In this document: piece after piece, positions 1 through 41,631 of the stretch
Numbering within the stretch: position 1 is the stretch's first letter
Layout: each line of letters starts with the position of its first letter
Source: an uncultured Porphyromonadaceae bacterium
Lineage (GTDB): Bacteria; Bacteroidota; Bacteroidia; Bacteroidales; Muribaculaceae
Length of the DNA: 41,631 nucleotides
Direction of reading: 5' to 3'
Assembly (NCBI GenBank): GCA_947175495.1
Contig: CAMWNB010000019.1
Coordinates: 1-41,631 of the forward strand
Position numbers and translations under genes: made by a program
The notes under the pieces: generated by a model
Told to the model about the DNA's origin: nothing
The model's input: the letters and a program-made list of their open reading frames with translations, nothing else
The model's database searches: none

Positions 1-75
1 ATTATTGACATGTTCAAACTCTTGTATTCTATTGTTAAAATCTATATTGCTGATTATCAAAAGCATATTGGTTAA
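1..75 (+). CDS. possible C-terminal tail of an upstream gene (partial)
   Basis: A frame is open from the left edge for 24 codons and ends at TAA (73-75). The tail is rich in Ile, Tyr and Lys and is more AT-rich than the rest of the window. The only support for coding is that a hairpin with a T-run lies 22 bp downstream, as expected after the end of a gene. It could be chance in AT-rich DNA, and no family is recognisable. Confidence 0.25.
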   Translation: MIDMFKLLYSIVKIYIADYQKHIG

Positions 76-97
76 CATTATTTAACCTGCTTGAATT

Positions 98-138
98 GTG
101 GTGACCTCCTTAGAACTCAGCAAGGTCACCACATTTTT
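98..138 (+). terminator. hairpin with T-run, possible terminator of the gene to the left
   Basis: A perfect 10-bp inverted repeat, GTGGTGACCT (98-107) with AGGTCACCAC (123-132), encloses a 15-nt loop and is followed by ATTTTTAC. This is the form of an intrinsic terminator reading rightwards. The same GTGGTGAC core recurs at 246-255 and 332-341, so it may instead be a protein-binding element. Confidence 0.5.
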
Positions 139-341
139 ACCGTCGGAACATAGTTAAAGTCTATTAAAGTTTGGGGTCGCGAGACGGTGATGTGGGGTTG
201 AATGGGCTTGGATGAATTTGAAATACACACTACTATCAACACATTAAGTCACCACAATAAAAGATACACATCTATCACAACACAGGTAATAAGCTGTATT
301 TCAGCGCATTAGCATAGGCGCAATGACTAATGTGGTGACTT
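98..341. repeat. four copies of GTGGTGACYT in alternating orientation
   Basis: The 10-mer GTGGTGACYT occurs at 98-107 (plus), 123-132 (minus), 246-255 (minus) and 332-341 (plus). Copies 1 and 2 form a tight hairpin. Copies 3 and 4 are also perfect mates (AAGTCACCAC with GTGGTGACTT), 76 bp apart. The stretch from 76 to 399 holds no gene that I can support. Apart from these repeats and the terminator of tRNA-Phe, I see nothing in it. Confidence 0.6.
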
Positions 342-351
342 GGAGGGGGTA

Positions 352-398
352 TGGATAAAAGAAAAGACCGCTAACTCATTGAGAATTAGCGGTCTTTT
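352..398 (-). terminator. intrinsic terminator of tRNA-Phe
   Basis: A perfect 13-bp stem, AAAAGACCGCTAA (362-374) with TTAGCGGTCTTTT (386-398), lies 2 bp past the 3' end of tRNA-Phe as transcribed leftwards. The A-rich stretch 355-365 becomes a U-rich tail on the minus strand. Confidence 0.85.
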
Positions 399-399
399 G

Positions 400-472
400 T
401 GGTGCCACCAGGAATCGAACCGGGGACACAAGGATTTTCAGTCCTTTGCTCTACCAACTGAGCTATGGCACC
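400..472 (-). tRNA. tRNA-Phe (anticodon GAA)
   Basis: The minus strand folds as a 73-nt cloverleaf: acceptor GGTGCCA with TGGCACC, D stem GCTC/GAGC, anticodon stem AAGGA/TCCTT around the loop CTGAAAA (anticodon GAA), T loop TTCGATT and discriminator A. The 3' CCA is not encoded. The T stem CCCGG/CCTGG has one C-U mismatch in its middle pair. A Bacteroidetes promoter (490-520) and a terminator (352-398) frame the gene, so it is probably a single-gene unit. Confidence 0.97.
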
Positions 473-489
473 AGGGCGTTTTTGCGCTG

Positions 490-520
490 CAAAGTTAAGA
501 CTATTTTTTGGATTGTGCAA
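490..520 (-). promoter_or_regulatory. promoter of tRNA-Phe
   Basis: On the minus strand the -7 box TAACTTTG (497-490) is preceded by TTG (520-518) with a 20-bp spacer, which fits the Bacteroidetes TTG/TAnnTTTG pattern. The start of transcription would fall about 10 nt upstream of the mature 5' end of the tRNA. Confidence 0.75.
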
Positions 521-589
521 GGGGTGCGGACTATTTTTTGCGATTTTTTTGGATTTTGTGCTATAAAAAGCGTGTAAACGCGCTTTTTC

Positions 590-620
590 TTTGGTAGTTG
601 GCAAATTTGTGGTATTTTTG
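590..620 (+). promoter_or_regulatory. promoter of the rel gene
   Basis: TTTG (590-593), a 19-bp spacer and TATTTTTG (613-620) match the Bacteroidetes housekeeping promoter. Transcription would start near 624-626, which leaves a leader of about 30 nt before the ATG at 656. Confidence 0.7.
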
Positions 621-655
621 TGGCTATGTTGGGATATTAGACCCGCTTATTGACA

Positions 656-2953
656 ATGGACATTAATGCCGGCAATAAAAATAATGATGGCCAGATGCTT
701 GCGCCGAAGCCCACTCCCGAACAGGAGGACGCTATGGTGCAGGCGGCATTCGATGAGGTGCTGCAGGGGTATCTGCGCAGCAACCACCGGAAGAAGGTCG
801 AGGTGATAGAGCGTGCTTTCCGTTTCGCGAGGGAAGCGCACAAGGGTGTGCGCCGCCGTTCGGGCGAGCCTTACATCCTGCACCCGATAGCGGTGGCGCG
901 CATCGCGAGCCAGGAAATAGGCCTGGGATCCACTTCGATATGCGCCGCGCTGCTCCACGACGTGGTGGAGGACACGGACTACACCGTGGAGGACATCGAA
1001 CATGCCTTCGGCCACAAGGTGGCGCAGATTGTGGACGGCCTTACGAAAATATCGGGCGGCATCTTCGGCGACAAGGCATCGGCGCAGGCCGAGAATTTCC
1101 GCAAGCTACTGCTTACGATGAGCGAGGACATCCGCGTGGTGCTCATAAAGATGGCCGACCGCCTGCACAACATGCGCACGCTGGGCGCGCAGCCGCCCAA
1201 CAAGCAATATAAAATCGCCGGCGAGACGCTCTACATCTATGCTCCGCTGGCCCACCGCCTGGGACTTTTCGCCATCAAGACGGAGCTTGAGGACCTCAGC
1301 TTCAAATACGAACACCCGGCCGAGTACGAAAAGATCAGCGAGAAAATCCGCGAGACGGAGAACCGCCGGCATCTGGCCTACGCCGACTTTGCCGAGCCTA
1401 TACGCAGGCGCCTCGACGAGATGGGACTCGTCTACGAGGCAAAAGACCGCCTCAAGAGCATCTACAGCATCTGGCGCAAGATGGAGCAGAAGCACATCCC
1501 CTTCGAGGAGGTGTACGACCTGTATGCTATGCGCATCGTCTTTGAGTGCGACGACCCTGCCAAGGAAAAGAACATCTGCTGGAACATCTACTCGGCCATC
1601 ACCGACATATACAAGCTGCACCCGGAGCGCACGCGCGACTGGATAGTGACGCCGAAGGCCAACGGCTACCGCGCGCTGCACCTGACGGTGATGGGCCCCG
1701 ACGGCAACTGGGTGGAAGTGCAGATCCGCTCGCGCCGCATGGACGAAATCGCCGAGAAAGGCTTTGCCGCCCACTGGCGCTACAAGATAGGCGAGGGCGA
1801 CGAGGAGAGCGAGCTGAACGCATGGCTGCGCACCATCAAGGACATCCTGGAGAATCCCGAGCCATCGGCCATCGACTTCCTGGACACACTGAAGCTCAAC
1901 CTCTTTGCATCGGAGATCGTGGTCTTCACCCCCAAGGGCGAGCTCGTCACGCTGCCCGCAGGCGCTTCGGTGCTCGACCTGGCCTTCGAGCTGCACACGG
2001 AGCTCGGCATGCACTGCATTGCCGGAAAGGTCAACCACAAGCTCGTGCCGCTGAGCCACCGCCTCAGCTCGGGCGACCAGGTCGAGGTGCTCACATCGAA
2101 GAGCCAGACGCCGCAGCCCGAGTGGGACAGCTACCTCGTGACGGCACGCGCCAAGACACGCCTGCGCGCGGCCATGCGCAAGAGCCGACAGCCACTCATC
2201 GCCAAGGGCCGCGAGGCTATGGACAAATGGATGTCCGACAACAACATCACACCCACTCCGGCCGTAATCTCCAAACTGCTCGGCACCTACCACGCAGCCA
2301 ACCGCGACGACCTCTACTACCAGCTGGGCGCCGACGAGATAATGCTGGGCGACTTCCTCGTGGAGACGCTGCGCAAGCAACAGGACAAATCGTCGTCCAC
2401 AGGCCTGCTGCGCAAGATTCTGCGCCTCGGCATGGGCGGCAGGGACAAGCAGCCCGACACGCCGCCCGCCATGCTGCCGGCTGCGCCCGGGAAAGTCAAC
2501 CCCAAAGAAACCTACATACTGCGCATCGAGCCGGACGGCACGTCGAACTTCCGCCAGTGCGACTGCTGCAGCCCCATCCCGGGCGACGACGTGATGGGCT
2601 TCATCGCCGACGACGGCGTCGTCGAGCTGCACGCGCTCACATGCGAGCACGCGGCCATCCTCAAGGCCGGCTACGGACCGCGCATCGTGGCCACGCGATG
2701 GGACACCGCCCGCGCGCGATTCATGGCCCACATCCACATCGAGGGCATCGACCGCCACGGCATCCTGCAGGAGCTCACATTCATGATCTCGAGCCACATG
2801 GCCATCGACATACGCCGCCTCGAAATCGAAGCCGCCTCCAGCGTATTCCATTGCGACCTATGGGTGCGCATCGCCGACGCCGAGATAGCCACCGACCTGT
2901 GCCGCCGCATCCTCACCATCGAAGGCGTGCAGAGCGCCGCCAGAATCAAATGA
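656..2953 (+). CDS. rel: bifunctional (p)ppGpp synthetase/hydrolase (RelA/SpoT family)
   Basis: This cytoplasmic enzyme makes and degrades the stringent-response alarmone (p)ppGpp. Domain order is complete: an HD hydrolase with HDVVED (H101-D102) and ADRLHNMRTL; a synthetase with YDLYAMRIVF, the loop PKANGYRALH and the acidic VEVQIRS; a TGS domain (VVFTPKGELVTLPAG); a helical region; and a C-terminal ACT domain (DRHGILQEL). Both active sites look intact, so I predict a bifunctional Rel/SpoT enzyme. At 765 aa it is slightly longer than usual, owing to a polar N-terminal extension. I chose ATG 656 over an in-frame TTG two codons upstream, because it sits a normal distance from the promoter. The next gene starts 1 nt after its stop and is probably cotranscribed. 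Bacteroidales often carry a second paralogue, so calling this one relA or spoT would be arbitrary. Confidence 0.95.
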   Translation: MDINAGNKNNDGQMLAPKPTPEQEDAMVQAAFDEVLQGYLRSNHRKKVEVIERAFRFAREAHKGVRRRSGEPYILHPIAVARIASQEIGLGSTSICAALLHDVVEDTDYTVEDIEHAFGHKVAQIVDGLTKISGGIFGDKASAQAENFRKLLLTMSEDIRVVLIKMADRLHNMRTLGAQPPNKQYKIAGETLYIYAPLAHRLGLFAIKTELEDLSFKYEHPAEYEKISEKIRETENRRHLAYADFAEPIRRRLDEMGLVYEAKDRLKSIYSIWRKMEQKHIPFEEVYDLYAMRIVFECDDPAKEKNICWNIYSAITDIYKLHPERTRDWIVTPKANGYRALHLTVMGPDGNWVEVQIRSRRMDEIAEKGFAAHWRYKIGEGDEESELNAWLRTIKDILENPEPSAIDFLDTLKLNLFASEIVVFTPKGELVTLPAGASVLDLAFELHTELGMHCIAGKVNHKLVPLSHRLSSGDQVEVLTSKSQTPQPEWDSYLVTARAKTRLRAAMRKSRQPLIAKGREAMDKWMSDNNITPTPAVISKLLGTYHAANRDDLYYQLGADEIMLGDFLVETLRKQQDKSSSTGLLRKILRLGMGGRDKQPDTPPAMLPAAPGKVNPKETYILRIEPDGTSNFRQCDCCSPIPGDDVMGFIADDGVVELHALTCEHAAILKAGYGPRIVATRWDTARARFMAHIHIEGIDRHGILQELTFMISSHMAIDIRRLEIEAASSVFHCDLWVRIADAEIATDLCRRILTIEGVQSAARIK

Positions 2954-2954
2954 C

Positions 2955-4982
2955 ATGACCACGACGACCATCCTCCGCAAACGCATCATCCGGCAGTGTC
3001 TCATTGCCGTGGCCACGGCCGCGCTCGTGCTGCTGTGCTTCCCGCAGGCCGACACCACACACTACAAATACGAAGAAGGACGACCCTGGAACTACGCCAA
3101 GCTCATCGCGCCCTTCGACATCCCCGTGCACCCCGACTCGGCCACGCTCCACCGCATGCGCGACACGCTCGACGCACACTTCGTGCCCGTGTTCCGCATC
3201 AACCAGCTCCTGGCCGACTCGATAGCCGCCGCCCTGCCCGCAGGGCCGCACCGCGCGCCGACAGCCTCCCGCATCCGCCGCCTCTACGCCTCGGGCGTAG
3301 TCGACGCCGAGACGCGCCGGCACATCGCCGAGGGAAGCCTGAACCGCGTGCGCATCCTCGACAAGAACATCCTCAGCGAGATAAGCACCTCGGCATTCAC
3401 ATCGCCGGCCGAAATATACCGCCGCATGGACTCCACCGCGTCCGACTCGGCCCTGCGCCGCTACATGGCCTCGGCTCTGCCCACGCTGCTGCGCCCCAAC
3501 ATCGTCTACGACTCCGTCGAAAGCCGCCGCCACTACGACTACGACTACCTGACGCTGACGGCCGACCGCGGCGTCATCCAGCAAGGACAGACCATCGTCG
3601 ACAAAGGCACCATCATCACCCCCCAGGACTTCACCAACCTGCGCACCTACGAACGCATGATCCACGACCAGCTGCGCGGCACAGGCGCCTCCGACGCCCT
3701 CATGCTGCTCGGACGCGCCCTCTTCGTGGCCATGTGCATAGGCGTGCTCATGGCCTACTTCTATTTCTTCTGCCCCGAGATAGCCGGCAACACCCGCGCA
3801 TTCGCGTTCATCATGTGCCTGACGCTCCTGTTCTTCCTGTTCTCGTCGCTGCTCGAGCGCAACGTCATGCTCGGCATCTACCTCGTGCCCATGGCCGTGG
3901 TGGCAGCTCTGGTGCAGGTGTTTTTCGACGGGCGCACAGCCATCTTCACCTCGCTTGTGATCTCACTGCTGTGCTCGGCCCTCGCCTCCTTCCCGCTCGA
4001 ATACGTCTTCATGCAGGCCGCCGGCACATCGGCCGCCGTCTACTCGCTGCGCGAGGTGACGCGGCGCTCGCAGATGCTGCGCGCGTCGGCATTCGTAGGC
4101 GTGGCCTACCTGCTGGCCTATCCTGCCATCGAGCTGATGTTCAACGGCTCGTTCGACGGCTGGTCGTGGCGCATGGTCATCTTCCTGTGCTGCAGCGCGG
4201 CGCTGGTGCAGCTGGCCTATGTGCTGATGTTTGCCGCCGAGCGCGTATTCGGCTTCGTCAGCAACATCACCCTCGTGGAGCTGGCCGACAGCAGCAACCC
4301 GCTGCTGCGCCGCCTCAGCGACGAATGTCCCGGCACGTTCCAGCACTCCATGGCCGTGTCCAACCTCGCCGCCGACGCCGCGCGCCTCATCGGAGCCGAC
4401 ACCATGCTCGTGCGCGCAGGCGCCATGTACCACGACATCGGCAAGCTCCGCAACCCCGCGTTCTTCACCGAGAACCAGCACGGCGTCAACCCCCACGACA
4501 CGCTGCCGCCCGAACAGAGCGCGCGCATCATCACCGCACATGTGACCGACGGCCTCCGCATGGCCGACAAGGCCGGACTGCCCTCCGTCGTGCGCGACTT
4601 CATTGCCCAGCACCATGGCCGGGGACTCGCCAAATACTTCTACATCACCGCCTGCAAGAACGCCGAGGCCGCCGGACAGCCCGCCCCCGACAAGGCGGCC
4701 TTCACCTACGTCGGCCCCAACCCGCACACACGCGAGACATCGCTGCTGATGATGGCCGACAGCGTCGAGGCCGCCAGCCGCTCCCTGCCCGACTACACCA
4801 CAGAGAGCATCACCGCGCTGGTCAACCGCATCATCGACGCGCAGATAGCCGACGGCCTGCACAACGAGTCGACCATCGCCTTCCGCGACATCCCCGCCAT
4901 CAAGGAAGCATTCATCAAGCGCCTCAAGACCATGTACCACGCACGCGTGGCCTACCCCACCATGAACGGCGCCCCGGCGTAA
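2955..4982 (+). CDS. 7TM-HD family membrane phosphodiesterase (PgpH-like)
   Basis: The 675-aa protein has an N-terminal membrane helix, an extracytoplasmic 7TMR-HDED-like domain (about residues 30-240), a block of hydrophobic helices (about 250-440) and a cytoplasmic HD domain. The HD domain shows FQHSMAVSNLAADAA (H464), AMYHDIGKLRNP (H493-D494) and IAQHHGRG. In Listeria the homologue PgpH hydrolyses cyclic di-AMP, and I infer the same activity here without proof. The gene starts 1 nt after the rel stop, so two nucleotide second-messenger enzymes share one transcript. Its stop codon overlaps the A-run of the convergent tRNA-Arg terminator. Confidence 0.9.
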   Translation: MTTTTILRKRIIRQCLIAVATAALVLLCFPQADTTHYKYEEGRPWNYAKLIAPFDIPVHPDSATLHRMRDTLDAHFVPVFRINQLLADSIAAALPAGPHRAPTASRIRRLYASGVVDAETRRHIAEGSLNRVRILDKNILSEISTSAFTSPAEIYRRMDSTASDSALRRYMASALPTLLRPNIVYDSVESRRHYDYDYLTLTADRGVIQQGQTIVDKGTIITPQDFTNLRTYERMIHDQLRGTGASDALMLLGRALFVAMCIGVLMAYFYFFCPEIAGNTRAFAFIMCLTLLFFLFSSLLERNVMLGIYLVPMAVVAALVQVFFDGRTAIFTSLVISLLCSALASFPLEYVFMQAAGTSAAVYSLREVTRRSQMLRASAFVGVAYLLAYPAIELMFNGSFDGWSWRMVIFLCCSAALVQLAYVLMFAAERVFGFVSNITLVELADSSNPLLRRLSDECPGTFQHSMAVSNLAADAARLIGADTMLVRAGAMYHDIGKLRNPAFFTENQHGVNPHDTLPPEQSARIITAHVTDGLRMADKAGLPSVVRDFIAQHHGRGLAKYFYITACKNAEAAGQPAPDKAAFTYVGPNPHTRETSLLMMADSVEAASRSLPDYTTESITALVNRIIDAQIADGLHNESTIAFRDIPAIKEAFIKRLKTMYHARVAYPTMNGAPA

Positions 4983-5020
4983 AAAAAGCCGCAGACACTT
5001 GACCGACCAAGTGCCTGCGG
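4981..5020 (-). terminator. intrinsic terminator of tRNA-Arg
   Basis: Stem CCGCAG-A-CACTTG (4989-5001) pairs with CAAGTG-C-CTGCGG (5008-5020), giving two 6-bp helices around one A-C mismatch. The plus-strand A-run 4981-4987 supplies the U-tail for leftward transcripts. On the plus strand only TT follows, so it would be a weaker stop for the 7TM-HD gene. Confidence 0.75.
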
Positions 5021-5027
5021 TTCAGAA

Positions 5028-5102
5028 TGGTACACCCATGGGGAGTCGAACCCCAATCGACGGAACCGGAATCCGTAATTCTATCCATTGAACTATGGGT
5101 GC
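5028..5102 (-). tRNA. tRNA-Arg (anticodon CCG)
   Basis: The minus strand gives a cloverleaf with acceptor GCACCCA/TGGGTGT, anticodon stem ACGGA/TCCGT around TTCCGGT (anticodon CCG, reading CGG) and the T arm TGGGG-TTCGACT-CCCCA. Unlike tRNA-Phe, its 3' CCA is encoded (5028-5030 on the plus strand). A promoter (5116-5146) and a terminator (4981-5020) frame it. Confidence 0.97.
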
Positions 5103-5115
5103 GCGTTGCGTGGTG

Positions 5116-5146
5116 CAAAAGTAAGGTTTTTTTCTTATATTTGCAA
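5116..5146 (-). promoter_or_regulatory. promoter of tRNA-Arg
   Basis: On the minus strand TTG (5146-5144), a 20-bp spacer and the -7 box TACTTTTG (5123-5116) match the Bacteroidetes pattern. The element lies inside the region that must also serve ung in the opposite direction. Confidence 0.7.
5136..5143 (+). promoter_or_regulatory. -7 box upstream of ung, possibly leaderless
   Basis: TATATTTG fits TAnnTTTG and ends 4 nt before the ATG of ung at 5148, so the transcript would begin at or within a few nt of the start codon. No good -33 TTG lies 19-20 bp upstream; GTG is there instead. The box interleaves with the divergent tRNA-Arg promoter. Confidence 0.5.
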
Positions 5147-5147
5147 G

Positions 5148-5810
5148 ATGAATGTGAAAATTGACCCCACATGGAAGCAGGCCCTGGCCGCGCAATGGGA
5201 CTCGCCAGGCTTCAGGCAGCTCACCGACTTCGTGCGCTCGGAGTACGCCACGCAGCAGGTGTTTCCGCCCGCCGGGCGCATCTTCGCAGCCTTCGACGCC
5301 TGCCCCTTCGACAAGGTGAAAGTCGTCATCCTCGGCCAGGACCCCTACCACGACGTGGGCCAGGCCACGGGCATGTGCTTCTCCGTCGGCGCCGGCGTGC
5401 CCATGCCTCCGTCGCTCGTCAACATATTCCGCGAGGTGCACGACGACACCGGCGCCCCCATCCCCGCCGACGGCGACCTCACCCGCTGGGCCGCCCAGGG
5501 CGTGCTGCTGCTCAACGCCACCCTCACCGTGCGTGCCCACCGCCCCGCGTCCCACGCCGGCAAAGGCTGGGAAGAATTCACCGACGAAGCCGTGAGGCGC
5601 CTCAACGCCGACCGCTCCGGCCTCGTGTTCATGCTCTGGGGAAGCCACGCCCAGCGCAAGGGCGCGTTCATCGACCGCTCGCGCCATCTGGTGCTCACAT
5701 CGCCCCACCCCTCGCCCCTCTCGGCCTACCGCGGCTTCTTCGGCAACCACCACTTCTCGCTGGCCAACGACTGGCTCGCCAAACACGGACAGGAGGTCAT
5801 CCGATGGTAA
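5148..5810 (+). CDS. ung: uracil-DNA glycosylase (family 1)
   Basis: The enzyme removes uracil from DNA as the first step of base excision repair. Family-1 motifs are all present: GQDPYHDVGQA with the catalytic Asp, LLNATLTV, MLWGSHAQ and SPHPSPLSAYRGFFG with the catalytic His. Its 220 aa are typical. I start it at the ATG in TTGCAAGATGAATG (5148), which gives the usual MNVKI-type N terminus. A longer frame from 5088 would run through tRNA-Arg. The last 7 nt overlap the start of the next gene (ATGGTAA), which suggests coupled translation. Confidence 0.95.
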   Translation: MNVKIDPTWKQALAAQWDSPGFRQLTDFVRSEYATQQVFPPAGRIFAAFDACPFDKVKVVILGQDPYHDVGQATGMCFSVGAGVPMPPSLVNIFREVHDDTGAPIPADGDLTRWAAQGVLLLNATLTVRAHRPASHAGKGWEEFTDEAVRRLNADRSGLVFMLWGSHAQRKGAFIDRSRHLVLTSPHPSPLSAYRGFFGNHHFSLANDWLAKHGQEVIRW

Positions 5811-7063
5811 GGCGCGCGCTCATGCTGCTGCTCGCGCTGTATGCCGCCGCCGTGGCCGCGCGAGGCGCCGACACCATGACGGGCGCGCTCAACGAGCGGG
5901 TGCGCTCGCTGCAGCTCACCGACCCCCGCACCGGCCTGCCCGCCGAGCTGCCGCTCGTCGTCCTCGGCGCGCCCGACGGCGGCGTGTGCGTGGAATTCGA
6001 CGTGCTCGGCGACGACCGCGACTACCTGCGCTACAGCATCACCCACTGCGACGCCTCCTGGCGCCCCTCCGCCCTGGCCGCGCCCGAATATGCCGGCGGC
6101 TTCAACGAAGCCGCCATCGACGACTACGCCTACTCAGAGGCCACCACCGTGCCCTACACCCACTACCGCCTCCTCTTCCCCTCGCCCGACCTGACGCCCG
6201 GGCTCTCCGGCAACTACCTGCTGCGCATCTACCCCGAGAACGACCCCGACGACACCTGGGCGCAGGTGCGCCTGCTCGTGAGCGAGCAGGCGGCAGGCAT
6301 CACGGCCGACATCACATCGCGCACCGACGTCGACTACAACGACGCCCACCAGCAGCTCTCGCTGAGCGTCGACGTGGAACGCGCCGACGTGGCCGACCCC
6401 TTCAACGAGCTCATCGTGGCCGTGCAGCAGAACGGCCGCCACGACTCCGAGCGCGCCCTGCGCCACCCCCTGCGCGCCTCGCGCACCACCGCCGTCTACG
6501 AGCACCAGCCGGAGCTCATCTTCGAGGCAGGCAACGAATACCGCCGCTTCGAGACCGTCAACGTCTACTACCCCGGCATGGGCGTCGAATCCATCTCGTG
6601 GGCCGACCCCTACTACCACTTCACCCTCGCGGTCGACCGGCCCCGCGCCGACACCCCCTATGCCTACGACAGCACCCAGAGCGGACGCTACCTCGTGCGC
6701 GTGCAGGGCAGCGACGACAGCGCCGTAGCCGCCGACTACGCCGTGGTGCACTTCGCCCTGGCCGCCGACGAGATGCCCGGAGCCATGGTGTTCATCGACG
6801 GCGACCTCACCTCGCGGCGCTTCGACGCCGAAGCCCGGATGCACTACAACCCCGCCACGGGCCTCTACGAGCGCGCCATGCTGCTGAAACAGGGCGCGTA
6901 CAACTACCAGTACCTCGTTGTGCCGCCGGGCGAAAGCCGCGGCCACACGGCCCCCGTCGAAGGCGACTTCCACCCCACGCGCAACGAATACACCGTCAAA
7001 GTCTATCACCGCGCCCCCGGCGCACGCTACGACCGCCTCATCGCCGTAGCCCTCATCCGATAA
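5804..7063 (+). CDS. DUF5103 / type IX secretion plug-like protein
   Basis: A secreted or outer-membrane-associated protein of 419 aa. It has an N-terminal signal peptide (ALMLLLALYAAAVAARG) followed by the features I associate with DUF5103: FDVLGDDRDYLRYSITHCDA, an S-x-x-T-x-x-Y-x-H-Y segment and SGNYLLRIYPEND. The C-terminal half is Tyr- and Asp-rich beta structure, ending VKVYHRAPGARYDRLIAVAL. In Flavobacterium a member of this family plugs the SprA translocon of the type IX secretion system. Homologues also occur in Bacteroidales that seem to lack full T9SS, so the role here is uncertain. The start ATG overlaps the end of ung. A CotH-family protein with a T9SS-like tail lies at 33951-35915. 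Confidence 0.8.
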   Translation: MVRRALMLLLALYAAAVAARGADTMTGALNERVRSLQLTDPRTGLPAELPLVVLGAPDGGVCVEFDVLGDDRDYLRYSITHCDASWRPSALAAPEYAGGFNEAAIDDYAYSEATTVPYTHYRLLFPSPDLTPGLSGNYLLRIYPENDPDDTWAQVRLLVSEQAAGITADITSRTDVDYNDAHQQLSLSVDVERADVADPFNELIVAVQQNGRHDSERALRHPLRASRTTAVYEHQPELIFEAGNEYRRFETVNVYYPGMGVESISWADPYYHFTLAVDRPRADTPYAYDSTQSGRYLVRVQGSDDSAVAADYAVVHFALAADEMPGAMVFIDGDLTSRRFDAEARMHYNPATGLYERAMLLKQGAYNYQYLVVPPGESRGHTAPVEGDFHPTRNEYTVKVYHRAPGARYDRLIAVALIR

Positions 7064-7072
7064 CCCACCACC

Positions 7073-7657
7073 ATGCTTGAGATACAGAACACCCTCGTAA
7101 GCCTCGACCTCGTCGAACGCTTCTTCTGCTGCGACCTCGCCACATGCCTGGGCCAGTGCTGCATCGACGGCGACGCCGGAGCGCCCGTGACGGCCGCCGA
7201 GGCCGAACGCCTGCGCGAAGTGCTCCCCGCCATATGGGACGACCTGTCGCCCGCCGCCCGCCGCGTCATCGAAGAGCAGGGCGTGGCCTACACCGACGAG
7301 GAAGGCGACCTCGTCACCTCCATCGTCAACGGCCGCGACTGCGTGTTCACATGCTACGCCCCCGGCGGCATGTGCCTCTGCGCCATCGAGAAAGCCTACC
7401 GCGAAGGACGCGTCGGCTGGCGCAAGCCCTCGTCGTGCGCCCTCTATCCCGTGCGCCTCAAGGAGTACAAGGACTTCACCGCCGTCAACCTCCACCGCTG
7501 GAAAATCTGCAAATGCGCCGAGGTGCTCGGCCGCCGCGAAGGCATCCGCGCCTATCAGTTCCTCAAAGGCCCCCTCACCGAGCGCTTCGGGCAGGCCTGG
7601 TACGACGAGCTCGCCGCCACCTGCGAGGAATACCTCCGCCAGTACGGCGCCGACTGA
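7073..7657 (+). CDS. DUF3109 family Cys-rich protein
   Basis: A 194-aa soluble protein with many cysteines: FFCCDLATCLGQCC near residues 17-30, then CVFTCYAPGGMCLCAIEK, KPSSCALYPVR and KICKC. The spacing resembles metal- or Fe-S-binding families such as YkgJ-like proteins. DUF3109 is common in Bacteroidetes, and its function is unknown to me. It starts 9 nt after the plug-like gene and probably ends the ung operon. Just past its stop the GTTTC repeat region begins, so it marks the left edge of the accessory segment. Confidence 0.85.
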   Translation: MLEIQNTLVSLDLVERFFCCDLATCLGQCCIDGDAGAPVTAAEAERLREVLPAIWDDLSPAARRVIEEQGVAYTDEEGDLVTSIVNGRDCVFTCYAPGGMCLCAIEKAYREGRVGWRKPSSCALYPVRLKEYKDFTAVNLHRWKICKCAEVLGRREGIRAYQFLKGPLTERFGQAWYDELAATCEEYLRQYGAD

Positions 7658-7668
7658 CGCCCGGCGCT

Positions 7669-7727
7669 GTTTCATGCTGTTTCACTGTTTCGGGGTGAAA
7701 CAGTGAAACAAGCGAAACACACGGCGG
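7669..7727 (-). repeat. GTTTC palindromic repeat, copy 1 (inverted)
   Basis: A perfect 14-bp stem, TGTTTCACTGTTTC (7678-7691) with GAAACAGTGAAACA (7697-7710), has the loop GGGGT. Further GTTTC/GAAAC half-sites flank it, making three on each side. Read on the minus strand it matches copies 2 and 3 closely, with a 2-nt insertion and a few substitutions. It abuts the stop codon of the minus-strand ATPase and could also act as its transcript end, although no U-tail follows. Confidence 0.9.
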
Positions 7728-8705
7728 CTACGCGCCCTTGTCGGCGGCCTTGCGCCGGTTCACATACGCCGCCGAGCGCCCGATGGCCTCCGCAATCCGG
7801 CGCTGCGTGGCGCCCTCGGCGCTCATGCGCCGGATAGTCTCCATCTCTTCGGCCGCCGCTGCCGCACCGTCGCTCATGGCCCCCTTCAGCAGCTCATGCT
7901 CGTTGCCCGGCCCGACGTAGGCCATGCCCACCATGTCTGGCGACTGCACTATGCGGTAGCGCGCCACCGACGCAGCGCCGTACTCCATCATGCCGTAGCG
8001 CACCTTCACCTGCTTGATGTAGCGGCTGCAGTCGTCGCCCTCGCTGTAGTCCTTGCCCATGGCGAAGATAGAGTCCATGAAATTGGCAAGGCGCTTGCTG
8101 CCCGCCAGCGAGTCCTGCGTCAGCGGCATCCAGGGGTCGCGCTTGGGCGTGTGGGCGAGCACGAGCATCGACAGGCCGCGGCGCGCCTTGAGCTCGCACA
8201 GCAGCTTCATCAGATCGCCGGCGTCCTTGCCCTTCTCGCTGTCGTTGAGCAGCCACGACAGGTTGTCGATGATTATGATGTGGCTGTTCATGCGCACGGT
8301 CAGAGCCTCTATGTCGGCGATGAGCTGGTCGAAGTCGCCGTAGGCCATGAAGTCGGAGAACTTCACGCGCACAAACTTGTCGGGGATGTTGTAGATGGTG
8401 CGGGCCTCGCGGTTGGTGTAGCGGGCCTCAAACTGCTTGGAACTCTGCTCGAAGTCGAAGTAGAGCACCGTCTCGTCCAGTTCTTTGGCAATCTTCATCC
8501 CCAGCTGCACGGCGAAGAGCGACTTGCCCATGTTGCTGGGCGCGAAAAAGCAGCACAGCTCGCCCTCGTACCACAGCGAACTGCACAGCTTGCGGGGGTC
8601 GGGCGTGTTGATAGATTCTTCAATCCACTGTCGGCCGGGTTTGGCGACAAATACGTCGGCGTTGCCAATGCGGCGTGCCTTGGCGGTAAAGTTGGTTGGT
8701 TCCAT
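7728..8705 (-). CDS. RepA/RecA-fold AAA ATPase with C-terminal helix-turn-helix
   Basis: This 325-aa protein looks like a hexameric-helicase-type RecA-fold ATPase (RepA or AAA_25 group). It has a Walker A variant APSNMGKS (55-62, first Gly replaced by Ala), Walker B SHIIIIDNLSW, LVLAHTPKRD in the position of the RecA-family His/Gln motif, and a DSLAGSKRLANF segment. The last 35 residues (IRRMSAEGATQRRIAEAIGR) form a resolvase-like helix-turn-helix. Such proteins usually sit in plasmids and integrative elements beside a primase or integrase. Here it is alone on the minus strand between inverted GTTTC repeats. Possible roles are a remnant replication module, a repeat-binding ATPase, or a domesticated gene. 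Confidence 0.8.
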   Translation of the reverse strand: MEPTNFTAKARRIGNADVFVAKPGRQWIEESINTPDPRKLCSSLWYEGELCCFFAPSNMGKSLFAVQLGMKIAKELDETVLYFDFEQSSKQFEARYTNREARTIYNIPDKFVRVKFSDFMAYGDFDQLIADIEALTVRMNSHIIIIDNLSWLLNDSEKGKDAGDLMKLLCELKARRGLSMLVLAHTPKRDPWMPLTQDSLAGSKRLANFMDSIFAMGKDYSEGDDCSRYIKQVKVRYGMMEYGAASVARYRIVQSPDMVGMAYVGPGNEHELLKGAMSDGAAAAAEEMETIRRMSAEGATQRRIAEAIGRSAAYVNRRKAADKGA

Positions 8706-8758
8706 GACAATAATTTATTAACGTTAAAGACAGTCGGCGCCACTGCGGCTCCGTGCTG

Positions 8759-8766
8759 CAAAGTTA
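8759..8766 (-). promoter_or_regulatory. -7 box of the ATPase gene
   Basis: TAACTTTG on the minus strand lies 53 bp upstream of the ATG at 8705. A -33 TTG is not evident at the usual distance. The leader between contains an AT-rich stretch just before the start codon. Confidence 0.5.
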
Positions 8767-8823
8767 CGCACGCCGGCGCCGCAGTTTTCCTGTTTTCGCG
8801 CTGCGCCGACGCAAACCACGGAA

Positions 8824-8888
8824 GCGCCGCCGTGTTTCGCCTGTTTCACTGTTTCACCCCGAAACAGTGAAACAACATGAAACAAACC
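8824..8888 (+). repeat. GTTTC palindromic repeat, copy 2
   Basis: This 65-bp element is identical to 11692-11756 except for one base. Its core is CTGTTTCACTGTTTC, then ACCCC, then GAAACAGTGAAACA, with outer GTTTCGCC and ATGAAAC half-sites. It lies upstream of the ATPase gene, inverted relative to copy 1, and upstream of the lipoprotein pair. The gap 8706-9030 holds this repeat, the ATPase promoter, an AT-rich run (8936-8956) and the promoter of the next gene, and I see no gene in it. Confidence 0.9.
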
Positions 8889-8966
8889 ACCCGGCCACCG
8901 CCGTTGCATCCGCCCCGACACCTTTTCTGACTTTTCAAAATTTTTTTTAAAAAAACACAGCAAAAA

Positions 8967-8998
8967 TTTGCAAAAATCCCCAAAAAACATTATATTTG
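8967..8998 (+). promoter_or_regulatory. promoter of the lipoprotein pair
   Basis: TTTG (8967-8970), a 20-bp spacer and TATATTTG (8991-8998) form a good Bacteroidetes promoter, leaving a leader of about 28 nt before ATG 9031. Confidence 0.75.
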
Positions 8999-9030
8999 CC
9001 AGTGTAATCTCTTAATCTAAAACCACAGTC

Positions 9031-10842
9031 ATGAAACACATCGCCCAACTGTTTTTCTTCGCAGCTGTTGCCATTTTCGCAGCATGTTCCGATTCCACGA
9101 TTCTGCCCGATGCGTCCGAACTCGATGGCGGATCCCGAGGAATAATCCCCGGAGATCCATCCGAATCCAATCCCACATTGCTCTCCGACTGGGAAAACTG
9201 CACTAAAATCTACCTCAACGAAGTGGGCAACAGCGGGCACTGCATCAGCGTAACCCCGCCATGGCGAAATGGCTCCAACACATCTCTCTATGCTAATTTC
9301 TGCTACGACATAAAAAAGACAGACGGATGGATAATGCTCTTCCACACATTCACTGGTAACGATGACAGCCACAAACTTAACTATATGTGCTTTTACAACC
9401 GGTTTTCCGGTTATGTAAAGGTCTTCTACTATTGTAGTGACTCCAACTACGCGACAGAATCCAAGTGGTGTGTGACATCCCATAATACTGCCTCAGACAA
9501 AACGCCATTTCCCAGCGCACTCTTCTGCGACAGCGAGTATTTCTCGCAACCTATAGATGGAGACGACAATTTCTCCGTATGGTCAATTACAGCCGAAAAT
9601 GAGACTATCACACAAAATTCCGGACTAAAATTCGGCTGGAATGGTTTCGAATTCAGAGTTGGAGAATACAATCCAAAAATCGCCGAAAGCAACTTTACTA
9701 TCGATGCCTACAATATAATTTATACAAAGTTCAATTTCGACGGCACGGAAACATCTACTACAACCGGCACCATAACGACACTAAATGCCGGTAGCTCATC
9801 GCCTTTAAACAACCCACTTGCCAAAGCCACTATCAATTATACCGGAGAGCACGCTAAGATTGCGGTCGACACCATTGCCTCCAAATTTCTCAATAAAAAC
9901 TTTGCCGGCATAAATTTCAAAAACATTATCGCCAAAGTCGGCACAGGCGACTATGTAGGTGCCATTACCAGTGGACTGGGCTCTCTCTTCAAGTCGTTCA
10001 TCAAGCCTAAGCCCACCGTTTCTGAAGTCAAGTTGCAGACCCAAGGCACAATCACCCTTCAGGGCAGTTCTGAAAGCGAAACAGTTGCCAATATCGGTTC
10101 ACTTTCTTTTGCCATGAAAAACATCCTTGAAGGAGACAGAACAACACCGAAAGGTGATTTTGACACATATGATAAGGTGTCAACTGCCACAAACTCCAAA
10201 ATAGAACTCGGCGTGTGGAATCTTCGTAAGAAACCAACCCTTTACTACGAGCGCTACACCAAGTACTCTAACGAGTTAGGCATACCGGAAGACTACAATG
10301 GCGGAGCCATTGACTTCCACGGCATGCTCGACTATCCGCAGACACGCGTCGGCGACATCGAGGTCGTATTCAACCCTGCGATAGCCAAGTATATAAAGTC
10401 CTATTCCGTCACCACAGGCGTGATAGACGTTGTCGGAGGCAACCGCTCCGTCAACAACAAGGGCAAACTTGTAATCGACTACAACCGCGACAATAGAATC
10501 ACTTCCGCCAACGACATAACAACCTACGGAGTTGACTACTTGAACAGAGATCTTTTCATGATGGTCGACGGGCTATCGGACAAAGAAGTCAACAACGACA
10601 CTCAGCTTTATATCGACTGGGGCGACAACGTCGGAGGCAACCGCGCCGCCGTAGTTTCCCTCACTATGAACGTCGATTACAATGGCAATGAGTTCAGCTA
10701 CACGGAATCCAGAGTGTACGATGTAGTCTACGTTCCCACCACCAACGGACTGTCTGTGGCCTACTTCAACAACCCGCCGTCCTCATACATCCTCAACCAG
10801 GCCGGCAACAGCATATATTGTTCCAACCTTTACAGTTATTAA
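9031..10842 (+). CDS. large secreted lipoprotein, family not recognised
   Basis: The 603-aa product starts with a lipoprotein signal: a hydrophobic stretch, then IFAACSD, with the modified Cys near residue 19. The rest is Asn-, Thr-, Ser- and Tyr-rich, as in extracytoplasmic beta-structured proteins. A central Gly/Ile/Lys segment (residues about 285-330, KVGTGDYVGAITSGLG) and a C-terminal part with DYNRDNRITSANDI stand out, but I cannot assign a family. Codon use is clearly AT-richer than in the core genes on either side, which suggests recent acquisition. It is followed after 3 nt by a second lipoprotein, so the two probably act together at the cell surface. Confidence 0.85.
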   Translation: MKHIAQLFFFAAVAIFAACSDSTILPDASELDGGSRGIIPGDPSESNPTLLSDWENCTKIYLNEVGNSGHCISVTPPWRNGSNTSLYANFCYDIKKTDGWIMLFHTFTGNDDSHKLNYMCFYNRFSGYVKVFYYCSDSNYATESKWCVTSHNTASDKTPFPSALFCDSEYFSQPIDGDDNFSVWSITAENETITQNSGLKFGWNGFEFRVGEYNPKIAESNFTIDAYNIIYTKFNFDGTETSTTTGTITTLNAGSSSPLNNPLAKATINYTGEHAKIAVDTIASKFLNKNFAGINFKNIIAKVGTGDYVGAITSGLGSLFKSFIKPKPTVSEVKLQTQGTITLQGSSESETVANIGSLSFAMKNILEGDRTTPKGDFDTYDKVSTATNSKIELGVWNLRKKPTLYYERYTKYSNELGIPEDYNGGAIDFHGMLDYPQTRVGDIEVVFNPAIAKYIKSYSVTTGVIDVVGGNRSVNNKGKLVIDYNRDNRITSANDITTYGVDYLNRDLFMMVDGLSDKEVNNDTQLYIDWGDNVGGNRAAVVSLTMNVDYNGNEFSYTESRVYDVVYVPTTNGLSVAYFNNPPSSYILNQAGNSIYCSNLYSY

Positions 10843-10845
10843 GAT

Positions 10846-11667
10846 ATGAAACATCTGCTTGCAATATTTTTAGCGATGGCTTCGCTGCTGTTCGTCGCAT
10901 GCAATGACGAGCCCGAGGTGGCGCCGACGCAATTGCCGGTGCATTTGCCAATACTGGAGAGAGATTCCGTGGCCCTCGTGTGGATATCCAAGATGCTCGA
11001 CACCGAGGCCCAGGACTACCCTGTGCGCTGGTCGCCGGCCGACCGCTCCACATGGAAAGAAATCCGCCTCGACACCATCACCGACGAAGCCACCGGAAAG
11101 CAGTTTCTGGCCGTCGGGGCTCTCACCATTTACCAGACACACGAAGGAGAGCTGACGCCATTATTTATTTCAGATCTGAAATACATAAAGGATCTCAGAA
11201 TATACGGTTGCCGCGGAGCAATAATCGATTGTCTGCCACGATCCTTAAAATCTCTGCTTATCGACCGTCTCGATCCCGACGAAAAGTACTACATGGACCT
11301 CAACCATGACAATGTCAAGCTTAACATAATAACCAACAGCACATTAAACGACTTGACCATTCACGGCCTAAGAATATCCGAGGTCAACTTCAGATTCCAT
11401 GAAAACAGCAGAATCGACCTGTCCGACAACACCATTGAGGGCGCTGTACCCACCAGCCTCGGACATTGCCTGCATGTAAACCTCAGCCACAACAACTACA
11501 GAGCAATGGGAAGCGGCTGGTTATTCTGGACCATGGCTGCCAGAGCCGTTCCCGACCTGCAAGGCAACAATATCGAGATTCCCGCCGATATAATCGACAC
11601 CGATTTCTGGAGAGAAAACCACGAGAAATTCATCGGCAACCCCGGCTACCGCGCCCCTGCCGACTGA
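10846..11667 (+). CDS. small lipoprotein with leucine-rich-repeat-like segment
   Basis: This 273-aa protein has a lipobox (LLFVACND, Cys near residue 19) and so is probably lipid-anchored. The second half has irregular leucine-rich repeats: LKSLLIDRL, LNDLTIHGLRISEVNF, IDLSDNTIEGAVPTSLG and HVNLSHNNY. The LSDNxIxGxVPxSL pattern resembles the LxGxIP type of repeat often seen in surface recognition proteins. It starts 3 nt after the larger lipoprotein and is probably cotranscribed with it. GTTTC repeat copy 3 begins 24 nt past its stop. The exact role is unknown. Confidence 0.8.
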   Translation: MKHLLAIFLAMASLLFVACNDEPEVAPTQLPVHLPILERDSVALVWISKMLDTEAQDYPVRWSPADRSTWKEIRLDTITDEATGKQFLAVGALTIYQTHEGELTPLFISDLKYIKDLRIYGCRGAIIDCLPRSLKSLLIDRLDPDEKYYMDLNHDNVKLNIITNSTLNDLTIHGLRISEVNFRFHENSRIDLSDNTIEGAVPTSLGHCLHVNLSHNNYRAMGSGWLFWTMAARAVPDLQGNNIEIPADIIDTDFWRENHEKFIGNPGYRAPAD

Positions 11668-11691
11668 CCTGCCCAACCGGACACCGGTCTT

Positions 11692-11756
11692 GCGCCGCCG
11701 TGTTTCGCCTGTTTCACTGTTTCACCCCGAAACAGCGAAACAACATGAAACAAACC
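11692..11756 (+). repeat. GTTTC palindromic repeat, copy 3
   Basis: A direct copy of 8824-8888 with a single change (CAGCGAAACA for CAGTGAAACA), which disturbs one base pair of the stem. Copies 2 and 3 bracket the lipoprotein pair exactly. Confidence 0.9.
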
Positions 11757-11790
11757 GCACGGAGGTCAAGGCGCGGGATGCGAACAAGCG

Positions 11791-11840
11791 CAAAAGCGAA
11801 ACAGGAAGCGCAAGCTTTGTTTCGCTTTTGTCCTTTTATT
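11791..11840 (+). terminator. hairpin with T-rich tail downstream of the lipoprotein pair
   Basis: A perfect 13-bp stem, CAAAAGCGAAACA (11791-11803) with TGTTTCGCTTTTG (11818-11830), has a 14-nt loop and is followed by TCCTTTTATT. It may end the lipoprotein transcript. It also reuses the GCGAAACA half-site of the GTTTC repeats, so it may be a diverged member of that family. Confidence 0.55.
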
Positions 11841-11871
11841 GTAATGTGGAGGGTTATTGTAATGTGGAGGG
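11836..11871 (+). repeat. 18-bp tandem duplication upstream of the VWA operon
   Basis: TTATTGTAATGTGGAGGG occurs twice with no gap (11836-11853 and 11854-11871). The second copy ends 16 bp before the putative -33 element of the operon promoter, a position suited to an activator or repressor site. Confidence 0.85.
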
Positions 11872-11887
11872 GATTTCGGAGCAAATG

Positions 11888-11918
11888 TTGGCGGTGTTAA
11901 AAAAAGTGATTATATTTG
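11888..11918 (+). promoter_or_regulatory. promoter of the VWA-tubulin-peptidase operon
   Basis: TTG (11888-11890), a 20-bp spacer and TATATTTG (11911-11918) match the Bacteroidetes promoter. The ATG of the first gene follows after 4 nt, so the mRNA may be leaderless. The box-to-start sequence is the same as at ung except for one base. Confidence 0.7.
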
Positions 11919-11922
11919 CAAC

Positions 11923-13704
11923 ATGAAGAAGGCACACGCGTTTATATTGCTCATTTTGCTGATTATGGCCGTGGCTGCGCCCGTGGCGCAGGGGCAGCGG
12001 CAGCGCAATTACATCTATCTTTTCGACTGCACGCAGTCGATGCAGACGCTGGGCATATGGGAGCCGGCGAAGTCGGCGCTGCAGCGCACCGTCGACGTGC
12101 AGCTGCCGCAGGCCGAGGCACAGTTTGCCGTCGTGCCTTTCCAGGATGTGGCCTACCCGGCCTTCGCTTTCGACGCGTCGACCTACGCCGGGCAGCGCGA
12201 GCCTATGCTCAAGGCCCTGGACGGCTACATTGCCCGACGCACCAACACCAACATCGCCGACGCGCTCCGGGCCGGCTTCGACCTCTGCCGCCCCGAGACG
12301 GACAACCGCGTGTATCTGCTCACCGACGGCGACGACAATGTGAAGAAGACACCGGCCGTGGTGGAGCTTATCCGCAAATGGTGTGCCTCGCACACCAACA
12401 CGCGCCTTTTCTATGTGACGCTCGACGCCGCCGCCGACAATCCCGAGATACGCGCCGCCATCGATGCCTGCGACGACGCTTTCATGGTCAACTGCCACGG
12501 AGGCGTGATTCCGCAGATTGCCGACATCACGCCCTCGGAGATATATGCCAACACGCTCGAGCCGGATGCCACCCACCGCATAGCCTTCAGCGAGCCGGGG
12601 CGCTACGCGCTGCAGGCGCGCTGCGCCGACCCCTTTTTCGACGCGGAGATAGAGGGCGGCTGCGCCGACGGGCAGCAGCTGCGCGTGCGGCTGCGCATGC
12701 GCCGCGAGATGAGCGTCGACTCGCTCAACGCGGCTCTCGACGCCGCCACCGACGCCGACGGCAACTATACCTTCGCGTTCGACATCGTGCCGGCCGACGC
12801 CAAGGGCCTCACCATAGCCAACCCGACGGTGGATGTGGTGATGAGCAACTGGCGCCCACGCTCGCTGGCCATCGCGCCCGACATCACCGACGAGACCGTG
12901 GTGAAGCCCGGCTCGTTCAGCTACCCCGCTTTCCTGTTCTCGGCCGCACACCCGGCCGACGCCATAGAGATAGACCTCGCGCCCGCCTTCAACGAGGCTG
13001 CCGTCGAGGCCGGAAGCGCGGCGGCCTTCACTCTCGAGGCGGCCAACGGCCAGAGCGCCGACTACACGCTGCTCTACAACGGCACGCCCGTGGCCGGCGG
13101 CGAGTCCGTCACCATGGAGCCCGGCAAGCCTGCCGTGCTGTCGATAGTGTTCGGAGATGAGTCCGCCACGGGCAAGCGCTACTTCACGCTGCGCTGCACC
13201 GACATCCACCTGCTCGAGCGGCTGAACGGCACGCCGGCGTCGCTGAGCGCCGCGTGGGCGCTGCGCACGCACTACGAGCGCCGGTGGAATCCGCTGGCCA
13301 AGGGCCTCGCATGGGCCGGCGCGGCGCTGCTGGCAGCGCTCGCGCTGTGGTTCGTCCTGCTGCGGCGCATGTTCTTCCCGACGTTCGCTGTCTCGGCTCT
13401 CGAGTTCGCCGGCCCCGGCAGCTACTATGCGCGCAAGCGCGTGAAGTCGTTCCGCAAGGTGTGTCTCAGCTCGAAGCGGCAGACCCAGAGCGCTCTCAGC
13501 CGCATCTTCACCGGCAAGATTCTCTTCGTGCGCGCCGAGGTGTGGCAGCCGGAGCTGACCATCGTGCCCGGCAACAAGAAGACGGCCCGCGCCGTGGCGC
13601 AGAAAGGCTGGGACATCGTGCCCTCGCGCACGCTCAAGCGCCACGAGACCTACGACGTGGTGAACAGCGCGACGGGCGCCACTTCGAAACTCACCGTGGA
13701 ATAA
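11923..13704 (+). CDS. membrane-anchored von Willebrand factor A protein
   Basis: The 593-aa protein begins with a signal peptide (to about residue 24), then a VWA domain with metal-site residues DCTQS (35-39), TNTNIADAL and LLTDGDD. A large beta-rich region follows to about 450, then one membrane helix (about 458-480, LAWAGAALLAALALWFVLL). The last 110 residues, basic near the membrane, would be cytoplasmic. So the VWA domain faces the periplasm and could bind a ligand or wall component, while the tail could contact the cytosolic partners. The next gene begins 44 nt downstream. VWA partners of a bacterial tubulin-like family were noted in a comparative-genomic study by Makarova and Koonin (2010). 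I infer, but cannot show, that this is the same kind of system. Confidence 0.9.
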   Translation: MKKAHAFILLILLIMAVAAPVAQGQRQRNYIYLFDCTQSMQTLGIWEPAKSALQRTVDVQLPQAEAQFAVVPFQDVAYPAFAFDASTYAGQREPMLKALDGYIARRTNTNIADALRAGFDLCRPETDNRVYLLTDGDDNVKKTPAVVELIRKWCASHTNTRLFYVTLDAAADNPEIRAAIDACDDAFMVNCHGGVIPQIADITPSEIYANTLEPDATHRIAFSEPGRYALQARCADPFFDAEIEGGCADGQQLRVRLRMRREMSVDSLNAALDAATDADGNYTFAFDIVPADAKGLTIANPTVDVVMSNWRPRSLAIAPDITDETVVKPGSFSYPAFLFSAAHPADAIEIDLAPAFNEAAVEAGSAAAFTLEAANGQSADYTLLYNGTPVAGGESVTMEPGKPAVLSIVFGDESATGKRYFTLRCTDIHLLERLNGTPASLSAAWALRTHYERRWNPLAKGLAWAGAALLAALALWFVLLRRMFFPTFAVSALEFAGPGSYYARKRVKSFRKVCLSSKRQTQSALSRIFTGKILFVRAEVWQPELTIVPGNKKTARAVAQKGWDIVPSRTLKRHETYDVVNSATGATSKLTVE

Positions 13705-13748
13705 CCTTACTCAGAAATAATATAAACCTATCATAACACACCACTACC

Positions 13749-16523
13749 ATGGCAACCAAAATCCGCCGCTCCCTCTTCATCGGCCTGGGAGGCACGGGCA
13801 TGAACGCCCTGCTGCACACCAAGAAAATGTTTTACGACACCTATGGCGAGATTCCGCCTATGATAGGTTTTCTCGGCATCGACACCGACGGCGGAGTCTA
13901 CAACAAGACTGTCCCGGCGGCCGACGGCACGGCAGTGTCGCTGAGCACATCGGAGCAGCTGCCCATCTGCGTGACGGGGCCGTCGCAGATCTACCTGCGC
14001 AACCCCGACAACTACGACTGGCTGCCCGAATGCAACGCCTCGGGCCTGTCGGCGCTCAACATCGGCGCCGGCCAGATGCGCTCCAACGGCCGCTTCGCCG
14101 TGACGCTCCACCGCGACGACCTGGCAGGGCGCATCAGCAACAAGCTGCTGCAGATCAACAACGCCGCCCACATCGACAACGAGCGCTACCGCCTGCTGAG
14201 CAACGACCTGGAGATACATGTGGTGTTCTCGCTGGGCGGCGGCACGGGCTGCGGCACCTTCCTCAACGTGGCCTACCTGCTGCAGGAGCTCGTGCCCGAC
14301 GCAAAGGTGTCGGGCTATGCCGTGATGGCCGACGTGTTCCGCGCCATGATGCAGGGCGCGGGCGTGGTGCGCGTGCGCCCCAACGCCTACGGCGCCATCA
14401 AGGACCTCGACTTCCTGGCCCACCTCGACCCCGCCTCGGCTCCCGTCGAGATAAAGTGGCTGCGCGACGTGCAGACCGTGCGCGAGCGCCCCTTCACCGC
14501 TCTCTACCTCATCGACAACCGCAATTCCAACGGCGACATGTTCACCGATGTCGACCAGCTGTGCGAGATGATCTCGCTGGCGTTCATCACCTCCACGGGC
14601 GAGCTGAGCGTGGCCACGGCCTCCGTCAGCGACAACGTGGCCAAGGTCATCGGCGACGGCTCCATGGACATCAAGAACAAGAAGGCATGGGCCGCAGGCT
14701 TCGGCGTAAGTGAAATCGTGTTCAACGGCCGCGCCCTGGCCGACATCTACGCCAACAAGGCACGCGCGCAGCTCGTGAACCACCTGATGAACGGCGGCTG
14801 CGACGACCCCTCCGTGATGGCCAACAACTGGATCGACACCACCCGCATCCGCGAGAACCTCGGCAAGGACGACGTGACGGACTATTTCATGAAGCCCACG
14901 CCGCAGTTCGACTTCATCGACATCGACAACCCCGAGAACCCGCTGCCCGAGTGCAACGCCTACCTCAACACGCGCGCCGTCGACTCCACCGAGAGCCTCA
15001 ACGAGAAACTCGACGCCCTGCGCACCCGCGTGCGCTCCTCGCTCCGCGAATTTCTGCGCACGACGCTCAACCGCGAGTGCGGCGTGTTCCTGGCTCAGAA
15101 CATCCTCGGCGCCATCCGCACGCAGATGGACCTCTGCAGCGGCGAGATGAAGGCCGAGGCCAAGAATCTCTCCGACGAGCTGCCGCGCCGCATCGCCGCC
15201 ATGGAGACGGCCTGCCGCGAGCTTGCCGACTGCATGGGCACATGGTTCAAGCGCGGCAAGGCGCAGCTGACGGAGGAAGTGTGCGACACGGTGCGCCGCG
15301 TGGCCGTGATGCGCCGCGAGATAAAGCGCCGCGAGATGGCCCGCGAGTTCTACAACACGATGGACGCCATGCTCTCGGAGTTCTACCAGCGCATCGACGT
15401 GATAGCCTCCAACCTGGCCGCCGCACGCGATGCGAGCAACCGCGCCGTCGAGAGCCTGCGCCAGCAGATAGGCGCCACGTCGTTCTTCCAGTTCGACCTG
15501 GCCGTGGGCGAGGCCGAGAAGGTGAAGTGCGAGCCGTCGGACGTGTCGCTGCACGACTTCGTCGAGACCGTCATGAAGGACCGCGGAGGCATCGCCGCCT
15601 TCGCCGACATGACCGGCGACGAGACCGCCGCCGCCCTGGCCGAGTATGCCGACAGGCTGCCGGCCGCCGCAGGCTACGCCGCCCGCAGCGTGGAGGACGT
15701 GCTGAAGGCGCTGCCGCAGGCCGAGCTGAAGAGCCTGCTCGAGCGCGCCATCAAGAAGTCGCTCCCGCTGTTCACCTACAACTACCACGGCTACGACGCC
15801 GACGTGCGCCAGCAGCCCATGGACGCCTTCTACGTGGGCGTGGCCGACGACAAGACCACCTGCCTGCGCCGCGACGACGTGTTCCAGGAACTCGTGCCCA
15901 ACGGCGCCAAGGTCGACTTCTCCGGCATCGGACTGACCGACCGCATCATCATCTACCGCCAGATCGGCGTGCTGCCCGCGTTCACCATCACCGCGCTCGA
16001 CACGTACGAGCCCGAGTACGAGCGCTTCGAGGCCGACAAGCCCCACACGTCGCACTGGGACGCAGCCATGTGCCGCCGCATGGCCAAGGAGCGCTTCTCG
16101 CTCATCCCCGCCGACGTCACCGGCGAGCGCGAGGTGCTGTCGGCATGGGTGGCGGCGCTCATCTACGGCCTCGTCAGCTACGCCGACGGCAAGTACCGCA
16201 TAAAGAGCCGCGGCCTGGGAGGCAAGCCCCTGGGCGGCTACAAGGTGGACATGGGCGCCACGCGCAAGGAGGCCTACGACTTCCTGCACGACAACATCGA
16301 CGTGATAAAGCCCGAGCTCGACGCCCACATGGCCGCGCTCGACGTGCCCGGCCCCGACAACTTCCTGCGCAGGCAGACGGCCCTGGCCAAGGCGCAGGCC
16401 GAGGACGGCACCTATCTGGGCGGCCTCTCGCTGTGTCCCATCCCCGCGGCCGACATCGACTACTATCCCGCCGAGGCCGAGCTGCTCAACAACGAGCTTG
16501 AATACATAATGACCAAGCTGTAG
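13749..16523 (+). CDS. tubulin/FtsZ-superfamily GTPase (Tubulin_2-like)
   Basis: This 924-aa cytosolic protein has the nucleotide-binding layout of the FtsZ/tubulin fold: FIGLGGTGMNA (10-20) at the first loop, FLGIDTDGG, a GAGQMRSNGR loop, and the signature SLGGGTGCGTF with the glycine-rich T4 loop at 163-169. NAYGAIKDLDFL and LIDNRNSNGDMFTDVDQL (about 254-271) follow, the latter in the place of the T7 region and helix H8. The second half (about 420-750) is helical, partly coiled coil, and the end is a separate globular part. Most FtsZ proteins are far shorter, so this is a large tubulin-like protein such as PF13809. It probably forms filaments or membrane-associated assemblies. Its neighbours are a periplasmic VWA protein and a membrane-bound peptidase. 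Confidence 0.88.
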   Translation: MATKIRRSLFIGLGGTGMNALLHTKKMFYDTYGEIPPMIGFLGIDTDGGVYNKTVPAADGTAVSLSTSEQLPICVTGPSQIYLRNPDNYDWLPECNASGLSALNIGAGQMRSNGRFAVTLHRDDLAGRISNKLLQINNAAHIDNERYRLLSNDLEIHVVFSLGGGTGCGTFLNVAYLLQELVPDAKVSGYAVMADVFRAMMQGAGVVRVRPNAYGAIKDLDFLAHLDPASAPVEIKWLRDVQTVRERPFTALYLIDNRNSNGDMFTDVDQLCEMISLAFITSTGELSVATASVSDNVAKVIGDGSMDIKNKKAWAAGFGVSEIVFNGRALADIYANKARAQLVNHLMNGGCDDPSVMANNWIDTTRIRENLGKDDVTDYFMKPTPQFDFIDIDNPENPLPECNAYLNTRAVDSTESLNEKLDALRTRVRSSLREFLRTTLNRECGVFLAQNILGAIRTQMDLCSGEMKAEAKNLSDELPRRIAAMETACRELADCMGTWFKRGKAQLTEEVCDTVRRVAVMRREIKRREMAREFYNTMDAMLSEFYQRIDVIASNLAAARDASNRAVESLRQQIGATSFFQFDLAVGEAEKVKCEPSDVSLHDFVETVMKDRGGIAAFADMTGDETAAALAEYADRLPAAAGYAARSVEDVLKALPQAELKSLLERAIKKSLPLFTYNYHGYDADVRQQPMDAFYVGVADDKTTCLRRDDVFQELVPNGAKVDFSGIGLTDRIIIYRQIGVLPAFTITALDTYEPEYERFEADKPHTSHWDAAMCRRMAKERFSLIPADVTGEREVLSAWVAALIYGLVSYADGKYRIKSRGLGGKPLGGYKVDMGATRKEAYDFLHDNIDVIKPELDAHMAALDVPGPDNFLRRQTALAKAQAEDGTYLGGLSLCPIPAADIDYYPAEAELLNNELEYIMTKL

Positions 16524-16531
16524 GCCCGCTC

Positions 16532-19500
16532 ATGACTCCCGTTCTCGCCCTCTGGCCCGACGACGCGGCGGCCGCACTGCGCGCCGACGTGGACGCCCGC
16601 ATGGCCGACAGCGGCTTTGCCGCCGACGCCTACCGCAGCATAGCCTGCAGGCTGTCGCCCGACACGGCGGCCGCCACGCGGGTGATGCTGTCGGAGCAGT
16701 ACGCCGAACTCATCAACCTCGACGCCACCGACACCACGATGCACATAGCGCTGGTGCTGCCCCTGTGGCTTCCCGACGCCGCCGGGCGCGCCGAGGCGCT
16801 GATGCAGGCCGCCGGCGAGATCACGCACGACGTCACCATCGACATCCTGGGGCTGCAGAGCGCCCTCGACATCGGCGCCCCCGCGGCCGACGAGCCCTCC
16901 AAGCGCCAGGCGGAGCGCCGCACCATCGACACGCTGGCCGCGCGCTGCGCCGCGTCGACATTCCCCTGCCGCATCTTCGCCCTCGACAACTACAACGCCA
17001 CGGGCGCGGCGGCAGGCTTCACGGACAGACTGCTGGCAAAGTTCATAAGTGCGCTGCTGCGCATCATGGCAGAGAGCTTCGGCGACACCTTCGCGCGCCT
17101 CAACCCCGCGGCCGCCACGCAGCCGTCGGTGGGCGCGGCGGGCATAGCCGTGCTCGAGTTCCGCCGCGACCGCATGGCCGACTATCTGCTGAGCCGCGCT
17201 TTCGTGTCGGCCCTCGACGAGGCCGGCGTGATGCAGGAGCAGGTCGACGCCCAGGGCGCCGCCGAGCGCGCCCGCGTGTGCCTCAACGGCATCGGGCGCT
17301 TCTACGACGAGTTCTACGACACGCAGGTGGAGCCGCTGATAGCCTCCGGGCTGCCCGAAGGCGAGATAGCCGCCCGCATCCGCAAGCCCCTGGACGAGGC
17401 CGTGGCCGCACTGCACGCACGCCTTTCGGCCTTTATGGACGACAAGGGCCTCAGCCTGCCCGAGAAAGAAGCCACATGGGCCGTTATCCTCGGCCGCGAC
17501 AACAAGCTGCTCGACGGCACGCTCTACAAGCAGCGCGGCTGCACGTTCGACGACGTGTTCGCCACTCCGGCGCAGCTGTTCATCGACGCGTTCAACGACT
17601 ACGCCTCCGGCACGGGGCTGCTGCCCGAGCGACGTCAGTACCCCGCCCTTGCCTTTCCCGAGGCCGAGGGCGAGGAGGACCCGCGCAACCGCCAGGCGTT
17701 CGACCCCCTCGACGACATCAAGACGCTGAAGTCGGAGCTGCTCGACATCACCGCCTACATGCGCTCCAAAGAACGCGAGATAGAAACCCTGCGCGACAAT
17801 TCGGAGAAAGGCGACATGGCCGAAGGACACCTCTCGGAAGAGGGCTTCGTGTTCAAAGGCGTGGCGCGCCGCCTCGAGGCCGCCATCGTGGAGGAACCCC
17901 TGCAGGAGACCTACACTCCCGCGCCGGGGCTGAAGCCGCTGCCGTCGGTCGACCTGCGGCCGTTCTTCTCGCCCGTGCGCGACCAGGGCCCCGTGGGGTC
18001 GTGCACGGCATTCGCCGTCATAGGCATGTACGAGTACATCGTCAACCGCAACAGCCCGGGCCTTGACGCCGGAGCCAATCTGAGCGAGCGCTTCATCTTC
18101 TACCACACCAACATCAGCCGCGGCCGCGGCAACGAAGGCAGCAGCTTCTCCGACCAGCTCAACGCCCTTGGGCGCGCGGGCACATGCAGGGAAGAGTTCT
18201 ATCCCTATGTGCCCGAGCTGCTGAACGAGCCGCCGACCGAAGCCGCCACAAAGGACGCGCTCACGCACCGCGTGACGCTCGCGCGCCAGGTGCCGCTGCG
18301 CTCCGACGGAAGCAAATACGACTGCGTGAAGGCCAACCACCTGATGCTGACATCGGCGCTGACCGAGGGCTACCCCGTGGGCATCTCGCTCATGCTCTTC
18401 GACGATTTCGGCAGCTGCCCCGGAGGCCATGTGCCGCGCCCGAGCGACGACGCCGTGGCCCACGCCGAGCACGGCCACCACGCCATGGTGCTCGTGGGCT
18501 ATTCCGAGCGCGACAACTGCTACATCGTGCGCAACTCGTGGGGCGAGGGCTTCGGCGACAAGGGCTACGCCTACATCTCGGCCGCCTATGTCGACGACCC
18601 CGAGCTGTGTCGCTTCGCCTGCATCATCGCCGACACCACCGACGGCCCCGCCACGGGCGGCACGGCCACCGCCACGCCCGCCCTCGTGGCACCGTTCGCC
18701 GGCACCGAAACGCAGATAAAGATAGCCTCGGCCAGCAACGCCCTGGACATGGCGCGCATCCACTTCAAGTGGATAGCTACGCGCTACGAGGAACTGTACC
18801 GCTACTACGCCGACCTGATGCAGCGCCTCGGCCAGCCGTTCGTGCGCAACGAGCTGCGCTCCATCTCCGAGCAGGCGTCGGCCGAGCGCCTTGCCCGGCT
18901 CGCCGCGCACAAAAGCGCGCTTCTCGCCACCTTCGCCGACAAGATGCGCGCCTTCCGCCGCAGCTACATCAAAGGCGCCCTCATCACCACCGGCACCGCG
19001 CTGCTGCTCACAGCCGCCGCGGGCGCCCTGTCGTACTTCGGCGCGCCGGCCCGGACGCAGACCTACTGGTGGGTGGCGGCAGCCGTCGCCATAGTGGCGG
19101 CCGCGGTGGTATGGGCCCACTACAAATGGGCCACGCGCCGCAAGCGCCTCGAACTGCAGACCGAGGTCGACGACACCGCCGCAGCCATAGGACGCGAGGA
19201 ACGCACGCTGCTGACAATGCAGCTGCGCTTCCATGTGGGCGGCATGGTCATCGACGCGATGCACCGCCTGTCGCTCGGGCTTGAGGCCGACTACCAGCGC
19301 CTGATGAGCTACAACAACAATCTGCGATGCTGGCACGAGGAGGACGAAAGGCGCGCCGCAGCCCTGGAGACGGGCAGCGAGGCCATGTTTGTGAACCTCA
19401 CCGACCCGCAGCTGCTCGACGCCTTCTTCGAGGCGCACCGCGCCGAGGTGACATCGCGTGTGCGCCTGCTCGAAGCCTTCGGCGCCTACACGCTCTCCAC

Positions 19501-19876
19501 CGACGGCATGGCCGACGTGCGCCGCGCGCTCGAGAACGACACCCGCGCAGCCATCGTGCCGCTGTTCGCCGACTTCTCCATGGCAGCCTACATCATGGGC
19601 ACGCGCCGCTACCCCTACCTGCCCGATCCGGCTCTCGACGCCACGCTCAAGCGCCTCAACCGCATGGCCCGCGTGCTCACACGCCACCGCTCGGCCGACT
19701 CGGCCTTCGAGTCGAAACACCTGATAGCCGGCGTGGCCGCCGCCGAGCGCCACCGCTGGCTGCAGCTGTGCACGCCCCACTTCGAGTACCAGCCCATGAC
19801 GCTGCCTACGCCCGACACCGACCGCCTCACCCTGCTCACCCTCAACCTTATCCCCGCCGCCGACCTCATCCTCTGA
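16532..19876 (+). CDS. papain-like (C1) peptidase protein with membrane hairpin and possible degenerate tubulin-like N terminus
   Basis: This 1114-aa protein begins 8 nt after the tubulin-like gene. Residues about 60-230 can be aligned by eye with the tubulin-like neighbour (MHIALVLPLWLPDAAG against IHVVFSLGGGTGCG; ALDNYNATGAAAGFTDRL against LIDNRNSNGDMFTDVDQL), but the glycine loop is lost, so it may be a pseudo-GTPase. A coiled coil lies near 395-425. A C1 papain-fold peptidase spans about 460-700: Gln485 and Cys491 in QGPVGSCTAF, His650 in HHAMVLVGY and Asn668 in VRNSWGEGF, so the active site is intact. Helical segments flank two membrane helices (about 814-835 and 843-862). The C-terminal 250 residues are helical and unassigned. 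There is no signal peptide, so the peptidase should be cytosolic. Confidence 0.85.
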   Translation: MTPVLALWPDDAAAALRADVDARMADSGFAADAYRSIACRLSPDTAAATRVMLSEQYAELINLDATDTTMHIALVLPLWLPDAAGRAEALMQAAGEITHDVTIDILGLQSALDIGAPAADEPSKRQAERRTIDTLAARCAASTFPCRIFALDNYNATGAAAGFTDRLLAKFISALLRIMAESFGDTFARLNPAAATQPSVGAAGIAVLEFRRDRMADYLLSRAFVSALDEAGVMQEQVDAQGAAERARVCLNGIGRFYDEFYDTQVEPLIASGLPEGEIAARIRKPLDEAVAALHARLSAFMDDKGLSLPEKEATWAVILGRDNKLLDGTLYKQRGCTFDDVFATPAQLFIDAFNDYASGTGLLPERRQYPALAFPEAEGEEDPRNRQAFDPLDDIKTLKSELLDITAYMRSKEREIETLRDNSEKGDMAEGHLSEEGFVFKGVARRLEAAIVEEPLQETYTPAPGLKPLPSVDLRPFFSPVRDQGPVGSCTAFAVIGMYEYIVNRNSPGLDAGANLSERFIFYHTNISRGRGNEGSSFSDQLNALGRAGTCREEFYPYVPELLNEPPTEAATKDALTHRVTLARQVPLRSDGSKYDCVKANHLMLTSALTEGYPVGISLMLFDDFGSCPGGHVPRPSDDAVAHAEHGHHAMVLVGYSERDNCYIVRNSWGEGFGDKGYAYISAAYVDDPELCRFACIIADTTDGPATGGTATATPALVAPFAGTETQIKIASASNALDMARIHFKWIATRYEELYRYYADLMQRLGQPFVRNELRSISEQASAERLARLAAHKSALLATFADKMRAFRRSYIKGALITTGTALLLTAAAGALSYFGAPARTQTYWWVAAAVAIVAAAVVWAHYKWATRRKRLELQTEVDDTAAAIGREERTLLTMQLRFHVGGMVIDAMHRLSLGLEADYQRLMSYNNNLRCWHEEDERRAAALETGSEAMFVNLTDPQLLDAFFEAHRAEVTSRVRLLEAFGAYTLSTDGMADVRRALENDTRAAIVPLFADFSMAAYIMGTRRYPYLPDPALDATLKRLNRMARVLTRHRSADSAFESKHLIAGVAAAERHRWLQLCTPHFEYQPMTLPTPDTDRLTLLTLNLIPAADLIL

Positions 19877-20187
19877 TCCCGCGGCCGCCCCACCGAAAAC
19901 TTTTATCCTTTTGTTTCTTCCCTATGCGCTATCGGGATCGTCTTTTTGTTTAGCCCTCTCTATGTTGCTGCCAACGATTTAACATTTGCCACATTTCCGT
20001 GCAAAATTCGGCAATAATCTCTCAAATCCCCTCCATAAACGCTCATATGTAAAATTTTATCAAAAATAATTGAAAAAATGTTTGGATTTGACAGTCTTAT
20101 TCATTATTTTTGCTGCATCACCATAAAGCACACCGCCGCATGGTGTGAGACTATTTCACTTATTTTTCCACCTTAATCCTTCCCATA
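19877..20187. other. intergenic region between the tubulin-peptidase operon and the export operon
   Basis: This AT-rich stretch holds no gene that I can support. It contains a good promoter for the next operon (20081-20112) and a 6-bp hairpin in the leader, CACCAT with ATGGTG. I see no convincing terminator hairpin after the peptidase gene. Confidence 0.6.
20081..20112 (+). promoter_or_regulatory. promoter of the barrel-PCAT operon
   Basis: TTTG (20081-20084), a 20-bp spacer and TATTTTTG (20105-20112) fit the Bacteroidetes pattern. Transcription would start near 20116, so both the ATG at 20188 and the inner ATG at 20290 are on the mRNA. Confidence 0.7.
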
Positions 20188-20262
20188 ATGGAGAAATTCT
20201 TCCTAAAAGTTCTTCACGAAGAACCCCTCGACAAACTCACCCTTGAGTCCATCAAGGGCGGC
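20188..20262 (+). other. segment encoding a double-glycine-type leader
   Basis: The first 25 codons read MEKFFLKVLHEEPLDK, then LTLESIKGG. An amphipathic stretch ending in Leu-x-x-Glu-x-Ile-x-Gly-Gly is typical of leaders cut by C39 peptidases, and a C39 transporter is encoded two genes' width downstream. The segment is in frame with the outer-membrane barrel, whose own signal peptide starts at residue 35 (ATG 20290). Confidence 0.6.
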
Positions 20263-22608
20263 TTGAATATTCTCGGGAAGAACTACACAATGAAACATCA
20301 TAAATTTCTTATTACACTAATTGCTTTTTTGTGGAGCTGCCTGTCGTCTTTTGCCTACGACATGACGGTTATTTTCCGTGTGGATGAAACTGGCGACAAG
20401 ATTGTCGAATTTACGCCGGCGATTGTATTTGCGGCAGACTTTTCTACAGCTTCCAATGCTATGTACAATGATGCAGACAGCACATATTTTTTTGAGAATA
20501 TCCCGGAGAATCAAAAACTCGCATTGATTTATATAATCGACGGAAATATTCACGGCCAATCCATAAAAGAGCCGCTTGACACCATGTGCATCTACATTCC
20601 GGCCTTTTATCTCAGGCAGCCCACTATGCTTAATGAGGTTACCGTCACGGCCTCCGACCGCAGCATGTCGGCCGATAAAGACACATATATTCCCACATCG
20701 CAGACAAAGAAAATTTCGGCCAACGGAACCGACCTCATCCGCAACATCGGCATCACCACGCTGCAGGTCTCGGCCTTGGACGGTACGATAAGCACACTCA
20801 GCGGCGAGCCTGTTTCCACCTTTATTGACTTCCGCCCGGCATCGCGCGCCGATGTGCGCAACATCCGCGCTGAAGATGTCAAACGCGTGGATGTCTACGA
20901 TTCGCCGGACGACCCACGCTTCGGAGGAGCGCGCCATGTGGTAAACTATGTGATGGCAGAATATGAATTCGGCGGATACACCAAATTCGATGCCGGCCAG
21001 TACACTGCCTTAAACAGCGGCATGTACTCTGCCTATTCCAAGTTTGCCTACAAAAAGATGATCTACGACGTCGGCGTTGATTTCGAGTACATGCACCACC
21101 GCCATCACGGCTACGACTGCCTGACTGCATACACGTTCCCCGAGCGGACTATAGAGCAGACGCGCCGGGCAGACAAATCCCTCACATCCACCCGAAGCAT
21201 CGCTGCGTTTGTCCGTCCCATCTATCAGACACAAAAACTGTCGATTTCCAACACCTTCAGTTTTAAGAACAATACTGCTCCCGACAACTATACCACCGAA
21301 CAAGAACTATTCAACTCGCCCGACTATATCTCCGGCACACAAACCACCTCCACCGACAATTCCGGCCACTCATTCGCCTGGCAGGGCAACTACCAGCTTT
21401 TCCTTTCAAAGACTCTGACACTGGTAGTCGACCCCTCCGCATCATACGGCAAAAACAAACAATATTACGACTACGCCTCCGGCACGTCGGCCGTAAGAAA
21501 TATTGTTGACGAGAAAGCGTGGAAAGGAGCAGTTAACGTATCGTTGCAAAAAATATTCGGACAGCAGTCCTTGACCGCAAAGGTTTTCGGCGAGTTGTCC
21601 GGAAACGACATCGACTACTCGGGCAACACCGTTTCCCGGCAAGAAGGCCGCAAAGCAGCAGAAGGCCTGCGGCTACAGGCCAATCTCACTTTCGGCAAGC
21701 TCACCCTGTTCCCGAATCTCACACTTTATGCCAACCATCAGAAAATAAATGGTGTGAGCAATACCGACGTCAATCTGAAATATTTCATATACGCATCGTA
21801 TTTTTTCAGCGAAAAGAACAAGTTGCAGTTATCAAGCGATTATTTCCAACAGAGTGTACCACAGAGCTCCATGACCGACATCATTCAGCTGCAGAACCAG
21901 ATATATGCCATAGCCGGCAATTCCGACTTGAAGACTGCCCGATGGCTCAGCGTCACGGCCCAGCACACCTACATGCCTGTTAAAAATCTATCGCTGACCC
22001 CTTACGCCGTGTGGCAGTTCAACGACCGCACCATCTGTCGCGACTACATACCCATGGAAATAGATGGCCGGGACGTGATGCTTGGCAAGGTGGTCAACAG
22101 CGGACACTCCAATAAATATGTCTATGGCCTGTCTGCCAACTGCAACCTTTTCAACAACTCGCTGCACCTGAATGCCAACGTCAGCGGCACCACCCGCAGC
22201 GTGCACGGTCCTTTCACAGCATCGTGCACCCATGTGGACTGCAATCTTGAAGCGAGATACAATTTCTCCAATTTCTATGTATCTGCATATTATCAGAACA
22301 AGGGTAAATCCATCTCAGCCTTCGGAATCGAGCGCACCCCCGATTTTTATTTCTTTACCGCCGGATGGGGCAACGGAAACTGGCAGCTGAGCGCTACGGC
22401 CTACCGCCTGTTCAGCACCTCTTATCGCGGAGGCTTTGAAGAGATAACGACCCGCTATTACAAAAACTTCCAACACGAGTACACCCCGTTCTACCATTGC
22501 CGCTTCTCCTTCTCCGCCACTTACTCCTTCTCCTACGGCAAGAAGAAAGTGAGCCACAACATCGACACCGCCCTCCCCTCCGGCCCCGAGTCGCAGATTC
22601 TCAAATAA
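20188..22608 (+). CDS. TonB-receptor-like outer-membrane beta-barrel with leader-like N-terminal extension
   Basis: From ATG 20290 the product has a signal peptide (FLITLIAFLWSCLSSFA), a short beta-rich N-terminal domain, a plug-like domain that opens with LNEVTVTASDRS, and a barrel of alternating aromatic strands ending YSFSYGKKKVSHN. This is the type of outer-membrane protein that Bacteroidetes place beside peptide exporters. The frame extends upstream without a stop to ATG 20188 and adds 34 residues ending in a double-glycine motif. Either start is possible. If the long form is made, a leader-like sequence precedes a second, Sec-type signal. Base composition is lower in GC than the core genes, which suggests transfer. 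The PCAT gene follows after 12 nt. Confidence 0.75.
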   Translation: MEKFFLKVLHEEPLDKLTLESIKGGLNILGKNYTMKHHKFLITLIAFLWSCLSSFAYDMTVIFRVDETGDKIVEFTPAIVFAADFSTASNAMYNDADSTYFFENIPENQKLALIYIIDGNIHGQSIKEPLDTMCIYIPAFYLRQPTMLNEVTVTASDRSMSADKDTYIPTSQTKKISANGTDLIRNIGITTLQVSALDGTISTLSGEPVSTFIDFRPASRADVRNIRAEDVKRVDVYDSPDDPRFGGARHVVNYVMAEYEFGGYTKFDAGQYTALNSGMYSAYSKFAYKKMIYDVGVDFEYMHHRHHGYDCLTAYTFPERTIEQTRRADKSLTSTRSIAAFVRPIYQTQKLSISNTFSFKNNTAPDNYTTEQELFNSPDYISGTQTTSTDNSGHSFAWQGNYQLFLSKTLTLVVDPSASYGKNKQYYDYASGTSAVRNIVDEKAWKGAVNVSLQKIFGQQSLTAKVFGELSGNDIDYSGNTVSRQEGRKAAEGLRLQANLTFGKLTLFPNLTLYANHQKINGVSNTDVNLKYFIYASYFFSEKNKLQLSSDYFQQSVPQSSMTDIIQLQNQIYAIAGNSDLKTARWLSVTAQHTYMPVKNLSLTPYAVWQFNDRTICRDYIPMEIDGRDVMLGKVVNSGHSNKYVYGLSANCNLFNNSLHLNANVSGTTRSVHGPFTASCTHVDCNLEARYNFSNFYVSAYYQNKGKSISAFGIERTPDFYFFTAGWGNGNWQLSATAYRLFSTSYRGGFEEITTRYYKNFQHEYTPFYHCRFSFSATYSFSYGKKKVSHNIDTALPSGPESQILK

Positions 22609-22620
22609 CCCCTCCCCGAC

Positions 22621-24804
22621 ATGAGAGGATTCTTCGTGCGCCAGAAAGACGTGATGCAGTGCGGCATCGCATGCCTCTCGATGGTGTGCCGATGGCATGG
22701 CGCCGACATCGGCATCGACGAGATAGAAAAGCTGTGCCCGTCGAGCCGCGAGGGAGTTTCCCTGCTGGCGCTGTCGGAGACGGCTGCGGCTCTCGGCCTC
22801 GAAAACGAATCGGGCAAGCTCACCGTCGCGCAGCTCGCGTCCATCCCCATGCCGTGCATCCTCCATTGGAATCAAAACCACTTTGTGGTGCTCTACCGCG
22901 TGGGGCGCGGCGGCCGACGCTTCTATGTGGCCGACCCCGGCAAAGGGCGTCTGAGCTACACCGCCGATGAGATGGCCTCGCACTGGGCCACGGCTCCAGG
23001 CGGCCGCGGCATCGCCATGGTGCTTGAGCCCGGCGAGGCATTCCGCGCGCGGCGCGAGAACACGCGGCGGCAGAAGCGCACCCTGCGCTTCATCATGGGC
23101 TATGTGGCCCGCTACCGGCGACACTTCGCCCAGATTATGCTCGGACTGCTCGTGGGCTCGCTGCTGCAGCTTGTGCTGCCGTTTCTCACACAGGCCATTG
23201 TTGACGCCGGCATCCGTCGCCAGGACCTTGGCATCATATGGCTCATCCTCCTGGGCGAACTGATGATAGTGCTTGGCCGCGCCGCCTCCGACTTTATCCG
23301 GCGCCGTCTGTTGCTCCACATCTCCATGCGCGTCAACATCTCGCTGGTCAGCGATTTCTTTATTAAGTTACTCAAGCTGCCCATGTCGTACTTCGACCGC
23401 AAACTCACAGGCGACCTCATGCAGCGTATCGCTGACCATACCCGCGTGCAGACCTTCCTAACCTCGCAACTGCTCGGTGTCTCTTTCTCGCTTCTCAACT
23501 TTGTGGTGCTCGGCATAGTGCTGGCAGTCTACGATGTTCTTATTTTCGGCGTGTTTATGGCCGGCAGCATCGTCTACGGCGCATGGATAGCCATGTTTCT
23601 GCGCCGCCGCAAGGTGCTCGACTACGAACTGTTCTCTCGTCAGTCTACCAATCAGAACAAGACATTCCAGTTTCTCACCTCCATGCAGGAAATCAAGCTG
23701 CAGGACTGCGAGCGCCGGCGCCGCTGGGAGTGGGAGGACACCCAGGCCGACCTCTTCGATGTGCAGATGGAAATCCTCAAGCTCACCCAAAGCCAGGAGG
23801 CAGGAGGCGTCTTTATCAACGAGGTAAAGAACATACTCATCACCGTGCTCGCCGCTGCCGCCGTCATCAACGGGCAGCTAACGCTCGGCGCCATGCTCGC
23901 CGTGCAGTATATCATCGGACAGCTCAACTCGCCCGTCGAGCAGCTGATGTCGTTCATCTACTCGCTCCAGGATGTGAAAATATCGCTCGAGCGCATCAAC
24001 GAGGTGCACCTCGGCCGCGAGGAGGAGGACGGCACCGACAGCCGCCTCACCGCACTGTGCGGCCCCAAGGCCATCACCGTCGACGGGCTCGACTTCAAGT
24101 ACGACCCCCATGCTCTGCGCTACACCCTCCGCGACGTCAGCTTCGCCATCCCAGAGGGGAAAATCACCGCCATCGTCGGAGCCTCGGGTAGCGGTAAGTC
24201 CACCCTCATCAAGCTCATGCTGGGCTATTATACACCGCTGGGAGGCGAAATCCGCATCGGCACGGAAAGTCTTGGACGCTACAGCCTGCGCTGGTGGCGG
24301 CGCCAGTGTGGCGTCGTCATGCAGGACGGCGTCATATTCTCCGAGTCCATCGCCCGCAACATCGCTGTCGACGACGGCGACATCAATACAGAACGCGTGC
24401 ACCGAGCCGCGCGCATCGCCTGCATCCACGACTATGTGATGAACCTCCCCATGCAGTACGAGACTCGCATCGGAGCCGAAGGCAACGGTATCAGCCAGGG
24501 ACAGCGCCAGCGCATACTTATAGCCCGCGCCGTCTACCGCAACCCCGACTTCATCTTCCTCGACGAGGCCACCAACTCACTTGACGCTGGCAACGAACGA
24601 CGCATTGTCGAAAATCTCGCACGCTTCTACCGCGGACGCACCGTCGTCATAGTAGCCCACCGTTTGTCCACCGTCCGCAATGCCGACAATATTGTGGTAC
24701 TTGATGGCGGACGCGTCGTCGAGAGTGGCGACCACCGCAGACTAATAGAGCGTCGCGGGGAGTATTATCGGCTTGTTAAAAACCAACTTGAACTCGGCAA
24801 CTGA
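22621..24804 (+). CDS. C39 peptidase-containing ABC transporter (PCAT)
   Basis: The 727-aa protein fuses three modules. An N-terminal C39 peptidase carries Gln8, Cys14 (MQCGIACLSM), His87 (NHFVVLY) and Asp105 (VADPGKG), all intact. A six-helix transporter domain spans about 160-450. A nucleotide-binding domain has Walker A GASGSGKSTL (near 520), signature ISQGQRQR, Walker B FIFLDEATNSLD and the H-loop IVAHRL. Such proteins cut the leader of double-glycine peptides and export the core across the inner membrane. The signature is ISQGQ rather than LSGGQ, a variant I associate with this family. The gene lies between the beta-barrel and a small HlyD-anchor-like protein. Confidence 0.93.
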   Translation: MRGFFVRQKDVMQCGIACLSMVCRWHGADIGIDEIEKLCPSSREGVSLLALSETAAALGLENESGKLTVAQLASIPMPCILHWNQNHFVVLYRVGRGGRRFYVADPGKGRLSYTADEMASHWATAPGGRGIAMVLEPGEAFRARRENTRRQKRTLRFIMGYVARYRRHFAQIMLGLLVGSLLQLVLPFLTQAIVDAGIRRQDLGIIWLILLGELMIVLGRAASDFIRRRLLLHISMRVNISLVSDFFIKLLKLPMSYFDRKLTGDLMQRIADHTRVQTFLTSQLLGVSFSLLNFVVLGIVLAVYDVLIFGVFMAGSIVYGAWIAMFLRRRKVLDYELFSRQSTNQNKTFQFLTSMQEIKLQDCERRRRWEWEDTQADLFDVQMEILKLTQSQEAGGVFINEVKNILITVLAAAAVINGQLTLGAMLAVQYIIGQLNSPVEQLMSFIYSLQDVKISLERINEVHLGREEEDGTDSRLTALCGPKAITVDGLDFKYDPHALRYTLRDVSFAIPEGKITAIVGASGSGKSTLIKLMLGYYTPLGGEIRIGTESLGRYSLRWWRRQCGVVMQDGVIFSESIARNIAVDDGDINTERVHRAARIACIHDYVMNLPMQYETRIGAEGNGISQGQRQRILIARAVYRNPDFIFLDEATNSLDAGNERRIVENLARFYRGRTVVIVAHRLSTVRNADNIVVLDGGRVVESGDHRRLIERRGEYYRLVKNQLELGN

Positions 24805-24805
24805 T

Positions 24806-26849
<2,044 letters not shown>

Positions 26850-26882
26850 GACACCTCACCATCACATCCCTTACCACAGATA

Positions 26883-28940
26883 ATGGATCGCAACACTCTC
26901 ACCGGGCTCGCCCTCATGGCCGTGATTCTCTTCGGCTTCATGTATCTCAACAAGCCCGATGCCACACAGGACATGCAGGCCGACATGGCTGCCATGGAAC
27001 AGCTGGCCGACAATGCCCGCCACAATGACACCACAGCGTCCGGAGCCGACTCCGTGACCGCCGCCGACATGGCCGCGCTGCGCGCCGCCGTGCTCGCCAC
27101 CGGCACCTCCACGCTCCACACCTCCACGCTCGACATTGCCATGGACTCCGCCGGCACCCTGGCCGGCACCATCGAGGCCGGCAAGCCCGCGGGCACCGTG
27201 GCGCTGGCCGAGCTGCCCGCGCTGGCCCCCGCCGACCGCGCCATGGCCCTGGCAGCCCTGCGCAAAGGCATCGCCGAAGCCCAGAAGTACAAGAGCTTCG
27301 CAGCCCACCTGGGCGGCAAGGACGAGCAGCGCGTCGTCGAGAACGACGTCATGCGCGTCACCTTCGACACCCGCGGCGGACGCGTCAGCCAGGTAGAGCT
27401 CAAAAACTACAAGACCGAGGTGACCACGCCCGAGCAGCCCGTGCGCCTGTTCCGCAACGCCAAGGACGGCTACGGCTTCCTGCTGACCACCGCCGACCAG
27501 CGCCTCAACACGGCCGAATTCAACTTCACCCCCGTGGCCGAGAGCGACACGTCGCTGCTGATGAAGCTGCAGCTGGCCGACAACGCCTGGTGGGGCATAC
27601 GCTACGTCATGGAGCGCGACAGCTACACCGTGCGCATGCAGCTCGTGCAGCAGGGCATCGACGCCGTGCTGCCCGCAAGCACCGCATCCATCGGCTTCAG
27701 CTGGCACCAGGTGCTGGGACGCAACGAGAAGGGACGCACCTTCGAGGAGCGCAACTCGGCCGTCATCTACAAGTATGCCGGCGAAGGCCCCGACGAGCTC
27801 AGCAGCAACAAGGACGACAGCGAGGAGCTGAACGGCCGCATCAAGTGGGTGGGCTTCAAGAACCAGTTCTTCTCCAGCGTCATAATGGCCAAGGACTACT
27901 TCAGCACCGCCGACCTCTCCAGCACCGTGCTCAAGGACAGCGAGTGGCTCAAGGACATGGACATGGCCGCCGAGCTTCCCTACAGCACCGCCGACGGCAC
28001 CGCCGCCGAGTTCTGCTTCTACTTCGGCCCCAACGACTATCCCCTGCTCAGCGCCCTCGAGGACAAAATCTACGAAGGCGAGGACATGGACCTGACCCGC
28101 CTGGTGCCCCTGGGATGGGGTCTGTTCCGCTGGATCAACCAGATTATCGTCATCCCCGTGTTCGACTTCCTCAGCCGCTTCACGGCCAACTACGGCATCA
28201 TCATCCTGCTGCTCACCGTCTTCATCAAGCTCATCCTCTTCCCCTTCACCTACAAGAGCTTCAAGAGCCAGGCCCGCATGCGCGTGCTCGCGCCTGAAAT
28301 CACCGCCATCAACGAGAAATATCCCGGTCAGGAGAATGCCATGAAGCGCCAGCAGGAGACCATGGCCCTGTACTCGCGCGCCGGCGCCAGCCCCATGTCG
28401 GGCTGCCTGCCCATGCTGCTGCAGATGCCCGTGCTCATCGCCATGTTCTCGTTCTTCCCCTCGGCCATCGAGCTGCGCGGCCAGAGCTTCCTCTGGGCCC
28501 ACGACCTCTCGGCGCCCGACTTCATCTGCACGCTGCCCTTCACCATCCCCTTCTACGGCAACAAGGTGAGCCTCTTCTGCCTGCTCATGACCGTGGCCAA
28601 CATCGTCTACACCACCTTCACCATGCAGAACCAGCCCGGCGGCCAGACGATGCCCGGCATGAAATGGATGATGTATCTGATGCCGGTGATGTTCCTCTTC
28701 TTCTTCAACGACTACGCGTCGGGCCTCAGCTACTACTACCTGCTGACGCTGCTCATCACCATCATACAGACCACCATCTTCCGCGCCCTCGTCGACGAGA
28801 AAAAAGTGCGCGCCGAGATGGAAGCCAACGCACGCAAGCCCCGCAAGAAATCGGGCCTCATGGCTCGCCTTGAAGCCGCACAGAAGCAGCAGGAAGCCGC
28901 CATGCGCGCCCAGGCCAAGAAAAACGCCCGCCGCCGCTAA
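26883..28940 (+). CDS. yidC: membrane protein insertase YidC
   Basis: YidC helps insert and fold inner-membrane proteins, with or without SecYEG. The 685-aa protein has an N-terminal helix (LTGLALMAVILFGFMYL), a large periplasmic domain (about 30-400) and the conserved C-terminal helices. These include FTANYGIIILLLTVFIKLIL, the cytoplasmic loop with KYPGQENAMKRQQETMALY, SGCLPMLLQMPVLIAMF and a basic, Lys/Arg-rich tail. The first periplasmic stretch is rich in Ala, Asp and Met and looks longer than usual. The gene sits between pyrG and a DUF4254 gene. Confidence 0.95.
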   Translation: MDRNTLTGLALMAVILFGFMYLNKPDATQDMQADMAAMEQLADNARHNDTTASGADSVTAADMAALRAAVLATGTSTLHTSTLDIAMDSAGTLAGTIEAGKPAGTVALAELPALAPADRAMALAALRKGIAEAQKYKSFAAHLGGKDEQRVVENDVMRVTFDTRGGRVSQVELKNYKTEVTTPEQPVRLFRNAKDGYGFLLTTADQRLNTAEFNFTPVAESDTSLLMKLQLADNAWWGIRYVMERDSYTVRMQLVQQGIDAVLPASTASIGFSWHQVLGRNEKGRTFEERNSAVIYKYAGEGPDELSSNKDDSEELNGRIKWVGFKNQFFSSVIMAKDYFSTADLSSTVLKDSEWLKDMDMAAELPYSTADGTAAEFCFYFGPNDYPLLSALEDKIYEGEDMDLTRLVPLGWGLFRWINQIIVIPVFDFLSRFTANYGIIILLLTVFIKLILFPFTYKSFKSQARMRVLAPEITAINEKYPGQENAMKRQQETMALYSRAGASPMSGCLPMLLQMPVLIAMFSFFPSAIELRGQSFLWAHDLSAPDFICTLPFTIPFYGNKVSLFCLLMTVANIVYTTFTMQNQPGGQTMPGMKWMMYLMPVMFLFFFNDYASGLSYYYLLTLLITIIQTTIFRALVDEKKVRAEMEANARKPRKKSGLMARLEAAQKQQEAAMRAQAKKNARRR

Positions 28941-28956
28941 TCTCTACCTCTTTTCT

Positions 28957-29571
28957 ATGAACAAACCTTTCGCACAGCGCGCATTCGACATCTTCGCGCA
29001 GGCAACGGCCGCCTACCATGTGGCCGACCACATCGACGCCCCCGAGCAGAACCCCTTCGAGGCCGGAAGCATCGAGCACACTCTCTTCGCCAAAAACCAC
29101 GTCGACGCCGTGCAGTGGCACCTCGAGGACATCATCCGCGACCCGGACATCGACCCTGTGGCCGCGCTCGCCCTCAAGCGCCGCATCGACCGCTCCAACC
29201 AGGTGCGCACCGACATGGTGGAAGAACTCGACACCTATTTCCGCACGCTCTATGCCGACGTGGCCGCAGCGCCCGGAGCCACAATCAACACCGAGAGCCC
29301 CGCATGGGCCCTCGACCGCCTCAGCATCCTGGCGCTGAAGATCTACCACATGCGCGCCGAAGCCGAGCGCACCGACGCCTCCGACGAGCACCGCGCGCGA
29401 TGCGCCGCCAAGCTGGCCGTGCTCGAAGAACAGCGCGCCGACCTGACCGCCGCCATCGACACCCTGCTCGACGACATCGCCGCCGGCCGCAAGTACATGA
29501 AAGTGTACCGCCAGATGAAGATGTACAACGACGCCGACACCAATCCGGTGCTCTACGGCGCTAAAAAATAG
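28957..29571 (+). CDS. DUF4254 domain protein
   Basis: A 204-aa, mostly helical, soluble protein without signal peptide. Features I associate with DUF4254 are an HTLFAKNHVDAVQWHLEDIIRDP segment (shown in part), ALKRRIDRSNQVRTDMVEEL and a C terminus with KYMKVYRQMKMYNDADTNP. The function is unknown to me. Its stop lies 4 nt before a GT9 glycosyltransferase, so a link with lipopolysaccharide or other glycan assembly is plausible. I start it at ATG 28957, just past yidC; an upstream frame overlapping yidC is a shadow. Confidence 0.85.
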   Translation: MNKPFAQRAFDIFAQATAAYHVADHIDAPEQNPFEAGSIEHTLFAKNHVDAVQWHLEDIIRDPDIDPVAALALKRRIDRSNQVRTDMVEELDTYFRTLYADVAAAPGATINTESPAWALDRLSILALKIYHMRAEAERTDASDEHRARCAAKLAVLEEQRADLTAAIDTLLDDIAAGRKYMKVYRQMKMYNDADTNPVLYGAKK

Positions 29572-29575
29572 GCCG

Positions 29576-30640
29576 TTGAAACCGTTCCGCGACGGCGACA
29601 CCATCCTCGTGTCCCGCTTCTCGGCCATAGGCGACGTGGCCATGACGGTGCCCGTGGTCTACAGCGCGTGCCGTTGCTACCCGCGCCTGCGCTTCGTAGT
29701 GCTGACGCGCCCGTCGATGGTGCCCATCTTCGCCTGTGCGCCCGCCAACCTCACCGTGCTCGGCATCGACGTCAAGAGCGCTACCTACAGCGGCATCGGC
29801 GGCATGCGCCGCCTCGCCGGCGAGATGCGCCGCAAGTACGCTCCCGCCGCCTTCGTCGACCTGCACGACGTGCTGCGCACGCAGCTGCTGGGCCTGTTCC
29901 TGCGGCTGCACGGCGTGCCGTGCGCGCGCATAGACAAGGCACGCGGCAAGCGCCGGGCCCTGACGCGGCGCTCCGACAAGGTGATGCTGCCCCTCACCGG
30001 CAGCCGCGACCGCTACGCCGAAACATTCGCCCGCGCGGGCCTGCCCCTGGAGGAACGCTTCGAAGGCCTCTATGGCGCCCGCGGCAAGGCTCCGGCCGAG
30101 GCATTCGCCGCCATCACGGCGCCCAAGCCCGAGGGCGAGCGCTGGATAGGCATAGCGCCCTTCGCCGCCCACGAAGGCAAGATTTACCCGCCGGAACTGA
30201 TGGAGCAGGTGGTGGCCGCGCTCTGCGCCGAGCCCCGCGTGCGCGTGTTTCTCCTCGGAGGAGGAGGCCGCGAGCAGGAAGTGCTCTCCGCATGGGCCGC
30301 GCGCTATCCCGCCGCCACATGCCTCGCGGGCAAGCGCTACGGCTTCGCCGCCGAACTGGCCCTGTTCAACCATCTCGACTGCATGCTGACGATGGACTCC
30401 GGCAACATGCACCTCGCGGCCATAGCCGCCACGCCGACAGTGAGCATCTGGGGCGCCACGCACCCCTACTGCGGCTTCACGGCATGGCGCCAGACCTCCG
30501 ACGACTTCATCCAGCTGCCAGTGCCCTGCCGCCCGTGCAGCGTGTTCGGCAACAAACCCTGCCAGCGCGGCGACCTCATGTGTCTGCGGGCCATACGCCC
30601 CGACACCGTAGCCGCACGCGTGCTGGCCAAAATCGACTGA
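29576..30640 (+). CDS. glycosyltransferase family 9 (heptosyltransferase-like), TTG start
   Basis: This cytosolic GT-B enzyme probably adds a sugar to lipopolysaccharide core. It shows ILVSRFSAIGDVAMTVPV at the N terminus, IGIAPFAAHEGKIYPPELM in the middle, and the donor-site region LFNHLDCMLTMDSGNMHLAA followed by SIWGATHPYCGF. The only start that keeps the N-terminal strand is TTG at 29576, since the first ATG lies inside the conserved motif. The C-terminal CRPCSVFGNKPC and the later Cys are typical of Bacteroidetes members. ruvB begins 3 nt after the stop. The sugar donor cannot be told from sequence. Confidence 0.88.
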   Translation: MKPFRDGDTILVSRFSAIGDVAMTVPVVYSACRCYPRLRFVVLTRPSMVPIFACAPANLTVLGIDVKSATYSGIGGMRRLAGEMRRKYAPAAFVDLHDVLRTQLLGLFLRLHGVPCARIDKARGKRRALTRRSDKVMLPLTGSRDRYAETFARAGLPLEERFEGLYGARGKAPAEAFAAITAPKPEGERWIGIAPFAAHEGKIYPPELMEQVVAALCAEPRVRVFLLGGGGREQEVLSAWAARYPAATCLAGKRYGFAAELALFNHLDCMLTMDSGNMHLAAIAATPTVSIWGATHPYCGFTAWRQTSDDFIQLPVPCRPCSVFGNKPCQRGDLMCLRAIRPDTVAARVLAKID

Positions 30641-30643
30641 CCC

Positions 30644-31675
30644 ATGCCCGACAACGACAACTTCGACATACGCGACAGCTCAGCCCCCGCGGGCAGCGAA
30701 CGCGACATCGAGCGCGCACTGCGTCCCGACTGCTTCGGCTCGTTCCAGGGCCAGGACAAAATCGTGGAAAACCTGCGCGTATTCGTGGCCGCGGCGCGCA
30801 TGCGCTCCGAGGCCCTGGACCACATCCTGCTCTTCGGTCCTCCCGGCCTGGGCAAAACCACGCTGGCCGGCATCGTGGCCAACGAGCTGGGCGTGGGGCT
30901 GAAAATCACCTCCGGCCCCGTGCTCGACAAGCCCGGCGACCTGGCCGGCATCCTCACCTCGCTCGAGCCCAACGACGTGCTCTTCATCGACGAGATACAC
31001 CGCCTCAGCCCCGTCGTGGAGGAGTATCTCTACTCGGCCATGGAGGACTATCGCATCGACATAATGATAGACAAAGGCCCCGGCGCGCGCTCCGTGCAGC
31101 TGGCCCTGGAGCCTTTCACTCTCGTGGGTGCCACCACCCGCAGCGGCCTGCTCACATCGCCTCTGCGCGCACGCTTCGGCATCAACTGCCACCTGGAGTA
31201 CTACGACCACAAGGTGCTGCAGCGCATCGTCGAGCGCTCCGCAGGGCTGCTCGGCGTGGCCATCTCGGCCGACGCCGCCCTCGAGGTGGCCCTCCGCAGC
31301 CGCGGCACGCCCCGCATAGCCAACGCACTGCTGCGCCGCGTGCGCGACTTCGCCCAGGTGAAAGGCAACGGCGACATCGACCTGCCCATAGCCCGCTACG
31401 CCCTCGAAGCCCTCAACATCGACCGCTACGGCCTCGACGAGATCGACAACAAGCTGCTGCGAACCATCATCACCAAATTCAAGGGCGGCCCTGTGGGCCT
31501 CTCCACCATCGCCACAGCCCTCGGCGAGGACGCCGGCACCATCGAGGAAGTGTACGAGCCTTACCTTATCATGGAAGGTTTCATCAAGCGCACGCCACGC
31601 GGACGCGAGGTCACCGACCTGGCCTACTCCCACCTCGGCATCGACCACACGGGCGACATGGGTCTCTTCGGCTGA
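30644..31675 (+). CDS. ruvB: Holliday junction branch migration helicase RuvB
   Basis: RuvB is the hexameric motor that, with RuvA, moves Holliday junctions. The 343-aa protein has Walker [10 protein letters not shown], Walker B LFIDEIH, the arginine-finger region GATTRSGLL and a C-terminal winged helix with [15 protein letters not shown]. Length and motif order are normal. It is last in a tight run (DUF4254, GT9, ruvB). No clear terminator follows, only an AT-rich palindrome near 31676-31689. Confidence 0.97.
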
Positions 31676-31715
31676 TTTTTTCGAAAAAACTTGCGTGTTT
31701 ACACAAAAAATTATC

Positions 31716-31723
31716 TATCTTTG
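31716..31723 (+). promoter_or_regulatory. -7 box of serC
   Basis: TATCTTTG fits TAnnTTTG. TTG at 31691-31693 is 22 bp upstream, slightly too far. The leader before ATG 31758 would be about 30 nt. Confidence 0.55.
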
Positions 31724-31757
31724 TGAAATCTAACACGCACCTTCAACACGCATCTCT

Positions 31758-32828
31758 ATGAAGAAACACAATTTTTCAGCAGGACCCTCGATCCTCAGCG
31801 ACTACGCTGTCAACAACACCATCGATGCCATCCGCGACTTTGCCGGCACAGGCATCTCCCTGCTCTCCATCTCCCACCGCAGCAAGGAATTCCAGGCTGT
31901 CATAGATGAAGCAGGAGCACTCGTAAAAGAGCTTCTCAGCGTGCCCGAAGGCTACAGCGTGCTGTGGCTCGGCGGCGGCGCGTCGATGCAGTTCGCCATG
32001 ATTCCCTACAACTTCCTGCGCCACCGCGCCGGCTACCTCGACACGGGCACATGGGCCCACAACGCCATCAAGGAAGCCCGCCTGTTCGGCGAGGTCGACG
32101 TGCTCGCATCATCCGAGGACGCCAACTACTCCTTCTACCCCCACGACTACACCGTGCCCGAAGGACTCGACTATTTCCACATCACCACCAACAACACCAT
32201 CTACGGCACCGAACTCCGCGAGGACCCCGCAGCCCCCTGCCCCCTCATCGCCGACATGAGCTCCGACATATTCTCGCGCCCCGTCGACGTGGCCCGCTAC
32301 GACGCCATCTACGCCGGCGCCCAGAAGAACCTCGCCCCCGCGGGCGTAACCCTTGTCATCGTCAAGGACGAGGCCCTCGGCCGCGCCGAGCGCCCCATCC
32401 CCACCATGCTCGACTACCGCACCCACGTCAAGAAAGGCTCGATGTTCAACACGCCGCCCGTGCTGCCCATCTACACAGCCCTGCAGACACTGCGCTACTA
32501 CAAACAGATAGGCGGCATCCACGAGCTGCAGAGCCGCGCCGAGCTCAAGGCCGCCAAGCTCTACGAAGCCATCGACAACTCCGAGATGTTCGAAGGCACC
32601 GCCCGCATCGCCGACCGCTCGCTCATGAACGTCACCTTCGTGATGACTCCTCCCTACCGCGAGCTCGAGAAAGACTTCATCGACTTCTGCGCCGCCCGCA
32701 ACATCGTCGGCATCAAGGGCCACCGCAGCGTCGGCGGCTTCCGCGCGTCGCTCTACAACGCACTGCCCATGGAAAGCGTGCTCGCCCTCGTCGAAGCTAT
32801 GAACGACTTTGAAGCCACACACAAATGA
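31758..32828 (+). CDS. serC: phosphoserine aminotransferase
   Basis: This PLP enzyme turns 3-phosphohydroxypyruvate into phosphoserine, and acts also in pyridoxine synthesis. It begins [13 protein letters not shown], has [15 protein letters not shown] near residue 70, and the PLP lysine in [17 protein letters not shown]. The end includes [19 protein letters not shown], which binds the substrate phosphate. At 356 aa it is normal. Its stop overlaps the next start (ATGA), so serC and serA are translated together. Confidence 0.97.
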
Positions 32829-33745
32829 AAGTCCTGATCGCCACCGAAAAACCCTTCGCGGCAGCCGCCACGGCCGCCATCCGCGAAGTGCTCGAAGCAG
32901 CCGGCCACGAGGTGGCGCTGCTTGAGAAATACACCTCGGCTGCCGAGCTCCACGCCGCCGTGGCCGACGCCGACGCCCTCATCGTGCGCTCCGACCGCGC
33001 CGACGCCGCAGTGTTCGATGCCGCCGCGCGCCTCAAAATCGTGGTGCGCGCAGGCGCAGGCTACGACAACATAGACCTTGCCGCCGCCACCGCCCACGGC
33101 GTAGTGGTGGAGAACACCCCCGGCCAAAACGCCAACGCCGTGGCCGAGCTCGTGTTCGGCATGGCCATCATGGCCGTGCGACGCATGTACTCCGGCGCCG
33201 CCGGCACCGAGCTGCGCGACAAGCGTCTGGGCCTTCACGCCTTCGGCGCCGTTGGCCGCTGCGTGGCCCGCATAGCAGCCGGATTCGGCATGCGCGTCAG
33301 CGCCTACGACCCCTTCTGCCCGCCCGAAGTCATGCGCGAGGCAGGCGTCGAGCCGGCCGACACCATCGAGGCCCTCTATGCCGGCAACGACGTGGTGAGC
33401 ATCCACATCCCCGCCACCCCCGAGACGCGCGGCAGCATCGGCGCCGCCCTCGTGGGCAGCATGCCCAAGGACGCCGTGCTCATCAACACCGCACGCAAGG
33501 AAGTGATCGACGAAGCCGGCCTCTCCGAAGCCCTCGCCGCACGCGCCGACCTGCGCTACATGGCCGACGTGCGCCCCGACTGCGCCGACGCCCTGCAGGC
33601 CGCGTGCCCCGGGCGTGTGTTCTTCACACCCAAGAAAATGGGCGCACAGACCGCCGAGGCCAACTTCAACGCCGGCGTGGCCGCCGCACGCCAGATTGCC
33701 GCCTACTTCAGCGACGGCACCACCCGCTTCCGGGTGAACAAGTAA
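32825..33745 (+). CDS. serA: D-3-phosphoglycerate dehydrogenase, short Lys type
   Basis: The enzyme oxidises 3-phosphoglycerate, the first step of serine synthesis. At 306 aa it lacks the C-terminal ACT domain, so it should not have that route of serine feedback. The cofactor loop reads LHAFGAVGR, with Ala in place of the first Gly. The substrate Arg is in [10 protein letters not shown]. The usual catalytic His of the TPHxGG motif is replaced by Lys270 (TPKKMGAQT). Short enzymes with this Lys are known from Entamoeba and Bacteroidales, so the change is likely functional. A strong terminator follows at 33768-33820. Confidence 0.93.
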
Positions 33746-33767
33746 AGAAACACCCCTCCATCCCCCC

Positions 33768-33820
33768 GTCGGGCAGCGCACTCCCGTCCCCTATCCCCGC
33801 GCTGCCCGACATTTTTGTTT
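33768..33820 (+). terminator. intrinsic terminator of serC-serA
   Basis: A perfect 12-bp stem, GTCGGGCAGCGC (33768-33779) with GCGCTGCCCGAC (33799-33810), is followed by ATTTTTGTTT. Confidence 0.88.
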
Positions 33821-33892
33821 ATCACTGCCATACAAAAAAACACTAAGACCCCTACACAAACTCTACAAGAGGGCTTTTTCGCATCCGATTTT

Positions 33893-33922
33893 TTTGAGAA
33901 CGTGGTTTTATAGCTAACTTTG
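33893..33922 (+). promoter_or_regulatory. promoter of the CotH-family gene
   Basis: TTTG (33893-33896), an 18-bp spacer and TAACTTTG (33915-33922) fit the Bacteroidetes promoter. An 8-bp inverted repeat, GTGGTTTT (33902-33909) with AAAACCAC (33934-33941), brackets the -7 box and could be an operator or a leader hairpin. Confidence 0.7.
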
Positions 33923-33950
33923 GACGCTCTTTCAAAACCACATTATTATC

Positions 33951-35915
33951 ATGAGAACACACCCGACAATCATCGCGGCCGCTATCATGTGTGCATCCTT
34001 CACAGTGCATGCCGTGGAGGCCCCGAAGCTGCAAGGCGAAATCATCGGCACCGAGCCCAATGCCGGCTACCGGCTCGAATCGGCTTTCGACGGCAACCTG
34101 TCCACCAGTTTCTACGCGCAGCGCTCCGGCTCATACTCGCGTCCCTGGGCCGGCCTCGACCTCGGCATCAGCCATGTGATTTCTCGCATCGGCTTCGCGC
34201 CCGACGCTTCCAGCCGCAGCTGCTCGCGCCTGGCAGTGTTCCAGGGAGCCACGAAGGCCGACTTCTCCGACGCGCTCCCCATAGCCATCGTGCCGGTGGA
34301 AGGCCCCGTGCCCGGACAGATGTTCTACATCGACGTGAACGTGTCGCGCGGATTCCGCTATGTGCGCATGGTCGGCGCCGGAGGCGCCCAGCTCAACCTT
34401 GCCGAACTTGAGTTCTACGGCACGCCGGGCGAAGGCGACGACTCGCAGTTCTTCCAGGTGACCAACCTGCCCACCGTGGCATTCAACACCCCCGGCATGG
34501 AAGAAATCAAAAGCAAGGACGACAAGCACCCCGGCAGCACAGTGCATGTGATATACGACGACGGCAAGTCTATCCTCACCGACACACAGGCCCAGATGAA
34601 AGGCCGCGGCAACGCATCGTGGGGCATGGACAAGAAACCCTTCCAGATAAAGTTCAACAAGAAGCAGCGCATCCTGCCCGACGCCCCGGCCAAGGCCAAG
34701 AAATGGACGCTCATCAACAACCACGGCGACAAGACACTGATGCGCAACCGCGTGGCCTTCGACATGAGCCGCGTCATAGGCATGGCTTACACGCCCTACT
34801 GCACCTTCGTCGACGTGATCTACAACGGCGAGTACGAAGGATGCTACCAGCTGTGCGACCAGATCGAGGTGAACGACAACCGCGTGAACATCACCGAGAT
34901 GGAACCCGGCGACACTGACGGCGACGCCCTCTCCGGCGGCTACCTTATAGAAGTGGACGCGTATGCCTACCAGGAGGAATCGTATTTCGTCACATCCTAC
35001 GGCGTGCCCGTCACCATCAAATCGCCCGACGACGATGAAATCACCCCCGAGCAGAAGCAGTATATCTCGGACTACTTCAACGCCTTCCACCTGGCCGCCT
35101 ATGCCGACAACTTCACCGACCCCGAAGCCGGCTACCGCCGCTATCTCGACCTCGACAGCTTTCTGCGCTATTTCATCTGCGGCGAGCTCAACGGCAACAC
35201 CGACACCTACTACAGCACCTACATCTACAAGCACCGCGGCGACGACCTGCTCTACACCGGACCCATCTGGGACATCGACCTGGGATTCAACAACGACAGC
35301 CGCACCTACGACATCAACTCGCACAGCGGATTCGTCTATGCCAGAGGCTCGTCGGCCGGCAACATGAGGCAACTCGTGCACCGCATCGTCGAGACCGATC
35401 CCGGCGCGCGCCTGCGCCTCAGCGAGATATGGTCGAAGCTGCGCAAGCTTCCCGAATTCAACGCCGACTATTTCAACGCCCGAATCGACGAATACGCCGG
35501 GCTCATCGACCGGTCGCAGACCTACAACTTCGTGCGCTGGCCCATCCTCTCGCAGTGGGTGCACATGAACCCCACGGTGCGCCACACGTTCAAGGCCGAA
35601 GTCGACGCCATAAAGAGCTACATCACCCGGCGTTTCGACGGCCTTGACAAGCTCATCGGCATCGTCGACGTGCCCGACGACCCCGGCCAGGGCGGCATCG
35701 CCGATGCCGCGGCCGAGCCTGCAAGCATCTCCCTCGACGGCGACATGCTCACCGCCGTGGGCCGTGCCGGCCATCCCCTCGACATCTACAGCATCGACGG
35801 ACGCCGACTGCGCCACTTCGCGCTCACCGGCGGCATCGACACCTTCGACATCAGCGACCTCAGCGGCATCCTCATTGTCCGCACCCCCGGCGCAGCACGC
35901 AAGATTCTGAAATAA
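33951..35915 (+). CDS. secreted CotH-family protein with discoidin-like domain and T9SS-like tail
   Basis: The 654-aa protein has a signal peptide (1-21), a discoidin-like galactose-binding domain (about 30-160, with SAFDGNLSTSFYA) and a CotH kinase-like domain (about 185-520). The latter shows MKGRGNASWGMDKKPFQIKF, WTLINNHGDKTLMRN, YEGCYQLCDQIEV and the acidic WDIDLGF. The last 80 residues look like a type IX secretion sorting domain: LDIYSIDGRRLRHFAL, FDISDLSGILIV and ARKILK. CotH of spore formers phosphorylates coat proteins; secreted bacterial members are poorly known. It is a single-gene unit with its own promoter and a following hairpin, and is probably displayed on the surface. Confidence 0.88.
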   Translation: MRTHPTIIAAAIMCASFTVHAVEAPKLQGEIIGTEPNAGYRLESAFDGNLSTSFYAQRSGSYSRPWAGLDLGISHVISRIGFAPDASSRSCSRLAVFQGATKADFSDALPIAIVPVEGPVPGQMFYIDVNVSRGFRYVRMVGAGGAQLNLAELEFYGTPGEGDDSQFFQVTNLPTVAFNTPGMEEIKSKDDKHPGSTVHVIYDDGKSILTDTQAQMKGRGNASWGMDKKPFQIKFNKKQRILPDAPAKAKKWTLINNHGDKTLMRNRVAFDMSRVIGMAYTPYCTFVDVIYNGEYEGCYQLCDQIEVNDNRVNITEMEPGDTDGDALSGGYLIEVDAYAYQEESYFVTSYGVPVTIKSPDDDEITPEQKQYISDYFNAFHLAAYADNFTDPEAGYRRYLDLDSFLRYFICGELNGNTDTYYSTYIYKHRGDDLLYTGPIWDIDLGFNNDSRTYDINSHSGFVYARGSSAGNMRQLVHRIVETDPGARLRLSEIWSKLRKLPEFNADYFNARIDEYAGLIDRSQTYNFVRWPILSQWVHMNPTVRHTFKAEVDAIKSYITRRFDGLDKLIGIVDVPDDPGQGGIADAAAEPASISLDGDMLTAVGRAGHPLDIYSIDGRRLRHFALTGGIDTFDISDLSGILIVRTPGAARKILK

Positions 35916-35934
35916 TCCCTTACGGAAAACAACT

Positions 35935-35982
35935 GACGGGCGCAAAAAGACGTGGTCTCTACCCATGCCTTTTGCGCCCGTC
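35935..35982 (+). terminator. strong hairpin after the CotH-family gene
   Basis: A perfect 13-bp stem, GACGGGCGCAAAA (35935-35947) with TTTTGCGCCCGTC (35970-35982), lies 19 nt past the stop. No U-tract follows, so termination efficiency is uncertain and it may instead protect the 3' end. Confidence 0.6.
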
Positions 35983-36047
35983 GCTCCCATCGTTGGCAAA
36001 AAAGCTTAAAAAAACGCCCTTAATTTTTTATTCTTGGAAAATATGGC

Positions 36048-36055
36048 TATCTTTG
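36048..36055 (+). promoter_or_regulatory. -7 box of greA
   Basis: TATCTTTG fits TAnnTTTG. No TTG is seen 19-20 bp upstream, only an AT-rich tract. The leader before ATG 36173 would be about 115 nt. Confidence 0.5.
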
Positions 36056-36172
36056 CCACATAAATTCTGGACAGCACAAAAAACAACAGGGACTCAGCCA
36101 ACCCATGCGGCCGAGTTTCTCTTTTTTATTGTAGCTACCGTAAACAACTCATCACTCTAAATCCTCAACGCC

Positions 36173-36643
36173 ATGGCTATAACCTACATGACCAAGGAAG
36201 GTTACAAAAAGAAAATGGAAGAAATCGCGTTTCTCGAAAACGTGAAACGCCCCGAAATATCCCGCGCTATCGCCGAAGCACGCGACAAAGGCGACCTCAG
36301 CGAGAACGCCGAGTACGATGCCGCCAAGGAAGCACAGGGCATGCTCGAAATGAAAATCGCCCAGCTCAAGGACCTTGTGGCCAACGCACGCATCATCGAC
36401 GACAGCAAACTCAACACCGACGAGGTGCAGATTCTCAACCGCGTGAAAATCAAAAACGTGGCCAACGGACAGACCATGGAGTACACCATCGTGGCCGACA
36501 GCGAGGCCAACCTCCGCGAAAAGAAGATTGCCTCTTCCACCCCCATCGCCCAGGGCCTCCTCGGCCACAAGCTCGGCGAAGTGGTGGAAATCCGCGTGCC
36601 CAACGGACTCATGAAATTCGAAATCGTAGAAATCTCCTTCTGA
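36173..36643 (+). CDS. greA: transcription elongation factor GreA
   Basis: GreA rescues backtracked RNA polymerase by stimulating transcript cleavage. Its coiled-coil tip carries the conserved acidic pair Asp41 and Glu44 in GDLSENAEYDAAKE. The C-terminal domain includes SSTPIAQGLLGHKLGE. At 156 aa it is normal. Its stop TGA shares its last base with the ATG of the HIT gene (TGATGG), which points to coupled translation. Confidence 0.96.
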   Translation: MAITYMTKEGYKKKMEEIAFLENVKRPEISRAIAEARDKGDLSENAEYDAAKEAQGMLEMKIAQLKDLVANARIIDDSKLNTDEVQILNRVKIKNVANGQTMEYTIVADSEANLREKKIASSTPIAQGLLGHKLGEVVEIRVPNGLMKFEIVEISF

Positions 36644-37050
36644 TGGCAACACTGTTCTCCCGCATCGCAGCCGGCGAAATCCCCTGCTACAAGATAGCCG
36701 CCGACGACCGCCACTTCGCATTCCTCGACATCAACCCCGTGGCCCCCGGCCATGTGCTGGTGATTCCCCGCCGCGAGGTGCCCTACATCTTCGACCTCAC
36801 CGACGAAGAAACCGCCGCACTCCACATCTTCGCGCGCCGCGTGGCCCGCGCAGTAGAGGCCGCCATGCCCTGCAAGCGCGTGGGCATGACAGTCATAGGC
36901 CTCGAGGTGCCCCACGCCCACATCCACCTCATCCCCATCAACGTGGAGAACGACATGAACTTCGCCAAGGGCAAGCTCACACTTCCGGAAGCCGAAATGC
37001 AACACATAGCCGACGCCATCAGCGCCGAATACGCAAAAATCACCGACTGA
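36643..37050 (+). CDS. HIT family nucleotide hydrolase or transferase
   Basis: The 135-aa protein begins with TLFSRIAAGEIPCYKI and ends with the histidine triad HAHIHLIP (His91, His93, His95), the catalytic motif of HIT hydrolases that act on phosphoramidates or dinucleoside polyphosphates. The exact substrate cannot be read from sequence. It overlaps greA by 1 nt and the next gene by 1 nt, so three genes form a tight operon. Confidence 0.94.
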   Translation: MATLFSRIAAGEIPCYKIAADDRHFAFLDINPVAPGHVLVIPRREVPYIFDLTDEETAALHIFARRVARAVEAAMPCKRVGMTVIGLEVPHAHIHLIPINVENDMNFAKGKLTLPEAEMQHIADAISAEYAKITD

Positions 37051-38147
37051 TGAAACGCCTGTTCATTCCCACCCTGGCAGCACTCGCAGTGGCTGCCTGC
37101 TCCGGCCCCGAAGGCTGGACCGTAGAAGGCACCGTAGAAGACGGCGAAGGCCGCAAAATGGCCGTCGAAGGCTTCAACGCAGGCCGATGGTACGTCATCG
37201 ACAGCGTGCAGATAGAGCGCGGCGGCAGCTTCGCCTACCACGCTCCGGCCCCCGCCGCCGTGGCCGAAGTGCTCCGCCTCAACTTCGACGGACGCACCAT
37301 CTATTTCCCCGTCGACAGCATCGACCGCCTCAGCATCGCCACCGACACAGCAGGCTTCGGCACCGACTACACCCTCACAGGCACTCCCGCCGCCGAGAAA
37401 ATAGTGGCCATCGACCGCATGATTGCCGCCGGCGTGGCTGCCAAAGGCGCCGACGGAGCCCTGGCCGACCCCGAGCTCAAGCAAAAGCTCAACGAAATAG
37501 CCATCAACGACTCCACCTGCATCGCGGCCTACTACATCATCAACAAAAACATCGGCGGACGACCGCTCTACGACCTCTCGCAGCGCCGCGACCTCGGCAT
37601 CGTGGGAGCAGTGGCCCAGCGCTTTGCCGACATGCGACCCGACGACGCACGCACGAAGTGGCTCACACAGATCTACCTCGCCGCACGCCGAGCCTCCAAT
37701 CCCGCGGCTGCCACCTCCGGCGTCACCCTCGAGGCCCAGGAAAGCGGCCTCATCGACATCACGCGCTTCGACAACCGCGGCGCATCGCAGAGCCTCGCCG
37801 AAGTGGCAGGCAAAGGCGGCGTCACCGTGCTCAGCTTCACCAACTACGACCTCGAAAACTCGCCGGCCTACAACGTAATCCTCGCCGACCTGCACCGCCG
37901 CTATGCCGCGCAGGGACTGCAAATCTACCAGATAGCCTTCGACGCCGACGAAGTGGAATGGAAGCGCAAGGCCGACAACCTGCCCTGGATCACCGTGTGG
38001 AACTCCCCCGTCGACGGCGCCGACGTGCTCATGCAGTACAACGTCGGAACACTGCCTCTCACCTACGTCATCGACCGCAACGGCACCATCGCCGAGCGCG
38101 TCGTCGATCCCGCCAAGCTCTCTGCCGCCGTGGCAAAGCACATCTAA
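37050..38147 (+). CDS. DUF4369 / thioredoxin-fold lipoprotein without redox cysteines
   Basis: The signal ends in ALAVAACSG, with the lipid-modified Cys near residue 17, so it should be anchored in the envelope. An N-terminal DUF4369-like beta domain (about 20-125, WTVEGTVEDGEGRKMAVEGF) precedes a helical part and a C-terminal thioredoxin-like domain (about 240-365). The strand VTVLSFTNYDLENSP stands where WCxxC would be, and the cis-Pro region is VGTLPLTYVIDRNG. Both cysteines are therefore missing, and a redox role is unlikely. Such proteins are common in Bacteroidetes and may bind folding clients or peptides. The start overlaps the HIT stop (TGATGA). Confidence 0.85.
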   Translation: MKRLFIPTLAALAVAACSGPEGWTVEGTVEDGEGRKMAVEGFNAGRWYVIDSVQIERGGSFAYHAPAPAAVAEVLRLNFDGRTIYFPVDSIDRLSIATDTAGFGTDYTLTGTPAAEKIVAIDRMIAAGVAAKGADGALADPELKQKLNEIAINDSTCIAAYYIINKNIGGRPLYDLSQRRDLGIVGAVAQRFADMRPDDARTKWLTQIYLAARRASNPAAATSGVTLEAQESGLIDITRFDNRGASQSLAEVAGKGGVTVLSFTNYDLENSPAYNVILADLHRRYAAQGLQIYQIAFDADEVEWKRKADNLPWITVWNSPVDGADVLMQYNVGTLPLTYVIDRNGTIAERVVDPAKLSAAVAKHI

Positions 38148-38184
38148 GGTCAACAATAGTTAAAAAATATTATATTAAGTTAAT

Positions 38185-38221
38185 ATTACAGGCGCCGGCT
38201 GTCATTGCCGGCGCCTGTAAT
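38185..38221 (+). terminator. 15-bp perfect hairpin ending the greA operon
   Basis: ATTACAGGCGCCGGC (38185-38199) pairs fully with GCCGGCGCCTGTAAT (38207-38221) around a 7-nt loop. No U-tract follows on the plus strand, but an A/T-rich stretch precedes it. It separates the greA operon from the promoter of rimP-nusA-infB. Confidence 0.65.
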
Positions 38222-38244
38222 GCGCATATCCGCGAAAAAATCAC

Positions 38245-38252
38245 TACCTTTG
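38245..38252 (+). promoter_or_regulatory. -7 box of rimP-nusA-infB
   Basis: TACCTTTG fits TAnnTTTG, 23 bp past the upstream hairpin. Transcription would start near 38256, leaving a 52-nt leader that contains a terminator hairpin. A -33 TTG is not evident. Confidence 0.55.
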
Positions 38253-38269
38253 CACAAACTTCAGAGTGA

Positions 38270-38301
38270 AGGAGGGGGCACGGCGCTTCCTCCTATTTTT
38301 T
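38270..38301 (+). terminator. intrinsic terminator in the rimP leader (possible attenuator)
   Basis: AGGAGGGGGC (38270-38279) pairs with GCTTCCTCCT (38285-38294): 10 bp including two G-U pairs, with the loop ACGGC. It is followed by A and six T (38296-38301). This is a textbook intrinsic terminator placed between the promoter and the rimP ATG at 38308. The 5' arm also contains AAGGAGG, a perfect Shine-Dalgarno-like sequence that the stem would hide. Confidence 0.65.
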
Positions 38302-38307
38302 AAGATT

Positions 38308-38778
38308 ATGATTGACAAGCAGAAACTCACCGACACCGTCCTCGAAGCCATCAAGGACACCGACATATTCCTCGTGGACGCGCGCGTCACGCCCGCCAAC
38401 GAGATAACCGTCGAAATTGACTCGCCCGCAGGCATCGACATCGACACCTGCGCGCGCATCACCCGCCGCATCGAGGAAGTATTCGACCGCGACGTCGAGG
38501 ACTACGAGCTGGAAGTGGGTTCGGCAGGTCTCACGGCCCCGATGCGTGTCCGCGGACAGTTCCTCAAAAACATAGGCAACCCCGTGGAAGTGCTCACCGC
38601 CGACGGCCGCAAGATGCACGGCACGCTCACGGCAGTCAACGACGACGCCACCGAGTTCACCGTCACAGTCCCCGTCAAGGTCAAAGAGCCCGGAGCCAAG
38701 CGCCCCGTCGTGCGCGACGAGGAAATCACCCTTTCCGTGGCCGACACCAAATACGTCCGCTACGAGATTACTTTCTGA
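38308..38778 (+). CDS. rimP: ribosome maturation factor RimP
   Basis: RimP assists assembly of the 30S subunit. The 156-aa protein shows IFLVDARVTPANEITVEID, DIDTCARITRRIEEVFD and YELEVGSAGLTAPMRVRGQ, matching the two-domain RimP fold. I start it at ATG 38308 (MIDKQKL); the longer frame would include the leader terminator. The order rimP-nusA-infB is the classic bacterial one. Confidence 0.92.
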   Translation: MIDKQKLTDTVLEAIKDTDIFLVDARVTPANEITVEIDSPAGIDIDTCARITRRIEEVFDRDVEDYELEVGSAGLTAPMRVRGQFLKNIGNPVEVLTADGRKMHGTLTAVNDDATEFTVTVPVKVKEPGAKRPVVRDEEITLSVADTKYVRYEITF

Positions 38779-38812
38779 AAACAAAACAAAAACATCATAC
38801 ACATTTAGAGCT

Positions 38813-40069
38813 ATGGCCAAGAAAGAGGCAACACCCAACATGGTAGAGCAGTTCGCTGAGTTCAAAGAACTTAAAAACATCGACAAGACCACGATGATCA
38901 GCGTGCTGGAAGAGTCGTTCCGCAACGTCCTCGCCAAAATGTTCGGCACCGACGAGAACCTCGACGTAATCCTCAACCCCGACAAGGGCGACGTGCAGAT
39001 CTTCCAGAACCTCACCGTCGTGCCCGACGGCGAAGTGGAGAACCCCAACCTGCAGATATCCCTTTCCGACGCCCGCGCCGACGACGACCCCGACGCCGAA
39101 GTGGGCGAGGAACACACCAAGGAGATTTTCTTCGACAAGTTCGGCCGCCGCGCCATCCTCAACCTCCGCCAGACGCTCCAGAGCAAAATCCTCGACCTCC
39201 AGCACGAGGCCGTGTTCGAGAAGTTCAAGGACCTCGAAGGCGAGCTCGTCAGCGGCGAGGTCTACCAGACATGGAGCCGCGAGACACTCCTGCTCGACGA
39301 CGAGAAGAACGAACTGCTCCTGCCCAAGAGCGAGAGCATCCCCGGCGACTTCTTCCGCAAGGGCGAGACCGTGCGCGCCGTCATAGCCAACGTCGACAAC
39401 AAGAACAACAACCCCAAGATCACCGTCAGCCGCACCAACGAGCAGTTCCTGCGCCGGCTCTTCGAACTTGAGGTGCCCGAAATCCACGACGGCCTCATCA
39501 GCATACGCGCCGTCGCACGCATCCCCGGCGAACGCGCCAAGATTGCCGTCGAGAGCTACGACGACCGCATCGACCCCGTAGGCGCATGCGTGGGCGTAAA
39601 GGGCAGCCGCATCCACGGCATCGTGCGCGAGCTCCGCAACGAGAACATCGACGTCATCAACTACACCGCCAACCCCTCGCTCTTCATCCAGCGCGCGCTC
39701 TCGCCCGCCAAGGTCAGCAGCATCCGCCTCGACGAAGAAGAAAAGAAGGCCGAAGTGTTCCTCCGCCCCGAGGAAGTGTCGCTGGCCATCGGCAAGAACG
39801 GCCTCAACATCAAGCTCGCATCCATGCTCACCGGCTACACCATCGATGTCTACCGCGACACTGACGACGCCTACGAGGAAGACATCTACCTCGACGACTT
39901 CAAGGATGAAATCGACGAATGGATCATCGAGGCCCTCAAGAACGAAGGCTTCGTCACAGCCAAGAGCGTGCTCAACGCACCACGCGACATGATCATCGAG
40001 AAGGCCGACCTCGAGGAGGAGACCGTCGACAACATCCTCGCCATCCTCCGCGCCGAGTTCGAGGACTGA
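38813..40069 (+). CDS. nusA: transcription termination/antitermination factor NusA
   Basis: NusA binds RNA polymerase and RNA and influences pausing, termination and antitermination. The 418-aa protein has an N-terminal polymerase-binding domain, an S1 domain (about 130-200, GELVSGEVYQTWSRETLLL) and KH domains with VGACVGVKGSRIHGIVREL and SLAIGKNGLNIKLASMLTG. An acidic C-terminal stretch follows. It has no long repeat extension like that of E. coli NusA, which is usual outside Proteobacteria. Because NusA can act on hairpins, the terminator in this operon's own leader invites an autoregulatory reading. Confidence 0.96.
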   Translation: MAKKEATPNMVEQFAEFKELKNIDKTTMISVLEESFRNVLAKMFGTDENLDVILNPDKGDVQIFQNLTVVPDGEVENPNLQISLSDARADDDPDAEVGEEHTKEIFFDKFGRRAILNLRQTLQSKILDLQHEAVFEKFKDLEGELVSGEVYQTWSRETLLLDDEKNELLLPKSESIPGDFFRKGETVRAVIANVDNKNNNPKITVSRTNEQFLRRLFELEVPEIHDGLISIRAVARIPGERAKIAVESYDDRIDPVGACVGVKGSRIHGIVRELRNENIDVINYTANPSLFIQRALSPAKVSSIRLDEEEKKAEVFLRPEEVSLAIGKNGLNIKLASMLTGYTIDVYRDTDDAYEEDIYLDDFKDEIDEWIIEALKNEGFVTAKSVLNAPRDMIIEKADLEEETVDNILAILRAEFED

Positions 40070-40136
40070 CCCGAAGCCCCTACCATCCCTCTCTCCGCTC
40101 CTCACCAAATAACGAACGCAGTTTTTAACACATCAT

Positions 40137-41631
40137 ATGGCGAAACAAAAGATAAGCAACCTCGCAAAGGAACTCAACGTGGGCCTGCCCAACATCTTCG
40201 AGTTCCTGCGCAAAAACAACATCGAGATTGTCGAAAACCCCAACACACGCGTTGAGGAATCCGTCGTCGCGATGCTCACACATCATTTCCAACCCGACCG
40301 AGAGTTAAAGACTCGTTCCGATCAGCAGACCAACGACCGCCAGCAGCAGCGCGCAGCAGCGCGAGCCACGGCGCCCGCACGCCCTGCCGAACCCGAGGAG
40401 GCCCGCACGCCCTCCGACCTCGGCCAGAAACCCCGCATCCTCGGCAAAATAGAGCTCGACGAAAAAGGCAACCCCGTAAGACCTTCGCGCGAGGCCGAAG
40501 AAGCCGCACGCAAGGCAGCCGAGGCAAAGGCAGCCGCAGAGGCCGAAGCAGCACGCAAGGCAGCCGAGGAAAAAGCCGCGGCCGAAGCAGCAGAGGCCGC
40601 ACGCAAGGCAGCCGAAGAAAAAGCCGCGGCCGAAGCAGCAGAGGCCGCGCGCAAGGCAGCCGAAGAAAAAGCCGCAGCCGAAGCAGCCGAGGCCGCACGC
40701 AAGGCCGCCGAAACACCGGCCGCCGAGCCCGTGGCAGAAGCCAAGACCGAAGCTAAGACAGAAGCCGAAGCGCCCGCAGCTCCCGCCGAGCCCGAAGTGT
40801 TCACCACAGGCTCCACACCCCGCGTGCAGGGTCCCGTGATTCTCGGCAAAATAGACCTATCAGCCATCAACTCCAACACCCGCCCCAAGAAAAAGACCAA
40901 GGAAGAGCGACGCAACGAACGCGCCGCACGCCAGGGAGGCGGAGCCACAGGAGGCGCCCAGCAGGGCGCGGCAGGCCAGGGAGGCGACTCCCGCCGCAAG
41001 CGCAACCGCATAGGCGGCTCGCAGAAAGTCGACATCGAGAAGGCAGGCCGCCAGGCCGCCAACGAACCCCGCCGCGACCGCAGCCAGCAGCCCGGAGCCG
41101 GCAGCCAGCGCCCGCCCAAAAACCAGGCCGGAGGCAAGCAGCGCCCGCCCAAAGCCGCACCGGTGCCCGAAGTCAACGACGAGGACGTATCGAAGCAGGT
41201 AAAAGAGACCCTCGCACGCCTCACCAGCAAGGACAAAGGTCTCAAAAAAGGCGCGAAATGGCGCAAGGAGAAGCGCGACGCCAACGCCGCACGCGCCGAG
41301 CAGGCCGCACGCGCCGAGCAGGCCGAGAGCCGCACCCTCAAGCTCACCGAGTTCGTGACGGCCAACGACCTCGCCATCATGATGGATGTGCCCATCAACC
41401 AGGTCATCGCCACATGCATGAACATCGGCGTGATGGTCAGCATCAACCAGCGCCTCGACGCCGAGACCATCAACATCGTGGCCGAGGAATTCGGCTACAC
41501 CACCGAGTACGTCTCCGCCGAGGTGGCCGACGCCATACACCAGGAGGACGACAAAGAGGAAGACCTCATGGCACGCCCGCCCATCGTCACCGTCATGGGC
41601 CACGTCGACCACGGCAAAACCTCGCTGCTCG
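40137..41631 (+). CDS. infB: translation initiation factor IF-2 (5' part, cut by window edge)
   Basis: IF-2 is the GTPase that brings initiator tRNA to the ribosome. The frame starts at ATG 40137 ([13 protein letters not shown], the IF2N domain) and stays open to the right edge, ending in the G1 motif [13 protein letters not shown]. Between lie a long Ala/Glu/Lys-rich linker with 48-bp tandem repeats (40551-40694), a basic Gly/Gln/Arg segment and a second IF2N-like domain ([17 protein letters not shown]). The rest of the GTPase lies outside. The long linker before the G domain is usual in Bacteroidetes. It starts 67 nt after nusA. Confidence 0.95.
40551..40694 (+). repeat. three 48-bp tandem repeats inside infB
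   Basis: Units at 40551-40598, 40599-40646 and 40647-40694 differ by only a few bases and encode [16 protein letters not shown] each time. Partial units flank them. They build a charged helical linker, and the copy number may vary between strains. Confidence 0.88.

Follow-up and report, generated by a model that had tools for sequence, protein, structure and literature searches.

The tubulin-like GTPases of the FtsZl1 (Tubulin_2) family were described by Makarova and Koonin in 2010 (PMC2875224), who proposed that they act in membrane remodelling together with VWA, membrane and OmpA-like proteins. In the available text of that paper, the partners named for FtsZl1 are GTPase, kinase and OmpA proteins, T6-H7 elements are not identified in the family and Bacteroides caccae is cited in an alignment legend; the words peptidase, protease and papain do not occur in its main text (its additional files might list C1, the papain-domain protein described below, without a label). 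Kaur et al. (2020, PMC7159879) later classed tubulin-vWA gene sets among predicted conflict systems; the accessible part of their paper reports the tubulin theme for firmicutes and actinobacteria. In the portion of the literature that was searched, we found no experimental study of FtsZl1/Tubulin_2.

Here we describe a related locus in a DNA stretch of 41,631 nt (hereafter the window) from an uncultured Porphyromonadaceae bacterium (assembly GCA_947175495.1, contig CAMWNB010000019.1). Three tandem genes of the + strand encode a VWA protein of 593 aa (11923..13704), a predicted Tubulin_2/FtsZl1 GTPase of 924 aa, TUB (13749..16523), and a papain-domain protein of 1114 aa, C1 (16532..19876), separated by 44 nt (VWA-TUB) and 8 nt (TUB-C1). 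As far as the available text allows comparison, the locus has in common with the FtsZl1 vWA operons of PMC2875224 a Tubulin_2-type domain, a GGGTG loop, a long C-terminal region and an adjoining vWA gene. With the GAP1-N2 DO-GTPase systems of PMC7159879, it shares a tubulin-domain gene, a membrane vWA gene and a mobile neighbourhood with a predicted anti-invader role. However, its three genes include neither DO-GTPase nor GAP1 (a Pfam scan of these and 15 other window genes gave no such match, for families of which Pfam may hold no model), and no papain partner of tubulin appears in the accessible part of that paper. An initial reading of the letters alone (the sequence-only reading) had correctly linked the locus to Makarova and Koonin's family and knew of no system with such a peptidase partner; likewise, the portion of the literature that we searched contained no description of the three-gene unit.

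We surveyed 397 genomes of the window's family. C1 was matched in 29 of them, partial copies included, which is a patchy distribution. Our cassette set comprises the 25 loci with full-length C1, and leaves out G1073, whose C1 is divided between two contigs, G146, which reaches a contig end, G096 and G1005. TUB lies directly upstream of C1 in 25/25 of these loci and VWA-related ORFs lie upstream in 24, the remaining cassette being at a contig end; in a 149-genome sample, TUB adjoined C1 in all 10 genomes with a full-length C1. The three genes are thus conserved in the order VWA-TUB-C1 and occur jointly, as the sequence-only reading had expected of related genomes. Protein distances of VWA, TUB and C1 correlate (Pearson 0.92-0.96, Spearman 0.72-0.87, shared ancestry being uncontrolled). 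Many separate sequence lineages are present inside one genus, and the end branches of C1 are longer than those of TUB (median 0.48 vs 0.17), indicating a faster-evolving C1.

Long antisense ORFs (596, 865 and 1105 aa) are also present opposite the three genes. Despite these, we consider the + strand to be the coding strand, since its proteins are kept in relatives: TUB and C1 in 24 other cassettes, and VWA as one ORF in 21. Upstream of the operon, a perfect 18-nt tandem direct repeat (11836..11871, + strand) is a possible regulatory site. It is followed by TATATTTG (11911..11918, + strand), 12 nt before the VWA start, which matches TAnnTTTG, the -7 consensus of Bacteroidetes, and is a candidate for the single promoter that the sequence-only reading placed before the three genes. 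Of 22 cassettes, 16 have such a box no more than 150 nt from the VWA start; 500 shuffles of the letters yielded 1.84 on average and 6 at most, and the reverse strand 2/22. Here and below, VWA counts refer to 22 cassettes, as L037, L048 and L235 were left out (two split ORFs and one contig end).

TUB matches PF13809 (Tubulin_2) over residues 9-343 (13773..14777, + strand) with an E-value of 3.6e-45 and 155.2 bits (cut-off 27); its E-value against PF00091 is only 0.052. The GGGTGCG nucleotide loop (aa 163-169, 14235..14255, + strand) keeps G164, G165, T166, G167 and G169 in 25/25 cassettes, while its first G varies (G in 11, A in 9, C in 3 and S in 2) and the S/T place of the GGGTG(S/T)G pattern holds S in 15, C in 6, including the window TUB, and A in 4. 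When TUB profiles were compared with the PDB by sequence, no tubulin or FtsZ chain was matched, and the TUB N-terminal profile gave no credible match to solved structures (best E 0.17). Structure models built from TUB and from C1, with L031 as the sole relative in either alignment, reached pLDDT values of 32.3 and 33.4, respectively; at the low confidence of the TUB model, the coiled coil and ensuing helical C-terminal domain of the FtsZl1 family are putative features of TUB. The tubulin-like fold of TUB and the papain fold of C1 are hence predictions drawn from Pfam profiles.

The VWA protein consists of an N-terminal signal-like stretch, a VWA domain with a MIDAS motif, a middle region, a single hydrophobic stretch (about aa 458-486) and a basic tail of about 107 aa, which probably lies on the cytosolic side. 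Its match to PF00092 is slightly below the cut-off of 23.8 (22.7 bits, E 1.3e-4), and the MIDAS residues D35-x-T37-x-S39, T109 and D135 are intact in 22/22 cassettes, as are a hydrophobic stretch at the N-terminus and another close to the C-end. The VWA-domain profile matched three solved chains (best E 1.8e-9), which we take to be VWA proteins; a sequence search with the VWA-tail profile gave no credible match to solved structures (best E 1.2). Topology of all three proteins was derived solely from a Kyte-Doolittle scan, which is not specific, because it also flags a hydrophobic stretch inside TUB in 7/25 cassettes.

C1 carries a papain (Peptidase_C1) domain at aa 474-685 (17951..18586, + strand; PF00112, E 1.5e-15), and the nearest solved chain is 3ois (E 2.4e-15), with which it shares a papain-type catalytic set. 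Catalytic Cys491 (18002..18004, + strand) is kept in 24/25 members, the exception, L034, having Ser at that place and Cys one place earlier; His650 (18479..18481, + strand), Asn668 (18533..18535, + strand) and Gln485 are kept in 25/25. These active sites are kept at a mean C1 identity of 28% (n = 25), and the papain domain is the best-conserved part of the protein, at 44% vs 24% and 23% for the N-terminal scaffold (aa 1-465, 16532..17926, + strand) and the C-terminal scaffold (aa 700-1114, 18629..19873, + strand). C1 thus has the typical catalytic set of the papain family, but differs from that family in bearing the domain midway along a large membrane-linked protein, with neither a Pfam-named pro-region nor, in the hydropathy scan, an N-terminal signal-like stretch. 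Around a putative hydrophobic hairpin (about aa 812-866, 18965..19129, + strand), two or more hydrophobic stretches fall within about aa 796-902 in 18/25 members, one in 6/25 and none in one (L237). On these counts, support for the hairpin is good among the relatives and less strong for the C1 of the window, one of the six single-stretch members (aa 844-862 over the threshold). The sequence-only reading was therefore right about the three genes, the GGGTGCG signature and the intact triad, and its two-helix hairpin suits the relatives better than the window's own C1.

We propose that the locus encodes a self-contained, GTP-gated membrane protease switch with a pseudo-tubulin scaffold and a conflict-type role, a tentative reading to which we give a probability of about 0.38. 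TUB and the papain-bearing C1 would cooperate at the inner membrane, under the control of a VWA sensor that faces outward. The VWA ectodomain would bind a ligand in a metal-dependent manner, upon which its cytosolic tail would recruit or release TUB; GTP-loaded TUB may then co-assemble on the membrane with the C1 scaffold, and this assembly would turn on the cytosol-facing papain domain, which would cleave proteins of the host or of an invader. As to its role, an inducible conflict switch, either anti-invader or leading to cell suicide, seems most likely. Gene content, residues, order and family link from the sequence-only reading all stand, and the coupling of GTPase assembly to proteolysis, which it suggested in either direction, is one that we also infer, as we do filament formation and protease activity. 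Beyond it, we add the possible kinship of C1 with tubulin, the conflict prediction and relatives linked to BrxL. Through this unit, the FtsZl1/Tubulin_2 family gains a definite enzyme partner, whose active site can be tested, as well as a possible assembly partner. If assembly does gate the protease, the tubulin superfamily would be joined to regulated proteolysis, and the old membrane-remodelling proposal could be tested directly against a defence role. We know of no described system that makes this junction.

A conflict role is suggested by the patchy distribution, the varied flanks, the faster evolution of C1, the prediction made in the accessible part of PMC7159879 and the presence of BrxL in Thermales. 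In three of three Thermales plasmids (NC_019387, NZ_CP021131 and NC_014213), a vWA-TUB-X set is followed by BrxL. These units share the VWA, TUB and third-gene order with the window, their TUB being 32-33% identical over the first third; however, their third gene encodes 677-686 aa, is annotated as hypothetical with no protease named, and precedes BrxL. The BrxL link is known in Thermales relatives only: no BREX core gene is found among the 18 window genes scanned, and in two further plasmid relatives (Azospirillum and Cylindrospermopsis), TUB has no annotated VWA next to it and BrxL is not seen. PADLOC 2.0.0 returned no match to VWA, TUB or C1 at E up to 1. Cassette neighbours differ between genomes, and 112 ORFs lying up to 3.5 kb from the 25 cassettes gave matches to 81 PADLOC families. 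The 25 families listed include Cas3 models that match one or two members with a best E of 7.4e-194 (placed in L236 by motif), and there are single matches to PDC-S14, PDC-S72 and PDC-S07. As a control, an equal number of ORFs (112 of the 161 next to pyrG, from 10 of 13 loci) gave matches to 140 families, and helicase or ATPase models make up most of the 25 listed; these listed families do not show an excess of defence genes in the cassette flanks over the control flanks. The 13 pyrG loci come from 21 genomes of the genus, read over 8 to 20 kb 5' of pyrG with several reaching contig ends. The window's neighbours are present in none, two of these genomes (G931 and G940) carry the cassette on another contig, and no simple empty site is seen at pyrG in the 13.

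The best-surviving alternative extends the Makarova-Koonin reading with a protease: TUB polymers would act on the inner membrane, with VWA as their anchor to the periplasm and a papain domain that would trim or recycle the assembly. We regard this as possible but somewhat unlikely. Membrane-type stretches in both VWA and C1 are in its favor, together with the FtsZl1 associations for which remodelling was proposed in the available text of PMC2875224. Yet the unit is dispensable, being absent from most of the family's genomes, no fixed envelope neighbour is seen, and the Thermales relatives precede BrxL. It is unlikely, too, that the unit is a surface-signal or quality-control protease outside any conflict, in which VWA would sense a ligand or stress at the envelope, leaving TUB and C1 to process specific inner-membrane or cytosolic proteins. 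The conserved signal-like and C-end hydrophobic stretches of VWA and the intact catalytic residues would suit such a function, but patchiness and many lineages in one genus fit an accessory role better.

Returning to the proposed switch, the C1 scaffold may be a pseudo-tubulin devoid of the GTP loop, with the papain domain and membrane hairpin inserted. This suggestion, a weak one, comes from local profile similarity to TUB. A broad TUB profile matched the N-terminal scaffold with an E-value of 1.2e-4 and a score of 42.1 (best of 80 decoys, 19.5), C1 aa 143-229 aligning approximately with TUB aa 247-344; the score rose from 28.6 on broadening the profiles, while eight unrelated sets scored at most 20.4 against TUB-N. 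The C-terminal scaffold is weakly similar to the putatively helical C-terminal region of TUB (E 8e-4, score 37.4, best of 80 decoys 20.3), the match covering 42 columns of a broad profile. For the 952-aa partner of type C, alignments fall in these same regions of TUB (E 0.01) and of C1 (E 0.014); with narrow profiles, its results are negative or marginal, and we counted the comparison of C1 with type C proteins against the pseudo-tubulin reading. Cross-pairings and VWA controls gave E-values of 0.028-0.42, and the Thermales third gene scored 19.4 and 21.2 (E 0.14 and 0.10), barely above unrelated families. Against solved structures, the C1 N-terminal profile had no credible match (best E 0.009). 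That the proteins are merely made together, C1 having no GTPase-gated activity and resembling TUB by chance or through generic helical or alpha/beta features, would agree with these weak E-values and the short C-terminal match, with PF13809 matching 0/18 C1 N-terminal regions, with a global profile alignment that does not support similarity (7.5, decoys up to 15.9) and with the lack of resemblance between the short TUBs of type D and the C1 N-terminus (E 0.61), but it appears quite improbable given the rise in N-terminal score, the low scores of unrelated sets and the alignment of C1 and the type C partner in the same regions.

A more specific version of the switch, in which a tubulin-family GTPase and a dead tubulin copy bearing a papain-like protease form a membrane immune switch under the external VWA sensor, strikes us as rather unlikely as a whole. 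In this version, GTP-driven assembly would lead to proteolysis, as a tubulin-based counterpart of inflammasome-caspase control.

In favour of the proposed switch, other thiol peptidases are repeatedly found near Tubulin_2 genes. VWA-TUB-952 aa-transglutaminase-like units in L049 and L050, with a similar one in L114 identified by homology, share VWA and TUB with the window and have a thiol-peptidase-type domain nearby; they differ in that this domain is transglutaminase-like and carried by a separate gene. Two caspase-family genes lie beside Tubulin_2 in Azospirillum. In IMG/VR, no TUB relative was found, and the 80 C1 loci retained out of 481 match in the papain region only. One unannotated phage record shows 26% identity over 32% of TUB.

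Three genes lie head to tail on the forward strand: an ORF for a 593-aa VWA protein (11923-13704), one for a 924-aa Tubulin_2 (FtsZl1) GTPase, here TUB (13749-16523), and one for an 1114-aa papain-domain protein, here C1 (16532-19876), separated by 44 nt and 8 nt, respectively. Pfam assigns Tubulin_2 and Peptidase_C1 firmly, while the VWA match falls slightly under the cut-off; MIDAS residues are complete in all 22 VWAs encoded by a single ORF. The residue numbers of the sequence-only reading, which placed the C1 triad at Cys491, His650 and Asn668, proved correct. The stretch is GC-rich and long antisense ORFs overlap all three genes; however, forward-strand proteins are kept in related loci at identities as low as ~19-21%, so the forward-strand genes are real. 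An inverted repeat with 18-nt arms, 89% complementary (11786-11835), and a perfect 18-nt tandem repeat (11836-11871) immediately precede the operon.

Among 149 genomes sampled from the window's family, the PF13809 profile (E ≤0.001) matched 28, with 24 exceeding the cut-off. We sorted these 28 manually into types from their gene neighbourhoods. VWA-TUB-C1 units (type A) occur in 10. Type B, whose TUB is longer and whose partners include a small hydrophobic protein, also counts 10, including G066 and G089 (fragments at contig ends only) and G059 (assigned from gene sizes alone). Type C, where VWA and TUB precede a 952-aa protein and a transglutaminase-like protein, is found in two genomes, and type D, which pairs a weak, short TUB with a protein of 1300 aa, in five; the single remaining genome, G042, is related to type D. 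A C1 profile matched 12 of the 149: partially in G146 and G096, and at full length in the same ten genomes as type A, TUB adjoining C1 in each. Enlarging the sample to 397 family genomes gave C1 matches in 29: 25 full-length, one split across two contigs (G1073, with TUB and VWA upstream of the N-terminal piece), one cut by a contig end (G146), one lacking the papain region (G096) and one C-terminal piece alone (G1005, with neither TUB nor VWA within the 12 kb fetched). The sequence-only reading had suggested looking for a conserved Tubulin_2/C1 peptidase/VWA neighbourhood, and this exists: TUB is directly upstream of C1 in 25/25 full-length cases, and VWA-related ORFs precede them in 24, the exception (L235) beginning at a contig end. 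The VWA region forms two ORFs in two of these 24 cassettes, L037 (in-frame stop) and L048. L031 (a Bacteroides sp. MAG) and G1100 were entered together as one in cassette counts.

Among the top-ranked matches listed for 393 genomes sampled at order level, full-length C1 appears only in the window's own genome, the others spanning all or part of the papain region. PF13809 is present in 13 of 395 phylum-level genomes, and the C1 profile found no match in 10 Tubulin_2 neighbourhoods from genomes that do not belong to the family: eight from the 12 other PF13809-positive phylum genomes, plus those of G160 and G228.

The TUB-C1 junction overlaps or spans at most 8 nt in 17 of 25 cassettes, and VWA-TUB gaps, computed like all gaps from first start codons, range from -8 to 50 nt (n=22). 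A TAnnTTTG box lies upstream of VWA in 16/22. VWA carries a hydrophobic stretch at both ends (22/22), and C1 at least one within its hairpin region (~aa 796-902; 24/25). Pfam names no pro-region in C1. The papain part is the best-conserved stretch of C1, with 44% mean identity versus 24% and 23% in the N-terminal (aa 1-465) and C-terminal (aa 700-1114) scaffolds; the TUB halves average 50% and 35%. C1 evolves faster (median end branch 0.48 versus 0.17 for TUB in quick trees). In one cassette of the 25 (L034:11995-15252), Ser replaces the catalytic Cys, with a Cys one residue earlier; this C1 may be inactive or have a shifted active site.

Profile comparison aligned C1 ~131-223 with TUB ~234-338 (E 0.0042) and C1 868-1103 with TUB ~502-737 (E 0.0012). 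Scores were 28.6 and 33.1, against 26.2 and 26.0 for the best of 120 decoys, made by blockwise shuffling or reversal of profile columns. When the profiles were broadened with the G096 relative and 16 more divergent TUB sequences, and a slower aligner was used, the N-terminal match rose to 42.1 (E 1.2e-4), with 19.5 as the top score among 80 decoys, and the C-terminal match reached 37.4 over just 42 columns (E 8e-4), with 20.3 as the top score among 80. The 952-aa type C partner matched the same TUB and C1 regions (E 0.01 and 0.014), and eight unrelated sets scored at most 20.4 against the TUB N-terminal part. However, PF13809 matched 0/18 C1 N-terminal regions, global-mode alignment of C1 scaffold and TUB found nothing, type D TUBs reached no better than E 0.61 against the C1 N-terminus, comparisons of the type C partner with narrow profiles were negative or marginal, and the third gene of the Thermales plasmid units described below aligned to the same region at E 0.10-0.14 only. 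That TUB and the C1 scaffold share ancestry is weakly supported. Our reading is that C1 may be a TUB relative without the GTP loop, into which papain domain and hairpin were inserted. G096, a genome absent from the PF13809 matches of the 149-genome sample, encodes a 585-aa C1 relative (L106:5143-6900) that retains parts of both scaffolds and lacks the papain region and hairpin, a natural relative free of this insert.

FtsZl1, its vWA link and a membrane-remodelling role were put forward in PMC2875224, whose main text names no peptidase; tubulin and vWA genes have been placed within predicted GAP1-N2 conflict systems (PMC7159879), and Tubulin_2 proteins described as sparse and divergent (PMC9871819). 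No title or abstract describing a VWA-tubulin-papain unit was found in the literature searched, a coverage that excludes most subscription journals. The parts of the unit, their order, residues and distribution are direct observations. As to function, we tentatively propose, with a probability somewhat under 0.4, a membrane-anchored protease switch: TUB and the C1 scaffold would co-assemble in a GTP-dependent manner at the membrane, this co-assembly would gate the C1 protease, VWA would control the switch, and its use would most likely lie in conflict with invaders.

An accessory, exchanged unit fits the distribution. Flanking genes vary between genomes, and the region read upstream of pyrG in 13 genomes of the window's genus lacks the window's neighbours, two of the 13 carrying the cassette on a different contig. 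On the TUB tree, the seven rows of this genus require 6 changes, close to the shuffled-label mean of 6.3. Over all genera, 13 changes are needed against a mean of 16.8, and since none of 200 shuffles was as low, there is some clustering by genus.

Six plasmid records hold a TUB relative, five of which we viewed. On three Thermales megaplasmids, vWA and TUB are followed in that order by a third gene (677-686 aa) and then by BrxL, either immediately or past an IS element. Genes for helicase, exonuclease, DUF1156 or WYL proteins lie close by. DUF1156 marks methylases of BREX-related systems (PMC12839542, whose main text does not contain the word tubulin). On Azospirillum sp. TSA2s plasmid p2 (L251:7950-14914), two caspase-family genes of opposite orientation adjoin the Tubulin_2 gene, OmpA-family genes lie beside it and no vWA is annotated there; neither vWA nor peptidase is annotated beside TUB on a Cylindrospermopsis plasmid. 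With papain, transglutaminase-like and caspase units, three forms of thiol-peptidase domain therefore surround the Tubulin_2 family.

Within the window's family, L051-L055 form a second conserved unit, in which a weak Tubulin_2 protein of only ~555 aa is accompanied by partners of 1300 and 540 aa; neither partner has a Pfam match at E 0.01 in L054, the locus scanned. The type B loci (L032, L033, L040, L041, L043-L046) encode the longer Tubulin_2 protein; in several of them, related small hydrophobic proteins are encoded ahead of it and related proteins of 200-236 aa after it. Directly downstream of the operon, the window encodes a protein of 806 aa that Pfam does not match (20188-22608), then a Peptidase_C39 ABC exporter (22621-24804). 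The first 25 codons of the 806-aa ORF resemble a double-glycine leader ahead of a second, signal-peptide-like start. Elsewhere in the window, 33951-35915 encodes a protein with a CotH kinase domain (PF08757, E 1.8e-47).
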